The position numbers and the translations under genes were made by a program. 64,000 nt of DNA, from assembly GCF_003259615.1 (NCBI RefSeq), contig NZ_QLLR01000029.1:1-64000 (forward strand), read 5' to 3'. The notes under the pieces are model-generated. The model saw nothing but the letters and a program-made list of their open reading frames with translations, did no database searches and had not been told where the DNA came from. Positions 1 to 64,000 of this stretch are shown in pieces. Each line of letters starts with the position of its first letter. The first letter of the stretch is position 1. This DNA is from Pedobacter cryoconitis. GTDB taxonomy: Bacteria; Bacteroidota; Bacteroidia; Sphingobacteriales; Sphingobacteriaceae.

Positions 1-345
1 GGCTTATAATTTATCACTTGGTCTTGGAAACATTTTCAAGATATGTACAAGTAAAGAGCAGGCTTTTAAGCCATTAGCATTATGGTACAATCAGGTGGAA
101 GAGTCAGGAATTGAGTCATTTAGGACGGTGTCAAGGTCTATACAGGCACATTATCTATCGATCTTGAACTTCTTTCTCAACAGAAGTACAAATGCCTCTG
201 CTGAATCATTCAATGCTAAAGTTAAAGCATTCAGAGCCACTTCAAGAGGGGTTCGGGACATCAAATTCTTCCTGTTCAGGTTATCGAAAATATATGCTTA
301 AAATTTATCTCCCCCCAAGAATTCCGCTTGATCCAAAAAATTAGC
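1..345 (+). mobile_element. Right end of an insertion sequence
   Basis: The transposase tail stops at 301 and is followed by about 40 bases containing a C-run and the string AAGAATTCCGCTTGATCC (319-336), which probably holds the terminal inverted repeat. The matching left end and target duplication are outside the window, so the exact boundary (given here as about 345) is a guess. Confidence 0.4.
2..301 (+). CDS. ISAon1/ISL3-like transposase, C-terminal fragment (cut by window edge)
   Basis: The frame is open from the window edge to the TAA at 299-301 and gives about 99 residues of a DDE transposase C-terminus. The stretch AESFNAKVKAFRATSRGVRD followed by FFLFRLSKIYA is the hallmark end of ISAon1-like (ISL3-related) transposases common in Bacteroidota. 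The N-terminal part and most of the catalytic domain lie outside the window, so I cannot say whether the element is intact. A GTG at 95 exists but is inside the domain and is not a real start. The element ends shortly before a tRNA gene. Confidence 0.8.
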   Translation, partial: AYNLSLGLGNIFKICTSKEQAFKPLALWYNQVEESGIESFRTVSRSIQAHYLSILNFFLNRSTNASAESFNAKVKAFRATSRGVRDIKFFLFRLSKIYA

Positions 346-359
346 AATATCTTTTAACG

Positions 360-388
360 CAAAAAGCCTCAATTTTCATTGAGGCTTT
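360..388 (-). terminator. Rho-independent terminator after tRNA-Lys
   Basis: Read on the minus strand, AAAGCCTCAAT pairs with ATTGAGGCTTT around a short loop and runs into TTTTTGCG. It lies directly downstream of the tRNA gene, so it is the natural terminator of that transcript. Confidence 0.75.
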
Positions 389-390
389 CG

Positions 391-463
391 TGATCCCGCT
401 GGGATTCGAACCCAGGACCACTACATTAAAAGTGTAATGCTCTACCAGCTGAGCTACGGAATC
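391..463 (-). tRNA. tRNA-Lys (anticodon TTT)
   Basis: The minus strand folds as a complete 73-nt cloverleaf. The acceptor GATTCCG pairs with CGGGATC (one G-T pair) with discriminator A. The D-arm is GCTC/GAGC. The anticodon loop CTTTTAA carries TTT, closed by TTACA/TGTAG. The T-arm is CTGGG/CCCAG with loop TTCGAAT. CCA is not encoded. The anticodon reads AAA/AAG, hence lysine. An IS end lies about 50 bp downstream. Confidence 0.95.
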
Positions 464-628
464 ATCATTCTTTTCAGAACAATACTTTAAGCGTTTCCGT
501 TTAAAGTGATGCAAATATAGGAGTAGGATACGTATAGTGCAAATAAATATTGCCCTTATCTTATAGTAGCCTGATTCTAAGCCTGATTAATTGCATTTAA
601 CGTTAAAAAACTGTTAAATTAACCTAAT

Positions 629-660
629 AAAGGAGGTTTATACAGTCATAAACCTCCTTT
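629..660 (-). terminator. Hairpin downstream of the OPT transporter
   Basis: A perfect 12-bp inverted repeat, AAAGGAGGTTTA (629-640) and TAAACCTCCTTT (649-660), with an 8-nt loop lies 9 bp past the stop codon of the minus-strand transporter gene. The following T tract is weak, so termination is likely but not certain. Confidence 0.65.
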
Positions 661-668
661 ATGAATAT

Positions 669-2735
669 CTATTTTATGATGTCTTCAGCTTCATTTTTCT
701 TTTTTGAGATATTATACAAAACAAATCCCATGAAAAGGAAAATCAATACACCCAGCAATTCATAACCACCAGCACCAAACCAGCGGGTAAACAATGGCTG
801 AACATCTACTTTGCTCAGGTTACTTCGTACAGATGGGATAACCATCAAAATTGCGACGACAACTCCTGCCAGTGCACCACCAGCAACCAGTCCCGTTGCA
901 AAGAGATTTCCAGGGCCCAATTCCTCTTCCTCCGGAGTTTTTACTTTTTTACGTTCTTTCCAGTCTACAATTCCTTTGATCGCACCACCCACAAAAATCG
1001 GAAGGGTAGTAGCTAAAGGTAAATAAGCTCCTACAGCAAACGATAAAGCGTTGATACCGCATAACTCTATAGTAATAGCAATAAACACACCAACCAATAC
1101 ATATTGCCAATCCAGGTTAAAAGAAAGCATACCTTTAATTAAGGTTGCCATCAGTGTAGCCTGAGGAGCAGAATATAATTCAGTACCAATCGCATGTTTA
1201 ATACCTTGTGCAAGCATTTCAGGAGTAGGCGTATCCAGAATGCGAACTGTTAGTCCAATCACGATAGAAGATACGATTACACCTATAAATAAGGCGATCT
1301 GCTGGTATCTTGGTGTTGCACCAATGATGTAACCCGTTTTAAGATCCTGGGACGTTGCGCCTGCATTAGCTGCTGCTATACAAATCATACCACCCACAAC
1401 CAGTGCCATCGGTTCGTAGACCTTACCAGTCCATCCAACTGCGATGAAGACAAGACAGGTTCCCATGATGGTTGCGATAGTCATTCCCGAAATAGGGTTG
1501 TTACTCGAACCTATTAAACCAACAATACGGCTGGATACAGTCACGAAAAATGCACCAAACATTACAACCAGTACGCCAATCAGTAAATTGCTTAAAATTC
1601 CGTTACTTGGGATCTGTGGTAGTACAGCAACAAGAATAATCAATGCTAAACTTCCTACACCAACAACTTTCAGCGAAAGATCGCGGTCTGTTCTTTTAGT
1701 ATCTGCTACTGTTTTTCCGTCCTTGATAGAACCTAAACTATCTTTGAATGAAGATATGATTGTAGGGATTGTCTTTAATAAAGTGATAAACCCTCCGGCA
1801 GCTACTGCTCCTGCACCGATCTGTTTCACATAGGCCTGATAAATTGCCAATGGATAATCTGAGAATGTTTGTGTTGCAGGATTCCATCCTACAGAACCAC
1901 CTGCTTTAGTAATATCAGCAAGTAATCCAAGCTTTACCAATTGATGAGCTGCTAATGCAGGATCAATTAAAGTCGCTAATAATGGAATAAGTCCGAGCCA
2001 TGCCAGCACACCACCCGCAACCAGTACTCCGGCAATTTTTGGCCCGATAATATAACCAACACCCATATACTCCGGGGTAATCTCTCCGCTAACCTGCGCA
2101 GAAGGCAGAAATTTATTAGCTTGTGTAGTTACCCAGGTCGGTGCTTCGGAAATCACATGGAAAACTTTCTGCATCAACGCGTAAATCATTGCGAAACCTA
2201 AACCCCAAAAAGCTGTCCTTGCAAATGATCCGCCTCTTTCTCCGGCTTTCAGGACTGATGCACAGGCTGTTCCTTCAGGATATGGCAGTGTGTCGTGCTC
2301 TTTGACAATTAATGATCTTCTGAGCGGAATCATCATCATAGTCCCTAAAACACCCCCAAGAATGGCGAGAATCAGAATAGTCATGTAGTTAAAAAATGCT
2401 TCTCCTGAGCTCTGTCCACCAATATCTGTGCTCAGAAATAGAAACCCCGGAAGGGTAAATACAACTCCGGCAGCTATAGATTCACCAGCAGATCCCGTAG
2501 TTTGAATAATGTTATTTTCCAGGATGGTGGTCTTGAAAAACTTTTTGCCCAGTGTGATAGCCAGTACAGCTATGGGTATTGATGCTGAAACAGTTAATCC
2601 TGCTTTTAAAGCGAGATAAACGGTGGCGGCACCAAATATGATCCCGGCAATACATCCCAGTAAAATGGACTTGATTGTAAATTCTGCTACATTACTTTCT
2701 GCAGGTATGAAAGGCTTAAATTCTTCTTTATTCAT
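669..2735 (-). CDS. OPT family oligopeptide transporter
   Basis: This 688-residue inner-membrane protein has about 15 hydrophobic segments. It shows the family's N-terminal signature, with a gate region near SAGESIAAGVVFTLPGFLF and a conserved DTLPYPEGTACASVL stretch. The OPT/YSL superfamily imports oligopeptides or metal chelates with protons; bacterial members are mostly annotated as peptide transporters, and the true substrate here is unknown. The first in-frame ATG (2792) would add 19 basic and polar residues. I chose the ATG at 2735, giving MNKEEFKPFIPAES, because it matches the usual start in relatives. The gene stands alone, ended by a hairpin. A cluster of GTGTTTTA boxes lies about 75-100 bp upstream. 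Confidence 0.9.
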   Translation of the reverse strand: MNKEEFKPFIPAESNVAEFTIKSILLGCIAGIIFGAATVYLALKAGLTVSASIPIAVLAITLGKKFFKTTILENNIIQTTGSAGESIAAGVVFTLPGFLFLSTDIGGQSSGEAFFNYMTILILAILGGVLGTMMMIPLRRSLIVKEHDTLPYPEGTACASVLKAGERGGSFARTAFWGLGFAMIYALMQKVFHVISEAPTWVTTQANKFLPSAQVSGEITPEYMGVGYIIGPKIAGVLVAGGVLAWLGLIPLLATLIDPALAAHQLVKLGLLADITKAGGSVGWNPATQTFSDYPLAIYQAYVKQIGAGAVAAGGFITLLKTIPTIISSFKDSLGSIKDGKTVADTKRTDRDLSLKVVGVGSLALIILVAVLPQIPSNGILSNLLIGVLVVMFGAFFVTVSSRIVGLIGSSNNPISGMTIATIMGTCLVFIAVGWTGKVYEPMALVVGGMICIAAANAGATSQDLKTGYIIGATPRYQQIALFIGVIVSSIVIGLTVRILDTPTPEMLAQGIKHAIGTELYSAPQATLMATLIKGMLSFNLDWQYVLVGVFIAITIELCGINALSFAVGAYLPLATTLPIFVGGAIKGIVDWKERKKVKTPEEEELGPGNLFATGLVAGGALAGVVVAILMVIPSVRSNLSKVDVQPLFTRWFGAGGYELLGVLIFLFMGFVLYNISKKKNEAEDIIK

Positions 2736-2803
2736 TATAAAAAAATATGGTTTAAAGTTATCTTTTTTTGCCCACCTAACAAGCCTAAACATGAATAAAC
2801 CAT

Positions 2804-2838
2804 GTGTTTTAGTGTTTTAATGAGTGTATTTAAAACAC
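2804..2838. promoter_or_regulatory. Candidate operator: three GTGTTTTA boxes upstream of the OPT gene
   Basis: GTGTTTTA occurs twice in direct tandem (2804-2811 and 2812-2819) and once inverted as TAAAACAC (2831-2838). The inner pair forms a 9-bp inverted repeat, GTGTTTTAA/TTAAAACAC, with a 9-bp gap. It lies in the 244-bp space between the divergent OPT and secreted-protein genes. The layout resembles a regulator binding site, but no regulator is adjacent. Confidence 0.35.
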
Positions 2839-2979
2839 AATGGCAAGTCATGTAACTGAATGCACAACCTCTGAAATAGGACTGGCAGCCTGTAAAAAAG
2901 TCGAAATAATTAACCATTAGTTCAACAGAAAGTTATAAGTTGCGTGTCCGAAAAAGTGTAAGTTATTTAAATATCGACA

Positions 2980-3678
2980 ATGAATCACCGCAAAATCCTT
3001 CTGTTATCCTTTTTAATTTTCAGTACTGTATTGATTACTAATGCACAAAGCAAAGTCGTGTTTGAGGAAACATTCAGAAAAAATAAGCTTGAGAAAAATT
3101 GGCTGACCGTAAATGGGAACTGGGAAGTTAAAGATCATATCATTCATGGAAGCAGGGATGCCAACTGGGCTATTCTGCTTTGTAACAAATCAGTGCCGGA
3201 GAACTATATTCTTACATTTTCATCCTTAGTGGAGCCTGAATCTAATCTGTTTGAGGTCATACTCAATTTAAATGGTGCTAAATTCCTGGGAATCCTGCTC
3301 AACCAGTTAGAAAACAGGGTTGCAATTGAAGATCGCTCCTTATTGCTTAATCTGGATCAAAGGGGAAGTTTTATCCAAAGTACAGGACATATCGGTACCA
3401 TGCCAAAAGTAGACAGACCAAAGCAGGATACCTGGCAAAACTGGAAAATACAAAGGGCAGGCAATCAGTTTTTTATATGGATCAATGATGAAGAAGTAAT
3501 TTCTTTTACAGACACCAAAAACTTTGTTAAAACCAAAGGTCAGTTTGGTTTTGCAGTGAGCGGCAAGGCATTCATTAAAGAAGTAAAGCTCTTAAAAACA
3601 AAAGGAGAAGACGCACTTCCGCCACAAAATTTCAAGGGTAAACCACCCGTAAAAAAAATCCCTTTTCATTTTGAATAA
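2980..3678 (+). CDS. Secreted LamG/DUF1080-like protein of unknown function
   Basis: This 232-residue protein starts with a signal peptide (residues 1-22, cleavage after NA before QS). The rest has the alternating beta-strand pattern of concanavalin-A-like/DUF1080 jelly-roll domains: an opening EETFRKNKLEKNWLTVNGNW, mid-domain WQNWKIQRAGNQFFIWINDE and a closing strand near IKEVKLLKT. Such folds usually bind or act on sugars, but no catalytic residues can be assigned. It is the first of three co-oriented exported proteins (gaps of 23 and 40 bp), so co-transcription is likely. Confidence 0.75.
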   Translation: MNHRKILLLSFLIFSTVLITNAQSKVVFEETFRKNKLEKNWLTVNGNWEVKDHIIHGSRDANWAILLCNKSVPENYILTFSSLVEPESNLFEVILNLNGAKFLGILLNQLENRVAIEDRSLLLNLDQRGSFIQSTGHIGTMPKVDRPKQDTWQNWKIQRAGNQFFIWINDEEVISFTDTKNFVKTKGQFGFAVSGKAFIKEVKLLKTKGEDALPPQNFKGKPPVKKIPFHFE

Positions 3679-3701
3679 TTAATTTAGCTAAATAACTCTT
3701 T

Positions 3702-4580
3702 ATGTCTGTTGTGAAAATATCATTGTTTCTTGTTTTGCTTTCCTGTGGCCTTAATGCCGGTTCGCAGGTAAAATCAGCCTATAATTGGAAAGGGAGTGTA
3801 CTTCCTTTGTATGAAAAACCAGCTGCTGGTAGCCGTGTACTGGTCAAAATTCCTAAAGGAGCCAGATTACAGCAAAATGTTAGTCAGGCAGGATTGCCAG
3901 CCTTCAATATCATATTAAGCTACTATGGCGTTACGGAATTACCTGGAAAAGAAGAACTGAACAGAAGTGGTGGTACATGGTATAGTATGCCTGGAACCTG
4001 GACTAAAGTAAAATATCAGGATAAAACCGGATACGTGCCGCAGCTGTTCTTATCTTGTATACCCGATTTGCAGGTAGCTAAAAACAGTAAAGATGATTTT
4101 GAAGAATTAACAACTGGTTATCTGACCAGGTTGTTTGGTACTCCGGTTTCCAGGAGTAAAAAGGAGTTGCCAAAAGGAAGCAAAGACGAGATTAATTATC
4201 AAAAGACTTACCGGTTTAAGAATGGTAATTACCAGATTTCAGCGTATCAGTATTTTGAGAAAGATGGGCCGGGAGGTGAAACACACACACTCTTTTTAAA
4301 AGGTTTAAAGAAGCATGAAGCTATATTGCTATTGTTAAAGCTGACTTCATATAATGATGCAATCGATATTGATTTCCATGATGTTAAGAAAAGGGTAGTG
4401 ACTAATAGTTTATATGATAAATTCTGCTGGTGGTATAATAAAGATTTGGATAAGGATACGATGAAAGAGCGGAATATTGATACAGAATTCTTTTTTTATC
4501 AGGAGGGTGGTTCAACAAGTATAACGCTGAAAGAAACAAAAGAGGGAGTTATTATTACCTATAGTTTCGGGGGCTGTTAA
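3702..4580 (+). CDS. Exported protein with SH3-like N-terminal region, function unknown
   Basis: The protein has 292 residues. A hydrophobic leader spans residues 1-20; the string LLSCG could be a weak lipobox with Cys15. Residues 25-120 read like a bacterial SH3 fold: an LPLYEKPAAGSRVLVKIPKG opening, then WTKVKYQDKTGYVPQLFLS. The C-terminal half is unrecognised, with mixed alpha/beta character. Bacterial SH3 domains often bind cell-wall peptides, but that role is only inferred. It lies between two other exported unknowns on the same strand. Confidence 0.7.
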   Translation: MSVVKISLFLVLLSCGLNAGSQVKSAYNWKGSVLPLYEKPAAGSRVLVKIPKGARLQQNVSQAGLPAFNIILSYYGVTELPGKEELNRSGGTWYSMPGTWTKVKYQDKTGYVPQLFLSCIPDLQVAKNSKDDFEELTTGYLTRLFGTPVSRSKKELPKGSKDEINYQKTYRFKNGNYQISAYQYFEKDGPGGETHTLFLKGLKKHEAILLLLKLTSYNDAIDIDFHDVKKRVVTNSLYDKFCWWYNKDLDKDTMKERNIDTEFFFYQEGGSTSITLKETKEGVIITYSFGGC

Positions 4581-4620
4581 ATTCAACAATAATCGATTAA
4601 AATTATTATAATTACTCCTG

Positions 4621-5904
4621 ATGAATAAGTATTTAGCGTTTTCAATTATTGCTTTTATATTGACTGGATGTTCAGGTGAGCAAACTGACAAATTATTATT
4701 AGAGAAAGATCGCCTTGGATTAGTGAAGAGCCTGACATCGGATAAAATCATATTTTGGAAATTCGCCAAACTTGGTGTACGTGCATCTGCTATAAAGGAC
4801 ACAATGATGCCTGAATATCGCGATCACGCTAAAGAGTTACGGGCAGTATCGGGGATTATTGATAAAATGGGTACTGGGAAAAACAATATCTCTGTGGTCG
4901 ATGCAGCGCTATTGTATCGGGATTATAGTAAAATTAAGAGTTTCGTAATCAAGACTGATGAAGATATTTTCCCTCCATTATTAGATGGAATACAACCAAA
5001 AACAGTTCCTGTTCACCGTTCTGAAGCTGATAAAATTGTATTACAAAACGGAGAACATGCTATTTTGAGTATGCTGGCGCTGGCAGCGAAAGATTTAGGT
5101 ATGGAAATCTCTCTTTATGAATGCAGTAAGACACAACCGGATAAATTACCTGATAGTGAAATAAAGACCCTGCTTCAATTTGTGCGGGGCTTACTATTTT
5201 TTACCAACAAGTTTTATTATTTATCGGAGGATGAGATTGGTAATAATATCAAATGGCTTGACAAGCAGCAAAAGGTTGATCTGCCTTATACGCGGGCATT
5301 TTTCAAGTGGGGTAGATTTAACAATGAGCAGACACACGTTGCTTTTCATGGTTTAAATCATGTTTTCAGAGGTCTGGATCGTTTAATGATGAAGCGTGAT
5401 ATTGATGAAACAAGAGCGTTGGACGACTTTGAGGTTTTCCTGGCCGATGCACATCAATTAGGCATTCAAAATGAGACGGTATGGAGTATAGAGAGTTTTG
5501 TATATATCAAAAGAGGTAAAAATGAGCAGGCCATAGCCTCCCTGAATAAGTTAAAGACAAGTCCTTTACTGAGCGATAGTGAGCGTGGGTCTATACAGGA
5601 ATCTATTGAATACTTGAATAAAAAGGAGCCTGATGCAAAACTTAATGGTGTTTATGACAAATTCTTTATTGGTAAAATAGCAACCCGGCAAATGCTGGTT
5701 GTTTTGGCTAAAATTGATTGGAGAACGTTTCTGAAAGAACATAACATCGTGCAAACTGATAAAATGTTTGATACTATAGACCGGTTTGAAGTAGTCAATG
5801 CCGAGTTGCAAAAGATGAGTGATCCCAAATCCATTATCCAAAAAGGCAATGAGTTGAAAGATAAAAGTAAGAAATTGCTGAACAATATCCCTGACTTATT
5901 TTAG
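4621..5904 (+). CDS. Lipoprotein of unknown function
   Basis: The protein has 427 residues. A type II signal peptide ends in the lipobox LTGC (Cys17), so the product should be membrane-anchored. The body is mostly alpha-helical and soluble with no family signature I recognise. A possible helical-repeat tract is near residues 290-330 (RGKNEQAIASLNKLKTSPLL). It is the third gene of the exported cluster at 2980-5904. The following gene belongs to a different, separately regulated unit. Confidence 0.7.
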   Translation: MNKYLAFSIIAFILTGCSGEQTDKLLLEKDRLGLVKSLTSDKIIFWKFAKLGVRASAIKDTMMPEYRDHAKELRAVSGIIDKMGTGKNNISVVDAALLYRDYSKIKSFVIKTDEDIFPPLLDGIQPKTVPVHRSEADKIVLQNGEHAILSMLALAAKDLGMEISLYECSKTQPDKLPDSEIKTLLQFVRGLLFFTNKFYYLSEDEIGNNIKWLDKQQKVDLPYTRAFFKWGRFNNEQTHVAFHGLNHVFRGLDRLMMKRDIDETRALDDFEVFLADAHQLGIQNETVWSIESFVYIKRGKNEQAIASLNKLKTSPLLSDSERGSIQESIEYLNKKEPDAKLNGVYDKFFIGKIATRQMLVVLAKIDWRTFLKEHNIVQTDKMFDTIDRFEVVNAELQKMSDPKSIIQKGNELKDKSKKLLNNIPDLF

Positions 5905-5963
5905 TAAATAGTGGTTATTGAGCTTTAAATAGGCATCGTAGCAGTTATTTTATATTACATCTT

Positions 5964-5987
5964 GTAAGTAAACGTTTATTTACTTAC
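5964..5987. promoter_or_regulatory. Perfect palindrome, candidate TetR-family operator
   Basis: GTAAGTAAA (5964-5972) and TTTACTTAC (5979-5987) are perfect 9-bp inverted arms around a 6-bp centre CGTTTA, 49 bp upstream of the regulator's ATG. Size and position fit an autoregulatory operator for the adjacent TetR-family gene. Confidence 0.6.
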
Positions 5988-6036
5988 GTTTGTCTTATGA
6001 TTTATCCTTTTCTACAGCAGAAGGAAATCTTTGACT

Positions 6037-6633
6037 ATGAGGCCGAAAAATTTAGAAAAGGAAGAAGCAATCCGTAACATAGCTTTGCAGATAATTGCAG
6101 AGGAGGGATTGGAGAATTTGAGTATGCAGAAATTAGCTAAAGCGGCTAATGTATCTCCTCGTACCATCTATATAAAATATGAGAATAAGGAAGATTTTCT
6201 GATTACGCTTTTTATTGAAGATGTATTAGGAGCTTATGAAAAAGCAGTATTGGAAAATTTTAATCCGGAGGCAGATTTTGCACAAGGGGTTAAAAAGATA
6301 TGGCTGAATACTTTTCGCTATTTAAAAGAGAACAGGAACTCCTTTGCCTTACTTCAATATGGTAAGTCCTCGCCATTGCTGAATAAAGCCTTCCAACGGG
6401 AAAATATTAAACAAGGACATTTCTTTGCACCTATCCACCATTTTCTGAGATTAAACGTATCAAAAGATATAATCAGAGATTTCCCGCATGATGTACACCG
6501 GGCAATGCTATTTTCCCCGCTTTTAGACCTGGTTAATGAATATTTTGACTATAAAGAGAGGCCGGAACAAATTATTACAGAGCAGATAATTCTGGAATGT
6601 TGTGAGGCTGTGATTAAAGGAATGCTTAAATAA
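6037..6633 (+). CDS. TetR/AcrR family transcriptional regulator
   Basis: This 198-residue protein has the standard TetR length. The N-terminal helix-turn-helix covers about residues 8-55, with LSMQKLAKAANVSPRTIYIK as the recognition core, followed by an all-helical ligand domain. The frame can be extended to a TTG at 6031, but the ATG at 6037 is preceded by AAGGA at 6021 and is preferred. It lies 7 bp before the flavin monooxygenase gene, so the two form one operon. A perfect palindrome upstream is the likely autoregulatory site. The inducer is unknown; the neighbour suggests an aromatic or antibiotic-like compound. Confidence 0.9.
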   Translation: MRPKNLEKEEAIRNIALQIIAEEGLENLSMQKLAKAANVSPRTIYIKYENKEDFLITLFIEDVLGAYEKAVLENFNPEADFAQGVKKIWLNTFRYLKENRNSFALLQYGKSSPLLNKAFQRENIKQGHFFAPIHHFLRLNVSKDIIRDFPHDVHRAMLFSPLLDLVNEYFDYKERPEQIITEQIILECCEAVIKGMLK

Positions 6634-6640
6634 ATAGATT

Positions 6641-7795
6641 ATGAATACGATTGAAAACAAACAAATTGCAATAGTAGGAGGAGGTCCTGGCGGATTAACA
6701 TTAGCCAGGATTTTGCAAAACAGAGGTGCGGCAGTGAAAGTCTACGAACGGGATGCTGATAAAGATGCAAGAGCGAAAGGAGCCACTTTAGATTTACATT
6801 ATGAATCTGGTTTAAAGGCTATTAATGAAGCCGGTCTAATGGAAGAGTTTAAGGCTAATTACCGTCCAGGTGCAGATAAGTTACGGGTAACAGATCAACA
6901 TGCCAATATTATATTTGACGACCAGGGAAATAGAGAAGCAACCGGAGCACCAGAAACATTCCGTCCTGAAATTGACCGTGGACCTTTACAACAAATTTTA
7001 CTGGACTCCTTAGCACCGGAAACCGTAGTATGGGGCAACCATTTTATTTCGCTTTCTCCAAAGGGTGAGGGTTGGAACCTGGAATTTCAAAATGGCAATT
7101 CTGTCTACGCAGACCTGGTAATTGCTGCCGATGGTGCAAATTCGAAAATCCGGCCTTATATGACACCTGTAAAAGCCGTATACTCTGGCGTTACAGTCGT
7201 AGAAGGAGCGGTATATAATAGTGAATTGGCGTGCCCTGAAATACATCGGCTGTTAAATGGTGGAAAGATATTTGCGATGGGAAATGAAAAGTCTCTGATT
7301 GTCAGTTCTAAGGGGGATGGAAGCCTGGTGTTCTATACAGGCTGTAATATACAGGAGCAGTGGAGCCGGGAATCTGGGGTTGATTATTCTGATAAATATC
7401 AGGTAATTGATTGGTTTAAAAAGGAATATGAAGGCTGGGATAAAGTATGGCTTGAATTGTTTGAAAATGCAAGCTCAGGTTTTATACCCCGTCCTCAGTA
7501 TTATATGCCCCTTGATCAAAATTGGGAAGCACTGCCTAATTTGACTATGTTGGGAGACGCGGCACATTTAATGCCTCCTTATGCGGGTGAGGGCGTAAAT
7601 ATGGCTATGCTTGATGCCCTGGAATTAAGCAATTGCCTGACTAATAGTGATTTTTCTGATCTTAAATCAGCGATTGCTGCCTATGAAGAAAACATGCGGC
7701 TCAGGGCTGTGGAAGTTACTGAAGCTACTTTAGAATCGACCGCTGCTTTACATTCTCCGGATGCTATTTCTTATTTGATTAATATTATTAGTTAA
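6641..7795 (+). CDS. TetX-like FAD-dependent monooxygenase
   Basis: The protein has 384 residues and a class A flavoprotein hydroxylase layout: the FAD dinucleotide site GGGPGG at 13-18, and the GD motif G305-D306 in LGDAAHLMPPYAGEGVN. It is collinear with Tet(X) tetracycline monooxygenase throughout, from the GATLDLHYESGLKAI region to the PEIDRGPLQQILLDSL segment. That segment keeps the arginine (R113) matching the catalytic-region arginine of TetX. Family members hydroxylate aromatic substrates with NADPH and oxygen. Divergence from resistance alleles looks considerable by eye, so activity on tetracyclines is unproven. It is co-transcribed with a TetR regulator. Confidence 0.85.
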   Translation: MNTIENKQIAIVGGGPGGLTLARILQNRGAAVKVYERDADKDARAKGATLDLHYESGLKAINEAGLMEEFKANYRPGADKLRVTDQHANIIFDDQGNREATGAPETFRPEIDRGPLQQILLDSLAPETVVWGNHFISLSPKGEGWNLEFQNGNSVYADLVIAADGANSKIRPYMTPVKAVYSGVTVVEGAVYNSELACPEIHRLLNGGKIFAMGNEKSLIVSSKGDGSLVFYTGCNIQEQWSRESGVDYSDKYQVIDWFKKEYEGWDKVWLELFENASSGFIPRPQYYMPLDQNWEALPNLTMLGDAAHLMPPYAGEGVNMAMLDALELSNCLTNSDFSDLKSAIAAYEENMRLRAVEVTEATLESTAALHSPDAISYLINIIS

Positions 7796-7946
7796 GATAA
7801 ATTTTGTTTTAATTTATGAAGATATTTACTATATTAGAAATCTCTAAAACAGAGAGTCAATAGTTCTGATTTTTAAATAAGTTTCATAAAGCTGTTTCAG
7901 TTGCTTTGACCTTGTTTTCTATTGATAGGCCATTAAATCTGATAGC

Positions 7947-8774
7947 ATGAATAATTTACCGGGACTAGGAATGCTGAAAAGCAGACATAGCCCTTCAAAG
8001 ATTTTTGTATATTTTGCTGTCGGTATCTTTATCTTTTTATCGGGGCTTGCATGGTTGATTTATATGGAAGCAATTGTTCCGGCTGAAGCGCGCAATAGTT
8101 TCAGCTTTTATGGGGTGAAGCACCCGGTGAATTTTTCAGGAAAGCTTGATCAGCTTTATTGGATTATCATTTTAATCATGGTGTTTGCTATTTCTCCATT
8201 GTTGATAGCCATAAATTTAAGCTTTGGAAAAGCATATTACCTGTATGAAAAAGGCATCGTAACAGAAAATGGCGGACAGCTCAAAACTATACTTTTTGAA
8301 GATATTGAAGACTTGGGGTTGTTTAGTTCCGGAAACAGTTTTAATCCCAATAATATTGCTTTTCGTAATAGAAAGGAAGGCCGGTGGGAAATTATGACAG
8401 CCAGAAACAGACACATATTTAAGGCGATAGATTTGATTATAAGCCATCATCAGGTACTCTATACCGCTAAAGTGTTGAAAGAGATACAAATTGGTAATGG
8501 TATAGTTTTTAACTATATAAGTGATAGTATTCCGGGTAAGTCATTTCTAAATTTACCTCCTAAAGAAATTACGGTCTATAAGCATCACCTGGTTATTAAT
8601 GAGGTGCAATTGCGCATCGAAGATGTTAGTCATTTTTCTACAGATAATAACAGGATCAGCCTGTACAGCAAAGAAAATGATATTGCTTTTGATACCTCCC
8701 TGATGGGCTTCTTTAGCAGTAAAAGTTTTATTGCCGTGCTGCACGGGCTGATTAAAACGTCCGGCGCACTATAA
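7947..8774 (+). CDS. Two-helix membrane protein with PH-like region, unknown function
   Basis: The protein has 275 residues. Hydrophobic segments at about 20-40 and 70-92 flank a short extracytoplasmic loop. The remaining part (about 95-275) is cytoplasmic and beta-rich (YYLYEKGIVTENGG, then LFEDIEDLGLF), which resembles PH-like membrane proteins. No catalytic motif is visible. The gene overlaps the converging permease gene by 6 bp at its 3' end. Confidence 0.65.
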   Translation: MNNLPGLGMLKSRHSPSKIFVYFAVGIFIFLSGLAWLIYMEAIVPAEARNSFSFYGVKHPVNFSGKLDQLYWIIILIMVFAISPLLIAINLSFGKAYYLYEKGIVTENGGQLKTILFEDIEDLGLFSSGNSFNPNNIAFRNRKEGRWEIMTARNRHIFKAIDLIISHHQVLYTAKVLKEIQIGNGIVFNYISDSIPGKSFLNLPPKEITVYKHHLVINEVQLRIEDVSHFSTDNNRISLYSKENDIAFDTSLMGFFSSKSFIAVLHGLIKTSGAL

Positions 8775-10241
8775 TTCCGGTTTGCCGTTATTTTCCCGAT
8801 ATTGCTTTCTGAGTTTGCTATTCTTTTTCCCGTAAAGGAAATAGAAAACAATTCCGGCTGCCATCCAGATAAACAAACGTTCCCAGCTTTCAATAGGCAG
8901 GCCAGCCATTAAGCAAACACAGACTGCGATACCAAGAATTGGAATAAGGGGTACAAAAGGTACTTTGAATGATCTTGGGATTTCTGGATTTGTTCGTCTG
9001 AGAATGATTACTCCGAGTGCTACCAATGAAAAAGCAAATAAAGTCCCGATACTAACCATGTGACCCAAATCTGAAATTGGAACCAGGCCAGCCAGAAGAC
9101 CTACAAATACCAGGAAAAACAGGTTGCTTTTCCAAGGCGTTTTAAAGCGGGGATGAATATTACTGAAGAATTCAGGTAATAGTCCGTCTTTAGACATGCT
9201 GTAAAAAACACGTGATTGCCCTAATAACATGACTAAGATCACTGAAGTATAGCCGGCCAGAATAGCGATAATCAGTGCGCTGTTCAGAAAATGATAACCT
9301 GTAACAGCGAAAGCCGTGGCAGCAGGGCTTGCATCGCCTTTGAATACTGTGTAAGGAGCCAGGCCAGTCATCACATAAGAAAAGGCTACATATAATACGG
9401 TCGCCACCAATAAAGAACCAATAATACCAATAGGCATATCTTTTTGTGGATTTTTAGCTTCCTGAGCAGCGGTAGAAACTGCATCAAAACCAATAAAGCC
9501 GAAAAATACGACAGCTGCACCTCTAACAATTCCAGACCAACCAAAATGTCCGAATTCTCCTGTATTTTCTGGAATAAAGGGACTGTAATTAGCTGTATTG
9601 ATGAAAGACCAGCCCATTGCGATAAAGAGAAGAATAACACTTATTTTCAAAATTACCAGTAAGTTATTGATAGTCGCAGATTCCTGTGTTCCCTTGACTA
9701 AAACAAGGGAGAGAATAACAACGATAAAAACCGCTGGCAGATTGATAATACCTCCTTGTAACATTGTTCCATCGGCTAATTTAACGGGATCAAAAGGAGA
9801 ACTGGTTAACTTGGGCGGCAGGTGGATTTGTAGCTGCGCTAATAGTTTAATGGCATAACTGGACCAGCTTACCGCAACAGTGGCAGAGGCAAGCGCATAT
9901 TCAAGTACTAAATCCCAGCCGATAATCCAGGCCATAAATTCACCCAGTGTGGCATACGTATAGGTATAAGCAGAACCTGCTACTGGTATCATAGAGGCAT
10001 ATTCCGCGTAGCAGAGTGCACAAAATGCACAGGCTACACCCGCCAGAATAAAAGACAGGATAACTGCAGGGCCTGCATTTTCAGAAGCGACTATCCCGGT
10101 GAGCGAGAAAATGCCGGCTCCTACGATCGCACCAATGCCCAGTGCAACCAGATTATAAGGGCCTAATGTCCGGGTAAGCCCATTCTCACCTTTGTTTTCT
10201 TGTTCTTCTATAAGTAGTTTTATTGGTTTCTTGAAAAGCAT
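8769..10241 (-). CDS. APC family amino acid permease
   Basis: This 490-residue protein has about 12-13 transmembrane helices. The first helix carries the APC signature GIGAIVGAGIFSLTG, followed by YAEYASMIPVAGSAYTY, typical of cationic-amino-acid-type permeases (YfnA/CAT-like). It imports amino acids across the inner membrane, specificity unknown. The frame can be extended 18 codons upstream, but the ATG at 10241 (MLFKKPIKLLIEEQENK) matches relatives and lies downstream of a good promoter at 10293-10325. The stop overlaps the end of the opposing gene by 6 bp. Confidence 0.9.
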   Translation of the reverse strand: MLFKKPIKLLIEEQENKGENGLTRTLGPYNLVALGIGAIVGAGIFSLTGIVASENAGPAVILSFILAGVACAFCALCYAEYASMIPVAGSAYTYTYATLGEFMAWIIGWDLVLEYALASATVAVSWSSYAIKLLAQLQIHLPPKLTSSPFDPVKLADGTMLQGGIINLPAVFIVVILSLVLVKGTQESATINNLLVILKISVILLFIAMGWSFINTANYSPFIPENTGEFGHFGWSGIVRGAAVVFFGFIGFDAVSTAAQEAKNPQKDMPIGIIGSLLVATVLYVAFSYVMTGLAPYTVFKGDASPAATAFAVTGYHFLNSALIIAILAGYTSVILVMLLGQSRVFYSMSKDGLLPEFFSNIHPRFKTPWKSNLFFLVFVGLLAGLVPISDLGHMVSIGTLFAFSLVALGVIILRRTNPEIPRSFKVPFVPLIPILGIAVCVCLMAGLPIESWERLFIWMAAGIVFYFLYGKKNSKLRKQYRENNGKPEL

Positions 10242-10292
10242 AGCTAATTTTTGAAGGATTAACGCTTGTATAGTTAAATGGATTTCCGGCTG

Positions 10293-10325
10293 CAAATGTA
10301 TAAATAATATAATTAAACTACCAAA
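10293..10325 (-). promoter_or_regulatory. Bacteroidota-type promoter for the APC permease
   Basis: On the minus strand TTTG (10325-10322) is followed after 21 bp by TACATTTG (10300-10293), an exact match to the -33/-7 consensus TTTG and TAnnTTTG. Transcription should begin near 10286, giving a leader of about 45 nt before the ATG at 10241. Confidence 0.6.
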
Positions 10326-10333
10326 ATGGTAGT
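10317..10333. promoter_or_regulatory. Palindromic operator over the permease promoter
   Basis: ACTACCA and TGGTAGT form a perfect 7-bp inverted repeat with a 3-bp centre, lying across the -33 element of the permease promoter. A protein bound here would block polymerase, so it is a candidate repressor site. The regulator is unknown. Confidence 0.45.
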
Positions 10334-10425
10334 CTTTATTCTGGCGTTAAAATTGAGTAAGAAAGAAGGAGCAGGGTAACTGATTGTTTCAGACTTGTTG
10401 CGGATCTAATTAAGGCTACAAACCT

Positions 10426-12054
10426 ATGATGGAAAATCAGAAGAGAAAACTCAAAAGAACAGCGTCGCTCGTTAAAATATTGGCTAAATATGGATTTGAG
10501 GAATTATTTAATAGTTCGGGTAGTGAGGCCAGTCCAGACGATTCATCACTGACTGTTTATGAGCGGATTAGAATGACTTTGGAAGAGTTGGGACCAACTT
10601 ATGTGAAATTTGGTCAGGCCTTTAGCAGCAGAGAAGATTTACTGCCTAAAGAAATGATTGTGGAATTACAGAAATTGCAGGATAAAGTAGAGTCCAAACC
10701 TATGGATGTCAGAGGGTTGCTCCAAACGGATCTGGGTATTGATCCTGAAGAATTCTTTGCCCATATCGCCGATGAGCCCTTTGCTTCTGCTTCTATATCA
10801 CAGGTTTATAAAGCAGAATTGAAAAATGGTCAGCCTGTAATCCTGAAAATAAAGCGCCCCGGAATACGCGAAATGGTGGCTTCGGATATGTTGATCATGA
10901 AAGACATCGCCGGATTCTTAACCAGTTACAGTGAGGTGTTCCGTAAAATAAATCTCGTTGAGGTACTGGAGGCATTTGAGAAATCTATATTTCAGGAACT
11001 TTCCTTTTTGAATGAACTGGCTAACATTGAACGCTTTTCCAGAAACTTTAAAGGAAATGAAGCGATTTACCTGGCTGATGCTTATCCTGAGTTATCTAAT
11101 GATAATATCCTGTGTATGGAATTTATAGCAGGGGTTAAAATAACAGATAAGCAAGGTATTGTTGCTATGGGATTGAGTCCGGAGAAAATTACGCATAGTG
11201 GTCTTGATCTTTATTTGACACAGGTATTGGAGCATGGTTTCTTCCATGCAGATCCTCATCCGGGAAATCTTCTGGTGCTGCAAAGCGGACAGATTGCTTT
11301 TATAGATTTTGGGTCTATGGGCAGTATGATGCCTACAGAGAAGGTAATGCTGGAAGATTTTGTTTCTTATTTTATGGCGCAGGATGCCAGAAGATTAATC
11401 GCCACTATGAAGAAAATGGCGATACGGTTTAATGTGGCCGATGAAAGTAAACTGGAAAGAGATATACATGAGTTTTTTAATTTGCTGGATGGTGTTTCTT
11501 TGGAGCAAATGGATATTAAGGAAGTACTGAGTAAGTTTTCGGCTATTCTGAATAACAATGAAATTTTGATGCCTGATCATCTTTACCTGTTAGTTCGTGG
11601 AATTGTATTAATTGAAGGAATTGGCAGGGCACTTGTACCTGACTTGAATATTCTGGATAGTTTACGCCCTTATATTTTAAAGATTGCTTTTCGGAGACTG
11701 AGCCCTGAGGAATTGAAGAAGAGTGGTTTAAAGCTTTTAAGGACACTAACCGAGGCTTTGAAAACTATGCCTGATGATGTACAGTCCATTATCAGCAAGC
11801 TGAATAGTGGAGATTTAAAAGTTGTACAGGAAGTGAAGGATTTACCTGCTTTTAAAACAACAATAGAACGTGGGATGTCCAACCTTGGTTTGAGTGTCTT
11901 TATGTCTGCGTTATTGATCACTTCCGCTATCCTGATCCTTGCAGATAAACCCCCTAAATTTGATGGAATACCAGTCTTGGCCTTGGGTGGATTGGCCATC
12001 AGCCTTATTGTGGGCGTGATCATTCTGGTATCGGCAGTTTTTAAAAGGAAATGA
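10426..12054 (+). CDS. ABC1/AarF/UbiB-family atypical kinase
   Basis: The protein has 542 residues. Diagnostic family features are the KxGQ motif in GPTYVKFGQ (K61-Q64), the alanine/serine-rich loop FASASISQVYKAEL, HADPHPGN (274-281) and the metal-binding DFG (294-296). Two transmembrane helices close the protein (about 480-500 and 515-535), as in UbiB. In ubiquinone makers the family supports quinone synthesis. Bacteroidota normally use menaquinone, so a role in isoprenoid-lipid handling is only inferred. Start ATG 10426; a second ATG follows immediately. Confidence 0.88.
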   Translation: MMENQKRKLKRTASLVKILAKYGFEELFNSSGSEASPDDSSLTVYERIRMTLEELGPTYVKFGQAFSSREDLLPKEMIVELQKLQDKVESKPMDVRGLLQTDLGIDPEEFFAHIADEPFASASISQVYKAELKNGQPVILKIKRPGIREMVASDMLIMKDIAGFLTSYSEVFRKINLVEVLEAFEKSIFQELSFLNELANIERFSRNFKGNEAIYLADAYPELSNDNILCMEFIAGVKITDKQGIVAMGLSPEKITHSGLDLYLTQVLEHGFFHADPHPGNLLVLQSGQIAFIDFGSMGSMMPTEKVMLEDFVSYFMAQDARRLIATMKKMAIRFNVADESKLERDIHEFFNLLDGVSLEQMDIKEVLSKFSAILNNNEILMPDHLYLLVRGIVLIEGIGRALVPDLNILDSLRPYILKIAFRRLSPEELKKSGLKLLRTLTEALKTMPDDVQSIISKLNSGDLKVVQEVKDLPAFKTTIERGMSNLGLSVFMSALLITSAILILADKPPKFDGIPVLALGGLAISLIVGVIILVSAVFKRK

Positions 12055-12095
12055 TCTTGCTGTATTGCTATGGGTTATTATTCCTGCAGATTTAA

Positions 12096-13283
12096 TTAAT
12101 GATAGAAAATTTCAAAGTCTTTTTCAGTATAATATTCAGGTAATTTCCTGTGATTGATTAAATGGGCAGCTACTCCTCCAATTGCATCAGAACACATTGC
12201 TGAATAGCCGTTACAGCCGCTTGCTATATATAATCCGGGTTGATTACTTTCCCCGATATATGGCCTTCCGTGTACTGAACGATTGATAATGCAGCGTTTG
12301 GTCAGGTATTCAATAGGTTCAATATTTGGTAATATCTTTAAGAGTGCTTGCTTTAATCTATTGATAAATTGATCACTGTTTCCTTTTCTGAACCAATGCT
12401 GTACCTGCTCAATGTGATCAAAGTAAATGTCTTCAGGCAGATTGCATCCCATTTTTATATAATAATGCCCATTTGGATATTGAACTGGCTGAATCAGATA
12501 TATTCCTTCAGTGACTGTATTATCAATTTCATAAAGTAGTGAAGGAAGGTTTGTGAGTTCTGATGCCTGTTCAGGGGTCACCTTTGCTAACAGAATAATT
12601 TCATTTTTTATCTGCAAATCTAGTTTCTGGGCAATCAGGTTATGAAAATTCACAAATGATCCGGCAGCCAGCAATATTTTGGGAGCCTGGTAAGTATGGC
12701 CTTCCTGTGAGGTAATTATATAGCCGCGTTTATGGTAGGTAATGTCTAAAATAGTATCCTTTAAATTCACCCCATGCTGCTGTTTGAAAATTTCTAATTG
12801 TGCTTTCAACAGCAATCTGGGATTGATCAGGCCTGAGGGTGATTGCTCTGATAGACCTTGTGCGTTCTGAGGAAAACTATACGCACTAAAATCCGAAGCA
12901 AGTTCTGAACCATTGGCATAAGCTGTATAATCGAGGTTAAACTGGCTGGCCAGGTAAGCTGCTTTATTTAGATATTCATCTCTTCCTTCCGGATTCACAT
13001 ATAAACAGCCAACTGGGTTGTGAAATTGTATACCGCTTTGTTCCTGTATGGCATGGTATTGTTTAACGGAGTCCAGATTCAAGCGTGTCCATACTTTATC
13101 CTTCCCGATCAGCCGCTGTACACGTGCCTGGTCATAATGACTTGCAAAAACTGTGGATTTATCATAATCGGAAGGTTCATCCGGACCTATAATTGCAATT
13201 CTTTTGTTTTTGAATGATAAATACTTAGCTGCCGCTGATCCAACCAGTCCTTTACCAATAACAATAATATCAAAGTCTTTCAT
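12096..13283 (-). CDS. FAD-dependent amine/amino-acid oxidoreductase (DAO family)
   Basis: This 395-residue protein begins with a Rossmann FAD site (FDIIVIGKGLVGSAAAKYL, with GxGxxG). It ends with the DAO-family C-terminal signature GLYIASGCNGYSAMCSDAIG, which contacts FAD. Overall it resembles monomeric sarcosine oxidase and related N-methyl amino acid oxidases. Substrate is unknown. No signal peptide is seen, so it is cytosolic. It is monocistronic, converging on the ABC1-kinase gene with a 41-bp gap. Confidence 0.8.
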   Translation of the reverse strand: MKDFDIIVIGKGLVGSAAAKYLSFKNKRIAIIGPDEPSDYDKSTVFASHYDQARVQRLIGKDKVWTRLNLDSVKQYHAIQEQSGIQFHNPVGCLYVNPEGRDEYLNKAAYLASQFNLDYTAYANGSELASDFSAYSFPQNAQGLSEQSPSGLINPRLLLKAQLEIFKQQHGVNLKDTILDITYHKRGYIITSQEGHTYQAPKILLAAGSFVNFHNLIAQKLDLQIKNEIILLAKVTPEQASELTNLPSLLYEIDNTVTEGIYLIQPVQYPNGHYYIKMGCNLPEDIYFDHIEQVQHWFRKGNSDQFINRLKQALLKILPNIEPIEYLTKRCIINRSVHGRPYIGESNQPGLYIASGCNGYSAMCSDAIGGVAAHLINHRKLPEYYTEKDFEIFYH

Positions 13284-13307
13284 GCTATTCTTGAATTAAC
13301 AAATCAA

Positions 13308-13433
13308 ATGGTTATGAAATATAAGGATTTAGGAAGCATAAAAAGGAAATTCCGGAGAAGAATGGAGCGGTTAATCCGACAAAAACAATATGGCTCTTCC
13401 AGTGTTATGTTTAGCAATGAAATTGAGATATGA
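13308..13433 (+). CDS. Possible 41-residue basic protein
   Basis: A short frame from ATG 13308 (second ATG at 13314) to TGA encodes a very basic N-terminal half (SIKRKFRRRMERLIRQKQYG) and an acidic end. It fills the otherwise empty space between the divergent oxidoreductase and PAS-kinase genes. There is no clear ribosome site or promoter, so it may be chance. Confidence 0.22.
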   Translation: MVMKYKDLGSIKRKFRRRMERLIRQKQYGSSSVMFSNEIEI

Positions 13434-13565
13434 GAAGAAAGCAGTTCGCTAAATCTGTGGGTAAGGGAACCCTCAGAGATTTCATAGCCTGGGTTTTATG
13501 TATTTATACTTTCGTTTGCCAAAGGAACCTTATCTTTGACAGATTATCTAAAACTACCTTTTTTG

Positions 13566-15599
13566 ATGATTCCTTCCAATGAACAACTTTTTCAATCTGT
13601 ATTTAATTATGCCACAATGCCAATGTTTGTGGTCAATACTGATTTTATCATAATTGCGCACAATAAGCAGCATAAAATAATAAGTAATACGCTTGATCAG
13701 GATATAATAGGTGTTAATGTGGGTACCGCATTTGAGTCTTTAACACCTGCTGAAGCCTTAACCTTGCTGATGGATAATTTAATGTTATCAAAGAATAGCA
13801 AAGAGGTTATACAATTACCTTCTTTTCATTTTGTATCTCTTGCGCCAGTAAATGATGAAACTGAGAATATCTGGCGGATAGAAATTGTGCCAGTTTTAAA
13901 CGATGCTCAGGAAGTAGATTATTTATTGACGATATGGCATGCTGCTTATCTTCCTTTAGAAATTTTGCCCGCTGCCCAAATCAAGCTTAATGAGGAACTG
14001 GCAGCAACAGGTGAACAAATTGAAGCCGGCACAGAACAACTCGAAAATGCTGTTGAAGAATTAGAAGCAATTAATGATGAATTGACGCAGACACAGGAAG
14101 AGCTGAATAAATTGAGTCAGGAATTAGAAGAAAAAGAAAATCTTGATGCGGATCAGCATGCGGATAAGAGACAAGAGGTGGAGAGTCAGCGGGACAGGCT
14201 TAAGAGATTCTTAATGCAGGCTCCTGCAGGAATTTGTGTATTAGATGGCCCTGAATTTGTTTTTGAACTGGTTAATCCTTCTTTCCAGGAATTATTCCCT
14301 AACCGTGATCTGCTTGGGAAAACTTTTGTAACCGCTTTGCCTGAAATCAAAGGGCAGCTGATGTGGGAAATTTTGCAGGAAGTATATGCCACGGGAGAGG
14401 CTTTCCAGGGAAGTGAAATGCTTATTCCACTTGCAAATGAAGAGACTGGTAATGCTGAAGAACGTTATTTCAATTTTATCTATCAGGCGCGTTTTGATTC
14501 GGCTGGAAAAATAGATGGCATATTATTGTTTGTCTATGAAGTTACAGATATGGTTTTAGTACGGCTTGAAGTAGAAGAAAATGAACAGCGGTTCCGTTTG
14601 CTGCTCAATGCAATTCCACAAATTGCCTGGACGAATACTGTAGAGGGGGAAATCAATTTTTACAACGAGCAGTGGTATAGTTATACGGGGATGGATGCTG
14701 ATGAAAATCAACGTATGGCTTTAAGGCAGATGATGCACCCTGAGGATTTGAAAAACCACGTTGAAAAGTTTAAAGCGATTCTGGCCAGCGAAGATAGCGG
14801 ACATTATGAGACGCGTTTAAAGGATGAAGATGGAGGGTACAAATGGTACCTGATACGGATGCAGCCTATTAAAGATGACGAAGATATTGTTTTGCTCTGG
14901 ATTGGGACGGCAACTGATATTAATGATCTTAAAATCTTGCAACAGCAAAAAGATGACTTTATCAGTATTGCCAGCCATGAATTGAAAACTCCGGTAGCTT
15001 CTTTGAAGGCTTCTATGCAGTTATTGGACCGGATGAAACATAATTCTTCTGAAAAGATGCAAAGTCTGATAGGTTTGGCCGGTAAAAGTGTAGATAAGGT
15101 GAGTGGCTTAATTGATAGTTTGCTTGATTCGAATCAGCTGGCAGAAGGAGGAGTTCCACTTCATAAAACGTTATTTAATTTATCTGAACTGATTGACAGT
15201 TGTGCTGAACAGGTATTCAGAGGTGATCAAAGTCATCTTATAATTACCGGGGAAAAGGATTTAAGGGTTAATGCGGATCAGGAAAGGATAGAGCAGGTTA
15301 TCATTAATATGCTGACAAATGCAGTTAAATATGCTCCGGGTTCAAAAGATATTATTATAAATCTTGAAAAGATAAGTGACACGGTTAAGGTATCTGTTAT
15401 TGATAAAGGACCTGGTATTCCTGCAGAAAAAACCCCTTATTTGTTTGATCGCTATTATAGAGTGGAAGAGTCCAGACAACCTGGTTTAGGCTTAGGACTT
15501 TATATTTGTGCAGAGATTATTGCTAAGCATGAAGGAAAAATAGGTGCAGATAGTGAAGTAGGAGTAGGCAGCACTTTCTGGTTTATTTTACCGCTTTAG
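13566..15599 (+). CDS. PAS-domain sensor histidine kinase (orphan)
   Basis: The protein has 677 residues from the ATG at 13566; the frame can extend to a TTG at 13536. Order: a PAS-like region (5-120), a glutamate-rich coiled coil (about 135-200, ELEAINDELTQTQEELNK), a PAS (about 205-330), and a third PAS (about 340-455). Then come HisKA with ASHELKTP (His471) and HATPase with N box NMLTNAVKYAP, G1 DKGPGIP and G2 GLGLGLYI. No transmembrane helix is visible, so it should sense a cytosolic cue such as redox or a small ligand. No response regulator is adjacent on its strand. It has a paralogue at 27532. Confidence 0.9.
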   Translation: MIPSNEQLFQSVFNYATMPMFVVNTDFIIIAHNKQHKIISNTLDQDIIGVNVGTAFESLTPAEALTLLMDNLMLSKNSKEVIQLPSFHFVSLAPVNDETENIWRIEIVPVLNDAQEVDYLLTIWHAAYLPLEILPAAQIKLNEELAATGEQIEAGTEQLENAVEELEAINDELTQTQEELNKLSQELEEKENLDADQHADKRQEVESQRDRLKRFLMQAPAGICVLDGPEFVFELVNPSFQELFPNRDLLGKTFVTALPEIKGQLMWEILQEVYATGEAFQGSEMLIPLANEETGNAEERYFNFIYQARFDSAGKIDGILLFVYEVTDMVLVRLEVEENEQRFRLLLNAIPQIAWTNTVEGEINFYNEQWYSYTGMDADENQRMALRQMMHPEDLKNHVEKFKAILASEDSGHYETRLKDEDGGYKWYLIRMQPIKDDEDIVLLWIGTATDINDLKILQQQKDDFISIASHELKTPVASLKASMQLLDRMKHNSSEKMQSLIGLAGKSVDKVSGLIDSLLDSNQLAEGGVPLHKTLFNLSELIDSCAEQVFRGDQSHLIITGEKDLRVNADQERIEQVIINMLTNAVKYAPGSKDIIINLEKISDTVKVSVIDKGPGIPAEKTPYLFDRYYRVEESRQPGLGLGLYICAEIIAKHEGKIGADSEVGVGSTFWFILPL

Positions 15600-15622
15600 T
15601 TCTTATAATTCTGATTTAAGCT

Positions 15623-15698
15623 TCAAATCCAGAATTAGCCATCAAAACCTGAATTAGTCTTCAAATCTAAAATTAATTGTCAAATTCCGAATGGATTG
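15623..15698. repeat. Four diverged 19-bp tandem repeats
   Basis: TCAAA recurs at 15623, 15642, 15661 and 15680, exactly 19 bp apart. The units follow a loose TCAAAnCCnGAATTAGnnn pattern. The array lies just after the stop of the PAS-kinase gene in a 228-bp non-coding space. The period is not a multiple of three, so it is not degraded coding sequence of a peptide repeat. Confidence 0.6.
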
Positions 15699-15827
15699 TC
15701 AGCAGTTCCTGATAGTATGGTTTCAGCGTTGCCGGTGCGTTTTTGATAATAGCCATTCTTGCCCTGTGATTTCGACTAAGATATAAAAATAATTTACCGG
15801 TAATTATTCAAGGGGGAAAATTAGTTC

Positions 15828-16583
15828 TTAAATATCAAAAATATCTTTTAATGCGGGGCCAAAAGTCCTGCCTGAATTGAGTTTAGTACTTTCAACATCA
15901 TTCATGATAAAAAAGAATGCACCATTAAAGCCTCTTTTTATCTCTTTGATTAAATCAGAATTGATAATTGTACTTCTGTTGATTCTGACAAATTGATCTG
16001 GTAGCTTTTCTGCCAGTGCAGTGATTGTAAAATCAGTCAGGCTTCTTTTACCGTCTATAGTATTTAAAAAGACATACTTCTCTTCTGCATCAATATAGAC
16101 CAGATCCTGGATCTTGATTAACAGAATTCTATCACCAATTTTAACAGTCAGCGTTTTAATCTCCTTTTTAATCTTTAGCTGGCGCATCAATAGGTCCAGA
16201 GGTATGGTATAATCAAGCGCTTGCTGTTGTGTTTGTAGTCTGTTCACTGCTTTTGCCAATCTTTCATCTTCAATCGGCTTTAATAAATAATCGACAGATT
16301 CTTCTTCAAAAGCCTTGACCGCATATTGATCGTAAGCAGTTGTAAAGATTACTTTGGGTGGTTTGGCCAGACGGCTTAACATTTCAAAGCCATTCAGGAC
16401 TGGCATTTCTATGTCGAGAAATACCAGGTCCGGATTAAGTTTTTCTATTTGCTGTAAACCTTCGGCTCCATTTGCTGCTTCTCCAATAATATGAATGCAG
16501 TCATGGACAGCAAGCAGCCGTTTAAGCCTCTTCCTTGCCAGTTCTTCATCGTCTATGATAATGGTGTTCCACTGCTTAGCCAT
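15828..16583 (-). CDS. LytTR-family response regulator
   Basis: This 251-residue protein has a receiver domain at 5-120, with the acidic pair D11-D12, phosphoacceptor D57 in DLVFLDIEMP and a conserved lysine in DYLLKPIEDE. A C-terminal LytTR DNA-binding domain covers about 150-250 (KIGDRILLIKIQDLVYIDAE and FVRINRSTIINSDLI). LytTR proteins bind direct repeats upstream of target promoters. Its start overlaps the end of the kinase gene by 8 bp, so the two are translationally coupled. It is the last gene of a four-gene operon. Confidence 0.93.
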   Translation of the reverse strand: MAKQWNTIIIDDEELARKRLKRLLAVHDCIHIIGEAANGAEGLQQIEKLNPDLVFLDIEMPVLNGFEMLSRLAKPPKVIFTTAYDQYAVKAFEEESVDYLLKPIEDERLAKAVNRLQTQQQALDYTIPLDLLMRQLKIKKEIKTLTVKIGDRILLIKIQDLVYIDAEEKYVFLNTIDGKRSLTDFTITALAEKLPDQFVRINRSTIINSDLIKEIKRGFNGAFFFIMNDVESTKLNSGRTFGPALKDIFDI

Positions 16584-17676
16584 GTGTAAAAGGAATGATA
16601 ATTTTTATTTGTTTTATGGGGTTGTTCAGGATTTGTACTTCATAATCACTACCGTAAAGCAGCTGTAGCTTTTCATAAGTACTTTGCAGACCGTATCCAG
16701 TTTCGAGTTCTTCAGGAAAAGGAATACCGTTATCGATCACAGCAATTATAATTTTATCTGTTTTTTGTATTTCAACACGTAAAAGGGCATGGTCGGCTAC
16801 ATTTTTCAGTCCATGCTTCAGTGCATTTTCTACCAGCGGCTGAATCAGAAAACGGGGAATTTTATCATTTGATAGTTCTTCATCAACTGCAATTACAAAG
16901 TCGATACGGTCACCGAATCTTACCCTTTCAATATCCAGATAAGTACTTACAATCTCCATTTCTTCCTGAACGGTAACCAGGCTCTCCTGATTTTGATTGA
17001 TACTGTATCTGAAGAGTTTGGAAAGCTGAATAGTCATGCGCTCAGCTCTGTCAGGATCTTCATGTATTAAACTGGCAATCGCGTTCAAAGAATTATATAA
17101 AAAATGAGGGTTGATCTTAGATTGAAGGGTAGCCAGCTCTGCCTCGGTTTTCATTTGATTGAGCTTCAGAAGATTCATGTTTTTCTCCCTTAGCTTCGCA
17201 TTCATATTACTTTTTTGCGAAGTGTAGACTTTGATAACCGTACAGACAATGACCACTACTACGATACTGAACCTGGCATCTTCAAGGTGTAAGAAATGGT
17301 ATTCCTGCTGAAAGAGCCATGCTCTGATCAGGTATATCATTTCTATAGCGATCAGCATCCCAAGGATACTTGACAGATAATAGACGACCAGGAACAACCA
17401 TCCTTTTCCACTACCAAGTTTCATGATCTTCTGAGAAACGAATATGGTATTGACGATGCAAAAGGCAATGACCGTACTAAATAAAACCTGGTAAATAAGA
17501 CCTCTTGTGCCAATCCATTGTCCTTTGAATGCGCTGATCAATAAGCAAAGTGCTATGCCTACTCCAATTCCAACAGGGATATTATAAAGATTTAATCTCA
17601 GCCAGCTAATAGAGCTGAAATTGTTCAGGCTTTTTTCCTGATATTGATCCTGATCGCAGTTATCTGATATTTTCAT
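16576..17676 (-). CDS. LytS/YehU-type membrane sensor histidine kinase
   Basis: The protein has 366 residues. Four to five hydrophobic helices in residues 30-150 are followed by a short coiled linker and a His_kinase domain with the phospho-site INPHFLYNSLNAIASL (His191). The C-terminal ATPase has QPLVENALKHGL and an ETGYGLQSTYEKL G box. This class pairs with LytTR regulators, and the partner overlaps its 3' end. Few sensory residues are exposed outside, so it may sense the membrane or a partner protein. It lies 1 bp after the repeat-protein gene. Confidence 0.92.
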   Translation of the reverse strand: MKISDNCDQDQYQEKSLNNFSSISWLRLNLYNIPVGIGVGIALCLLISAFKGQWIGTRGLIYQVLFSTVIAFCIVNTIFVSQKIMKLGSGKGWLFLVVYYLSSILGMLIAIEMIYLIRAWLFQQEYHFLHLEDARFSIVVVVIVCTVIKVYTSQKSNMNAKLREKNMNLLKLNQMKTEAELATLQSKINPHFLYNSLNAIASLIHEDPDRAERMTIQLSKLFRYSINQNQESLVTVQEEMEIVSTYLDIERVRFGDRIDFVIAVDEELSNDKIPRFLIQPLVENALKHGLKNVADHALLRVEIQKTDKIIIAVIDNGIPFPEELETGYGLQSTYEKLQLLYGSDYEVQILNNPIKQIKIIIPFTHG

Positions 17677-17677
17677 C

Positions 17678-18325
17678 TTATTTACATTGTGCTAATAATG
17701 CTTTGGCAGATTCTGCTCCCCAGTTAGGGTCTATAGTATTTGCGGGCTTAAATATAGCAAATTTTGCTATTGCTGATTCTAAAAGTGATTTAGCTTTTAC
17801 TTTTCCACCGCCGAAAGCCTCGGGTGTGTAAAATACGTCCTGACCTCTGATAAAATAGATACGTGGATTTTCTGGATTAAGTGTCGCAGCTTTTTCCAAT
17901 GATCCCGCAGATTCGCCTATAAGATACATTCTTGTACGAGGATCAACAGACATTTTCATAAATTGCAGCGCACCTTTTAAAGCATAAATCTCACTATTAT
18001 TTGAAGATAGGGCATCGGCTTTGTCAATTTCCAGCAGTGCTTTATCCCAATATTGATCTTTCAATTCTTTATCGGCTGTCATGTATCCCGCATAAAGATT
18101 ACAATACGCCGCGTAATAAGAAGGAAGCCATTCTTTAGTTTCCACCGCAGCAATGCGCTCAAAGTGATTCTCGGCTTTGAGGTAATCTTCAGCTCCTTTA
18201 GCATTGGCAATCAGTTCTAAGCCACTTTTTGTAGCTTGTATAAATTTAGGACCGGCATTTTGCGCAAAGCTGTTGAAGCTGATCAGAACAAGGAGTAAGG
18301 TGATTGATTTCATTAAAGTTTTCAT
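17678..18325 (-). CDS. Secreted TPR-like protein
   Basis: The protein has 215 residues with a signal peptide at 1-21 (cleavage after SFA before QN). The mature part is all-helical with TPR-like spacing (AEDYLKAENHFERIAAVE, DQYWDKALLEIDKADALSSN, AGSLEKAATLNPENPRIYF). TPR proteins scaffold other proteins, so it may link the outer-membrane receptor encoded upstream to the LytS-type kinase encoded just downstream. That link is inferred from gene order only. Confidence 0.75.
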   Translation of the reverse strand: MKTLMKSITLLLVLISFNSFAQNAGPKFIQATKSGLELIANAKGAEDYLKAENHFERIAAVETKEWLPSYYAAYCNLYAGYMTADKELKDQYWDKALLEIDKADALSSNNSEIYALKGALQFMKMSVDPRTRMYLIGESAGSLEKAATLNPENPRIYFIRGQDVFYTPEAFGGGKVKAKSLLESAIAKFAIFKPANTIDPNWGAESAKALLAQCK

Positions 18326-18396
18326 GATGATTTGTTTTTATGTATGGTTTAAAATGATTGGTTTTAAAGTTTATAGGTTTTATTTGAGCTGTTTGT

Positions 18397-20505
18397 TTAT
18401 CTGACAAAGGTGTCATCACCGATAGTGATCATGATACCTATCAAAAAATCTCTTTTTGCCGCAGGTACAAGGGCTTGTCTGTTTAATCCGTTGGCGCTAT
18501 ACTGATAGCCATAGACCTGCTTGAATCCCGGTACATTGTTGATATTCAGGTACAGCACAGAAAACTGCTTTAAGACATGGGTTAAGTAACTGACATTTAA
18601 GCTCAGACTGTTGAAATTCTGAGTTTTGTCGGCTAAATAAACCGGGTTATTTGGATTGACATAGGGCCTGCCGGATGCAAAGCTATAGGTGCCGCCAAAT
18701 TGGGTATGTAAAGATTCAATGAAGTGTTTGTAAACTACTGACACGGTATGTTTTGCGGCGAAGGAAGGGGTAGCCATCATTGGAAAATCCCTGAAATCTC
18801 TTTTGGTATCCAGAAAGGAGTAGGATAACCAGTAATCCGCATTTCTGATACTCTTTTTATCTCTCCAGAACAGTTCAAAACCCTTCGCATAACCGCTGCC
18901 TGAATTGTCAGGATTGCCATTGTTTATTTTGGTCAGCCGGTTATAGTCTTTATAATATCCTTCGATCCTGAAATTCCGGTCTGGTGTATTGATTTCATAC
19001 TTAAGGATATAATGGTCTGCGTGTTCAAAATCCGTTGGTTTAATAACCAGGTATTCATCCTCAGGATTTTGATAAAAGCGTCCATAAGCAAAAGATAGTT
19101 GTGCATGTGCACTTGTTTTGAAACCCAAAGATGACCTTGGGGCCAGGTTGTATTTCTTCAGGTAGGAGGAGTATTCACCTCTCAGGCCCAGGCGGACAAC
19201 AATTTTCTGGGTTAAAAACAGGTCTGTTTCTGCAAATCCTGAGCTGATCTGATCATTATATGCTCTGGCGAGTCCATTTAAGCTTTCCAGTCTGCCGGTA
19301 TTGAATGTTTCTGTACCGAATTTGAAATTGGAGAGTTGCCCAAAGGATTTCGTTACTGTCGCTTTTCCTTCCAGCAGGTGATCCTGACGGCTATAATCAT
19401 TAACAGTCATTAAGCCTGAATCTTTGTCTTTATTGTAAGCAATACCTGATTCCAGCTTCCAGCTGTTGCCAAAATATTCTTTATAAGTAGAGTTCAGATA
19501 AATGTTAAAGTTGTGATTGCTAAAGTAATTTGGCGTGGCAGGTGTATCGATGTTGGCTCTGTACAGGGCGAGTTTAGTCCGGCCATAGGAAGCATAAATT
19601 TTAAACATACCTGTTGGAGAGGTTTTTAGTTTATACTGAATATTACCTCCCGTACTTTCCGGCGCTTTGACGTAATCAAAATGCTGTTTAATGATACTAT
19701 AAACAGGGGATAAGTTATAATAATAACCTCCTATAGTAATTGAACTGTTCTTGAACCTGATGTTTTGATCAACTCCACCGCCAACAGATAGTAAAGAGAT
19801 ACCTGTGGTTGTTTTTTCAGGAAGATCAGTGCTTTCTAAAATCAGTGCGGAAGATAGTGCCTGGCCGTATTGTGCAGAATATCCGCCAGCAGAAAAAGAA
19901 GTGCCTTTAAATAAAAATGCAGATAAACGACCTCTGGATGCCTGGTCTGGAACTGTTGCATTGAACGGACTTTTTACCAGCATTCCATCAAAATAGGTCT
20001 TGGTTTCTGAGGCCGCACCACCTCTGACAAATAATCCGCTTTCCGAAAAAGAGGTTTGTGCACCTGGTAGGGTTTGCAGGGCCGCAAATATGTCTGCACG
20101 CGAACCGGCTATGGTCGCAATATCCAGTGAGCTTAAGATTGCACCCTTTTTTCCGTCTCCAGCGATGAAAGAACCAGCACTGATACTGACAGTCTGCAAT
20201 TGATTCATAGCTTCTTTAATAACCAGATTAAGGATTAAATTTCCATGATCAAGGTTAATCTGAACAGAATCTCTCTCAAAGTTTAAAGCTGAATATATTA
20301 ATGTTACAGCGCCTGATGCTGTAGTTGTGAAGGCAAATCTTCCTGTACTATCTGTAGAAGCGCCATCGTAACTGTTTTTTAAACTGATATTGGCGTTGGC
20401 TACTTTTATTCCCTTAGTGGTTTTAAGCACGCCGGAAATTTTAGTCTGTGTTTTGGCCAGGGTAAAAGAAAAGAGGAAAAGGAGCGTTAATTTAAGAGCT
20501 TGCAT
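18397..20505 (-). CDS. TonB-dependent receptor-like outer membrane protein
   Basis: The protein has 702 residues. A signal peptide (1-19, ending AKTQ) is followed by a carboxypeptidase-like regulatory beta-sandwich (about 22-105, GVLKTTKGIKVANANISLKN), a plug domain (about 110-225, with AGSRADIFAALQTLPG and GLFVRGGAASETKTYFDGML) and a C-terminal beta-barrel. It is smaller than most nutrient receptors, and no TonB box is obvious. It heads an operon with a TPR-like protein, a LytS-type kinase and a LytTR regulator, which hints at a sensing role. Ligand unknown. Confidence 0.85.
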   Translation of the reverse strand: MQALKLTLLFLFSFTLAKTQTKISGVLKTTKGIKVANANISLKNSYDGASTDSTGRFAFTTTASGAVTLIYSALNFERDSVQINLDHGNLILNLVIKEAMNQLQTVSISAGSFIAGDGKKGAILSSLDIATIAGSRADIFAALQTLPGAQTSFSESGLFVRGGAASETKTYFDGMLVKSPFNATVPDQASRGRLSAFLFKGTSFSAGGYSAQYGQALSSALILESTDLPEKTTTGISLLSVGGGVDQNIRFKNSSITIGGYYYNLSPVYSIIKQHFDYVKAPESTGGNIQYKLKTSPTGMFKIYASYGRTKLALYRANIDTPATPNYFSNHNFNIYLNSTYKEYFGNSWKLESGIAYNKDKDSGLMTVNDYSRQDHLLEGKATVTKSFGQLSNFKFGTETFNTGRLESLNGLARAYNDQISSGFAETDLFLTQKIVVRLGLRGEYSSYLKKYNLAPRSSLGFKTSAHAQLSFAYGRFYQNPEDEYLVIKPTDFEHADHYILKYEINTPDRNFRIEGYYKDYNRLTKINNGNPDNSGSGYAKGFELFWRDKKSIRNADYWLSYSFLDTKRDFRDFPMMATPSFAAKHTVSVVYKHFIESLHTQFGGTYSFASGRPYVNPNNPVYLADKTQNFNSLSLNVSYLTHVLKQFSVLYLNINNVPGFKQVYGYQYSANGLNRQALVPAAKRDFLIGIMITIGDDTFVR

Positions 20506-20508
20506 AGC

Positions 20509-20530
20509 GTTCTGTATTTAATTATAGAAC
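20509..20530. promoter_or_regulatory. Imperfect palindrome just before the receptor operon
   Basis: GTTCTGTA and TATAGAAC form 8-bp arms with one mismatched position, separated by 6 bp. The site starts 4 bp upstream of the receptor's ATG. It could be an operator or act on translation. No regulator is known. Confidence 0.3.
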
Positions 20531-20658
20531 GAATATGGCTGGTAACCGGGCGGATGCAAGGGGAAAGCCGACGAGTGGTAGTATTGGCAGGATGAATGGT
20601 AGTTTTTTACGAAAAATTACTGCATTTCGCCACAATTAAAGACATATAAACACAACAA

Positions 20659-21081
20659 ATGGAATATATTAAAACCTACACTGTAAAGGATGAACACATC
20701 GATGTTCAGGAAATAATGGACGGCTTATACTACCCGTTTTACATGGAGTATTGCCGCCACGATTATATTAGAGAAGTACTGGGATTCGACTTTGAGGAAG
20801 AGGCTGGAAAAGGGGTGTTTATGGTATTATCTGGTTATAAAATCAGCTTTCTAAGATCGCTTAAAAAAGGTGATAATTTTTCAGTGACCTGTACTTTATA
20901 TACTGATAAAGCTGGTTTGCCACGTTTACACTTTAAGCAGGCCATCATGCTGAATGGTAAGGTAATGACCAAAGCAACTTTTACAGGAACTTGTATTCCG
21001 GCATCGGGGGGCAGACCTTATTTGCCGGCATCGATCACTGAAAAAATTGCTGATGCACCTGTACTCGACGAAGAAGTTTAA
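20659..21081 (+). CDS. Acyl-CoA thioesterase, hotdog fold
   Basis: This 140-residue protein is the usual length of 4-hydroxybenzoyl-CoA thioesterase/YbgC-type hotdog proteins. The N-terminal segment VKDEHIDVQEIMDGLYYPFYMEYC corresponds to the family helix region where the catalytic Asp usually lies. FLRSLKKGDNFSVTCTLY matches the central strands. It should hydrolyse an acyl-CoA in the cytosol; the substrate is unknown. It stands alone and converges on the arsenite transporter gene with no gap. Confidence 0.75.
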   Translation: MEYIKTYTVKDEHIDVQEIMDGLYYPFYMEYCRHDYIREVLGFDFEEEAGKGVFMVLSGYKISFLRSLKKGDNFSVTCTLYTDKAGLPRLHFKQAIMLNGKVMTKATFTGTCIPASGGRPYLPASITEKIADAPVLDEEV

Positions 21082-22167
21082 TTAAGGCTTTGCTACAATT
21101 GGTTCTGAAGGATAGTATTTCTTTCTGAACCAAAAAGCAAGGTTAACCAACGCAATCAGTGCGGGCACTTCTACCAGCGGGCCAATGACCCCAGTAAAAG
21201 CCTGACCTGAATTAATCCCAAAAACACCTATAGCAACAGCAATAGCGAGCTCAAAATTATTCCCTGTAGCGGTAAAAGCAATTGCAGTGCTTCTTGAATA
21301 ATCTGCTCCGAAATATTTACCTGCAAAAAAGCTTAAGGTGAACATAATAGTGAAGTAGATGACCAGCGGTATCGCAATCCGGATCACATCAAACGGAATC
21401 TGAACAATCAAACTGCCCTTAAGACTAAACATAATGACGATTGTAAAGAGCAGTGCAATTAGTGTAACGGGCGATATCATCGGAATAAATTTAGTCTGAA
21501 ACCATTCTTCTCCTTTTAAACGGATCAGGGTATATCTGCTGATTACACCCATGGCAAAGGGAATGCCGAGGTAGATTGCAACACTTTTTGAGATTTCGGC
21601 AATCGTGATATTCACTTCTAAGCCTTTAAGGCCAAAATAGGGAGGGAGTACGGTGATAAATACGTAAGCGAAAACGCTATATAACAAGACCTGGAAAATA
21701 CTGTTTAAGGCAATTAAGCCTGCTGCATATTCTCTGTTCCCGTCCGCCAGCTCGTTCCAGACCACAACCATGGCAATACATCTGGCCAGACCGATTAAAA
21801 TTAACCCGATCATGTATTCAGGATAGTCTCTTAAAAAGGTAATCGCTAAAAAGAACATAAGAAAAGGGCCAATAACCCAGTTCAAGACTAGAGAGATACT
21901 TAAAACCTTGGTGTCTTTAAAAACTTCCCCCATCTTTTCATATTTAACCTTCGCTAAAGGAGGATACATCATCAGGATCAGTCCGATAGCCAGAGGGATA
22001 TTTGTTGTTCCGCTGGAAAATGAATTAATGAAACCAGCAGAGGATGGGATGAAATAACCGGTCCCGACCCCCGCAGCCATGGCAAGAAAAATCCAAAGGG
22101 TTAAATAGCGGTCTAAGAAACTTAGTTTCTTTCTATCAGTTGCGGGGGCACAGTGGTTAGCACTCAT
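21082..22167 (-). CDS. acr3: ACR3-family arsenite efflux transporter
   Basis: This 361-residue inner-membrane protein has about ten transmembrane helices. [38 protein letters not shown] (with the essential Cys of the family) and [20 protein letters not shown] are ACR3 hallmarks. It exports As(III), and in some members Sb(III). The frame can be extended into arsC, but the ATG at 22167 ([16 protein letters not shown]) matches the family start, 13 bp after arsC. It is the last gene of the ars operon and receives the product of ArsC. Confidence 0.93.
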
Positions 22168-22180
22168 GGTTTTGTAATTT

Positions 22181-22600
22181 TTAAGAATTAAAATTGTCTT
22201 TAACAAATGCTGAAGAATATTCTTTAATGAGGTCACGGACTCTTCTGAATTCCTGCATCACCTCGTCATCAGTTCCTTTGGCTTTTGCCGGATCAGGGAA
22301 ATTATAATGAAATTTTATTGCCCGGGCCGGAAAGTAAGGACAACTTTCTTTTGCGTTGTCACAAACTGTGATTACATAATCAAAATCAATGGCGGCATAT
22401 TCATCCACATGATTTGAGGTATGAGCAGATATATCCAGCCCTGCCTCGCTCATCACTTGAATTGCTTTTGGGTTCACCCCATGTACTTCAATTCCTGCAC
22501 TATAAATTTCTGCCTGATTACCTGCAAATTGTCTTAAAAAACCTTCTGCCAACTGACTCCGGCAACTATTACCGGTACATAATACTAATACTTTTTTCAT
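22181..22600 (-). CDS. arsC: Arsenate reductase, thioredoxin-coupled
   Basis: This 139-residue protein has the low-molecular-weight phosphatase fold. The P-loop CTGNSCRS has catalytic Cys8 and Arg14. The redox pair Cys80 and Cys87 in [15 protein letters not shown] marks the thioredoxin-dependent type, and FPDP carries the general-acid Asp103. It reduces As(V) to As(III) for export by the adjacent ACR3. It lies 12 bp after the DUF6428 gene in the ars operon. Confidence 0.95.
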
Positions 22601-22612
22601 CTGAATATTAAT

Positions 22613-23149
22613 TTAGCAGCAGCCAGAATCTGGTGTGCAGGACTGACCTGAGCCGGATGAATTGAACAGTTGGATTTTTGGTTTTTCTGTTTTAGGGACT
22701 CCACAGCTTTCACCTCTTCCAATAGCTTTACATTGCGTAAAATCAGGACTAAGGTTAACAACCAGGTTTTCACCTTCAACGGTTATACTTCCCGGGTACA
22801 TTTGCCTGGTGTCAAATTCTGAATTACCGAATTCTATTTTCACTATACCCAAAGGATTTAGTGCGAGTGATTTTTCAACCAAATCCACTATGGATAAAGC
22901 TTTGTGTACCTGCATTGCTCTTTCACTATCCTTTACAGCTGGTTCCCATAACTGAACAATAATTTCTGTCCAGGAATTCATAACCCCACCACAGTCTACA
23001 GAAACTATAGGAGCCTGCTTGATTTCAGTAATGTGATAAGAAGCATCTACCCGCTGTTCTGCTGAATATTGAAATTGCAGCGTCAGACCGGGGTGTTGTT
23101 GTAACGTTGTTTTAAAGTCGTTCCACTTTGTTAATTCTGTTGTATTCAT
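22613..23149 (-). CDS. DUF6428 family protein of the ars operon
   Basis: The 178-residue protein corresponds to the uncharacterised family often found in Bacteroidota ars operons. A conserved VSVDCGGVMNSWTEIIVQLW segment is central, and a Cys-rich tail (SCTPDSGCC) suggests arsenic or metal binding. The frame can be read from a TTG at 23158, but ATG 23149 is preferred. A copy of the candidate ArsR box ends at this ATG. Its function is unknown; position between arsR and arsC points to arsenic handling. Confidence 0.75.
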   Translation of the reverse strand: MNTTELTKWNDFKTTLQQHPGLTLQFQYSAEQRVDASYHITEIKQAPIVSVDCGGVMNSWTEIIVQLWEPAVKDSERAMQVHKALSIVDLVEKSLALNPLGIVKIEFGNSEFDTRQMYPGSITVEGENLVVNLSPDFTQCKAIGRGESCGVPKTEKPKIQLFNSSGSGQSCTPDSGCC

Positions 23150-23169
23150 ATATTGCAATTTAACGATTG
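23149..23169. promoter_or_regulatory. Candidate ArsR box, copy 2 (before the DUF6428 gene)
   Basis: TATATTGCAATTTAACGATT matches the copy upstream of arsR at 17 of 20 positions. It lies directly against the start codon of the DUF6428 gene, within the 37-bp gap after arsR. Confidence 0.45.
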
Positions 23170-23186
23170 ATAAGTGTAAAAAAAGG

Positions 23187-23516
23187 TTAACAGCAGTTTG
23201 GTTCGCCTTTATAAGAGCCTAGAAAAGCACCTAATTGTAATTCTAATTGTTTCCATACTGCAGGATTGATGCAATAGCATACGCTAACACCTTCAATTGT
23301 GCCCTGGATAATCCCTGCATTTTTAAGCTCTTTCAAATGTTGAGAAATTGTAGCTTGTGCTAAACCTAGTTCTTCTACCAGGTCACCACAAATACAGGTG
23401 TTCGATTTTAAAATTCTTTGCAGAATAGCTATACGGGCCGGATGTGCCATTGCTTTTAACAATTGCGCCAGCTGATTCTGCTCGTCTGTAAATATTTCTG
23501 TTTTTGTAAGTCCCAT
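23187..23516 (-). CDS. arsR: ArsR-family arsenic-responsive repressor
   Basis: This 109-residue winged-helix protein has the recognition region EELGLAQATISQHLKELKNA. Cys41 and Cys43 in TCICGDL are placed like the metal-sensing ELCVCDL site of classical ArsR. Further cysteines at 80, 82, 108 and 109 may add to As(III) binding. It should repress its own operon until As(III) binds. It is first in the order arsR, DUF6428 gene, arsC, acr3. Confidence 0.93.
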   Translation of the reverse strand: MGLTKTEIFTDEQNQLAQLLKAMAHPARIAILQRILKSNTCICGDLVEELGLAQATISQHLKELKNAGIIQGTIEGVSVCYCINPAVWKQLELQLGAFLGSYKGEPNCC

Positions 23517-23520
23517 ATAT

Positions 23521-23540
23521 TATATTGCAATATTACGATG
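23521..23540. promoter_or_regulatory. Candidate ArsR operator, copy 1 (before arsR)
   Basis: TATATTGCAATATTACGATG contains the perfect palindrome ATATTGCAATAT (23522-23533) and starts 5 bp upstream of arsR's ATG. A near-copy occurs before the next gene, supporting a shared binding site. Confidence 0.55.
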
Positions 23541-23612
23541 TATTGAATTAATCTCCAAATAATTTTATGTTTTTAATAAATTATCAGTCATTACAGATGA
23601 GCTTGCAAGGAT

Positions 23613-24083
23613 TTAATAGTTTAAGTAATAAGCTGTTTCGCGTTTAATTTCTTTTAAGACAAAACTGCTGCTCAGGGTTGATATGTTTGATAAAGAGGAG
23701 AGGTGGGTTACAACAAATGTATGATAGTCATCTACATCGTCCACAACGATTTTTAACAGATAATCCTGTCCTCCGGCAATACATAATACTTCCAGCACCT
23801 CTTTAAAGCAGATAACTGATTCTTCGAAGTTTTTCAGGGTTTCTATAGATTGTTCTTTGAGGGTTACTGTACAAAGCACGAGCAAATGTTTACCAAGCCT
23901 TTCTCTATTAACCAGCGCCACATACTTTTCAATATATCCCTCTGTTTTTAATCTTTTAATTCTTTCATGGGTAGGGGAAACACTGAGTCCAATCTGCTGG
24001 GCTATATCTTTAGTGCTTAATGAAGAGTCTTTTTGAAGGATATTCAATATACGGGTATCCAGCTTATCTAATTTATCAATCAT
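23613..24083 (-). CDS. Lrp/AsnC family transcriptional regulator
   Basis: The 156-residue protein has a helix-turn-helix at about 8-52 (LSTKDIAQQIGLSVSPTHER) followed by a RAM ligand-binding domain (about 65-145, with VLCIAGGQDYLLKIVVDDVD). Lrp/AsnC proteins form octamers that bind phased sites and sense amino acids. It is divergent from a histidine-decarboxylase-like gene. Repeated TTACTG motifs fill the space between, so regulation of itself and the decarboxylase is likely. Confidence 0.92.
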   Translation of the reverse strand: MIDKLDKLDTRILNILQKDSSLSTKDIAQQIGLSVSPTHERIKRLKTEGYIEKYVALVNRERLGKHLLVLCTVTLKEQSIETLKNFEESVICFKEVLEVLCIAGGQDYLLKIVVDDVDDYHTFVVTHLSSLSNISTLSSSFVLKEIKRETAYYLNY

Positions 24084-24089
24084 TGTATT

Positions 24090-24167
24090 TTACTGAAATT
24101 GGATTCAGTAAGGTACAAATATGATGTTTTTTACTGTGAATGTATTCCTGAACAGTATTTTTTACTG
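24090..24167. promoter_or_regulatory. Phased Lrp-type operator array
   Basis: TTACTGAA (24090-24097) and TTCAGTAA (24104-24111) form a perfect inverted repeat with a 6-bp gap. TTACTG recurs at 24131 and 24162, and an inverted CAGTA lies at 24153. The direct spacings of 41 and 31 bp are close to four and three helical turns, as expected for an Lrp octamer wrapping DNA. Confidence 0.55.
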
Positions 24168-24248
24168 AATATCATTTAACCAAAGAAAATAATCTGGTAG
24201 GTGCCTAATTTTGAAGAATTAAATACCATTATACAGACAGGCCACCAA

Positions 24249-25394
24249 ATGAAAACACAATTGAACACTCAGGACAATGAACGTCTGAGTACTTATATGA
24301 AAATGGCAGAGGAACGCTCGAAATATTTTATCGGCTATCCTATTGCGCAAGACTTTGATTATTCTGAGTTATATCCGCTGCTTAAACTGCCTTTAAATAA
24401 TGTGGGTGACCCTTGGGTAGAATCTACTTATGATTTGAACTCCCGCTCTCTGGAACTGGAAGTATTGGAGTTTTTTGCTGAACTTTTCAATGCACCAGCA
24501 AAGAACTGGTGGGGATATGTAACCAATGGAGGGTCGGAAGGAAATCTTTACGGTTTATACGTAGCAAGAGAATTATACCCTAATGGAATTGTTTATTATT
24601 CAGAAGCAACTCACTATAGCGTACAAAAGAATATCCAGTTATTAAATCTGCGCAGTATTGTTATCAGAACCCAGGAAAACGGGGAAATGGATTATGAAGA
24701 TTTGAATGCAATGGTACAAATGCACCGTGATCAGCCCGTAATTATTCTTGCCAATATCGGTACAACAATGATGGAAGCGAAAGATGATTTGCAGCAAATT
24801 CAGCAGATTTTGCGCAAACAGGCAATCAAAAATCATTATATCCACTGTGATGCAGCTCTGGCAGGTACGTATAGTGCTTTATTAGATCTTAAACCAGGAT
24901 TTGATTTTACAAATGGTACCGATAGTATGGCCATTAGCGGACATAAATTTATTGGCTCACCTATTCCTTGCGGCCTGGTACTGGTTAAAAAGAATTATAA
25001 AGACAGGATCGGAAAGGCAATCCCTTATATCGGTACAGTAGATACTACCATTACTGGTAGCCGCAATGGTCATAGTCCTATTTTTATGTGGTATGCGATT
25101 AAGAAATTGGGTAAAGAAGGATTGAAGCAGCGTGCGCTGGAATGTTTGGAAATTGCAGCTTATACAGTGAAAAGTCTGAATGCTATCGGCGTTAAAGCAT
25201 GGACTAATCCTTCGGCATTGACAGTCGTATTTCCTGCACCCTCAATAGCACTGAGACAGAAGTGGCAAATTGCAACTGAAGACGGTAACAGCCACGTAAT
25301 TTGTATGCCTGGTGTAAGTAAGGAGCAGATTGATCATTTTGTTGCTGACTTAAAGGAAGACCTGGTTGCAAATGCACCTGTTATTACTTTATAA
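24249..25394 (+). CDS. hdc: PLP-dependent histidine decarboxylase-like enzyme
   Basis: The protein has 381 residues from ATG 24249; a GTG at 24201 would add 16. It has the group II decarboxylase fold seen in PLP histidine decarboxylases: GYVTNGGSEGNLYGLYVAR near the phosphate site, IHCDAALAGTY, and the Schiff-base lysine in ISGHKFIGSP (Lys233). It should release CO2 from histidine to give histamine, though other amino acids are possible. TAATTTTG at 24207-24214 fits a -7 promoter box, which would favour the ATG. A terminator follows. The divergent Lrp gene is its likely regulator. Confidence 0.82.
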   Translation: MKTQLNTQDNERLSTYMKMAEERSKYFIGYPIAQDFDYSELYPLLKLPLNNVGDPWVESTYDLNSRSLELEVLEFFAELFNAPAKNWWGYVTNGGSEGNLYGLYVARELYPNGIVYYSEATHYSVQKNIQLLNLRSIVIRTQENGEMDYEDLNAMVQMHRDQPVIILANIGTTMMEAKDDLQQIQQILRKQAIKNHYIHCDAALAGTYSALLDLKPGFDFTNGTDSMAISGHKFIGSPIPCGLVLVKKNYKDRIGKAIPYIGTVDTTITGSRNGHSPIFMWYAIKKLGKEGLKQRALECLEIAAYTVKSLNAIGVKAWTNPSALTVVFPAPSIALRQKWQIATEDGNSHVICMPGVSKEQIDHFVADLKEDLVANAPVITL

Positions 25395-25421
25395 CAAGTT
25401 GTTCCTTGAAAATTATTGATC

Positions 25422-25457
25422 ACAAAAGGCAGTGCGTTTATGCGTGCTGCCTTTTGT
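25422..25457 (+). terminator. Terminator after the decarboxylase
   Basis: ACAAAAGGCAG (25422-25432) pairs with CTGCCTTTTGT (25447-25457), 27 bp past the stop codon. The T-rich 3' arm completes a rho-independent terminator. Confidence 0.7.
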
Positions 25458-25540
25458 TATGAAAAAGTTACTTTTTGCAGTATAAACCGGACTAAACAAT
25501 GTCCTTCCAGACTACCGATTCCCCATTATGATTTGTATTT

Positions 25541-26212
25541 TTGGATTTTCCTGTAATCCAATATAAATTGATAGACACCGCAACTGTAAATAGAAAAAAG
25601 TTTTTAACCTGGTTTTTAATAATCCTGTGTTCCGGGTTCATATTTTTATCCTTCATTGTCGCATTATTTCCGCCGTCGGCTATCGATTTAAAAGTTTCTG
25701 CACTGGTACAATCAACTCAGAGTCCTGAATTGGACAGAAATATGGAATTTATTAGCTTGTTTGGCGCTTTTCCTGTTCCGATGTTTATGGGGTTTATAGT
25801 AGCTATCATCTTTTACGTCTTTAAATTTCGCAGAGAGGCACTTTTTGTTATACTTACTTTTAGCTCCGGGCTGATCAGTACAGTCATCAAATTGCTGGTT
25901 AACCGGCCAAGGCCTACAGCAGCCCTGGTCAGAATAGTTGAAGTGGCTAAACAGCAAAGTTTTCCAAGTGGACATACCTTATTTTATACCATTTTTTTTG
26001 GCTTTCTACTGTTCCTGATGTGGAATCTTAAGCAAATTAACCTGGTTTTAAGGGTAGTGGTAGCTTTGCTGTCTGCGCTGTTGATCTTAACAATACCTTT
26101 TTCACGCATATACCTGGGCGCTCATTGGCTAACAGATGTACTGGGCGGATTTATGCTTGGCCTGATCTGTTTATACTTTATTGTAATTTTATACCTGAAA
26201 GAAACACATTAA
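25541..26212 (+). CDS. PAP2-family membrane phosphatase
   Basis: The protein has 223 residues with about six transmembrane helices. All three phosphatase motifs are present: KLLVNRPRP (KxxxxxxRP), FPSGHT (PSGH) and SRIYLGAHWLTDV (SRxxxxxHxxxD). It dephosphorylates a lipid phosphate such as undecaprenyl pyrophosphate or phosphatidylglycerophosphate at the outer face of the inner membrane. No ATG is available: the start is a TTG at 25541 or 25568. TATTTTTG at 25536-25543 fits a -7 box and would make the TTG at 25568 the better choice. It converges with the next gene with no gap. Confidence 0.88.
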   Translation: MDFPVIQYKLIDTATVNRKKFLTWFLIILCSGFIFLSFIVALFPPSAIDLKVSALVQSTQSPELDRNMEFISLFGAFPVPMFMGFIVAIIFYVFKFRREALFVILTFSSGLISTVIKLLVNRPRPTAALVRIVEVAKQQSFPSGHTLFYTIFFGFLLFLMWNLKQINLVLRVVVALLSALLILTIPFSRIYLGAHWLTDVLGGFMLGLICLYFIVILYLKETH

Positions 26213-27217
26213 TTAGATACTTTTTTCAAGGATTAACAGGTGTTTACACCGTATCCCATTTTCAATAATCGGGTGAGGGTAATGATCGATAAAGAAGTTG
26301 TGATTCATACCAACGAGTTCAAAATTTTCTTTTTGATATAAAGCGAGCTGGCCGATGCTTGAATTTCCGGTTGCAATCCTCAATGTTTTAAATCCTTTGG
26401 CTATAGAAGCATTAACCGCCTTTTTTAATAAACGCTTGCCTAAGCCAATACCCTGATACTGGGCTTTAACGGCAATGTTTTTGATTTCAATAGTACTTTT
26501 GTTTAAAGGTAACAATACAAAAGCGCCTATGATTTTTGTCCGGTACAGCGCCACAAAGATCTGGTTATTATGTGTATATGAATTTATAACTTCTATGGAT
26601 GGATCAGCAGATAATAAAAGGTCATAGAGTGTCCGGTTGATTTCATTCTTTTCCGTAAACGCCAATTCCTGGTGGATAGACAGGTGCTCAATTTTTTCAT
26701 TGACCAGCCGCAGCCGTTCTTCAATGGTAATATCACTCTCTAACCTGAGGATTGGTGTTTTTAATTTATTGAGCCATTTCGTATGCTGTTCAAAACTTCT
26801 GCTGGGAAAACCTGGCTGGTCATAACCTGATGCCCATTCAATAAATTCAGCATGCTTTTTTTTCCAATAGTCATCTGTCTCCATCAGCTCTCCGTACAGC
26901 GCTGTTTCTCTTTTAATTAAGCGTGGTATTCTGATCGCAGAAGGGATCCATAAGAATACAACCAGGTCGAAGAAATTAACGAATTGCGCATTCCAATTTA
27001 ATATTGAGCCAGAAACAACAATGTTTTCATTTTTATTAAAATCGTTAGTAAATAAGTCGTCGCGTTCTTGTGGATCGCGCTTTAATTCAAATGGTATTTC
27101 GCTTTTAAGCCAGTAATAGTCATCAGTATCAAGGTGACTAAAACCCAGCTCAATGGAGAGACGATGGGCTAAAGTAGTTGTACCAGAGCCTGATGCTCCA
27201 AAAATCATGATTTTCAT
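26213..27217 (-). CDS. Fusion: P-loop (adenylate-kinase-like) NTPase plus GNAT acetyltransferase
   Basis: This 334-residue protein has two domains. Residues 1-175 begin with the Walker A loop GASGSGTTT (7-15) and LDTDDYYW, typical of small nucleotide/shikimate-kinase-like proteins with an unusual TTT end of the loop. Residues about 190-334 form a GNAT domain with the acetyl-CoA loop QYQGIGLGKRLL and ATGNSSIGQLALYQKENFEL. Both parts are usually separate proteins. There is no frameshift at the junction, so the fusion looks real. Substrates are unknown. Confidence 0.8.
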   Translation of the reverse strand: MKIMIFGASGSGTTTLAHRLSIELGFSHLDTDDYYWLKSEIPFELKRDPQERDDLFTNDFNKNENIVVSGSILNWNAQFVNFFDLVVFLWIPSAIRIPRLIKRETALYGELMETDDYWKKKHAEFIEWASGYDQPGFPSRSFEQHTKWLNKLKTPILRLESDITIEERLRLVNEKIEHLSIHQELAFTEKNEINRTLYDLLLSADPSIEVINSYTHNNQIFVALYRTKIIGAFVLLPLNKSTIEIKNIAVKAQYQGIGLGKRLLKKAVNASIAKGFKTLRIATGNSSIGQLALYQKENFELVGMNHNFFIDHYPHPIIENGIRCKHLLILEKSI

Positions 27218-27531
27218 CGAGTAGTTAGTTATAGTAGATTAAACGAAAATATGAAAAGAATAGTTTATTTTTACTGTTTGCTAAAAATATTAGTATTCTT
27301 TTTGCGCTAATAATTTTTACCAACAGGATAGGGGGAGATCTTTCCGATGAGTTGAAAACCGCAATTACGGGCATTAATAATGCTGAAAAGATAGTATATA
27401 ATTAGCTGTATTTCTTGATTTTAAATACTTTAAAATAGTGTAGTTGTATATAAAACTTTTAATGTAAAAATTAGTTATATAGGTTTAATATATTTACTGT
27501 TTTTAAAATCTGATTTATTTTATGGATAACC
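27218..27531. other. Non-coding gap before the second PAS kinase
   Basis: This 314-bp, very AT-rich space separates divergent genes and probably holds both promoters. An open frame of about 55 codons (ending in GDLSDELKTAITGINN...) lies in it but has no standard start codon. No terminator, repeat or RNA is recognised. Confidence 0.4.
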
Positions 27532-29415
27532 ATGCTGACTGATGCCCTTTTTCAAGCCCTGTTCAATAGCTCTTCGCCGCGTCTGCTCTTAAGTGCCCAC
27601 GGCCGGGATTTTATAATTATCAACACTAATGAAGCTTTTAGAATAGCGAGCTTAAATGAGGCTTTAAGTGCGACAGGTAAAAGTATCTGGGATTTGTTTA
27701 ATGCGGGAAACTGCAGCTGTGAAAATTTACTTTTGCTGGAAAATTCTTTAATGCAGTCAGTCGAACTCACGCAGAAATCAGAACTTCATGATTTCGAATA
27801 TCAGTTTGCAGCAGCAGGACAAATCAGAAATTATTGGAAACTGGAAATTGTAGCTATAGCTAATCATGACGGGCAGCCTCCATCTGTTCTTTTGACTCTT
27901 GATTTGCAAAACGAACAAAAGAATACAGGTATTCAGCAGCATCCGGAACTTTTAAATATTGTTAGTCATATTCCTGTAGGTCTGTGCATTTTGTCTGGTC
28001 AGGAAATGAGATTGGAAATTGTAAATGAACGGATGTTAAGTCTGTGGGATAGAAATTATTCTATTTTAGGTTTGCCTTTATTGGAATTTATGCCGGAAAT
28101 AACGCACCAGGTGTTCCCCCAATTATTACAGCAGGTTTATACTTCCGGAATTCCGTTTAGTAGCAGAGGAGCAATTGCACAACTCGTTGTAGGCGGGCGT
28201 TTAAAAACACTCTATGTAGATTTTTCTTATACACCATTGAAAAATAGTGAAGGAGCGATCGATAGTATTCTGGTGATGGCCGAAGATGTAACCAGCAGTG
28301 TAATGGGTTTGCAGCGGGAACAGCAATTAACAGAAAAGCTAACGGCTATTAATGAAGAATTATCTGCTTCTATTCTCGAATTGGCAGAAAATGAATCCAG
28401 GTTCAGATTTTTACTGAATGCTTTGCCACAGCAGGTTTGGACGGCAGATTCGGCAGGTTTGCTGGATTATGTAAACCAGGTAGTCTGTGATGATTTCGGC
28501 TTCGATGTGCCAACGGTTATAGGGCATGGCTGGCAGAAATTTGTACATCCTGATGATTTAGTGCAGTCTCTTGAAAAGTGGAAGAATGCTTTGGAAACAG
28601 AGTGTGAATATGTAACTGAGTTTAGACTATTATGCCACGAAGGAAACTATAAATGGTTTTTAGCCAGGGCCATCCCATTGATTGAAAATGGTAAATTATT
28701 ACTTTGGATAGGGACTAATACTAATATCGACCTGCAAAAAAACAATGAGCAGCGTAAGGATGAGTTTATATCGGTTGCCAGCCATGAACTCAAAACACCA
28801 TTAACCAGTATTAAGGCATTTAATCAGTTGATTCAGCGTAAAAACAAGGAACACGCGCTCGATGGCTTTATCGCGAAGTCTGCTCAGAATATTTCCCGTT
28901 TAGAAAGATTAATAAAAGACCTGCTGGATGTAACGAAAATCAATGCAGGTAAGATTACCTATGAGCTTGAGTTTTTCGATTTCAAAAAGATGCTGATCGA
29001 AAGTATAGAGAATGTTCAGCTGACGGCCCCGGACCATGAAATTATTTTGGAGAAAGCAGCAGAAATCAGCTACCCCGGAGATCAATACAGACTGGAACAG
29101 GTAATTCATAATTTTTTGACCAATGCGGTAAAATATTCCCCTGATGGTCAAAAGGTAATTGTAAAGTCGATAATCGAAGGGACTGACTTGCTTGTATCTA
29201 TCCAGGATTTTGGTATTGGTATAGCTGAAAAAGATAGGATGAGGCTATTTGAAAGATATTATAGAGTTGGTGACAATGCCATGCGATTTGAAGGACTAGG
29301 CCTTGGTCTTTTTATTTCTTCGGAAATTTTAAGGAGACATCAGGGGAACTTCTGGATAGAAAGCGAGCCTGGGCTTGGCTCTACTTTCTTTTTCCGGTTA
29401 CCAGTGGTCAGCTAA
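27532..29415 (+). CDS. PAS-domain sensor histidine kinase (orphan, paralogue of 13566)
   Basis: The protein has 627 residues without transmembrane helices. Order: degenerate PAS (5-125), PAS (about 140-260), short coil (about 265-285), PAS_3-type (about 290-405), HisKA with ASHELKTPLTSIKAF (His418), HATPase with NFLTNAVKYSPDG, DFGIGI and GLGLGLFIS. The domain order and HisKA sequence match the kinase at 13566, minus its longer coiled coil, so they are paralogues. No response regulator is adjacent. The ATG at 27522 is out of frame. Confidence 0.92.
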   Translation: MLTDALFQALFNSSSPRLLLSAHGRDFIIINTNEAFRIASLNEALSATGKSIWDLFNAGNCSCENLLLLENSLMQSVELTQKSELHDFEYQFAAAGQIRNYWKLEIVAIANHDGQPPSVLLTLDLQNEQKNTGIQQHPELLNIVSHIPVGLCILSGQEMRLEIVNERMLSLWDRNYSILGLPLLEFMPEITHQVFPQLLQQVYTSGIPFSSRGAIAQLVVGGRLKTLYVDFSYTPLKNSEGAIDSILVMAEDVTSSVMGLQREQQLTEKLTAINEELSASILELAENESRFRFLLNALPQQVWTADSAGLLDYVNQVVCDDFGFDVPTVIGHGWQKFVHPDDLVQSLEKWKNALETECEYVTEFRLLCHEGNYKWFLARAIPLIENGKLLLWIGTNTNIDLQKNNEQRKDEFISVASHELKTPLTSIKAFNQLIQRKNKEHALDGFIAKSAQNISRLERLIKDLLDVTKINAGKITYELEFFDFKKMLIESIENVQLTAPDHEIILEKAAEISYPGDQYRLEQVIHNFLTNAVKYSPDGQKVIVKSIIEGTDLLVSIQDFGIGIAEKDRMRLFERYYRVGDNAMRFEGLGLGLFISSEILRRHQGNFWIESEPGLGSTFFFRLPVVS

Positions 29416-29421
29416 CCTGGT

Positions 29422-30288
29422 TTACTCATTAGGTATAGCAAACTCCTTATAAGCTAAACCCCCGACTATCCCCAATCCATTTTGTATATTACTGTGGATA
29501 ATCACCTTTTCTGAAAAGGGGTTGTCTTCGCTGTCATCTGCTTTGGATACACTCTTTAGATATTTATAACTGGTTTCAGTCAATAAAGTGACTTCTATAT
29601 ACATATTCTTTGATGCGGGTTTGTAATCTGTACTGAAAGCATAAAATTTAGTTTCCCCTGCTGGTTGCGCCTTTTCTACAAATAATGATTTTTTGTCTGA
29701 ATTTCCACTTCCAAAAATATCAGTGTTATTGACCGGGCGGATATAAAATGGTATTTTTTTAGAGGGCTTGCCGGAATTGTTCTCTTCATATAAAATCCTG
29801 AAGCGATAATATTGCTTTTCCTTGCTGTTGTTCTTTAGCAGGAAATTGAACTTTAGTTTATAATCGTCGCTATTTGATTCAATCACTGCCTGATTATTGA
29901 TGTCTATGGTAGTGATGTCCGGAATGATGTCACTGCCCTCAACCAGGTTAAAACCAGGTGCGGCAGCTGTTATTCTATATTTTTTATCTTTTAGTACCCC
30001 AATGGTGCTTACATAATATTTTTTACCGTCTATGGTCTGCGGCTTTAATGATTCTTTAAAAACATCATTTTCATAGAGTTTTGTTTCCGCATGCTCAGGG
30101 TCTTTAAATGATTGTCCTTCTGCTAGTCTGCCAGATAGCGTAAAGCGTACTTTCAATGGCATATTTTCACTCATTAATACATTCAATACTGGACGATCTG
30201 CATCTGAAGGTAAATCGATGGTTAATTTTTTCTCACAAGATGTCAATAAGCTCATTGCAAGTATGGGGAAGAAGTTAATTGTTTTCAT
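29422..30288 (-). CDS. DUF4249 family lipoprotein
   Basis: The protein has 288 residues. A lipoprotein signal ends in LLTSC (Cys18), followed by the family opening EKKLTIDLPSDADRPVLNVL. DUF4249 proteins are beta-rich outer-membrane lipoproteins of Bacteroidota encoded beside TonB-dependent receptors. Here it follows a receptor gene by 2 bp, so they are co-transcribed and likely form one complex. Its ligand is unknown. Confidence 0.88.
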   Translation of the reverse strand: MKTINFFPILAMSLLTSCEKKLTIDLPSDADRPVLNVLMSENMPLKVRFTLSGRLAEGQSFKDPEHAETKLYENDVFKESLKPQTIDGKKYYVSTIGVLKDKKYRITAAAPGFNLVEGSDIIPDITTIDINNQAVIESNSDDYKLKFNFLLKNNSKEKQYYRFRILYEENNSGKPSKKIPFYIRPVNNTDIFGSGNSDKKSLFVEKAQPAGETKFYAFSTDYKPASKNMYIEVTLLTETSYKYLKSVSKADDSEDNPFSEKVIIHSNIQNGLGIVGGLAYKEFAIPNE

Positions 30289-30290
30289 GA

Positions 30291-32717
30291 TTAAAATTTA
30301 AGGCTGTAAGAAATGCTGGGCATAATAGGTAACAAGCTGTTTCCGGTCAGATTAGCTGTATTTCCTTTGTAATCTTTGACATTGAAATAAAATAAATTTT
30401 GTCGGTTATAAACGTTGTAAATACTCACATTCCAGGTACGCACCTTACCACTTTCTTTGAGTTTGATAAAACTTATACCAACGTCTAATCTATGTGTAGG
30501 CTGTATACGAATGTTATTTCTGGACTCGATATAGTCGAGCTTTTGAGTTTTTTGCGGTTGATCCTGTTCAGGGCTAACTCCTTCAAATTGTGTGGTGGGC
30601 ATGGTAAAAGGTGATGCACTCTGGTAAACAAAAGTTGCTGAAAGTTCAATTCCTGGTTTTAATTTATAAACCCCAACCAGGTTTAACGTGTTCCGGCGGT
30701 CATACTTATAAGGATAAGTTTTTCCATGGTTGATTTCCGGCAGGCTGCGGTTTGTCCAGGCCAGTGCATAGCTGGCCCAGCCTGTTAAGCGGCCTGTTTT
30801 CTTTTGAAGGAATAATTCCAGGCCATAAGCTTTGCCTTTGCCACTGGTGATTTTATTCTCCCAGTCATTATGTTCGCTGGTTACTACATAGTCTGCGCCG
30901 TCTTTATATTCAATGATATTATCCATTGTTTTATAATAGCTTTCGGCAGAGAATTCAAACTGATTATTAAAAATATTACGGGATATGCCCAGTGCAAATT
31001 GATTAGATTGCTGCGGAAGTACTTTGCTTGTTGCAGGAACCCAAAGATCGGTAGGCAGGGAAATAGAATTGCTGGCTAACAGGTGCATATATTGGGTCAT
31101 CTTTGCATAAGATGCTTTCAGCGCCCAATCACCCGGCAATAGATAGTGTGCACTGATGCGTGGCTGCAAAGAAGTATAGAACTTGCCCTGTACATTAAAT
31201 CCGCTGGCATGCACGCCTATGTTTGCTTTCAGCTTGTCGGTGATTGTCCAGTCATCTTCAGCATAAAGATCAAGTTCCGTTGCTTTAATTTTACCGCCCA
31301 GATTTTCATCTTTCAAAGTTTCATTATTGAAAGACTGTTTGGAAAGACTCGTGCCGGGAGTAAAAGTGTGCAGGGTAGAAGAAGCACCCATCTTTATACT
31401 ATGGGCAGGTAATGGCTGATAATCAAAATCTATTTTGGCAGTATAATCTGTAATACCTGAGTTAATATTCAGGATGTCATCTGAGTTTGCATTTGCTTTT
31501 GAACCAAAAATTGAAGAAGTCATGGTGGTATTAAACTTGTATTGCGAGGTAGTCAGCGTAGTATTTGCAAATAGTTTATTAGAAAAAATATGATTCCATC
31601 TTGCTGCACCTGTCATATTGCGCCAGCCTAAACCAAAATCCCCAAGTGTGGTCGAACCATCACTGCTTCCTTGTTTTACTTTTGTCCTTAACTTATCCTG
31701 GCCGTTGTAAAAACTTAAATAAAGGTGGTCTTTATCAGAGAATTTATGGTGAATTTTAGCGTTAAGGTCATAGAAATATAATTGAAATTTTTCTACATCC
31801 GGCTGACTGCTTTTTAATATCGGAGTAATCAACAAGTCATGATAAGTTCTGCGGCCGGAAATGATAAAAGAAGTCTTATCTTTTTTGAGCGGGCCTTCCA
31901 CGGTCAATTGAGAAGCGAGCAGCCCCAAAGTAAACTGTCCGTGTATCTTGTTCATATTGCCATCATTCATCGCAATATCTACCACTGAAGATAGCCTGCC
32001 GCCATAACGCGCAGGAAAAGCACCTTTATAGAGGTCTACATTTTTAATTGCGTAAGTATTGAAAGCTGAAAATATCCCTAATAAGTGTGATGGATTATAT
32101 AAAGGTGCCCCGTCCAGTAAAATCAGATTTTGATCAGGAGAGCCTCCGCGTACCAGCATTGCACTGGTACCTTCACTACCTTGTTGTACTCCCGGGAGTG
32201 TTTGCAGGGCTTTGAATAAATCCGGTTCGCCAAAAAATTTCGGTAAGGCCTGAATCTGACTGATTGGGAGATTAATTTTTCCCATTTGTGAAGTGTTTTG
32301 AATAGGGGCACTGTTTGTTCCTTTGATGATAACAGTGTTCAATTCGTTTTGCAGAGGTCTTAAACGAAAAGCAACTGTACTTTTTAAGGTTAAATTGATT
32401 AAAGTATCTATTGTTTGATAACCTATATAAGAGATACGGAAAGTGGCAGTATCTGCAGGAATAGTCAAACTGAAATAGCCGTAGTTATTTGTTGTTGTAC
32501 CGGTTTTTATACCTTTTGCAGTAATACTTACGCCAATCAGCGTTTCACCGGTAGTTTGATCGGTTATTCTTCCATTTAATGTTTTTGAATTACTTTTTTG
32601 CGGGGAAACAGGTTTTAAGCTGGTTTGTGCCTTTACGCAGGTAGTTTTAAAAATGAGCAGTAAAAAAGTGGAGAGTAGTGTTAATCTGGCAATTTTTATA
32701 AAATTGGGTACGTTCAT
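30291..32717 (-). CDS. TonB-dependent receptor with carboxypeptidase-like N-terminal domain
   Basis: The protein has 808 residues from the ATG at 32717; a GTG ten codons upstream is less likely because it precedes the signal peptide. A signal peptide (about 1-31, ending VKAQ), a CarbopepD regulatory domain (about 45-125, GRITDQTTGETLIGVSITAK), a plug (about 135-245, ALQTLPGVQQGSEGTSAMLV then DGAPLYNPSHLLG) and a long barrel are seen. It imports an unknown ligand across the outer membrane with its DUF4249 partner. Confidence 0.9.
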   Translation of the reverse strand: MNVPNFIKIARLTLLSTFLLLIFKTTCVKAQTSLKPVSPQKSNSKTLNGRITDQTTGETLIGVSITAKGIKTGTTTNNYGYFSLTIPADTATFRISYIGYQTIDTLINLTLKSTVAFRLRPLQNELNTVIIKGTNSAPIQNTSQMGKINLPISQIQALPKFFGEPDLFKALQTLPGVQQGSEGTSAMLVRGGSPDQNLILLDGAPLYNPSHLLGIFSAFNTYAIKNVDLYKGAFPARYGGRLSSVVDIAMNDGNMNKIHGQFTLGLLASQLTVEGPLKKDKTSFIISGRRTYHDLLITPILKSSQPDVEKFQLYFYDLNAKIHHKFSDKDHLYLSFYNGQDKLRTKVKQGSSDGSTTLGDFGLGWRNMTGAARWNHIFSNKLFANTTLTTSQYKFNTTMTSSIFGSKANANSDDILNINSGITDYTAKIDFDYQPLPAHSIKMGASSTLHTFTPGTSLSKQSFNNETLKDENLGGKIKATELDLYAEDDWTITDKLKANIGVHASGFNVQGKFYTSLQPRISAHYLLPGDWALKASYAKMTQYMHLLASNSISLPTDLWVPATSKVLPQQSNQFALGISRNIFNNQFEFSAESYYKTMDNIIEYKDGADYVVTSEHNDWENKITSGKGKAYGLELFLQKKTGRLTGWASYALAWTNRSLPEINHGKTYPYKYDRRNTLNLVGVYKLKPGIELSATFVYQSASPFTMPTTQFEGVSPEQDQPQKTQKLDYIESRNNIRIQPTHRLDVGISFIKLKESGKVRTWNVSIYNVYNRQNLFYFNVKDYKGNTANLTGNSLLPIMPSISYSLKF

Positions 32718-33068
32718 GTGTATTTTAAATTCACCACTAAGACGCACCTTTTCAGGGATACCCCTATAGTGTGAAAAATATTATTGTAAAGCACTGTAGC
32801 ATTATATAGTTATCATACGTTTTACCTCTTGATAACTATTTTTTAACTATTAATCTCATTCCGCTATAAAATGAAGATATGTTTTCACTTACTTAAATTT
32901 ATGCTGCTGTGCTGCAGGGGCAAACTCAGATCATAATATGTTTTTTTTCTAATTTAGTTTAGGCTCACTTCTCAAGTAATTGCAATATTTATGAAAAGCA
33001 GTTCATTTATCTTGTGGTTTTTTAAGTATTTAAAATTAAAATAGTATTTTGAGCAAAAAACGAAATTG
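32718..33068. other. 351-bp intergenic region with an inverted repeat
   Basis: The space between the divergent TonB receptor and DUF3347 genes is AT-rich. It holds ATAGTTATCA (32806-32815) and TGATAACTAT (32830-32839), a perfect 10-bp inverted repeat with a 14-bp gap followed by a T-run on the plus strand. That could be a regulatory site or the terminator of a small plus-strand transcript. No gene is seen. Confidence 0.4.
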
Positions 33069-33605
33069 ATGAAGAAATATATTGGAATAGCAGTTTTATC
33101 AACTTTGGTGGCTTGTACCGGTACCGTGAAAAATGAAACTGCTGTAACAGACAGCACAGCTACTGCTGAAAAGGCAGCAGAGGTGAATGATGTTAAGCTT
33201 GCTGATCCCAAATCAGAAAGTATATATAAGAGCTACATTAGCTTGAAAAATTCGCTGGTTGCCGGTAATGCAGCGGCTGCGCACCAGACTGCCCTTGACC
33301 TGGCTACTTCGCTTAAAGCTTTTGAAGGTTGTGAAAACACGGCTTTGATTGCAGAGAAAATAGCAGGTACTGAGGATATTAAAGTGCAGCGTAAAGAATT
33401 CACCGCGTTGAGTTCTGATGTTATCGCACTTTTTAAACATGCAGATATTACACAAGGCTCTATTTATGTACAACATTGCCCGATGGCCAATAATGGCGAT
33501 GGGGGAGATTGGTTGTCTTCAGAGAAAAAGATCAGTAATCCATATTACGGAAAAGAAATGATGACTTGCGGCGCAGTGCTGGAAGTGCTTAAAGCAAAGA
33601 AATAA
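33069..33605 (+). CDS. DUF3347-type lipoprotein, probable metal binding
   Basis: The protein has 178 residues from the ATG at 33069, just after a TTG. A lipobox VACT gives Cys17 or nearby. The C-terminus YVQHCPMANNGDGGDWLSSE and NPYYGKEMMTCGAV is the DUF3347 signature, also found fused to CusB-like efflux adaptors. Cys, His and Met there fit copper or silver binding. The low-complexity linker after the lipid anchor is typical of surface lipoproteins. No efflux genes are adjacent. Confidence 0.78.
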   Translation: MKKYIGIAVLSTLVACTGTVKNETAVTDSTATAEKAAEVNDVKLADPKSESIYKSYISLKNSLVAGNAAAAHQTALDLATSLKAFEGCENTALIAEKIAGTEDIKVQRKEFTALSSDVIALFKHADITQGSIYVQHCPMANNGDGGDWLSSEKKISNPYYGKEMMTCGAVLEVLKAKK

Positions 33606-33693
33606 GCTCAATTCTTACTTAATGATGACCCGCAGTTAACAATTATTTAACAGCTTTGTTATCATTGTATGTAGGCTATTTCATTAGAATAGT

Positions 33694-33701
33694 TAAATTT
33701 G
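33694..33701 (+). promoter_or_regulatory. -7 box of the citrate synthase promoter
   Basis: TAAATTTG is an exact TAnnTTTG match 22 bp upstream of the ATG. A -33 TTG at normal spacing is not clear (TTG at 33665-33667 is 26 bp away). Confidence 0.4.
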
Positions 33702-33723
33702 TTATTTATAAATTAGAAGATAT

Positions 33724-35010
33724 ATGTCAGATATTGCAGAAATTAAGATCGATGGTAAAGTATATGAATTTCCCATTGTAACTGGTACCGAAGGTGAAAA
33801 ATCAATTGATATTTCGAAATTAAGGGATTTAACAGGACACATTACCCTGGACTTAGGCTACAAAAACACAGGATCTACAAAAAGTGCAATTACCTTTTTA
33901 GATGGTGAAAAAGGAGTCTTGAAATACAGAGGTTATTCAATTGAGGAGCTGGCAGAGAAATCTACTTTCCTTGAAGTTGCTTTTCTACTGATCTACGGCG
34001 ATCTGCCAACAGCTAAAGCACTTGAAGATTTTCAATCTCAGATCACCAAGCATACGCTGATCCATGAGGATATGAAAAAATTCCTGGACGGATACCCTTC
34101 AAAATCTCACCCAATGGCTCAGTTAGCTTCATTGGTATGTTCTTTGTCAACATTTTATCCAGAGTCGCTGAATGCAAATTCTTCGCCTGAAACAATGAAC
34201 CTTACGATGATCAAATTGCTGGCTAAATTCCCGACAATTGTATCATTTATCTATAAAAAATCTTTAGGTCATCCACTGATCTATCCTAAAAATAAATACG
34301 ATTATGTAAGTAACTACCTGAACATGACTTTCGGTCAGCGTACAGAAGAGGTTGAAATTGACCCGGTAGTAGTGAAAGCGATGAATACTTTACTGATTTT
34401 ACATGCTGATCATGAGCAAAACTGTTCTGCATCTACAGTAAGAATGGTAGGTTCTTCAGATTGTAATTTATACGCTTCAGTTTCTGCTGGTATTGATGCG
34501 CTGTGGGGCCCGCTTCATGGTGGTGCTAACCAGGCTGTAATTGAAATGCTTGAATTGATTAAAGAAGACGGTGGAGATACCGAGAAATGGATTAATAAAG
34601 CAAAAGATAAAAATGATCCTTTCCGTATGATGGGATTTGGTCACAGAGTTTATAAGAACTTTGATCCGCGTGCTAAAATTATCAAAAAAGCATGTGATGA
34701 TATTCTGGAGAAATTAGGTATCAATGATCCTGTTCTTGAAATTGCTAAAAAACTGGAAGAAGCAGCTTTAAGTGATCCTTATTTTGTAGAGCGTAAATTA
34801 TATCCTAATGTTGATTTTTACTCAGGTATCATCTACAGAGCATTAGGTTTCCCTACAGATATGTTTACTGTATTATTCGCCCTTGGACGTTTACCGGGAT
34901 GGATTGCACAATGGAAAGAAATGCACGAAAATAAAGAGCCGATCGGCCGTCCGCGTCAGATTTACGTTGGACACACCAACAGAGCTTTTGTTGAAATAGA
35001 AAAACGATAG
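33724..35010 (+). CDS. gltA: Citrate synthase
   Basis: This 428-residue protein has the length and motifs of hexameric type II citrate synthases: LLILHADHEQNCSASTVRMV, ALWGPLHGGANQAVIEML and FGHRVYKNFDPRAKIIKKAC contain the catalytic His residues and arginines. It condenses acetyl-CoA with oxaloacetate at the TCA entry in the cytosol. The gene is monocistronic with its own -7 box and a strong terminator. Confidence 0.97.
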   Translation: MSDIAEIKIDGKVYEFPIVTGTEGEKSIDISKLRDLTGHITLDLGYKNTGSTKSAITFLDGEKGVLKYRGYSIEELAEKSTFLEVAFLLIYGDLPTAKALEDFQSQITKHTLIHEDMKKFLDGYPSKSHPMAQLASLVCSLSTFYPESLNANSSPETMNLTMIKLLAKFPTIVSFIYKKSLGHPLIYPKNKYDYVSNYLNMTFGQRTEEVEIDPVVVKAMNTLLILHADHEQNCSASTVRMVGSSDCNLYASVSAGIDALWGPLHGGANQAVIEMLELIKEDGGDTEKWINKAKDKNDPFRMMGFGHRVYKNFDPRAKIIKKACDDILEKLGINDPVLEIAKKLEEAALSDPYFVERKLYPNVDFYSGIIYRALGFPTDMFTVLFALGRLPGWIAQWKEMHENKEPIGRPRQIYVGHTNRAFVEIEKR

Positions 35011-35063
35011 TACTGACATCCTGAACTAAAAAATACCTTAAGTTTTAGCTTTAGGATATAGTC

Positions 35064-35099
35064 AAAAATCCCCGTTAATAAATTTAACGGGGATTTTTT
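35064..35099 (+). terminator. Terminator after gltA
   Basis: AAAATCCCCGTTAA pairs with TTAACGGGGATTTT around a TAAAT loop and continues into a T-run. It lies 54 bp past gltA. The symmetric stem could also serve the opposite strand. Confidence 0.85.
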
Positions 35100-35122
35100 G
35101 TGTCTGATCAGCTTGCCGGAAT

Positions 35123-36298
35123 TTAATAGTGTACTTTACTGATCTGTATTTTTTGCAAATTACCCTGATCATCTTTTACGGTTATTGTAGCTGTTTGTTT
35201 ACCAGCTAATATATGCGGGCGGTTCAGCATATCACATAAGGTAACTTTGGAATAATCCACATTATCAATTGCCAGGATACGCTGCCCGGGTTTTACTTCG
35301 TTTTTATACTTGTCCCAGACTACGCCAATCGCAAGCCTGTCATTAATTACCGTGGGCACAAATGGCCATTGTTTCTCTCTGACCTCATTGTCTTTTTTGA
35401 TGCTGTTGAAGTAGAATTTATTATGAATAAAATCTAATGTGACAATTCCATACAGCAGAATTTTTGACCCTATAGCTGAACTGCCACTTTTATTGGTTTC
35501 TACAATTGTATTGTTAAACAGCCCATTACCTATGTTGATCTGGGGAATTCTTATCAGATATTTTTCAGCACTTTGCTGCAAACCCAGTCCGCCTATTGTA
35601 TTGGCTCCATAACCTTTGGCCAGAATTTCATAAATACCGGTTTCCGGTAACTGATTCACGAGGTCTTCAGAGATCCGCAGAAACTCATTGTCACCGGTAT
35701 CAAAACCAAGGTCAACTGTAATGTTATCTTTCAGCAGGATCTTAATTATTGGATTACTTTGATAACTTGTATTGGTAATCATTGGTGAACTGTAGCTATC
35801 ATTCAGCTTTAATTTTTCCAGCTGATCGGTCAGAATAATGACCTGCTTTGCTCCATTGATACTCACTATAGAATTGCGGAGAATATTGCTGCCAATTACT
35901 CCATCAATCCCCCAGCATCTGTAGAAGTCCGGGAAAAGTGTGATAGCGGGGATATGATCAAAAGTGACTTTACCGATTTTGATCTGAGGGATCTGTACGA
36001 CACCCATCGTGTCGGTCACACCATTGACATCCGAAAGCGTGTCTTCATCCAGAAACTTAGCTTTTATCTGCTTAACCAGTTCAGGACTAATGGCAACCGG
36101 TGCACCGGTATCAAATAAAAACTTATGCTTTTTGCCATGCAGTTCTACCTGGATAAACATTTTGCCGTTTATCGTTTGGTAGGGAATCTCCTCATAATAA
36201 TTTTTGGATGAAGTTCCTCCCTGGTTATAAGTAAATTCTTGTGCATTGGCATGGGAGCAAATAGCCAGTAGTAAACAGAGGTTGAGAATGAATTTCAT
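35123..36298 (-). CDS. Secreted retropepsin-like aspartyl protease with PDZ-like C-terminus
   Basis: The protein has 391 residues with a signal peptide (1-19, ending ANAQ). Two aspartyl-protease halves are visible: KFLFDTGAPVAISPELV (about 60-76) and VDLGFDTGDNEFLRISEDLV (about 195-214), each with the D-[ST]-G core. A PDZ-like segment near the end (VKPGQRILAIDNVDYSKVTL) is typical of this Bacteroidota family. It should act in the periplasm or at the cell surface; the substrate is unknown. The 2OG-Fe(II) oxygenase gene ends 32 bp upstream on the same strand. Confidence 0.85.
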   Translation of the reverse strand: MKFILNLCLLLAICSHANAQEFTYNQGGTSSKNYYEEIPYQTINGKMFIQVELHGKKHKFLFDTGAPVAISPELVKQIKAKFLDEDTLSDVNGVTDTMGVVQIPQIKIGKVTFDHIPAITLFPDFYRCWGIDGVIGSNILRNSIVSINGAKQVIILTDQLEKLKLNDSYSSPMITNTSYQSNPIIKILLKDNITVDLGFDTGDNEFLRISEDLVNQLPETGIYEILAKGYGANTIGGLGLQQSAEKYLIRIPQINIGNGLFNNTIVETNKSGSSAIGSKILLYGIVTLDFIHNKFYFNSIKKDNEVREKQWPFVPTVINDRLAIGVVWDKYKNEVKPGQRILAIDNVDYSKVTLCDMLNRPHILAGKQTATITVKDDQGNLQKIQISKVHY

Positions 36299-36330
36299 TG
36301 CGTCATATTAGCGCAGCAATTTAAACGTTT

Positions 36331-36951
36331 TTAATTAATTTTCAACCAGCCGGTTATGCTTAATCTTGGTTTATTCGTCATTAATACTTCATGGACGAGT
36401 TCACTGCTTTTGAAGAAAACACTTTTACCATTATCAGGTGATATTTTTTGCAAACTATCCGCATGGTGAATACAAAGTTCTCCGCCATCATTTTGCTGCC
36501 AGTCAGCATTCAGGTAAATGATCATTGAATATTGCCTGCTATCATTGTTCTTGAACTGATCCAGATGTTTTTTATAGAAACTTCCTTCTTCGTATAAAGT
36601 ATAATGGAATTCATAACCAGTAATTCCGGTGTAACAAGAGCTGTTCAGGTAACTGACAAAGCTATCCATCAAATCAAAAAAACTGTTTTCGTGAATATTA
36701 TTATGCTTTCTGTCTAACCAGTAGATCTTATCACTTCTAACCAGCTGATCATGAGAAACACTAGTTTCATTTCCTGTTCCTGCGGATAGCAGTAATTTAT
36801 TGTGGTAAAGGCCGTACAGGTTTTCTTTGAGTTGTGCAGCTAAAGCTACGCTTAAAAAATTTTCTGTGATGCCTACCTTATTGTCTATAAAACTATCGAT
36901 TAGCGTGTTAAAGGTGTTTTGCAAGGAGCGGGGTGGGAAAATATATGGCAA
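36331..36951 (-). CDS. 2OG-Fe(II) oxygenase (prolyl 4-hydroxylase-like)
   Basis: This protein of about 206 residues keeps the iron ligands: HxD in KKHLDQFKNN, a distal His in SSELVHEVLMTNKPRLSITG, and the arginine that binds 2-oxoglutarate just after it. Family members hydroxylate peptidyl-proline or other substrates with O2 and 2-oxoglutarate. No ATG is available near the N-terminus; TTG 36951 or TTG 36924 is the likely start, with a TAA stop ten codons upstream. It precedes the protease gene on the same strand. Confidence 0.82.
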   Translation of the reverse strand: MPYIFPPRSLQNTFNTLIDSFIDNKVGITENFLSVALAAQLKENLYGLYHNKLLLSAGTGNETSVSHDQLVRSDKIYWLDRKHNNIHENSFFDLMDSFVSYLNSSCYTGITGYEFHYTLYEEGSFYKKHLDQFKNNDSRQYSMIIYLNADWQQNDGGELCIHHADSLQKISPDNGKSVFFKSSELVHEVLMTNKPRLSITGWLKIN

Positions 36952-36998
36952 ATCGCCAGCATGTTGGTGAAGGTAGGTTTAATTAATCAATAAAATGC

Positions 36999-37006
36999 TA
37001 ATTTTG
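36999..37006 (+). promoter_or_regulatory. -7 box upstream of the 132-residue gene
   Basis: TAATTTTG matches TAnnTTTG, 31 bp before the ATG at 37037. No clear -33 element is seen. Confidence 0.35.
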
Positions 37007-37036
37007 CAACCCTAACGAGCATCTCAATTTTAACCA

Positions 37037-37435
37037 ATGAATTTATTAGAAGCAAGAGTACTATGGAGTTATGCTCATGAACTGGAGTCAAAAACAGGAA
37101 TTAACAATATTGCTGCCCAGTTTACAGGTGTTCCCCCAATACACAGTCATACCGGTGTTTTAGTTTTAACAAGAAAAGGATTAACCGTTCAGGGTGATGA
37201 TCAGGATGTGGATTTGAAGATCTCACTAGGAGATATAGAAGAAGTTTATGTAGGTTTTGATGAAAATTACCAGCGTAATTTTGTTAAAAACCTGGGTTTA
37301 TTATGTCAGCCGCTAAGAATCTTAACCAATGACGGGATTTCGAAAAAGACAATCTACCTGATTTTGGATTACAATTATTTTGGTTGTGCCAGGAACCTGA
37401 CCTTATTTAATATGCTGCAGGAAATGTTAGCCTGA
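37037..37435 (+). CDS. Conserved protein, PH-like, function unknown
   Basis: The 132-residue protein has no signal peptide or membrane segment. Its beta-rich pattern (HTGVLVLTRKGLTVQGDD, IEEVYVGFDENYQRNF) suggests a PH-like fold. I recognise no functional motif. It is monocistronic, ended by a clear terminator and followed by a small membrane protein. Confidence 0.65.
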   Translation: MNLLEARVLWSYAHELESKTGINNIAAQFTGVPPIHSHTGVLVLTRKGLTVQGDDQDVDLKISLGDIEEVYVGFDENYQRNFVKNLGLLCQPLRILTNDGISKKTIYLILDYNYFGCARNLTLFNMLQEMLA

Positions 37436-37437
37436 AA

Positions 37438-37470
37438 GGAAGAGATTCTATATTGGAATCTCTTCCTTTT
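37438..37470 (+). terminator. Terminator after the 132-residue gene
   Basis: GGAAGAGATTC (37438-37448) pairs with GAATCTCTTCC (37456-37466) across a 7-nt loop and ends in TTTT. It lies 2 bp past the stop codon, so little of the 3' leader remains. Confidence 0.85.
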
Positions 37471-37473
37471 GAA

Positions 37474-37496
37474 TTTTATCACCCGGGGTGATAAAA
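37474..37496. promoter_or_regulatory. 23-bp palindrome upstream of the small membrane protein
   Basis: TTTTATCACCC and GGGTGATAAAA are perfect 11-bp arms around one G. With no loop it suits a dimeric DNA-binding protein rather than an RNA hairpin. It occupies the -33 region of the promoter whose -7 box is 37503-37510. Confidence 0.5.
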
Positions 37497-37502
37497 AATA
37501 TT

Positions 37503-37510
37503 TAAGTTTG
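37503..37510 (+). promoter_or_regulatory. -7 box of the small membrane protein promoter
   Basis: TAAGTTTG is an exact TAnnTTTG match 19 bp before the ATG at 37530, with an upstream palindrome in the usual -33 position. Confidence 0.5.
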
Positions 37511-37529
37511 CATTTCTTCAAAAATAACT

Positions 37530-37706
37530 ATGGCAGATTTCTTTAAAAAGAACGGGATTAAAATTATCTCAATTTTATTACTTATTCTTATCCTTGGTGA
37601 CGCATGGCTTTTATTAACCAAAGGCTTTTCCTCTACCGTACTTTCGGGTTTAATCGGTTGCTCACTTACTTTATTTGGCTTGAATTACTTCAAAAATAAA
37701 AGCTAA
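37530..37706 (+). CDS. Small membrane protein (58 residues), function unknown
   Basis: The frame from ATG 37530 to TAA 37706 encodes a basic, lysine-rich N-terminus (MADFFKKNGIKI) and two hydrophobic helices (about 12-30 and 35-52) ending in NYFKNKS. The positive-inside pattern fits a two-helix inner-membrane protein. It has its own terminator-bounded, promoter-bearing leader with a palindrome. The stop overlaps the end of the opposing panE-like gene by 4 bp. I do not recognise its family. Confidence 0.55.
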   Translation: MADFFKKNGIKIISILLLILILGDAWLLLTKGFSSTVLSGLIGCSLTLFGLNYFKNKS

Positions 37707-38647
37707 ACCAGCATTCCATTTTTGATCTCATGATAAATCTCTGTGGTTTCCGGGACTGGAATCCCCAGCGCTTTTCCGTAGGCTATAATTGCCCCGGCAA
37801 ATAGTTCAAGCTCTGTATTTTCTTTTCCTGATTGGACATCCAGTTGCAAAGAAGTTGGTGTTTGAAAAGGGAAGGAGGCTGCTTTCTGAAAGGTTTGCGC
37901 AATGATGTTTTCAGGAAGATTGATCTCTTTTCTGATCGCGATTGCCTGTATTTCCTGCATCACTTTTAAAGCTCTCTGATGTAATTCTTCTTCCTCATTA
38001 ACCTGTCCGATTGATTTGTTGTATCTGGCAGAAACCAGGCCAAAGCTCGCAATGAAAAAGTATTTGGACCAGATGGCCGGAAATGAATCTTCTTTGTAGT
38101 CTATATCAACCGATGCGTCCTTAAACAAGTCAACGATACCCTGAGGATCGAACTCCTGATGTGCCGGATCTTTACCTACAATGATTTTACCCGGGTTTCC
38201 TTTATGTTCAACAACTCCTTTTTCTTTGATATGCGAGGCTACATAAACACAAGAAGGCAGTACAATTCCACTGGATATTATTTTACGTATCCTTTCATAA
38301 ATGTCCACGCCATTCATCAATGGCAGAATAACCGTATCATTTTTGATTTTATCTTTTAATTGATTGCAGATGTTTTCCAGATCATACTCTTTCACACAGA
38401 TTACAAATACATCTGTATGACCCAGCTCAGCCACTTCTTTTAAAATTTGATGAGGTCTGGCAATAGCATCTTCGTTCTCTGCAGAAAGCAGGGTAAGGCC
38501 ATTTTCTTTAACAATGTCGTAAGTTTTTTCGCGGGCAATAAAAGTAACGTTGATTGCGCTGTCTGCAGCATATTTCCGGGCAAGTTTAAACCCGAAATAA
38601 CCACCAACACCGCCTAATCCGATAATAGCAAATTCTGTTGTTTTCAT
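37703..38647 (-). CDS. panE: 2-dehydropantoate 2-reductase (ketopantoate reductase)
   Basis: The protein has 314 residues. The N-terminal NADPH site GLGGVGGYFGFKLA fits the Rossmann GxGxxG. The C-terminal helical domain contains the family segment IWSKYFFIASFGLVSARYNK, with lysine in the expected region. It reduces ketopantoate to pantoate in the pantothenate/CoA pathway. Family members with other substrates exist, so the assignment is by resemblance. It is monocistronic, with a hairpin between it and the next gene. Confidence 0.85.
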   Translation of the reverse strand: MKTTEFAIIGLGGVGGYFGFKLARKYAADSAINVTFIAREKTYDIVKENGLTLLSAENEDAIARPHQILKEVAELGHTDVFVICVKEYDLENICNQLKDKIKNDTVILPLMNGVDIYERIRKIISSGIVLPSCVYVASHIKEKGVVEHKGNPGKIIVGKDPAHQEFDPQGIVDLFKDASVDIDYKEDSFPAIWSKYFFIASFGLVSARYNKSIGQVNEEEELHQRALKVMQEIQAIAIRKEINLPENIIAQTFQKAASFPFQTPTSLQLDVQSGKENTELELFAGAIIAYGKALGIPVPETTEIYHEIKNGMLV

Positions 38648-38761
38648 TTTTCTGTTAAAATTTTAACTGATCTGATTAATAATCCGCAAGGTGGACAAAT
38701 TACATGTTATCAAATATAAATCCTAATCAGAAAGTGGAAAGATGACGGGGTGATGAAACAG

Positions 38762-38778
38762 GTGACCGGGGAGGTCAC
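38762..38778. promoter_or_regulatory. Small inverted repeat between panE and the nucleoside transporter
   Basis: GTGACC and GGTCAC are 6-bp arms around GGGGA. Too short to be certain; it could be an operator for the flanking genes or chance. Confidence 0.2.
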
Positions 38779-38793
38779 AGTTGTTATAGGAAT

Positions 38794-38825
38794 GTTATAC
38801 CCTGCTCAAAAAAGCAGGATATAAC
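38794..38825 (-). terminator. Hairpin after the nucleoside transporter
   Basis: GTTATA and CCTGCT (38794-38806) pair with AGCAGG and TATAAC (38813-38825) around a short A-rich loop. It lies 10 bp past the minus-strand transporter's stop codon. Confidence 0.65.
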
Positions 38826-38835
38826 ATCAATAAGA

Positions 38836-40101
38836 TTACATTAATACACCTGCGATAGAAGCAGAAAGATAAGAAGCTAATGTTCCGCACATTAACGCTT
38901 TTAAACCTAATTTGGCTAAATCTGCGCGGCGTTCCGGAGCTAATTCTCCAATTCCACCAATCTGCATACCAACGCTGCTGAAGTTAGCAAAACCGCAAAT
39001 AGCGATACTGATAATCAATACACCTTTTTCAGTAACGATCGGAACTGCTTTAGTCGTCAGGTTTTTGAAAGCCAGGAATTCATTCACGGTTAATTTTTGA
39101 CCAAGAAGGGTAGCTGCGTTGCTCACATCCACATCAGGAATACCCATTGACCAGGCAAATGGATAGAACAATCTGCCAAAGATCCAATCCAGTGATAAAT
39201 TAAAGTTTGGATTGAAAAGGTGGCCTATGTTAACTAAAGTATAATCTACTAAAGCGATTAAGGCAATAAAGCCAATTAACATGGCAATTACATTCATGGC
39301 TATTTTAAACCCTTCGCCTGCACCATGTGAAATGGCATCGATCAGGTTTGTATATTCACTTTTAACCTCAAGTTTTACTTTACCCATAGTTTGTGAAACT
39401 TCTGTTTCAGGGAAAACTATCTTAGAAATAATCAAGGCTCCCGGAGCAGCCATTAAACTGGCCATAATCAATTTCGGGGCAAGGTTCATTCCAGCCTGAG
39501 CACCCATGTTTGCATATACAATCAGGATACCACCGGCAATACACGCTAAACTACCGCTCATAGAAGCCAGCAGTTCACTTTTTGTCATCCCTTTAAGATA
39601 AGGTTTGATCATAACCTGAGCTTCAACCTGGCCAACAAAAGCGCTGGCTACGTTACTCAGGGCTTCAGCACCACTCACACGCATAATAAAGTTCATTCCT
39701 TTCGCAATGACAGATACAATACGCTGCATAATACCAAAATGATAAAATATAGCTACCAGCACACAAACCAGGATGATTGTGGCCGTTACATTAAAGGCGA
39801 AAATGAAACTTTCAGGGGCAGCATAGGCATGTGTCTGACCATCAAAACCAATCACAGCAACACCACCATAAACAAAATCAACACCTACTTTAGCAAATTG
39901 CTCGATTTTTTGCATTCCTTTTCCAAGGAACTCAAAGAAGTGCTGAACAGGCGCAACTCTCAGCACCAGGATTGCGATGACTATCTGGAGCGTAAGCCCA
40001 CTTGCTACAAGTCTAAAATTAATCTTCTTCTTGTTGTTAGAACAAAGATAAGCAAGGCCCAATATAAAAATGACGCCAATTACTCCGTGAAAACGCTCCA
40101 T
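38836..40101 (-). CDS. CNT-family (NupC-like) nucleoside transporter
   Basis: The protein has 421 residues with about ten transmembrane helices. ALSNVASAFVGQVEAQVMIKPYLKGM and the C-terminal CGFANFSSVGMQIGGIGELAPER are concentrative nucleoside transporter signatures (glutamate and asparagine residues of the binding site). It imports nucleosides with Na+ or H+. Single gene; the DUF151 nuclease gene lies 67 bp upstream on the same strand. Confidence 0.93.
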   Translation of the reverse strand: MERFHGVIGVIFILGLAYLCSNNKKKINFRLVASGLTLQIVIAILVLRVAPVQHFFEFLGKGMQKIEQFAKVGVDFVYGGVAVIGFDGQTHAYAAPESFIFAFNVTATIILVCVLVAIFYHFGIMQRIVSVIAKGMNFIMRVSGAEALSNVASAFVGQVEAQVMIKPYLKGMTKSELLASMSGSLACIAGGILIVYANMGAQAGMNLAPKLIMASLMAAPGALIISKIVFPETEVSQTMGKVKLEVKSEYTNLIDAISHGAGEGFKIAMNVIAMLIGFIALIALVDYTLVNIGHLFNPNFNLSLDWIFGRLFYPFAWSMGIPDVDVSNAATLLGQKLTVNEFLAFKNLTTKAVPIVTEKGVLIISIAICGFANFSSVGMQIGGIGELAPERRADLAKLGLKALMCGTLASYLSASIAGVLM

Positions 40102-40168
40102 AAAAATTATTCAAATAAAAAAATTTGGGTAGAAAAAATAAAGATGTGTATAAACTTGCAAATATTAA

Positions 40169-40786
40169 CTATTGGGATGAATTTCTTTTGTTGAGTTCAT
40201 CTCTGATACGGGCCGCTTTTTCGTAGGCCTCCTCAGCAATAGCTTCCTGAAGTTTTTGATTAAGTTCCTCAACGCTAAGGCTTCCAAAGCCAGTTCCGGG
40301 AATTGAAGTATCAATATCGTCCTGTCCTTGTTCCTTATTCAGGTTATCCATGTTTTCGAGAAAAACAAAGTCGTTACCTTCGATAACGATACCTGCAGAG
40401 GATAAAATAAATTCGTAGGTATAAATTGAGGAATTAAAACGAACAGCCAGTGCAATTGCATCTGATGTTCTGGCATCGATTTCCTCAGTTCTTTCACCGT
40501 CCGTACAGATCAGCTTAGCAAAGAAGACACCATCTACAAGGTTGTAGATTAGTATTTCTTTGATTTCAATTTTATAAGTCTGCGCAAATGTTTTGAATAG
40601 ATCATGCGTCAACGGCCTGCTTGGGGTCATTTTTTCAATCTCAATTGCAATAGCCTGAGCTTCGAATGCACCTATGATGATAGGTAAACGTCTTCTGCCG
40701 TTTACTTCTCCAAGTACCAGTGCGTAGGCTCCGGATTGGGTTTGGCTATAGGATAAGCCAACAATATCTAGTTTTACTTTTTTCAT
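40169..40786 (-). CDS. DUF151 bifunctional nuclease family protein with UVR tail
   Basis: The protein has 205 residues. Residues 1-150 are the DUF151 domain, with LPIIIGAFEAQAIAIEIE and RPLTHDLFKTFAQ plus DARTSDAIALAVRF. The C-terminus has a UvrB/UvrC-type motif (ELNQKLQEAIAEEAYEKAAR). DUF151 members have been reported as RNase/DNase. It lies 47 bp after etfA and is probably co-transcribed with etfBA; why is unknown. Confidence 0.88.
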   Translation of the reverse strand: MKKVKLDIVGLSYSQTQSGAYALVLGEVNGRRRLPIIIGAFEAQAIAIEIEKMTPSRPLTHDLFKTFAQTYKIEIKEILIYNLVDGVFFAKLICTDGERTEEIDARTSDAIALAVRFNSSIYTYEFILSSAGIVIEGNDFVFLENMDNLNKEQGQDDIDTSIPGTGFGSLSVEELNQKLQEAIAEEAYEKAARIRDELNKRNSSQ

Positions 40787-40796
40787 ATTTATGAAT

Positions 40797-40826
40797 ATCC
40801 GGCGGAAACTTTCATCTCCGCCTGAT
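40797..40826 (-). terminator. Intercistronic hairpin between etfA and the DUF151 gene
   Basis: ATCCGGCGGA pairs with TCCGCCTGAT (one mismatch) around a 10-nt loop. It lacks a T-run, so it may be a partial terminator or an mRNA-stability element that sets different levels for the two genes. Confidence 0.4.
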
Positions 40827-40833
40827 ATTAATA

Positions 40834-41805
40834 TTAAGCTTGATGTGCTTTTAGAGCCTCAATTAATTTAGGGACAACCTCAAAGGCATCGCCAACGATT
40901 CCATAATCAGCAACTTTAAAGAAAGGAGCTTCCGGATCTTTATTGATGACTACAATTACTTTAGAAGAACTTACTCCGGCTAAATGCTGGATAGCTCCTG
41001 AGATACCTATAGCAATATACAAATTTGGACTGATTGCAATACCTGTCTGACCAACGTGTTCTGAGTGTGGTCTCCAGTCTGCATCCGAAACTGGTTTAGA
41101 GCAGGCTGTAGCTGCACCTAATAAGCCAGCCAGTTCTTCGATCATACCCCAGTTTTCAGGTCCTTTCAAACCTCTTCCTGCAGAAACAACCAGTTCCGCG
41201 TCAGGCAGAGAAACTTTATCAGTAGCTCTCACGATTTCTTTAACAATTGCTGTCAGGTCAGTAGCCTGAACAGCAGGAGAGAAGGCTTCGATTGCAGCCG
41301 TAACCGGTGATTCTTTTACGCCGAAAGCATTTGGGTTCAATGCGATTACTTTATTTGCTGAGATCAGCTCAGTAACTGCAAATGCTTTTCCGGAGAAAGC
41401 ACCTTTTTTTACCAGGAACTTACCGCCATCTAATTGCGGAAGTTCGATAGCACCATCCACTAAACCTGCTTTTAATTTAACTGCTACACGTGGCGCAAGA
41501 CCTTTTCCTGAGAAGGAGTTAGAAAGTACAATAATTTCAGCACCCTCTTTCTGAGCAGCTTCTGCAATTACTGCAGCATAAGCCTGGTTAACGAAATTCT
41601 TTAATTCTGCGCTCGCCACATTTAATACTTTGGCAGCACCATATTTACCTAATTCTTGTAATTCGTTATCTGCAACGTTACCGATAGATACAGCGGTAAG
41701 GCTAGTCCCTGTTTTATCTGCAATGGCTTTTGCATAAGAAACTGCTTCAAAAACAGATTTCTTAAACTTACCGTCGACTTGTTCTACATATACTAAAACT
41801 GACAT
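40834..41805 (-). CDS. etfA: Electron transfer flavoprotein subunit alpha
   Basis: The protein has 323 residues. The N-terminal ETF domain is followed by the FAD-binding half: LVVSAGRGLKGPENWGMIEEL, SKPVSDADWRPHSEHVGQTG and the ISGAIQHLAGVSSSKVIVVI signature. With EtfB it passes electrons from acyl-CoA dehydrogenases to the membrane quinone chain. It lies 44 bp after etfB in one operon. Confidence 0.96.
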   Translation of the reverse strand: MSVLVYVEQVDGKFKKSVFEAVSYAKAIADKTGTSLTAVSIGNVADNELQELGKYGAAKVLNVASAELKNFVNQAYAAVIAEAAQKEGAEIIVLSNSFSGKGLAPRVAVKLKAGLVDGAIELPQLDGGKFLVKKGAFSGKAFAVTELISANKVIALNPNAFGVKESPVTAAIEAFSPAVQATDLTAIVKEIVRATDKVSLPDAELVVSAGRGLKGPENWGMIEELAGLLGAATACSKPVSDADWRPHSEHVGQTGIAISPNLYIAIGISGAIQHLAGVSSSKVIVVINKDPEAPFFKVADYGIVGDAFEVVPKLIEALKAHQA

Positions 41806-41849
41806 ATTTTTTCGCTTAGATTTTTATAATTAATTTTTTAAAACAGACC

Positions 41850-42587
41850 TTAGATTACTTTAGCTTCGGTATGCAGCAGGCTGATCAGGTTTGCAGCTTC
41901 TTCTGCCGGAATCAATTTAACCGTTCCGCGGGTAGGAGGAGTTTCAAACTGTACTACTTTAATTACTTCTTCGATTGGCTGTGCAGCAACCACTGCCAAT
42001 GGTTTTGACCTTGCTGACATAATACCTCTCATGGTCGGGATGATTGGAAGCGCTACACCTTCAGCACAGCTGGCTACAAATTTACCCGTTACAGTTACAA
42101 CTTCTTTACCACCTTCAATTTCTCTTTCCAAAGTTGCGGTAGTTCCGTCATAGTCTAATTTTTTGATAATAGAGATTGATGGTATATCTAAAAACCCACC
42201 TACCATTGCAGCTATCTGCGCGCCGTTATAATCAATAGATTCACGACCGGTAAGGATCATATCAAAATTACCCTCTTTAGCATATTCTGCGATCTGAAAA
42301 GCTGTAAAATAAGCATCACGCGGAGCTGCATCAATTCTGACAGCATCATCAGCACCAATGGCCAATGTTTTTCTGATAGTTGGTTCAGTAGCACTTTCGC
42401 CAACATTAATTACGGTTACTGTTCCTTTTCCGCCAGCACAAAGTTCGATCGCTCTTGATAAGGCAATTTCATCATACGGATTCACGATAAACGTAACTCC
42501 CGCAGTATTGAATTGGGTATTATCATTAGTAAAAGTTATTTTTGTCGTTGTGTCGGGCACGTTACTGATACAAACTAATATTTTCAT
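41850..42587 (-). CDS. etfB: Electron transfer flavoprotein subunit beta
   Basis: The protein has 245 residues. AMP-binding ETF domain segments are NPYDEIALSRAIEL, GADDAVRIDA and the ILTGRESIDYNGAQIAAMVG loop. It forms the heterodimer with EtfA encoded downstream. First gene of the etfB-etfA-DUF151 operon. Confidence 0.96.
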   Translation of the reverse strand: MKILVCISNVPDTTTKITFTNDNTQFNTAGVTFIVNPYDEIALSRAIELCAGGKGTVTVINVGESATEPTIRKTLAIGADDAVRIDAAPRDAYFTAFQIAEYAKEGNFDMILTGRESIDYNGAQIAAMVGGFLDIPSISIIKKLDYDGTTATLEREIEGGKEVVTVTGKFVASCAEGVALPIIPTMRGIMSARSKPLAVVAAQPIEEVIKVVQFETPPTRGTVKLIPAEEAANLISLLHTEAKVI

Positions 42588-42715
42588 ATGAATAAGTTGT
42601 TTTTTAAATTGATGAAGCCATTATCTAACTGTTATTGGTTTTTATCAGTGTCTAAATATAACGATTTCAAAAAAATGTCTTTTTGCAAATCTAATTAAAA
42701 AAGCAGGGATTTAAA

Positions 42716-43051
42716 ATGCAAAGTACCCGATTAAACAAGTTATTATCTTTTTTGGCAGCAGAACCGAATGATCCATTTATCTTATATGCACTGGCAACAG
42801 AGTATAACTCCTTAAATGATACTGAACAAGCCTTTCATTATTATCATAAATTAGTAGAAGATCATCCGTCTTATGTTGGAACTTATTATCACTTAGGTAA
42901 ATTATATCAAAAACACGGGCAGACAGATAAGGCTGTTGAGATTTATCAGCTCGGTATGAAAAGGGCCAGAGAAAAAGGTGACGGACATGCTTTTTCAGAA
43001 TTACAAGGAGCCTATAATATGGCAGCAGGCCTGGATTACGAGGACGATTAA
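42716..43051 (+). CDS. Small TPR-repeat protein
   Basis: The 111-residue cytosolic protein is built of TPR-like helices (PFILYALATEYNSLND, FHYYHKLVEDHPSYVGTYYH, GQTDKAVEIYQLGMKRAREK). TPR units mediate protein contacts. Its stop codon TAA shares a base with the ATG of the chromate transporter (TAATG), so the two are translationally coupled. No function can be assigned. Confidence 0.78.
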   Translation: MQSTRLNKLLSFLAAEPNDPFILYALATEYNSLNDTEQAFHYYHKLVEDHPSYVGTYYHLGKLYQKHGQTDKAVEIYQLGMKRAREKGDGHAFSELQGAYNMAAGLDYEDD

Positions 43052-44259
43052 TGAAAGGAATGGAAAAACGACAACTCCTGTTTGTTAAAGATGTCTTTCT
43101 TTTTACATTTACAGCATTCGGTGGTGCTCAGGCACATATCTCTCTTCTGTTAAAGTATTTTGTGAAGCAAACGCATTATATTTCGGAAGAGGATCTGTTG
43201 GAATTGAACGCGCTGGCCCAGATATTACCGGGGCCGGCTTCCACACAAACCCTGGTTGGAATTGCACATAAGGTGGGCGGATTAAAACTAGCCTTAATTA
43301 CCTTCCTGATCTGGATCATTCCCTCAGCAGCCATAATGACTTTTGCGGCGATCAGTTTTGCGCAGCTCGATCATAAAGTTCAGTTTGTATTGATCTTAAA
43401 ATATATCCAGCCCATTGCCCTGGGCATTGTTGCTTTTGGTGCATACACACTTTCCAGAAAGGTTCTGGTCACCCAAACTGCCTTTTTTCTGGCTATCTCT
43501 GCAGTGATTGTGACATTGGTATTAAGAAATGCCTATGTTTTTCCACTGGCCATCCTTGTTGGAGGAATGATTTCTTCCGCTTTGGAAACCCCAAAAGAGG
43601 AAAGTGAGATCAGGGTAAAGCTATTTGCGAACATTAACCCGAAAAAACTAGCTTATTTTTTCGGTGTCTTATTATTTCTCGCTGCCTTAGGTGCAATCAT
43701 TAACAGGACTTCTCCTTTTAGTTTGCCAATCAGGCTGTTCGAAAACTTTTACCGCAACGGGATCTTTATTTTTGGTGGCGGACAGGTACTCGTACCCCTG
43801 ATGTTTACGGAATTTGTGCAAATGAAACATTACCTGGGCTCTTCTGAATTTCTATCAGGTTTCGCTTTACAACAAGCATTACCCGGCCCGACGTTCTCTT
43901 TTACGAGTTACCTGGGCGCGATCAGCATGAAGAATTTCGGTTATGGAATTTACGGACAGGTATTGGGCGGGATAGTAGGAGTTTTGGGTATAAATCTTCC
44001 GGGATTAATCCTGGTACTGTTTATTGTGCCGTTCTGGGAGGATCTGAAAAAGATCACCAGGATCAAACATTCTTTGTCCGGAATTAATGCAGTGAGTGTA
44101 GGCTTTATTATCGCTGCATTTATCTTATTGGTCAAACCAGTTGGCTTTGATCCACTGTCGATTGTAATTATTGCGGTTACTTTTCTGATTCTGAATTTTA
44201 CCAGGATCAGTCCTCCGCTGATAGTTTTGGCAGGAATATTACTGGGCTACCTGATGTAG
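43051..44259 (+). CDS. chrA: Chromate transporter (CHR family)
   Basis: The protein has 402 residues and two CHR domains: the first with FGGAQAHISLLLKYFV and ILPGPASTQTLVGIAHKVGG, the second with FGGGQVLVPLMFTEFVQ and LPGPTFSFTSYLGAISMKNF. Long-chain ChrA proteins export chromate by proton antiport, though some members move other anions. It overlaps the TPR gene by one base. No chrB regulator is near. Confidence 0.88.
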   Translation: MKGMEKRQLLFVKDVFLFTFTAFGGAQAHISLLLKYFVKQTHYISEEDLLELNALAQILPGPASTQTLVGIAHKVGGLKLALITFLIWIIPSAAIMTFAAISFAQLDHKVQFVLILKYIQPIALGIVAFGAYTLSRKVLVTQTAFFLAISAVIVTLVLRNAYVFPLAILVGGMISSALETPKEESEIRVKLFANINPKKLAYFFGVLLFLAALGAIINRTSPFSLPIRLFENFYRNGIFIFGGGQVLVPLMFTEFVQMKHYLGSSEFLSGFALQQALPGPTFSFTSYLGAISMKNFGYGIYGQVLGGIVGVLGINLPGLILVLFIVPFWEDLKKITRIKHSLSGINAVSVGFIIAAFILLVKPVGFDPLSIVIIAVTFLILNFTRISPPLIVLAGILLGYLM

Positions 44260-44281
44260 CCCGGTAATATGATTATATATT

Positions 44282-45859
44282 TTAAAATGGAGCGTCTTCG
44301 TCATTGAAATCATCCATACGGGATGGCTTGATAATTACGTTCCCCGATGGGCGGTCAAAGTCGGCTGAAGGCAGCATACCTGCACCCGGACTATCCATAG
44401 AGAACGAATTTGGCGGCATGAAATCTTCTTCCAGGTCAGTAAATTTAACGTACTTACCAATAAATCTCAACGGTACAATACCCGTTTCACCATTTCTGTG
44501 TTTCGCGATAATAACCTCACCAACACCAGCCTGAGATCTTCCGCTTTCATCTTCCGTGATCCCATAATATTCAGGACGGTATAAGAAAAGTACCATATCC
44601 GCATCCTGCTCAATAGAGCCGGACTCCCTCAAATCGGATAACAACGGACGTTTACCATTTACTCCCGGCCTGGTTTCCACCGCACGGCTTAACTGCGAGA
44701 GGGCAAGAACCGGAACATTTAATTCTTTAGCTACCGATTTCAGGGCTCTGGATATACTACCAATTTCCTGCTCACGGTTACCACCACCACTTTGACCTTC
44801 TCCTTTACCGTGCATCAACTGTAAATAATCGATGATGATCATCTGTATATCGTACTGTGATTTTAATCTTCTGCATTTTGCTCTGAATTCAAAGATATTC
44901 AGGGCAGGGGTGTCATCAATTAACAGCGGGGCTTCTGTCAGCGTACCAATCTTGCTGTGCAGCTGTTGCCATTCCCATTCCGCTAAGTTTCCCTTACGGA
45001 TTTTTTCCTGTTCAATCTCTGTTTCTCCGGATATTAAACGATTCACTAACTGTACCGAGGACATCTCCAGGGAGAATACAACTACGGGGCGTTTAAAATC
45101 TACCGCTGCATTTCTTGCACAAGTTAGTACGAAAGCGGTTTTACCCATTGCCGGACGGGCAGCAATAATTACTAAATCGGAAGGCTGCCAGCCGCCTGTA
45201 ATTCTATCCAGTGCTGTAAAGCCAGATGGAACACCAGTTAATCCGTCAGATTTTGTTCTTAATTCTTCCAGTGTGGCCAGAGATTGTTTAATAATCTCGT
45301 CCATTTTCTGGGTATCCCTGCGCAGGTTATTCTGAGCGATGTCAAAAAGGCCCTTCTCGGCATTATCCAGCAGGTCGAATATATCAGTTGTATCTTCGTA
45401 AGCGTTTTGAATAATCTCGGATGAAATCCTGATCAGTTCACGCTGAATATATTTTTGTGAAATAATACGGGCATGATACTCAATGTTTGCTGCCGAAGCA
45501 ACCCGGTTAGTCAGGTTGGTGATATAGTAAGCACCACCCACCATTTCCAGCGTACCCAATGTTCTGAGTTCGGAGGTGACCGTTAAAATATCTACCGGTT
45601 TAGATTTCTGAAATAAGATCGCAATGGCTTCAAATATCTTTTTGTGAGCCTCAGCATAAAAAACATCAGGCTTCAGAATATCGATAACGGTAGAAAGGGC
45701 ATCTTTTTCAAGCATCAGTGCACCAAGCACTGCTTCTTCTAAATCTATAGCTTGTGGGGGTATTTTACCCATATTGCTCATTGGGGCACCGACTCTGTTT
45801 TTTCTGGAAGAGGTAAAGTTCTGCCTGTCCTGACCTTGTGTTCCGTTATCCGTATTCAT
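44282..45859 (-). CDS. dnaB: Replicative DNA helicase DnaB
   Basis: The protein has 525 residues. The N-terminal domain (about 30-130) precedes the RecA-like core with Walker A ARPAMGKTA, GGWQPSDLVIIA and the IIIDYLQLM Walker B. SQLSRAVETRPGVNGKRPLL and DLRESGSIEQDADMVLFLYR follow. It unwinds the replication fork as a hexamer. The N-terminal 30 residues are poorly conserved and the C-terminal tail ends MDDFNDEDAPF. Single gene, converging with chrA. Confidence 0.97.
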   Translation of the reverse strand: MNTDNGTQGQDRQNFTSSRKNRVGAPMSNMGKIPPQAIDLEEAVLGALMLEKDALSTVIDILKPDVFYAEAHKKIFEAIAILFQKSKPVDILTVTSELRTLGTLEMVGGAYYITNLTNRVASAANIEYHARIISQKYIQRELIRISSEIIQNAYEDTTDIFDLLDNAEKGLFDIAQNNLRRDTQKMDEIIKQSLATLEELRTKSDGLTGVPSGFTALDRITGGWQPSDLVIIAARPAMGKTAFVLTCARNAAVDFKRPVVVFSLEMSSVQLVNRLISGETEIEQEKIRKGNLAEWEWQQLHSKIGTLTEAPLLIDDTPALNIFEFRAKCRRLKSQYDIQMIIIDYLQLMHGKGEGQSGGGNREQEIGSISRALKSVAKELNVPVLALSQLSRAVETRPGVNGKRPLLSDLRESGSIEQDADMVLFLYRPEYYGITEDESGRSQAGVGEVIIAKHRNGETGIVPLRFIGKYVKFTDLEEDFMPPNSFSMDSPGAGMLPSADFDRPSGNVIIKPSRMDDFNDEDAPF

Positions 45860-46041
45860 AGGCCCAAAAATAGCGAAAAATTTACTCCTGTAAAGATTTC
45901 TTTATGAACATTCTAACACCTGAATATCATAGTTTTTTGTGCAAAGAATAAAAATTCTGCTATTTACTAACAGAATCTTGTTGATAAGAAGCTGTGTATC
46001 AGACGATGAAAACTCGATTCCTCAATTCTCATTATTTCAGC

Positions 46042-46049
46042 TATTTTTG
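46042..46049 (+). promoter_or_regulatory. -7 box upstream of rlmB
   Basis: TATTTTTG matches TAnnTTTG and lies 17 bp before the rlmB start. A -33 element is not clear. Confidence 0.35.
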
Positions 46050-46066
46050 CAGGTAAAATATAATCA

Positions 46067-46837
46067 ATGGAAAACTTTAGAAGGTCACCCAGGCCTAAAG
46101 AAAATAACGAGTTTGTTTTCGGTATACGTGCTGTAATTGAAGCGATTAAAGCTGGAAAAGATATAGAAAGCATTTACATGCAGCGTGGTCTTACAGGAGA
46201 AATCATTCCTGAGCTTAAAGGCTTGCTGAGAGATACTGATATTCCTGTACACAATGTTCCGGTAGAAAAGTTAAACAGAATGACACAAAAGAATCACCAG
46301 GGTGTGGTTGCTGTAATTTCTGCGATTACTTTTCAGAAAATAGAAGACATCATTCCTTTGATCTACGAAAAAGGAGGAGTTCCTTTGATTTTGATCCTGG
46401 ATGGAATTACTGATGTAAGAAATATGGGGGCTATTGCAAGAACAGCTGCTTGTACAGGCGTACATGCTATTGTTGTCCCTGCAAAAAACTCTGCACAAAT
46501 TAATGCAGATGCAATTAAAACCTCTGCAGGTGCATTATTTACTATCCCGGTATGCCGTCAGCAAAACTTACACAAAACTGCTTTATTCTTACAAGAATGC
46601 GGCCTGCAGATTGTAGCCTGTACTGAAAAAACAAATGATTTAATTTATGCACCTGATTATACTGCCCCAACAGCAATTGTAATGGGAGCGGAGGATGAAG
46701 GAATATCAAATGATATTATGCGTATGGCCAACCATTTAGCGAAGATCCCTATGTTTGGAGAGATCGGTTCACTAAATGTTTCGGTTTCTACCGGTGTTAT
46801 TCTGTACGAAGCGATCAGACAGCGCGGTAATAATTAA
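46067..46837 (+). CDS. rlmB: 23S rRNA (guanosine-2'-O-)-methyltransferase RlmB-type
   Basis: The protein has 256 residues. An N-terminal substrate-binding domain (FGIRAVIEAIKAGKDIES) is followed by the SpoU/TrmH fold: DVRNMGAIARTAACTGVHAI (motif 1), IVMGAEDEGISNDIMRMA (motif 2) and SLNVSVSTGVILYEAIRQR (motif 3), which form the knot that binds SAM. It methylates G2251-type ribose in 23S rRNA. Close relatives TrmH/TrmG cannot be excluded. Confidence 0.9.
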   Translation: MENFRRSPRPKENNEFVFGIRAVIEAIKAGKDIESIYMQRGLTGEIIPELKGLLRDTDIPVHNVPVEKLNRMTQKNHQGVVAVISAITFQKIEDIIPLIYEKGGVPLILILDGITDVRNMGAIARTAACTGVHAIVVPAKNSAQINADAIKTSAGALFTIPVCRQQNLHKTALFLQECGLQIVACTEKTNDLIYAPDYTAPTAIVMGAEDEGISNDIMRMANHLAKIPMFGEIGSLNVSVSTGVILYEAIRQRGNN

Positions 46838-46839
46838 GA

Positions 46840-46859
46840 ACCTGTAAATAATAACAGGT
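46840..46859. terminator. Small hairpin between rlmB and the guanylyltransferase
   Basis: ACCTGT and ACAGGT form a 6-bp stem between the converging genes. Weak; may end both transcripts. Confidence 0.3.
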
Positions 46860-46860
46860 C

Positions 46861-47952
46861 CTATATAAATTTCTGTCCAAAATTAGACTTTACATCTGCT
46901 ACGATTTGTTTCACGCTCTGTTCTTCAGATCTGGGACAAATCAACAGTGTATTGTTGGATTCCACTACAATATAGTCATGTAAGCCCTGCAGGATAACCA
47001 GTTTGTCCTCAGGTACATTGACCATACAGTTTGACGAGTTGAACATCATCACCTGCTCGGAAGGGATCACCGCATTTCCTACATAATCTTTCTCAGCCAT
47101 ATCATAAATAGAAGCCCATGTTCCAAGGTCTGACCATCCGAAATCGGTAGGCAGCACATAAACATTGTCAGCTTTTTCCATTATAGCGAAGTCTATAGAA
47201 ATATTGGTGCACTGTAAATAGGCATTGCCAATAAATGCTTTCTCTTCCGGAGTATTGTATAAAGAAGCACCCAGGTGGAAAATATCATACATATCCGGCA
47301 AATGTTTATTGAAGGCATCGTTGATCGCTTTGGCAGACCAGATAAAAATACCTGCGTTCCATAAGAAATCACCGCTTTGTATAAATGATTTTGCCAGTTC
47401 CAGGTTAGGTTTCTCTGTGAATATCTTCACCTTGTTGAACTGGGGATCTGTAGGCAGCGTGGTCTCTACATATTGTATATAACCGTAACCCGTATCAGGG
47501 CGGCTCGGCTTGATGCCCAGGGTGATCAGGCAGTTGTTCTCCTTGGCAGCCTTTAAAGATTGCTCTATAGCGGCTATAAATGCGTCCAGATTGGAGATCG
47601 TATGGTCTGACGGTGCAACAACAATAGTTGCATTCGGATTAAGCTCGGTGATCTTCATAGAGCCATAAGCAATACAAGGTGCTGTATTTCTCATAATTGG
47701 TTCTGCAAGGATCTGGTTGTCCGCAAGGTCCGGAAGTTGTGATTTTACCTTATCTATGTAAATTTCATTGGTTACAACGAAAATGTTTTCAGGTGGGCAT
47801 ATCTTTAAAAAACGATCATATGTACTTTGAATAAGCGTTTTCCCTACACCGAAAAAATCGATAAACTGTTTCGGATGCTCGACTCTGCTTACTGGCCAAA
47901 AACGGCTGCCAACGCCACCGGCCATGATTAGGGCGTAATTATCTTTGTTCAT
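46861..47952 (-). CDS. Mannose-1-phosphate guanylyltransferase
   Basis: The protein has 363 residues. It opens with the nucleotide-binding signature GGVGSRFWPVSRVEHPKQF, and later has GYGYIQYVETTL and the FIWSAKAI/NISIDFAIMEKADNV region. Single-domain GMP enzymes without the isomerase half make GDP-mannose for capsule, O-antigen or exopolysaccharide. It lies 12 bp after the kdsD-like gene and is co-transcribed with it, which places it in envelope-sugar metabolism. Confidence 0.92.
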   Translation of the reverse strand: MNKDNYALIMAGGVGSRFWPVSRVEHPKQFIDFFGVGKTLIQSTYDRFLKICPPENIFVVTNEIYIDKVKSQLPDLADNQILAEPIMRNTAPCIAYGSMKITELNPNATIVVAPSDHTISNLDAFIAAIEQSLKAAKENNCLITLGIKPSRPDTGYGYIQYVETTLPTDPQFNKVKIFTEKPNLELAKSFIQSGDFLWNAGIFIWSAKAINDAFNKHLPDMYDIFHLGASLYNTPEEKAFIGNAYLQCTNISIDFAIMEKADNVYVLPTDFGWSDLGTWASIYDMAEKDYVGNAVIPSEQVMMFNSSNCMVNVPEDKLVILQGLHDYIVVESNNTLLICPRSEEQSVKQIVADVKSNFGQKFI

Positions 47953-47964
47953 ATTAGGATTAAA

Positions 47965-48930
47965 CTATAATAGACCTTCATGAAGAAGGTCGTGCAAATG
48001 TACAATACCAAAATAACCATTGGCATCAGTAATTAATAATTGTGTGATATTGGATTGCCTGATCAGCTCGAATGCGGTTACTGCTAAAGTATCTTTATCT
48101 ATCATTTTCGGGTTGCTGTTCATAATGTCTTTTGCTGTCAGATCTTTAAGATCTGAATGTTTTTCCAGCATTCTTCTGATATCACCATCTGTAATGATAC
48201 CAATTATTTGGCTACCATCAACAACAACAACTGCACCTAAACGGTTTTTACTAATTGCAATTATGACATCTTTTACAGAAGCACCGGCCAGAATACTTGG
48301 TTTAGCATTACGTTCGGCCAGATCAGAAACTTTAAGATACAACTTTTTCCCTAAGGACCCGCCAGGGTGGAAGCGGGCAAAATCCTGTGCACTGAATTCT
48401 CTGGCTAAAAGCAAGCTTACCGCAAGTGCATCCCCCATGGCTAACTGCGCAGTCGTACTCGTAGTAGGCGCGAGGTTATTTGGGCAAGCTTCCTTCTCTA
48501 CGGTCGTATTGAGAATCAGATCTGCTTGTTTAGCGAGCTCAGATTCGAGTTGTCCGACCATCCCGATCAGTAAAGCTCCGCACTGTTTTAGCAAAGGGGC
48601 AAGTACCTTGATTTCGGGGGTATTTCCGCTCTTGGAAATGCAGATCACAATGTCTGTTTTCTGTATCATTCCCAAGTCCCCGTGTACCGCATCTGAGGCG
48701 TGCATATAGCTCGATGGCGTACCCGTAGAATTCAAGGTTGCGACAATTTTCTGCGCAATTATGGCGCTTTTACCGATTCCTGTAACAATTACACGACCGT
48801 TTCCGGCGATAATTCGTTCCACAATCGTTGCAAAATCGTCATTTATGTGTTTTACCAGCCCAAGTATAGCCTGCGCTTCCGCTTGTAAAGTGTTGATCCC
48901 CGCTGTGATAATAGATTTTTTACTTTTCAA
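47965..48930 (-). CDS. kdsD: KpsF/GutQ-type arabinose-5-phosphate isomerase
   Basis: The protein has about 322 residues. A sugar isomerase (SIS) domain (GKSAIIAQKIVATLNSTGTP, ISKSGNTPEIKVLAPLLKQ) is followed by two CBS domains (about 205-320, LGAVVVVDGSQIIGIITDGD then LLITDANGYFGIVHLHDLL). It makes arabinose-5-phosphate from ribulose-5-phosphate, the first step to Kdo. The open frame continues to 49074 and overlaps the start of recQ, but the TTG at 48930 (KSKKSIITAGIN) gives the usual length, so the longer form is doubtful. Start not firm. Confidence 0.85.
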   Translation of the reverse strand: MKSKKSIITAGINTLQAEAQAILGLVKHINDDFATIVERIIAGNGRVIVTGIGKSAIIAQKIVATLNSTGTPSSYMHASDAVHGDLGMIQKTDIVICISKSGNTPEIKVLAPLLKQCGALLIGMVGQLESELAKQADLILNTTVEKEACPNNLAPTTSTTAQLAMGDALAVSLLLAREFSAQDFARFHPGGSLGKKLYLKVSDLAERNAKPSILAGASVKDVIIAISKNRLGAVVVVDGSQIIGIITDGDIRRMLEKHSDLKDLTAKDIMNSNPKMIDKDTLAVTAFELIRQSNITQLLITDANGYFGIVHLHDLLHEGLL

Positions 48931-49018
48931 AGAGAAATATTTAGTATATTGATGCTTTAATTGGTGCAAAATTATGTTATTTTGAATCAAAAATAGCACT
49001 GAATATTTTATACACAAA

Positions 49019-51208
49019 ATGGATGTGAAAAAGTCGTTGTTTGACAACTTACAAACCTTTTTTGGTTTCGACAATTTTAAGGGGGATCAGGAATCAATTA
49101 TTACCAATGTTCTTGAGCGGAAAAATACCTTTGTAATTATGCCAACGGGTGGGGGGAAATCTATCTGTTACCAATTACCGGCATTAATGTCAGAGGGTAC
49201 TGCCATCGTAATATCACCGCTTATTGCGCTGATGAAAAATCAGGTGGATCAGTTGAGGGCTTTTGGCGGAAGTGACAGTATTGCGCACTTTCTGAATTCT
49301 TCTTTAAATAAATCGGAAATTGCCCAGGTAAAAAGCGATTTGTTAAGCGGTCAGACTAAATTATTATACGTAGCCCCAGAATCTTTATCCAAGCCGGATA
49401 ATATCGAATTTCTGAAGCTTATTACTATCTCTTTTGTTGCGGTTGATGAAGCTCATTGTATTTCAGAATGGGGACATGATTTTCGTCCGGAGTACCGGAG
49501 GATTCGCCAGGTGATCAGCGGCCTGGGACCAGACATTCCGATTATTGCATTAACTGCAACGGCAACACCTAAGGTGCAGCAGGATATTATTAAGAACTTG
49601 CAGATGGCTGATGCTACCTTGTTTAAGTCCTCGTTTAACAGGCCCAACTTATTCTATGAGATACGTCCTAAAAGGGATGTGATCAAAGAAATCATCAGGT
49701 ACATTAAATACAATACAGGTAAATCCGGTATTATTTACTGCCTGAGCAGAAAGAAGGTAGAAGAAGTTGCTGAAGCATTAAACCTGAATGGGATCAAGGC
49801 ATTGCCTTACCATGCCGGATTAGAACCTAAAATCAGAGCCGATACACAAGACAAATTCCTGATGGAAGATGTAGAGGTTATTGTTGCTACCATAGCCTTC
49901 GGGATGGGTATTGACAAGCCTGATGTTCGTTTTGTAATACACCACGATATTCCTAAAAGTATGGAAGGCTATTATCAGGAAACCGGAAGAGCCGGCCGTG
50001 ATGGTGGAGAAGGGGTATGTATTGCTTTTTATGCACAGAAGGACGTAGATAAGCTGGCTAAATTCATGAAAGACAAGCCGGTGGCTGAACGTGAAATTGG
50101 TACGCAAATCTTAAAAGAGGTTATCGACTACGCCGAATCTGGTGTATGCCGCAGAAAACAGATCCTGCATTACTTTGGAGAGAACTTCAATGAGACAGGC
50201 TGTAACTGTATGTGTGATAACTGTAAAAAACCTAAAACGTATTTTGAAGCTGAAGAGCACTTAAAAGTTGCACTGACGCTGATTAAAAATATCGGGGAGA
50301 AGTTTGATGATGCGCATATTTTATGCGTGCTGCTGGGTATGGAAACTGCACAAACTATTGCTTATGAGCATAGTAAACTGCAGGAGTTTGGACTGGGTAA
50401 AGTAGAAGGTGAAAATCTTTGGAAATCTTTAATCAGACAAGCAGTGCTGAATAACTTCTTATCAAAAGATATTGATAACTATGGTTTATTAAGACTGACC
50501 AATTCGGGGAATGATTTTATCAAAAACCCATACAGTCTTAAGTTCATTCTGAATGTGCCTATTGAAAGTTCGGCAGATGATGATGAAGATGATGTAAAAC
50601 ATGGTAGTGGAACACTGGATATGCAATTGCTTTTATTGCTGAAAGATCTGAGAAAGAAGATCGCGAAACAGAAAAATGTTCCTCCTTTCGTAGTTTTCCA
50701 GGACCCTTCACTGGAAGAAATGTGTACGCATTATCCGATTGCTATGGATGAGCTGAAACAGATCTCGGGTGTTGGAAATGGTAAAGCCATGAAATTTGGT
50801 ACGCCTTTCATTGAACTGATCAAGAAATATGTGACAGACAATGATATTGAGCGCCCTATAGATTTAATTATTAAAACACAGGCTAATAAATCACAATTAA
50901 AGGTTTCCATCATACAAAATGTAGACAGACAGATTGGACTGGAAGATATTGCGAAATCCAAAGGCATCACTTACAGTGAGATCCTGAAAGAAATAGAAGC
51001 GATTGTCAACTCCGGAACAAAACTGAACCTGAACTACTTTGTCGATGAAATGCTTGATGATGATCGCCAGGACGAAGTATTTGATTACTTCCGTGCGGCT
51101 GAGAATGATTCAATTGATGAAGCTTTGAAAGATTTGGGAGAGACGGATTATACGCGTGAAGAGATACAATTAATGAGAATCAAGTTCATGTCAGAACTTG
51201 GAAATTAA
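49019..51208 (+). CDS. recQ: ATP-dependent DNA helicase RecQ
   Basis: The protein has 729 residues. Helicase motifs: MPTGGGKSICYQLP (Walker A), VDEAHCISEWGHDF (DEAH), LTATATPKVQQDI, and motif VI QETGRAGRDGGEG. The zinc-binding RQC cysteines lie in ESGVCRRKQILHYF to CNCMCDNCKKP. An HRDC domain (about 530-615) has PPFVVFQDPSLEEM, and there is a further winged C-terminal part. It unwinds recombination and stalled-fork DNA. Its start lies in the frame of the upstream opposite-strand gene only if that gene's longer start is used. Confidence 0.96.
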   Translation: MDVKKSLFDNLQTFFGFDNFKGDQESIITNVLERKNTFVIMPTGGGKSICYQLPALMSEGTAIVISPLIALMKNQVDQLRAFGGSDSIAHFLNSSLNKSEIAQVKSDLLSGQTKLLYVAPESLSKPDNIEFLKLITISFVAVDEAHCISEWGHDFRPEYRRIRQVISGLGPDIPIIALTATATPKVQQDIIKNLQMADATLFKSSFNRPNLFYEIRPKRDVIKEIIRYIKYNTGKSGIIYCLSRKKVEEVAEALNLNGIKALPYHAGLEPKIRADTQDKFLMEDVEVIVATIAFGMGIDKPDVRFVIHHDIPKSMEGYYQETGRAGRDGGEGVCIAFYAQKDVDKLAKFMKDKPVAEREIGTQILKEVIDYAESGVCRRKQILHYFGENFNETGCNCMCDNCKKPKTYFEAEEHLKVALTLIKNIGEKFDDAHILCVLLGMETAQTIAYEHSKLQEFGLGKVEGENLWKSLIRQAVLNNFLSKDIDNYGLLRLTNSGNDFIKNPYSLKFILNVPIESSADDDEDDVKHGSGTLDMQLLLLLKDLRKKIAKQKNVPPFVVFQDPSLEEMCTHYPIAMDELKQISGVGNGKAMKFGTPFIELIKKYVTDNDIERPIDLIIKTQANKSQLKVSIIQNVDRQIGLEDIAKSKGITYSEILKEIEAIVNSGTKLNLNYFVDEMLDDDRQDEVFDYFRAAENDSIDEALKDLGETDYTREEIQLMRIKFMSELGN

Positions 51209-51216
51209 GCTACAGC

Positions 51217-52032
51217 ATGGTCAATTTTGAATTAGATAAATTAAAACATACGACTTCCGGGAATTTCTTTTTGATGGCCGGCCCTTGTGCAATTGAAGGG
51301 GAAGAAATCGCAATGAGAATTGCGGAAAGAATTGTAACCCTTACAGATCAGTTAGAGATCCCTTTTATTTTTAAAGGTTCTTACAGAAAAGCAAACCGTT
51401 CTAAAGGTGATTCTTTTACTGGTATTGGTGATGAAAAAGCTTTAAAGATCTTAGAAAAGGTTGGAAAGACTTTTGGTGTACCCACAGTAACTGATATTCA
51501 TGAAAGCGCTGAGGCTGCAATGGCCGCTGCTTACGTAGATGTATTACAGATCCCTGCATTTTTATGCAGACAAACCGATTTGCTGATTGCTGCTGCAAAA
51601 ACAGGAAAAGTAGTGAACGTGAAGAAAGGGCAGTTCCTTTCTGCGGGCTCGATGAGATTTGCTGTTGACAAAATATACGAAGCTGGAAATAAACGGGTTA
51701 TATTGACAGATAGAGGGAATACATTCGGTTACCAGGATTTAATTGTGGACTACCGCGGTTTACCTGAAATGCAGTCTTTTGGTGTACCTGTGGTGATGGA
51801 TGTAACGCATTCTTTACAGCAGCCGAATCAAAGTTCTGGTGTAACAGGCGGTAAACCTGAGTTAATTGAGACAATTGCGAAAGCAGCGATTGCTGTTGGG
51901 GCGGACGGATTGTTCATTGAGACGCACCCTGATCCGGCACATGCAAAATCTGATGGTGCAAATATGCTGCATCTTGATTTATTAGAGCAGTTATTAGTGA
52001 AATTAATTAAGATTAGAAAAGCAGTAGTTTAG
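51217..52032 (+). CDS. kdsA: 3-deoxy-8-phosphooctulonate synthase
   Basis: The protein has 271 residues. KdsA signatures are FLMAGPCAIEGEEIAM, FIFKGSYRKANRSKGDSFTG, VDVLQIPAFLCRQTDLLIAA and VVMDVTHSLQQPNQSSGVTG. It condenses arabinose-5-phosphate with PEP to Kdo-8-phosphate for lipid A core. The gene is 8 bp after recQ, and the enzyme's substrate comes from the nearby kdsD-like gene. Confidence 0.96.
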   Translation: MVNFELDKLKHTTSGNFFLMAGPCAIEGEEIAMRIAERIVTLTDQLEIPFIFKGSYRKANRSKGDSFTGIGDEKALKILEKVGKTFGVPTVTDIHESAEAAMAAAYVDVLQIPAFLCRQTDLLIAAAKTGKVVNVKKGQFLSAGSMRFAVDKIYEAGNKRVILTDRGNTFGYQDLIVDYRGLPEMQSFGVPVVMDVTHSLQQPNQSSGVTGGKPELIETIAKAAIAVGADGLFIETHPDPAHAKSDGANMLHLDLLEQLLVKLIKIRKAVV

Positions 52033-52055
52033 TAATAAATACTGTATTTGAATAC

Positions 52056-52098
52056 AAAAAGAGGACTTATCATTTAATCAATGAAAGTCCTCTTTTTT
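52056..52098 (+). terminator. Terminator after kdsA
   Basis: AAAAAGAGGACTT pairs with AAAGTCCTCTTTTTT across a 15-nt loop, then runs into T's. It is symmetrical enough to also end the opposing OmpA-family gene, whose stop is 50 bp away. Confidence 0.85.
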
Positions 52099-52144
52099 GT
52101 GTTTGATAAGTTTGAAAAGGTGTTTGTCTTTTGACAATCGCCTT

Positions 52145-54046
52145 TTACACTCCGGTAATAATGAACGACGTTCTGCGGTTCTGCTGACGGCCGGCAGCAC
52201 TATCATTTGATGAAATAGGCTTGGTAGCGCCATATCCTTTAAAAGTAAGTCGTTGTGGATTTATCTTGTTGGTAACCAGGTAATCGTAAACTGCTTTGGA
52301 ACGTTGTAAAGACAATTTCTGATTCGCTTCAGCATTTCCTTCGTTATCTGTGTGACCCTGAATCTCGATACTTACGGTAGTATTAGCCTGTAATAACTGC
52401 AAAAGATTCGTTAATTCTGTAATTGATGGCTGGAGCAGTTCGAATTTATTGGTGTCGAAAAATATATTCTTTAAAACCATGTTTGCACCGGGTTTCAGTT
52501 TTTCAAGGTAAATTTCCAGTACGTATGGCTGACCGGGTTTTGCCTGGTTCAGTTCGAAATTCTCAGAGTAAAACAGGTAACCATCAGCTATTGCATTAAA
52601 GGCATAAGTACTGCCCAACGGCATAACTGCCAGAAATTCTCCGTTATCTTTAGAGGTAAAGTCATTGAATTTAGTTTCTTTTGTTTTCAGATTTACTACT
52701 TGTACTTTAGCTTCCAGATAACCACGGGTTTCTTTGTCTCTGACAATTCCTTTAACATAAGTAATGGGTAGCGGTCTGGCGGCTTCTGGTAATTTAAATC
52801 TGTAAATATCCATATCTCCCAGCCCGTCTTTGAGTATAGAAGAGAAGTATCCTTCCGTTCCGTCCGGGCTTACCATTAAACCACTTTCCTCATTGAAAGT
52901 GTTAATCGGATAACCTATATTCACAGGCTTGCCCCATTTTCCATCTGATTGTGCACGGCTGTAAAAAATATCCATGCTTCCCATTCCTGGCCACCCATTA
53001 GAAGAGAAGTATAAAGTTTTGCCGTCAGGATGTATAAATGGTGTATTCTCATCATAAATAGTATTAATATCTGGTCCGAGATTTTCTGGTTTACTCCATT
53101 CACCTTCACTATTTAAAGTGGTTTTCCAAATATCATAACCACCAATTCCTCCGGGGCGGTTACTCACAAAATAAAGGGTATTTCCATCCGGAGTTACCGC
53201 TGGCTGAGAATCCCAGGACGAGGAGTTAACCACAGCGCCTAGATTAAAAGGAGCATCCCAATGGTTTCCGTTTTTATGGCTTACATACAAATCACAGCTT
53301 CCAAATCCATCCGGGCGGTTACATCCGGTAAAAAAGAGGTACATTCCATCCGGTGAAATCGACTGCGCACCCTCATTGAACCTGGTATTAATTTTATCAC
53401 TTAATGGAATTGCCGTTTTCCATTCCTTATTCACTTTACGTGATATATAAAAATCTTCATTTCCATCTACGGTACGGCTAAAAATAAGCGTTGACCCATC
53501 TGCAGTAAGCGTAGGTAAATATTCCCGGTCTTTGGTATTGATAGCGGGGCCCAAATTAATGGGTACATATTTCTCAGGTGTTTTGACTGCAATAACTGCG
53601 AAATTACAATTCCGGATATACTTTTCTGCTTTCAAGACCATTTCCTGATCTTTGCCTTTATAAGTAGATTTGAATAAAGAGAAATGTTTCCCCGCATCAG
53701 CGTATTGTCCGCTATTCAGCTCTGCTTCACCCAGTGAGTAATAAACTCTTGCTGGCAGTGGCGGTGTCTGAATATCAATCGCTTTTAAATAGTTAAGCCT
53801 GGCTTTTTCAAAAGATCGCTTCAGTTTGTAGACATCAGCCAGCTGAACAAAAGCAAATTGAAAAGAAGGATCGGCAGCCACTGCATCTTCTAACAGTTTA
53901 GCTGCCCCATCATAATCTTTGGATAGTAATGATTTTTGTGCGTATTCGAAATTCTGCTGTGCTTTTTTTACAGCAGACTCTTGTGCCCGCACAAAAATAC
54001 TGCTGCTGAATAACAGATAAAAAAATACTATGGTAATCTTATTCAT
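52145..54046 (-). CDS. OmpA-family outer membrane protein with TPR and WD40-like repeats
   Basis: The protein has 633 residues with a signal peptide (1-21, ending VRAQ). TPR-like helices cover about 25-150 (LSKDYDGAAKLLEDAVAADP). PD40/WD40-like beta repeats follow (about 165-385, repeating SPDGMYLFFTG and TPDGNTLYFVSNRPGG). Then a CarbopepD-type domain (about 410-495) and a C-terminal OmpA peptidoglycan-binding domain (about 520-633) with IEIQGHTDNEGNAEANQKLS. It resembles Bacteroidota proteins that tether outer membrane to cell wall, sometimes with gliding or secretion machinery. Role here is unknown. Confidence 0.88.
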   Translation of the reverse strand: MNKITIVFFYLLFSSSIFVRAQESAVKKAQQNFEYAQKSLLSKDYDGAAKLLEDAVAADPSFQFAFVQLADVYKLKRSFEKARLNYLKAIDIQTPPLPARVYYSLGEAELNSGQYADAGKHFSLFKSTYKGKDQEMVLKAEKYIRNCNFAVIAVKTPEKYVPINLGPAINTKDREYLPTLTADGSTLIFSRTVDGNEDFYISRKVNKEWKTAIPLSDKINTRFNEGAQSISPDGMYLFFTGCNRPDGFGSCDLYVSHKNGNHWDAPFNLGAVVNSSSWDSQPAVTPDGNTLYFVSNRPGGIGGYDIWKTTLNSEGEWSKPENLGPDINTIYDENTPFIHPDGKTLYFSSNGWPGMGSMDIFYSRAQSDGKWGKPVNIGYPINTFNEESGLMVSPDGTEGYFSSILKDGLGDMDIYRFKLPEAARPLPITYVKGIVRDKETRGYLEAKVQVVNLKTKETKFNDFTSKDNGEFLAVMPLGSTYAFNAIADGYLFYSENFELNQAKPGQPYVLEIYLEKLKPGANMVLKNIFFDTNKFELLQPSITELTNLLQLLQANTTVSIEIQGHTDNEGNAEANQKLSLQRSKAVYDYLVTNKINPQRLTFKGYGATKPISSNDSAAGRQQNRRTSFIITGV

Positions 54047-54111
54047 GTTTTTTCTATTAAACAGGACATGGAGAGCCCTATAAACTTAATAAAAAAACAG
54101 GAATAATCGGC

Positions 54112-54735
54112 CTAAGGAATATTTAAGTATTTATGTGTTTGTAAGGAAATTTCCCATTTAGGGTTAGCCATCACATAATCTATAATCATCGGTGTAATTT
54201 CTTTTGATTTAGACCATTCCGGCTGAAGATAAAGCTTACAAGCAGGAGATACCGTTTCCGCATATTTCTCTGCCCATTCAAAATCACTCTTATTGAATAC
54301 AATCACTTTCAATTCATTGGCGAAAGGAGTAATGTCCGGACGCGGTGCTTTGAATTTTTTTGGAGATAAACAGATCCAGTCCCAGCTGCCTGACAATGGA
54401 TAAGCCCCTGAAGTCTCAATAAAAGTAAGGATGTTTTTTTCCTGAAGTTTTTTGGTCAGGTAATCCATGTTATAAATCAATGGTTCACCGCCAGTGATCA
54501 CTACAGCTTTACCAGGAAATGTATCTGCTTTTTCAGCAATATCATCTGCCGAAGTTAAGGGGTGAAGTTCAGCATCCCAGCTTTCCTTCACATCACACCA
54601 GTGACAACCCACATCGCAACCTCCAAGACGAATAAAATAGGCAGCTTTGCCTGTGTTAAAACCTTCACCCTGAATCGTGTAAAATTCTTCCATTAATGGA
54701 AGCAATGTGCCGTCTGCTGGAATATTATGTGCCAT
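54112..54735 (-). CDS. queE: 7-carboxy-7-deazaguanine synthase QueE
   Basis: The protein has 207 residues. The radical-SAM cluster cysteines are in GGCDVGCHWCDVKESW (C-x3-C-x2-C). MEEFYTIQGEGFNTGKAAYF and AVVITGGEPLIY are QueE signatures. It makes CDG for queuosine. It is short, as usual for QueE. CAAAGTTA at 54747-54754 (TAACTTTG on the minus strand) fits a -7 box. A second queuosine gene lies at 61926. Confidence 0.93.
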   Translation of the reverse strand: MAHNIPADGTLLPLMEEFYTIQGEGFNTGKAAYFIRLGGCDVGCHWCDVKESWDAELHPLTSADDIAEKADTFPGKAVVITGGEPLIYNMDYLTKKLQEKNILTFIETSGAYPLSGSWDWICLSPKKFKAPRPDITPFANELKVIVFNKSDFEWAEKYAETVSPACKLYLQPEWSKSKEITPMIIDYVMANPKWEISLQTHKYLNIP

Positions 54736-54833
54736 ATATCAATTGGCAAAGTTAAATAAATATGGCTGGAAAATAGGAATATATGTATATTGACCGCATT
54801 TAAATGACTAATCTATGAATAAGTGCCGTAGCA

Positions 54834-55178
54834 ATGGCTGATTTACGCTGGTATAAAATTGAGGAAGAAATTCCAGAGGGAGATTTCATCCGGCAGATTA
54901 ATGTGGCGGGTAAAAAACTGTGTCTGCTCAGACATCAGAATGAGATTCACCTGGTACAAAACTCTTGTCCGCATGCCGGGGGTATTCTGAGTGGAGGATG
55001 GTGTGAACATGGAAAATTAATCTGTCCGATCCATCGGTACGCTTATGATTTGTCAACCGGAAGAGGAATAGAAGGGCAGGGGGATTACATAGATTTATAC
55101 CCTGTAAAGGAAGAACCTGATGGTTTATATGCCGGATTTAAACAAGGTTTGTTCAGTAGATTTTTCGGCAAAAAATAA
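54834..55178 (+). CDS. Rieske [2Fe-2S] protein
   Basis: The 114-residue protein has the Rieske cluster ligands: CPHAGG (Cys-x-His) and CPIHRY (Cys-x2-His) with the 17-residue spacing and a G-rich loop. No membrane anchor or oxygenase domain is present, so it is a small soluble electron carrier or ferredoxin-like subunit, as in naphthalene dioxygenase ferredoxins or NirD-like proteins. Its partner is not encoded nearby. Confidence 0.85.
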   Translation: MADLRWYKIEEEIPEGDFIRQINVAGKKLCLLRHQNEIHLVQNSCPHAGGILSGGWCEHGKLICPIHRYAYDLSTGRGIEGQGDYIDLYPVKEEPDGLYAGFKQGLFSRFFGKK

Positions 55179-55192
55179 ATTTAAAATAAAAC

Positions 55193-55217
55193 GGCCTGTA
55201 TTTCTACAAGCCATTTT
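55193..55217 (+). terminator. Weak hairpin after the Rieske gene
   Basis: GGCCTGTA pairs imperfectly with TACAAGCC around TTTC and is followed by ATTTTT. Plausible terminator. Confidence 0.4.
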
Positions 55218-55246
55218 TATCATTAAATAATGTTATTAATATTCCT

Positions 55247-56128
55247 TTAAGAATAGATTTCTTTTTTAGCTGAAGCCAATGTGTTTTTCAGTAAACCAAC
55301 AATAGTCATTAAACCAACTCCACCAGGAACAGGGGTAATCCATGAAGCTAAAGGCGCTACGTTCTCAAAATCAACATCACCATATAATTTATAACCTGAC
55401 TTGGTTGTCTCAGAAGTTTCTCTGTTAATACCAACGTCAATAATGATTGCACCAGGTTTAACCATATCTGCAGTTACAAAATTCTTTTTACCGATAGCGG
55501 CAACAATAATATCTGCCTGCAAAGCGATCTCTTTCAGGTTTGTAGTTTTACTGTGTGTAAGCGTCACTGTACAATTTCCCGGATTTGCATTGCGGGCCAT
55601 TAAAATACTCATCGGGCTGCCTACAATATTGCTACGGCCAACAACGACACAATGTTTTCCTGCGGTATCGATTCCGTAAGCTTTTAATAAAAGTAAAATC
55701 CCATAAGGAGTAGCTGGAATAAAACAAGGCAGATTACGCATCATACGCCCTAAATTTACCGGGTGAAATCCGTCTACATCTTTACGGTGATCTATCGCCT
55801 CAGTAACTTTTTCCGGATCAATATGTTTAGGAAGAGGGAGCTGAACAATCAGTCCATCTACACCTGCATCACTATTAATCTCGTGAATCTTTTGAAGTAA
55901 CTCTTCTTCCGTTACATCCACATCATACCTGATCAGCGATGATTGAAAGCCTACTTTTTCGCAGTTTTTCATTTTGCTGGCCACATAAGTTTCACTTCCG
56001 CCATCATTACCTACCAAAATGGCTAATAAATGAGGCTTACGTCCACTTTGTGCTAGAAAATCAGCTGCTTCTGCCGCTATCTCTAATTTAATCTTTTCTG
56101 ATGCGAATTTTCCGTCCAGTAACTGCAT
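55247..56128 (-). CDS. folD: Methylene-THF dehydrogenase/cyclohydrolase FolD
   Basis: The protein has 293 residues. FolD signatures are [16 protein letters not shown] (with the catalytic lysine), [13 protein letters not shown], the NADP segment [16 protein letters not shown] and [15 protein letters not shown]. It interconverts 5,10-methylene- and 10-formyl-THF in one-carbon metabolism. It is the last gene of the asparaginase-cutC-lepA-folD run, 30 bp after lepA. Confidence 0.97.
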
Positions 56129-56158
56129 ATCAAGCGTTATGTTTTGTGTGTTAAACGA

Positions 56159-57946
56159 TTAATCTAATTTAAGTACCGCCATAAATGCAGTTTGCGGAAT
56201 TTCCACATTACCTACCTGGCGCATACGTTTTTTACCTTTTTTCTGTTTCTCCAGCAGTTTACGCTTACGGGAAATATCACCACCGTAACATTTGGCGGTT
56301 ACATCCTTACGTAAAGCTTTCACGGTTTCTCTGGCGATAATTTTAGCACCAATAGAAGCCTGGATAATAATTTCGAACTGCTGACGCGGAATTAACTCTC
56401 TCAGTTTCTCACAGATCCTTTTTCCGAAATCGTAAGAATTGCTACGGTGAATTAACGACGATAAAGCATCAACCGGTTCTGCATTTAACAGAATGTCCAA
56501 TCTAACCAGGTCAGACTTACGGTAACCGATCTGATGATAATCAAAAGAGGCATATCCTTTGGAAATCGTTTTCAAACGGTCATAGAAGTCAAATACAATT
56601 TCTCCCATCGGAATCTCAAAAACAAGTTCCACACGGTCTGAAGTCAGGTAAGACTGATTCACGATAATCCCTCTTTTCTGAATACAAAGAGACATTACCG
56701 GACCAACAAACTCAGATTTGGTAATGATATTTGCTTTGATATAAGGCTCTTCCACATACTCCATTTTACTTGGATCAGGAAGATCAGATGGATTGTTTAC
56801 AATGATCAGCTCACCTTTGGTGGTCATTGCCTGATAAGACACGTTGGGAACAGTAGTAATTACTGTCATATCAAATTCACGCTCTAAACGCTCCTGGATA
56901 ATCTCCATGTGCAACATACCCAGGAATCCGCAACGGAAGCCAAAGCCTAATGCTGCTGAAGATTCAGGTTCAAAGACAATAGAAGCATCATTCAGCTGCA
57001 ATTTGTGCATTGCTTCTCTTAAGTCTTCAAACTCATCCGTATCTACCGGATAAATACCGGCAAATACCATCGGTTTAACCTCTTCAAAACCTTTGATCGG
57101 CTCAGAACTTGGTCTGTCTTTGTGCGTAATTGTATCACCTACTTTTACCTCTCTGGCTTCTTTAATTCCAGAAATAATATAACCTACATCACCAGTTTTG
57201 ATGACATCTTTCGGGGATTGTTTTAATTTTAAGGTACCTACTTCCTCTGCAATATATTCCTTGCCTGTAGCTACAAATTTCACTTTGTCTTTTTTACGGA
57301 TTTCTCCGTTTAATACTTTGAAATAAGCAACAATACCACGGAATGAATCAAAAACAGAGTCAAAGATCAACGCTTGTAATTCACCTTCAGGATTTCCTTT
57401 AGGTGCAGGTACGCGTTCCACAATAGCCCGCAGAATATCATGAACACCCTGACCTGTTTTTCCCGAAGCAGGGATGATTTCTTCTCTCTTACAGCCAATC
57501 AGTTCAATGATCTGATCTTTTACCTCTTCTGGCATTGCACCAGGTAAATCCATCTTATTTAAGATCGGTATGATTTCTAAATCATGCTCCAGTGCTAAAT
57601 AAAGATTGGAAATAGTTTGGGCCTGTATACCTTGTGAGGCATCTACGATCAATAAAGCACCTTCACAGGCCGCAATTGAACGGGATACTTCATAAGAAAA
57701 ATCTACGTGTCCGGGAGTGTCAATTAAGTTTAATATATAAGGCTGTCCATCCTGGATATAATCCATTTGGATCGCATGACTTTTAATGGTAATACCGCGT
57801 TCGCGCTCCAAATCCATGTCATCCAATAGCTGAGCCTGTGACTCTCTCTGGGTGATTGTATTCGTGTATTCAAGTAAACGGTCGGCCAAGGTACTCTTAC
57901 CGTGGTCAATGTGTGCAATTATGCAAAAATTACGTATGTGCTTCAT
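56159..57946 (-). CDS. lepA: Elongation factor 4 (LepA)
   Basis: The protein has 595 residues, the usual LepA length. The GTPase domain has [17 protein letters not shown] (G1), [12 protein letters not shown] (G3) and NKMDLPGAM (G4). Domains II to V follow, with the LepA-specific C-terminus ending near [19 protein letters not shown]. It acts on the ribosome. It lies 30 bp downstream of cutC. Confidence 0.98.
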
Positions 57947-57976
57947 CAGTGCCGCAAATATAGAATATTAGCTTGA

Positions 57977-58717
57977 TTATTCTGCACTGTTTGCCAGTTC
58001 CAGTAAATTTTTGACCAGTTCTGCGTCCGTAAACGAAGAACTATATTCATCTGCGTCATTCCCCATACTTAATTCACTGTTCCTGAACAACATTTTACTC
58101 GCATGATTTTTTCGTGCTGAAGCATGAAATTCTTTTGCCCCGGTTTTTAAAATCAATTGTCTGATAGTTGAACTGCTTACGCCAGCCCCGGGCATGACCG
58201 TAATTCTGCCTGCTGCTTGTTTAATCAGCCTGGCCAATTGCTCAGCACCATCCAGGGCGGTTGCTTTACCTCCTGAAGTCAGCACACGTATAACGCCAAT
58301 GGAAATGAGGTCTTCCAAAGCCTCTTCCATGTTCACGACCATATCAAATGCCCGGTGAAAAGCAACTTTCATCGGCTTCGCCAGTTCAATCAGTTCCGCG
58401 CAGCGCTCTTTATCTATCTTGCCTTCGGCCGTCAGAATACCAGTGACAATGCCGTCACATTGCAGCGCTTTACAGATTTTTATATCCTCCTTCATGAGTT
58501 CAAATTCCAGCGCTGAATACAGGAAGTCTCCGCCACGCGGCCTGATAATCGGAAAAACTTCCAGCGTAAGAATCTTTTTAGCCAGCTTAATTTCAGCATA
58601 ACTAGGTGTAGTACCACCCTCAGTGAGGCTTGCACATAACTCTACCCGTTTTGCTCCCCCAAGTTGTGCCTCCAGTGCAGAGCTCACAGAGTTGGCACAA
58701 ACTTCCATTTCAATCAT
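57977..58717 (-). CDS. cutC: CutC-family protein (copper homeostasis)
   Basis: The protein has 246 residues of TIM-barrel type. It opens EVCANSVSSALEAQLGGAKR and has IRPRGGDFLYS, VTGILTAEGKID, FHRAFDMV and ITVMPGAGVSSSTIR. The family is linked to copper tolerance, but its activity is not settled. Ten bp separate it from the upstream asparaginase gene. Confidence 0.92.
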   Translation of the reverse strand: MIEMEVCANSVSSALEAQLGGAKRVELCASLTEGGTTPSYAEIKLAKKILTLEVFPIIRPRGGDFLYSALEFELMKEDIKICKALQCDGIVTGILTAEGKIDKERCAELIELAKPMKVAFHRAFDMVVNMEEALEDLISIGVIRVLTSGGKATALDGAEQLARLIKQAAGRITVMPGAGVSSSTIRQLILKTGAKEFHASARKNHASKMLFRNSELSMGNDADEYSSSFTDAELVKNLLELANSAE

Positions 58718-58727
58718 AGCAGTTGAT

Positions 58728-59759
58728 TTAATAATAACTTTTTCCGGGAATTAACAAGTCTTTGTTCTCTGAATTACAAACAGCATAGCTGAATCCCTTT
58801 TGAATCGCATAAGCTCCGTATTGTCCTTTTTTATTCAAGGCTAAAAAGCCGACCTGGATTTCTTTAGCTTTTGCAGGTTTCTTTTTAATAATCCGCATTA
58901 CTGCTTCTTTACAAGCTTCTTCTGGCGGATAGCCCTGACGCATTAATTCAACCACAAGAAAACTGCCTACATTACGGATCACTTCTTCACCGACACCAGT
59001 TGAGGTAGCCCCGCCAACTTCATTGTCTACATACAGGCCTGCTCCAATAATCGGGCTGTCACCTACACGTCCATGTAATTTAAAGGCCATTCCGCTGGTG
59101 GTACATGCGCCTGATAAATTGCCATTGGCATCCAGAGCAAGCATTCCTATGGTATCATGGTTATATTGATTTCCCGGTAACCTGGTTGGGGATGCTTTAT
59201 CGTAGAGTTTATTTTCAATGTTCATGATCGGCTCATACTTAGCCGTTTTCAGCCATTCTTTCCATGCTTTTTCACTTTCCGGAGTCAGCAGGTTTATCTT
59301 TTTGAAGCCATTCTCTAAAGCAAATTGTAAAGCGCCATCACCTGCAAGCATGACATGCGGGGTTTTTTCCATCACCTGTCTGGCTACGGAAATAGGGTGC
59401 ATGATATGTTCCAGGGCAGCAACTGAACCGCAATTACCGAGGTCATCCATGATACAGGCATCTAAAGTTACTTTTCCATCGCGGTCTGGTAAGCCACCGT
59501 AACCAACACTTTGGTTTTTAGGATCTGCTTCGGGAACTTGTACGCCCTTTTCTACGGCATCAAGAGCACGGCCGCCAGTTGATAAAACGTCCCATGCTGC
59601 ATGGTTAGCAGCAATCCCAAAGTCCCAGGTTGAAATAACAATTGGTTTTCCGGCAGTAGCAGGAGCGGAGGGGAGAATGTTAGCCATTCCGCTTTTATCA
59701 ATAGCCAGAAGAGAGGCTGATAAGGCAGAACATTTAATGAATTTTCTACGGTCAAACAT
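58728..59759 (-). CDS. Secreted N4-(beta-N-acetylglucosaminyl)-L-asparaginase (Ntn hydrolase)
   Basis: The protein has 343 residues. An N-terminal twin-arginine-like leader (RRKFIKCSALSASLLA) suggests export. The Ntn-hydrolase autocleavage site is NHDTIGMLALD, where Thr becomes the N-terminal nucleophile. GGRALDAVEKGVQVPEADPKN and GDSPIIGAGLYVDNEVGGA are family signatures. It should cleave Asn-linked GlcNAc, as from glycoproteins. First gene of the run with cutC, lepA and folD. Confidence 0.88.
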   Translation of the reverse strand: MFDRRKFIKCSALSASLLAIDKSGMANILPSAPATAGKPIVISTWDFGIAANHAAWDVLSTGGRALDAVEKGVQVPEADPKNQSVGYGGLPDRDGKVTLDACIMDDLGNCGSVAALEHIMHPISVARQVMEKTPHVMLAGDGALQFALENGFKKINLLTPESEKAWKEWLKTAKYEPIMNIENKLYDKASPTRLPGNQYNHDTIGMLALDANGNLSGACTTSGMAFKLHGRVGDSPIIGAGLYVDNEVGGATSTGVGEEVIRNVGSFLVVELMRQGYPPEEACKEAVMRIIKKKPAKAKEIQVGFLALNKKGQYGAYAIQKGFSYAVCNSENKDLLIPGKSYY

Positions 59760-59830
59760 AAAAACGGTTTAGGTTATTGAGTTACAAGATTACATTAAAA
59801 ATGTTATTTGTAAAAGGTCTGTAAACAGAA

Positions 59831-59852
59831 AAATCCGGCCTGGGCCGGATTT
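59831..59852 (-). terminator. Terminator after the omega-amidase
   Basis: AAATCCGGCC (59831-59840) pairs with GGCCGGATTT (59843-59852) and on the minus strand runs into TTTTC. It lies 18 bp past the gene and ends the aminotransferase/amidase operon. Confidence 0.8.
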
Positions 59853-59870
59853 AAACAGAAGCTTATTTAT

Positions 59871-60680
59871 TTATGAATTGATCAGTTTAAATTGGTCAGC
59901 GTCCTTCAGAAAAGGGAAGTCGCGGCGTATTTTTATCAGATCATCGTAATTGATACTAAAAGTATAAAGATCCTCATCTTCTGGTTTATAATAGACTGTA
60001 TTTCCAAAAGCATCAATACACATAGAGTGACCACTATGGTAAACCTCTTTGCCATCATGACCTACGCGGTTAACAGCAACAACATAACTCTGGTTTTCTA
60101 TTGCTCTTGCCGGGATCAACGCTTTCCAGTGCGGAATACGTTTATCCGGCCAGCTTGCCACAATCAGCAAGACATCATAAGACGGATCATTATTTCTTAA
60201 CCAGACAGGGAACCTGAGATCGTAACATACTGCCAGCCTGATCTTCCAGCCTTTGAGCTCTACAACGATCTTATCATTTCCTGAGGTATAGGTTTTATCT
60301 TCTTCGCCCATACCAAACAGATGTCTTTTATCATAATGCTGGGATTCGCCTGTCGGCAACATCCAGATCATCCTGTTATAGTAGTTATTGTTTTCTTTAA
60401 TAATCAGGCTTCCCGTAACTACGCAATCATATTTAGCAGCAGCAGCAGCCATCCAGGTCATTGTTTTGCCACCCATTTCTTCAGCAAGATCTTTAGCATT
60501 CATGCTAAAACCTGTGTTGAACATTTCGGGTAACACAATAAGATCTGTTTTTTCCTTTACACCTGAAGACAAACGCAGGGATATATTCTGCAGGTTTTTA
60601 TCTATATTTTCCCAAAATAAATAAGCCTGAAAAATGGTTATTTTTAGATTATTTATATTAAGATAGTTTGGGTTCTCCAT
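59871..60680 (-). CDS. Nitrilase-family omega-amidase
   Basis: The protein has 269 residues. The catalytic Glu-Lys-Cys triad is visible: Glu in LIVLPEMFNTGFS, Lys in YDKRHLFGMGEE, and Cys in RLAVCYDLRFPVWLR. It resembles YafV-type omega-amidases that hydrolyse alpha-ketoglutaramate or alpha-ketosuccinamate. It follows the aminotransferase by 29 bp, which matches the known pairing of an amine-forming transaminase with an amidase that removes the keto-amide. Confidence 0.88.
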   Translation of the reverse strand: MENPNYLNINNLKITIFQAYLFWENIDKNLQNISLRLSSGVKEKTDLIVLPEMFNTGFSMNAKDLAEEMGGKTMTWMAAAAAKYDCVVTGSLIIKENNNYYNRMIWMLPTGESQHYDKRHLFGMGEEDKTYTSGNDKIVVELKGWKIRLAVCYDLRFPVWLRNNDPSYDVLLIVASWPDKRIPHWKALIPARAIENQSYVVAVNRVGHDGKEVYHSGHSMCIDAFGNTVYYKPEDEDLYTFSINYDDLIKIRRDFPFLKDADQFKLINS

Positions 60681-60709
60681 ATTTTGATAAAGTAATAGGC
60701 ACGTGAAAA

Positions 60710-61855
60710 TTATAGTTTCATTAATCTTTCAACGGATTTTTCGAGTGTATCTTGCCTTTTAGCGAAACAAAAGCGCAATACCTGGTGATCCGTGTTCCGG
60801 ATATAAAATGCGGAAACTGGGATGGATGCCACACCAAAATCTGTAATTAACCTTTTTGCTAACACAGTATCTTCCTCGTCACTAAAATGACCATAGCTCA
60901 CACATTGAAAGTAGGAACCTTTACAAGGTAGCAATTTAAATTTGGTTTGCTCAAGCAGTGAACGGAATAAATCACGTTTTTCCTGGAAAAAGTCAGTTAA
61001 TCCAAGGTAAACAGCGGGATCTTTTAAGTAATTGGCAATTCCAACCTGCATCGGTGTATTCACGCTGAATACATTAAACTGATGTATCTTCCTGAATTCT
61101 TTCGTTAATTGTTCAGGAGCAATACAATATCCAGCTTTCCAGCCTGTTGTGTGCAGCAATTTGCCAAATGACGCGACAATAAAGGTCCGGTCACGCAACT
61201 CTGCATAGGAAGCCAGAGAGTTATGTTTTACGCCATCGTAAACCAGGTGCTCATAAACCTCATCACTCAATATCAATACATCCGTGCCTTTGGTCAGTTT
61301 GATTAATGCTTTAATATCTTTATCTGTTAATACAGTGCCTGTCGGATTATGCGGGCTGTTCAGAATGATCATTTTTGTACTTGCAGTAAATAGTTTTTTG
61401 ACCATTTCCCAATCGATCGCATACTCCGGAGGAGCCATTTCATAAGATTTAACCAGGCCGCCGAGCATTTTTATAGTCGGCGCATAACAATCATAGGCAG
61501 GCTCAAAAATAATCACCTCATCACCAGCCTGGATACAAGCCGTTAAAGCAGTGAAAATTGCCTGCGTACCACCAGCGGTAATGGTTACCTCAGTATCAGG
61601 ATGGTAGTTTGATCCATACTTAAGATTTACTTTATCGGCAACCAGTTCTCTTAAAGATTGAATACCAGCCATCGGTGCATATTGGTTGTGCCCGTTTCTC
61701 ATGGCATCAGCAACAAGATCAATTAATTTAGGGTCACAATCATAATCAGGGAATCCCTGAGAAAGGTTAATGGCGTTGTGTTCAGCCGCTAACTGGGACA
61801 TCACTGAAAAAATACTATTGGATGTTCCCGGAAGTTTCGAGTATGTAGCTATCAT
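60710..61855 (-). CDS. Methionine/glutamine aminotransferase (YbdL-like)
   Basis: The protein has 381 residues, PLP-dependent aminotransferase class I. ITAGGTQAIFTALTACIQAG, ILNSPHNPTGTVLTDKDI and the lysine region SFGKLLHTTGWKAGYCIAPEQL (Schiff-base lysine) are clear. In YbdL and glutamine transaminase K, keto-acid acceptors become methionine or phenylalanine while glutamine gives alpha-ketoglutaramate, which the adjacent omega-amidase would hydrolyse. Divergent from the queuosine-precursor transporter. TAATTTTG on the minus strand (61870-61863) fits a -7 box. Confidence 0.9.
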   Translation of the reverse strand: MIATYSKLPGTSNSIFSVMSQLAAEHNAINLSQGFPDYDCDPKLIDLVADAMRNGHNQYAPMAGIQSLRELVADKVNLKYGSNYHPDTEVTITAGGTQAIFTALTACIQAGDEVIIFEPAYDCYAPTIKMLGGLVKSYEMAPPEYAIDWEMVKKLFTASTKMIILNSPHNPTGTVLTDKDIKALIKLTKGTDVLILSDEVYEHLVYDGVKHNSLASYAELRDRTFIVASFGKLLHTTGWKAGYCIAPEQLTKEFRKIHQFNVFSVNTPMQVGIANYLKDPAVYLGLTDFFQEKRDLFRSLLEQTKFKLLPCKGSYFQCVSYGHFSDEEDTVLAKRLITDFGVASIPVSAFYIRNTDHQVLRFCFAKRQDTLEKSVERLMKL

Positions 61856-61925
61856 GTGACGGCAAAATTATAAAATAAATTAAGAGCCCGTTTAAAATTC
61901 ATCTATATTTATAATTTTAGCAGGT

Positions 61926-62693
61926 ATGACTTTTAAGACAAAAGAGAGCAGATTATTACTCGTATTAGGAAGTTTTTTTGTAGCCAACACTATTCTCTCT
62001 GAGTTTATTGGCGTTAAAATATTTAGTGTGGAAGCCACACTTGGGCTCAAACATTTTAATATCAATTTATTAGGTGTTCCGAATTTGTCATTTCATATGT
62101 CTGCCGGCGTACTCACCTGGCCGCTTATCTTTATCATGACAGATATTATCAATGAATATTTCGGGATGAAGCAGGTCAGGTTTCTTTCGGTATTGACTGC
62201 CGTGCTCATCGGGTATGCCTTTTTTATTGTCTGGGGAGCAATGAACCTGAGTTCTTCAGATTTCTGGGTAAACCAGCAGATTAATGGACAGCAGGTAAAC
62301 ATGGACAATGCCTTTGCAGGTATATTTGGCCAGGGGATGTGGATTATTGTCGGTTCTATCGTCGCCTTCCTGGTTGGTCAGTTTGCAGATGTGCTGATCT
62401 TTCATAAAATTAAAAAGATAACAGGCGAGCGCGCTTTATGGCTCAGGTCTACCGGGTCCACACTGGTATCTCAATTGATAGATAGCTTTGTAGTTATTTT
62501 TATTGCCTTTTATTTAAATCCTCAATATCACTGGAGCTGGCAAATGGTAGCAGCGATAGGACTGGTCAATTATACTTATAAGTTTTTGGTGGCTATTCTG
62601 ATGACACCGATACTTTACCTGGTCCATAATATCATTGATAATTACCTTGGAAAAGATCTGGCGCATAAACTGATCAAAATGGCAGGAAGGTGA
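61926..62693 (+). CDS. yhhQ: Queuosine precursor transporter (YhhQ/VUT family)
   Basis: The 255-residue protein has about six transmembrane helices, with NTILSEFIGVKIFS near the N-terminus, ITDIIN(E)YFGMKQVRF, the conserved RSTGSTLVSQLIDSFVVIFI and the C-terminal LVNYTYKFLVAILMTP. VUT family members import queuine or preQ precursors across the inner membrane. With QueE in the same window it suggests a mixed salvage and synthesis strategy. Confidence 0.9.
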   Translation: MTFKTKESRLLLVLGSFFVANTILSEFIGVKIFSVEATLGLKHFNINLLGVPNLSFHMSAGVLTWPLIFIMTDIINEYFGMKQVRFLSVLTAVLIGYAFFIVWGAMNLSSSDFWVNQQINGQQVNMDNAFAGIFGQGMWIIVGSIVAFLVGQFADVLIFHKIKKITGERALWLRSTGSTLVSQLIDSFVVIFIAFYLNPQYHWSWQMVAAIGLVNYTYKFLVAILMTPILYLVHNIIDNYLGKDLAHKLIKMAGR

Positions 62694-62712
62694 CAGGCAG
62701 GCTACTCCTTTA

Positions 62713-62752
62713 AGTTTTTTAAAACATTGCCTTTTAGTTTTTTAAAACATTG
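62713..62752. repeat. Two 17-bp direct repeats before the 79-residue gene
   Basis: AGTTTTTTAAAACATTG occurs at 62713-62729 and again at 62736-62752, starting 23 bp apart. The repeats lie just after yhhQ and before the next plus-strand gene. Possibly regulator binding sites or a small duplication. Confidence 0.5.
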
Positions 62753-62814
62753 GAGATAAATTGTTGTTGTGTAATTAATATCAGGCATAATGATTGATAG
62801 CTTAATGATAACAG

Positions 62815-63054
62815 ATGAAAACGGTAACTTTTTCTTTCGATCACCCTGTGGCCGTAAAAGTATTTTTCAATTGCATTTCGGACCCTCAGCTTAAACAAGA
62901 CATTAAATTTTTACGCAGTGATGAGTGGGGACTGCTGCATGTTCCTGTAGATGATATTCCAAAAGGAGTTTGGAAGTTAGTGCTTGAATGGAATTATGAA
63001 GACAGAGATTTTTGCATGGAAAGAATATTTGAGTCGCCGGGCGCTGTTTTATAG
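62815..63054 (+). CDS. Short conserved beta-rich protein, unknown
   Basis: The protein has 79 residues, without signal peptide or membrane segment. The C-terminal PKGVWKLVLEWNYEDRDFCM is an Ig-like/FixH-like strand pattern, but no family can be stated. It lies between yhhQ and the RRM gene, with a 17-bp direct repeat upstream. Confidence 0.55.
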   Translation: MKTVTFSFDHPVAVKVFFNCISDPQLKQDIKFLRSDEWGLLHVPVDDIPKGVWKLVLEWNYEDRDFCMERIFESPGAVL

Positions 63055-63113
63055 CCCGTGTTTACGGACTTTAAACAATTAAATAATTATTTTATCGATT
63101 ACTTACAATCTGA

Positions 63114-63146
63114 TTGCAAATAAAAGGTATGGTTTTTGTACCTTTG
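63114..63146 (+). promoter_or_regulatory. Promoter for the RNA-binding protein, with overlapping inverted repeat
   Basis: TTG (63114-63116), a 22-bp spacer and TACCTTTG (63139-63146) fit the -33/-7 consensus, placing transcription start near 63152 and leaving a short leader before ATG 63166. An inverted repeat AAAGGTA/TACCTTT (63123-63129 and 63139-63145) overlaps the -7 box, which could be an operator. Confidence 0.5.
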
Positions 63147-63165
63147 AGGAAATTTTTAGACATTA

Positions 63166-63483
63166 ATGAAGATATTTATTACAGGCCTTCCGTTAGAAGT
63201 AGGGGAAGATGAATTAACAGCCGTATTTGGTGATTTCGGTCAGGTAAAATCACTTAGAATTATCAAAGATCGTGAAACTGGTCAGAGTCGTGGTTTTGGT
63301 TTCGTAGAGATGCCAGTAGACGAAGAGGCTAAAGAAGCGATCAAGAGAATGAACGGTGGTGATTACAATGGTAACCGTATCAAAGTTGCTGAAGCACAAG
63401 AAAAACCTAATACTGGCGGTGCTGGTGGTGGTGGTGGCGGTGGTTTCAAACGCAACAACAACAACAGAGAAAGAAGCTATTAA
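63166..63483 (+). CDS. RRM-type RNA-binding protein
   Basis: The protein has 105 residues: one RRM (about 1-78) with RNP2 KIFITGLP and RNP1 SRGFGFVEMP, then a Gly-rich tail (GGAGGGGGGG) ending in KRNNNNRERSY. Such single-RRM proteins in cyanobacteria and Bacteroidota bind RNA and are often cold- or stress-regulated. Monocistronic, with its own promoter. Confidence 0.93.
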   Translation: MKIFITGLPLEVGEDELTAVFGDFGQVKSLRIIKDRETGQSRGFGFVEMPVDEEAKEAIKRMNGGDYNGNRIKVAEAQEKPNTGGAGGGGGGGFKRNNNNRERSY

Positions 63484-63592
63484 ATAGCTTTTTTCTATTG
63501 GATTGATTTTTCTATCATCACATAGAGAACCAGGGTTTAGTATAAAATTCCTGGTTCTTATTTCGGGTGATTAATACAATTATCCTGAATAT

Positions 63593-64000
63593 ATGTGGTT
63601 GATAAAAAGATACCTGCTATTTAACCTAGCTTATGCGCTGCTATTTATATTGGTGCTGGCCTGCGGATACAAGCAATTTACGCTTTTAAACTATGGGCTG
63701 ATACCCTGCATTACGCTGGTATTACTCGTGTTTTTCGGCTTGACGACTAAGTTGAGCGGACGTTTCCATCAAAGGTTATTTACAGGTTTGGTTTTCGCCC
63801 TTACCGGCAGTACTTTGTTTCTGCTGAGGGGCTATGATCCGTCCTGGTTTTCTTATGGGCTGATAGCCTTTCTGATTTGCCATCTGTTTTATATCGGAGC
63901 TTTTTACCTCGATTTTCGTTCTGCACAAGAGCTGGACAAAAAGGGGGCAAGGATCGCTATATTCAGTAGTGCCATCACTTTTACAGCCTTTTATTTCTAT
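63593..64000 (+). CDS. YhhN/TMEM86-like membrane protein (cut by window edge)
   Basis: The 136-residue N-terminal part of a polytopic protein from ATG 63593; the 3' end is beyond the window. Its helices and the segment GLIAFLICHLFYIGAFYLDF match YhhN, the lysoplasmalogenase family. The partial frame continues open to 64000. TMEM86 enzymes cleave lysoplasmalogen; bacterial homologues are less studied. Confidence 0.75.
   Translation, partial: MWLIKRYLLFNLAYALLFILVLACGYKQFTLLNYGLIPCITLVLLVFFGLTTKLSGRFHQRLFTGLVFALTGSTLFLLRGYDPSWFSYGLIAFLICHLFYIGAFYLDFRSAQELDKKGARIAIFSSAITFTAFYFY

Follow-up and report, generated by a model that had tools for sequence, protein, structure and literature searches.

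A conserved 58-codon gene of the Pedobacter cryoconitis group, encoding a probable two-helix membrane protein, with a conserved -7 box and an unconserved palindrome

Is the short open reading frame that lies between two longer genes of Pedobacter cryoconitis a gene in its own right, and does the perfect palindrome in front of it have a part in its control? The question is raised by the window analysed here, a stretch of 64,000 nucleotides (contig NZ_QLLR01000029.1, positions 1 to 64,000) from a genome of 6.08 Mb in 84 contigs, referred to below as G000. From left to right the locus presents a 2OG-Fe(II) oxygenase-like gene (36331-36951, minus strand), a gene of unassigned function encoding 132 residues (37037-37435, plus strand), the small gene (37530-37706, plus strand) and, convergent to it, a panE/apbA-like gene for a 2-dehydropantoate 2-reductase (37703-38647, minus strand). 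The order 132-residue gene, small gene, panE is kept in all eight genomes that carry the small gene, as judged from coordinates. Neither Pfam nor NCBIfam has a match to the 132-residue protein at E up to 1; homologues of it occur in 64 of 145 genomes of the genus, and a paralogue with 53% identity lies in the same genome (G000:C60:2653-3030). A search of 36900-38000 against Rfam at E up to 1 returned four matches, none of which reached the gathering score.

A first-pass annotation had read the frame as an easily missed gene for a 58-residue membrane protein, and the frame it described is present, running from an ATG at 37530 to a TAA at 37706 on the plus strand. Eight full-length orthologues, the window's own genome counted, bear out the predicted conservation: all have 58 codons in frames of 174 nt with no insertion or deletion, their identity to the window's protein ranges from 83 to 98%, and 40 of the 58 columns are invariant. 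Of 28 pairs, 24 have a computable dS, and their dN/dS ratios lie between 0.014 and 0.144; saturation of dS precludes a value for the remaining four. The 69 variable columns are distributed 18, 4 and 47 over the first, second and third codon positions (p=4e-9). Low dN/dS, a bias towards third positions and the lack of frame-breaking indels are the marks of a coding gene, and a genuine small gene held under purifying selection is strongly supported by this comparison of sequences.

The distribution of the gene is narrow. Of the 145 genomes of the genus, a profile search at E up to 0.01 picked out 10, eight of them at full length with the window's own included, and at that sensitivity a full-length match is absent from the other 137. 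In a draw of 59 relatives, 24 genomes were matched at E up to 1, six of them at full length. Even draws of the family and the order matched 5 of 251 and 10 of 400 genomes respectively; full-length matches came from the window's own genome alone in the former and numbered seven in the latter, every one an already known carrier from the genus. The weak matches of the genus, family and order searches all had E values of at least 3e-4, and no credible relative outside the carrier group was found among the 251 family and 400 order genomes. Several candidate homologues were rejected on inspection: the translations of L050, L052, L053 and L054 are interrupted by stop codons, and L049 and L051 are pieces of longer open frames of 442 and 401 codons respectively, the latter frame resembling a multi-helix transporter by eye. 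Among the weaker matches of the 59-genome draw, L007 (which contains stops), L010, L015 and L028 were read and appeared unrelated by eye.

Among the carriers are P. cryoconitis S3M1, P. cryoconitis M2T3 and Pedobacter sp. PAMC26386. A search of the genus at E up to 1e-60 yielded 22 panE proteins, and in the tree built from them, which is a tree of panE and not of species, a single branch (support 95/99; recovered in 96% of 200 bootstrap trees) separates all eight carriers from the rest. The 14 non-carriers with a panE at that threshold showed by eye no recognisable diverged copy of the small gene beside panE. The same was true of the sequence just 3' of 22 homologues of the 132-residue gene, drawn from the 56 non-carrier genomes that have one, in a listing of frames longer than 100 residues or of high hydropathy. 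Searches with the small protein at E up to 1 returned nothing from Pfam, NCBIfam, PHROGs or the sequences of the PDB; when all eight members were compared with Pfam at E up to 10 the sole match came from one member, at E 4.8, and the collections of plasmids and phages gave no match to the gene at E up to 0.01. Literature on small or membrane proteins in Pedobacter or P. cryoconitis dealt with other subjects, as judged by title and abstract, and a search for the peptide ILILGDAW found nothing. The likeliest reading of this distribution is that the gene is lineage-specific and belongs to the P. cryoconitis group.

What kind of protein does it encode? The sequence has a lysine-flanked hydrophobic stretch that ends in an invariant GDAW, a loop of the type TKGFSS and a second hydrophobic stretch bearing invariant glycines, with a peak hydropathy of 2.55 over a 19-residue window. 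AlphaFold2, run on the eight-row alignment, placed helices at residues 2-31 and 35-57 (mean pLDDT 70, pTM 0.38); at so low a pTM the model gives no prediction of how the helices pack. A fold search of the PDB gave three matches, the best at E 5.1 and thus none below E 5. Hydropathy and this model of moderate confidence indicate that the product is probably a two-helix membrane protein. Location in the membrane is suggested by hydropathy and charge, and the lysines found at either end would place both termini in the cytoplasm. The protein would then form an inner-membrane hairpin of 58 residues, in which a first helix of about residues 10-29, bearing the invariant G-D-A-W near its end, would be followed by the short loop TKGFSS and a glycine-containing second helix of about residues 37-54. 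The invariant face of glycines and small residues on this second helix, together with the GDAW motif, may pack against a larger membrane protein.

Small inner-membrane proteins of fewer than 100 residues that modulate larger complexes are exemplified in Escherichia coli by AcrZ, MgtS and CydX, each of which has one membrane helix. The protein described here shares with these modulators its size class, hydrophobicity and strict conservation within a lineage, but probably has two helices where they have one, and the likeness is one of kind, in size and hydropathy. By analogy with other small membrane proteins it may act as an accessory or modulating subunit, which we consider its most likely role on the basis of size and hydropathy, the grounds available for a protein that has no recognisable relative or partner. 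A likeness of the same general kind exists to the genus-specific small families of the GMSC catalogue, which are likewise lineage-restricted, devoid of a Pfam domain and hydrophobic (PMC11364881).

A terminator scan identified the intrinsic terminator of the 132-residue gene, which the first-pass annotation had also noticed, as a GC-containing hairpin followed by T-rich sequence at 37433-37471 on the plus strand. Compensatory changes, in which both partners differ and pairing is preserved, affect 8 of its 17 pairs across the eight species, a number matched by none of 500 shuffles, and when the partner is slid by one to three columns the count of compensated pairs falls to between zero and three, although the alignment also served to predict the structure, which is thus favoured in this control, and related sequences can exceed shuffles. 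In all, 83.8% of the cells are paired; some pairs are broken in some species, and the RNAalifold covariation term is slightly unfavourable at +0.74. Invariant columns make up 17 of the 29 in the stem-loop among the four closest species and 5 of 29 among all eight. This terminator would separate transcription of the small gene from that of the 132-residue gene.

Between terminator and start codon lies the -7 box TAAGTTTG at 37503-37510 on the plus strand (-27 to -20 from the ATG), an exact instance of TAnnTTTG as had been claimed. The motif occurs 38 times on the plus and 34 times on the minus strand of the window, where 30 shuffles average 43.7 for one strand, and since it is no commoner than in shuffled sequence the presence of the box by itself says little. 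More telling is its conservation, the box being exact in six of the eight orthologous loci, the window's included, and diverged in G023 and G091, and the proposal that the gene has its own promoter is in this way reasonably supported. Among the four closest species 7 of 8 columns of the box and 18 of 19 of the leader are invariant, compared with 1 of 8 and 6 of 19 in all eight rows. A -33 element (TTTG) typically lies about 19-21 bases 5' of the -7 box; TTTG is absent at the expected spacing in the window's genome, and none is conserved across the eight loci.

TAnnTTTG is the sigma-A consensus reported for Flavobacterium psychrophilum, where it spans positions -12 to -5 relative to the transcription start (PMC9723704). 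By that spacing the start here would fall near 37515, just 3' of TAAGTTTG, with a leader of about 15 nt. Relative to the Bacteroidetes sigma-A promoters (PMC9723704), the small gene has the same exact -7 box but shows no -33 element, whose place is taken in G000 by the palindrome. An A at -3 is kept in all eight orthologues and an A at -6 in seven, and both belong to the features that have been reported as positive at start sites of Flavobacterium johnsoniae (PMC6847099). Expression from a sigma-A promoter is the likeliest arrangement suggested by the DNA, and the gene is probably transcribed alone.

The palindrome itself, TTTTATCACCCGGGGTGATAAAA at 37474-37496 (-56 to -34 from the ATG), is present as described, with perfect arms of 11 bp around one central base. 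It is not a terminator, as the T's stand before the stem and the A's after it, which is the wrong order. Although it would fold as RNA, it cannot serve as a leader hairpin of the promoter discussed above, since it lies 5' of the -7 box and so outside that transcript. A dimeric repressor or activator might be imagined to bind TTTTATCACC-n3-GGTGATAAAA over the -33 region and to control the small gene in this genome. Perfect arms in the place of a -33 element, just 5' of the -7 box, are positioned as such an operator would require, the order of T's and A's excludes the rival terminator function, and in G000 shuffling the 60 bases 5' of the ATG gave nothing as palindromic in 400 trials. Of the closest three relatives, two (G013 and G154) retain CACC...GGTG and the third (G019) carries CACC...GGCG, and the two arms have 7 of 11 and 8 of 11 invariant columns when the four closest species are compared. 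However, the spacer between CACC and GGTG is 3 in G000 and 5 in those three relatives, only 0 of 11 and 1 of 11 arm columns are invariant in all eight species, and in the other seven loci the best inverted repeat in the 60 bases 5' of the ATG does not stand out from base shuffles, 28-99.5% of the 400 shuffles being equally palindromic. The predicted conservation of the palindrome thus fails: it is perfect in G000 alone of the eight loci compared. One such palindrome in 64 kb is moreover only moderately surprising, because arms of at least 11 with a spacer of 0-3 were seen in 6 of 60 dinucleotide shuffles of the window (mean 0.12). The window's second-best perfect palindrome lies at 59831-59852 (AAATCCGGCC-TG-GGCCGGATTT).

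The companion idea, that the palindrome would recur and so define a regulon, fares no better. A scan of the genome for the core TTATCACCNNNGGTGATAA (16 specified bases) with up to three mismatches gave 62 places, one exact, none with one mismatch and five with two, so that no second site within one mismatch exists in the genome; the reversed control pattern gave 29 places, and the excess is unexplained. Fourteen of the 61 other sites were read, namely the five with two mismatches and the first nine listed with three, and every one of them overlaps an open frame 70 codons or longer (73 at L040). A separate perfect palindrome, TTATCACGC-A-GCGTGATAA, was seen near position 1501 of L036 (G000:C43:22398-22416), within a frame that resembles an ABC transporter ATPase by eye. 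We conclude that the palindrome is a feature of G000 that is dispensable for the small gene in the relatives. Whether it serves as an operator private to this genome or arose by accident, it probably does not act as a control switch common to the carriers; the comparative evidence does not support a regulon, and even control of the small gene in this one genome appears unlikely.

Downstream the situation is different. At 37703-37706 the two convergent stop codons, that of the small gene and that of panE, share two bases with an offset of one, so that of the isolation on both sides claimed for this promoter the upstream half stands, owing to the terminator, and the downstream half does not; the unit is insulated upstream and not downstream. 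Between 37472 and 38761 a consensus scan of 36400-38800 detected nothing resembling a terminator on either strand. Mutual antisense effects between the two genes are possible on paper, and one could go further and regard them as a mutually regulating convergent pair in which each transcript runs antisense into the other, as the one-base offset of the stops in all eight carriers and the terminator-free interval might encourage. Yet such tight packing can persist simply since shifting a stop would cost both genes, a consensus scan can miss terminators, and in the 14 non-carrier loci read panE stands in other neighbourhoods, which differ between the groups, and hence does not need the small gene. 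We consider this kind of mutual regulation doubtful. In 9 of those 14 loci panE lies beside a frame that by eye is transporter-like with multiple helices.

An antisense transcript from panE, should it exist, would also be in keeping with a small hydrophobic type I toxin or a holin-like protein, as would the size and hydrophobicity of the product, but the gene occurs once at full length in each of the eight carriers and always at the same place, its dN/dS is very low, and it has no PHROG, phage or plasmid match, which makes this reading very improbable. Still less can be said for a spurious open frame: the frame is short and corresponds to no family model, but in view of its dN/dS and third-position bias the chance of this is close to nil. 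The reading that we prefer, and hold to be rather probable, is that of a genuine small gene of the P. cryoconitis group, probably transcribed alone, whose product would be an inner-membrane hairpin that serves as an accessory or modulating subunit.

A bolder scenario combines a two-helix family born within the P. cryoconitis clade, mutual silencing with panE and an operator newly acquired in this species. We regard this combination as highly improbable; were it true, a new gene and a new switch would have been caught in succession. The likeliest view is more ordinary, namely that the small protein is a fresh member of a common kind, the small membrane proteins. Here the comparative data part a sound guess, the gene, from an unsupported one, the operator and its regulon. 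The finding adds a well-supported and strongly selected family of small proteins, probably of the membrane, that was found in a single clade of the genus and matches nothing in the family libraries searched. If a partner is found, it would provide a further case among the small regulators of membrane complexes.
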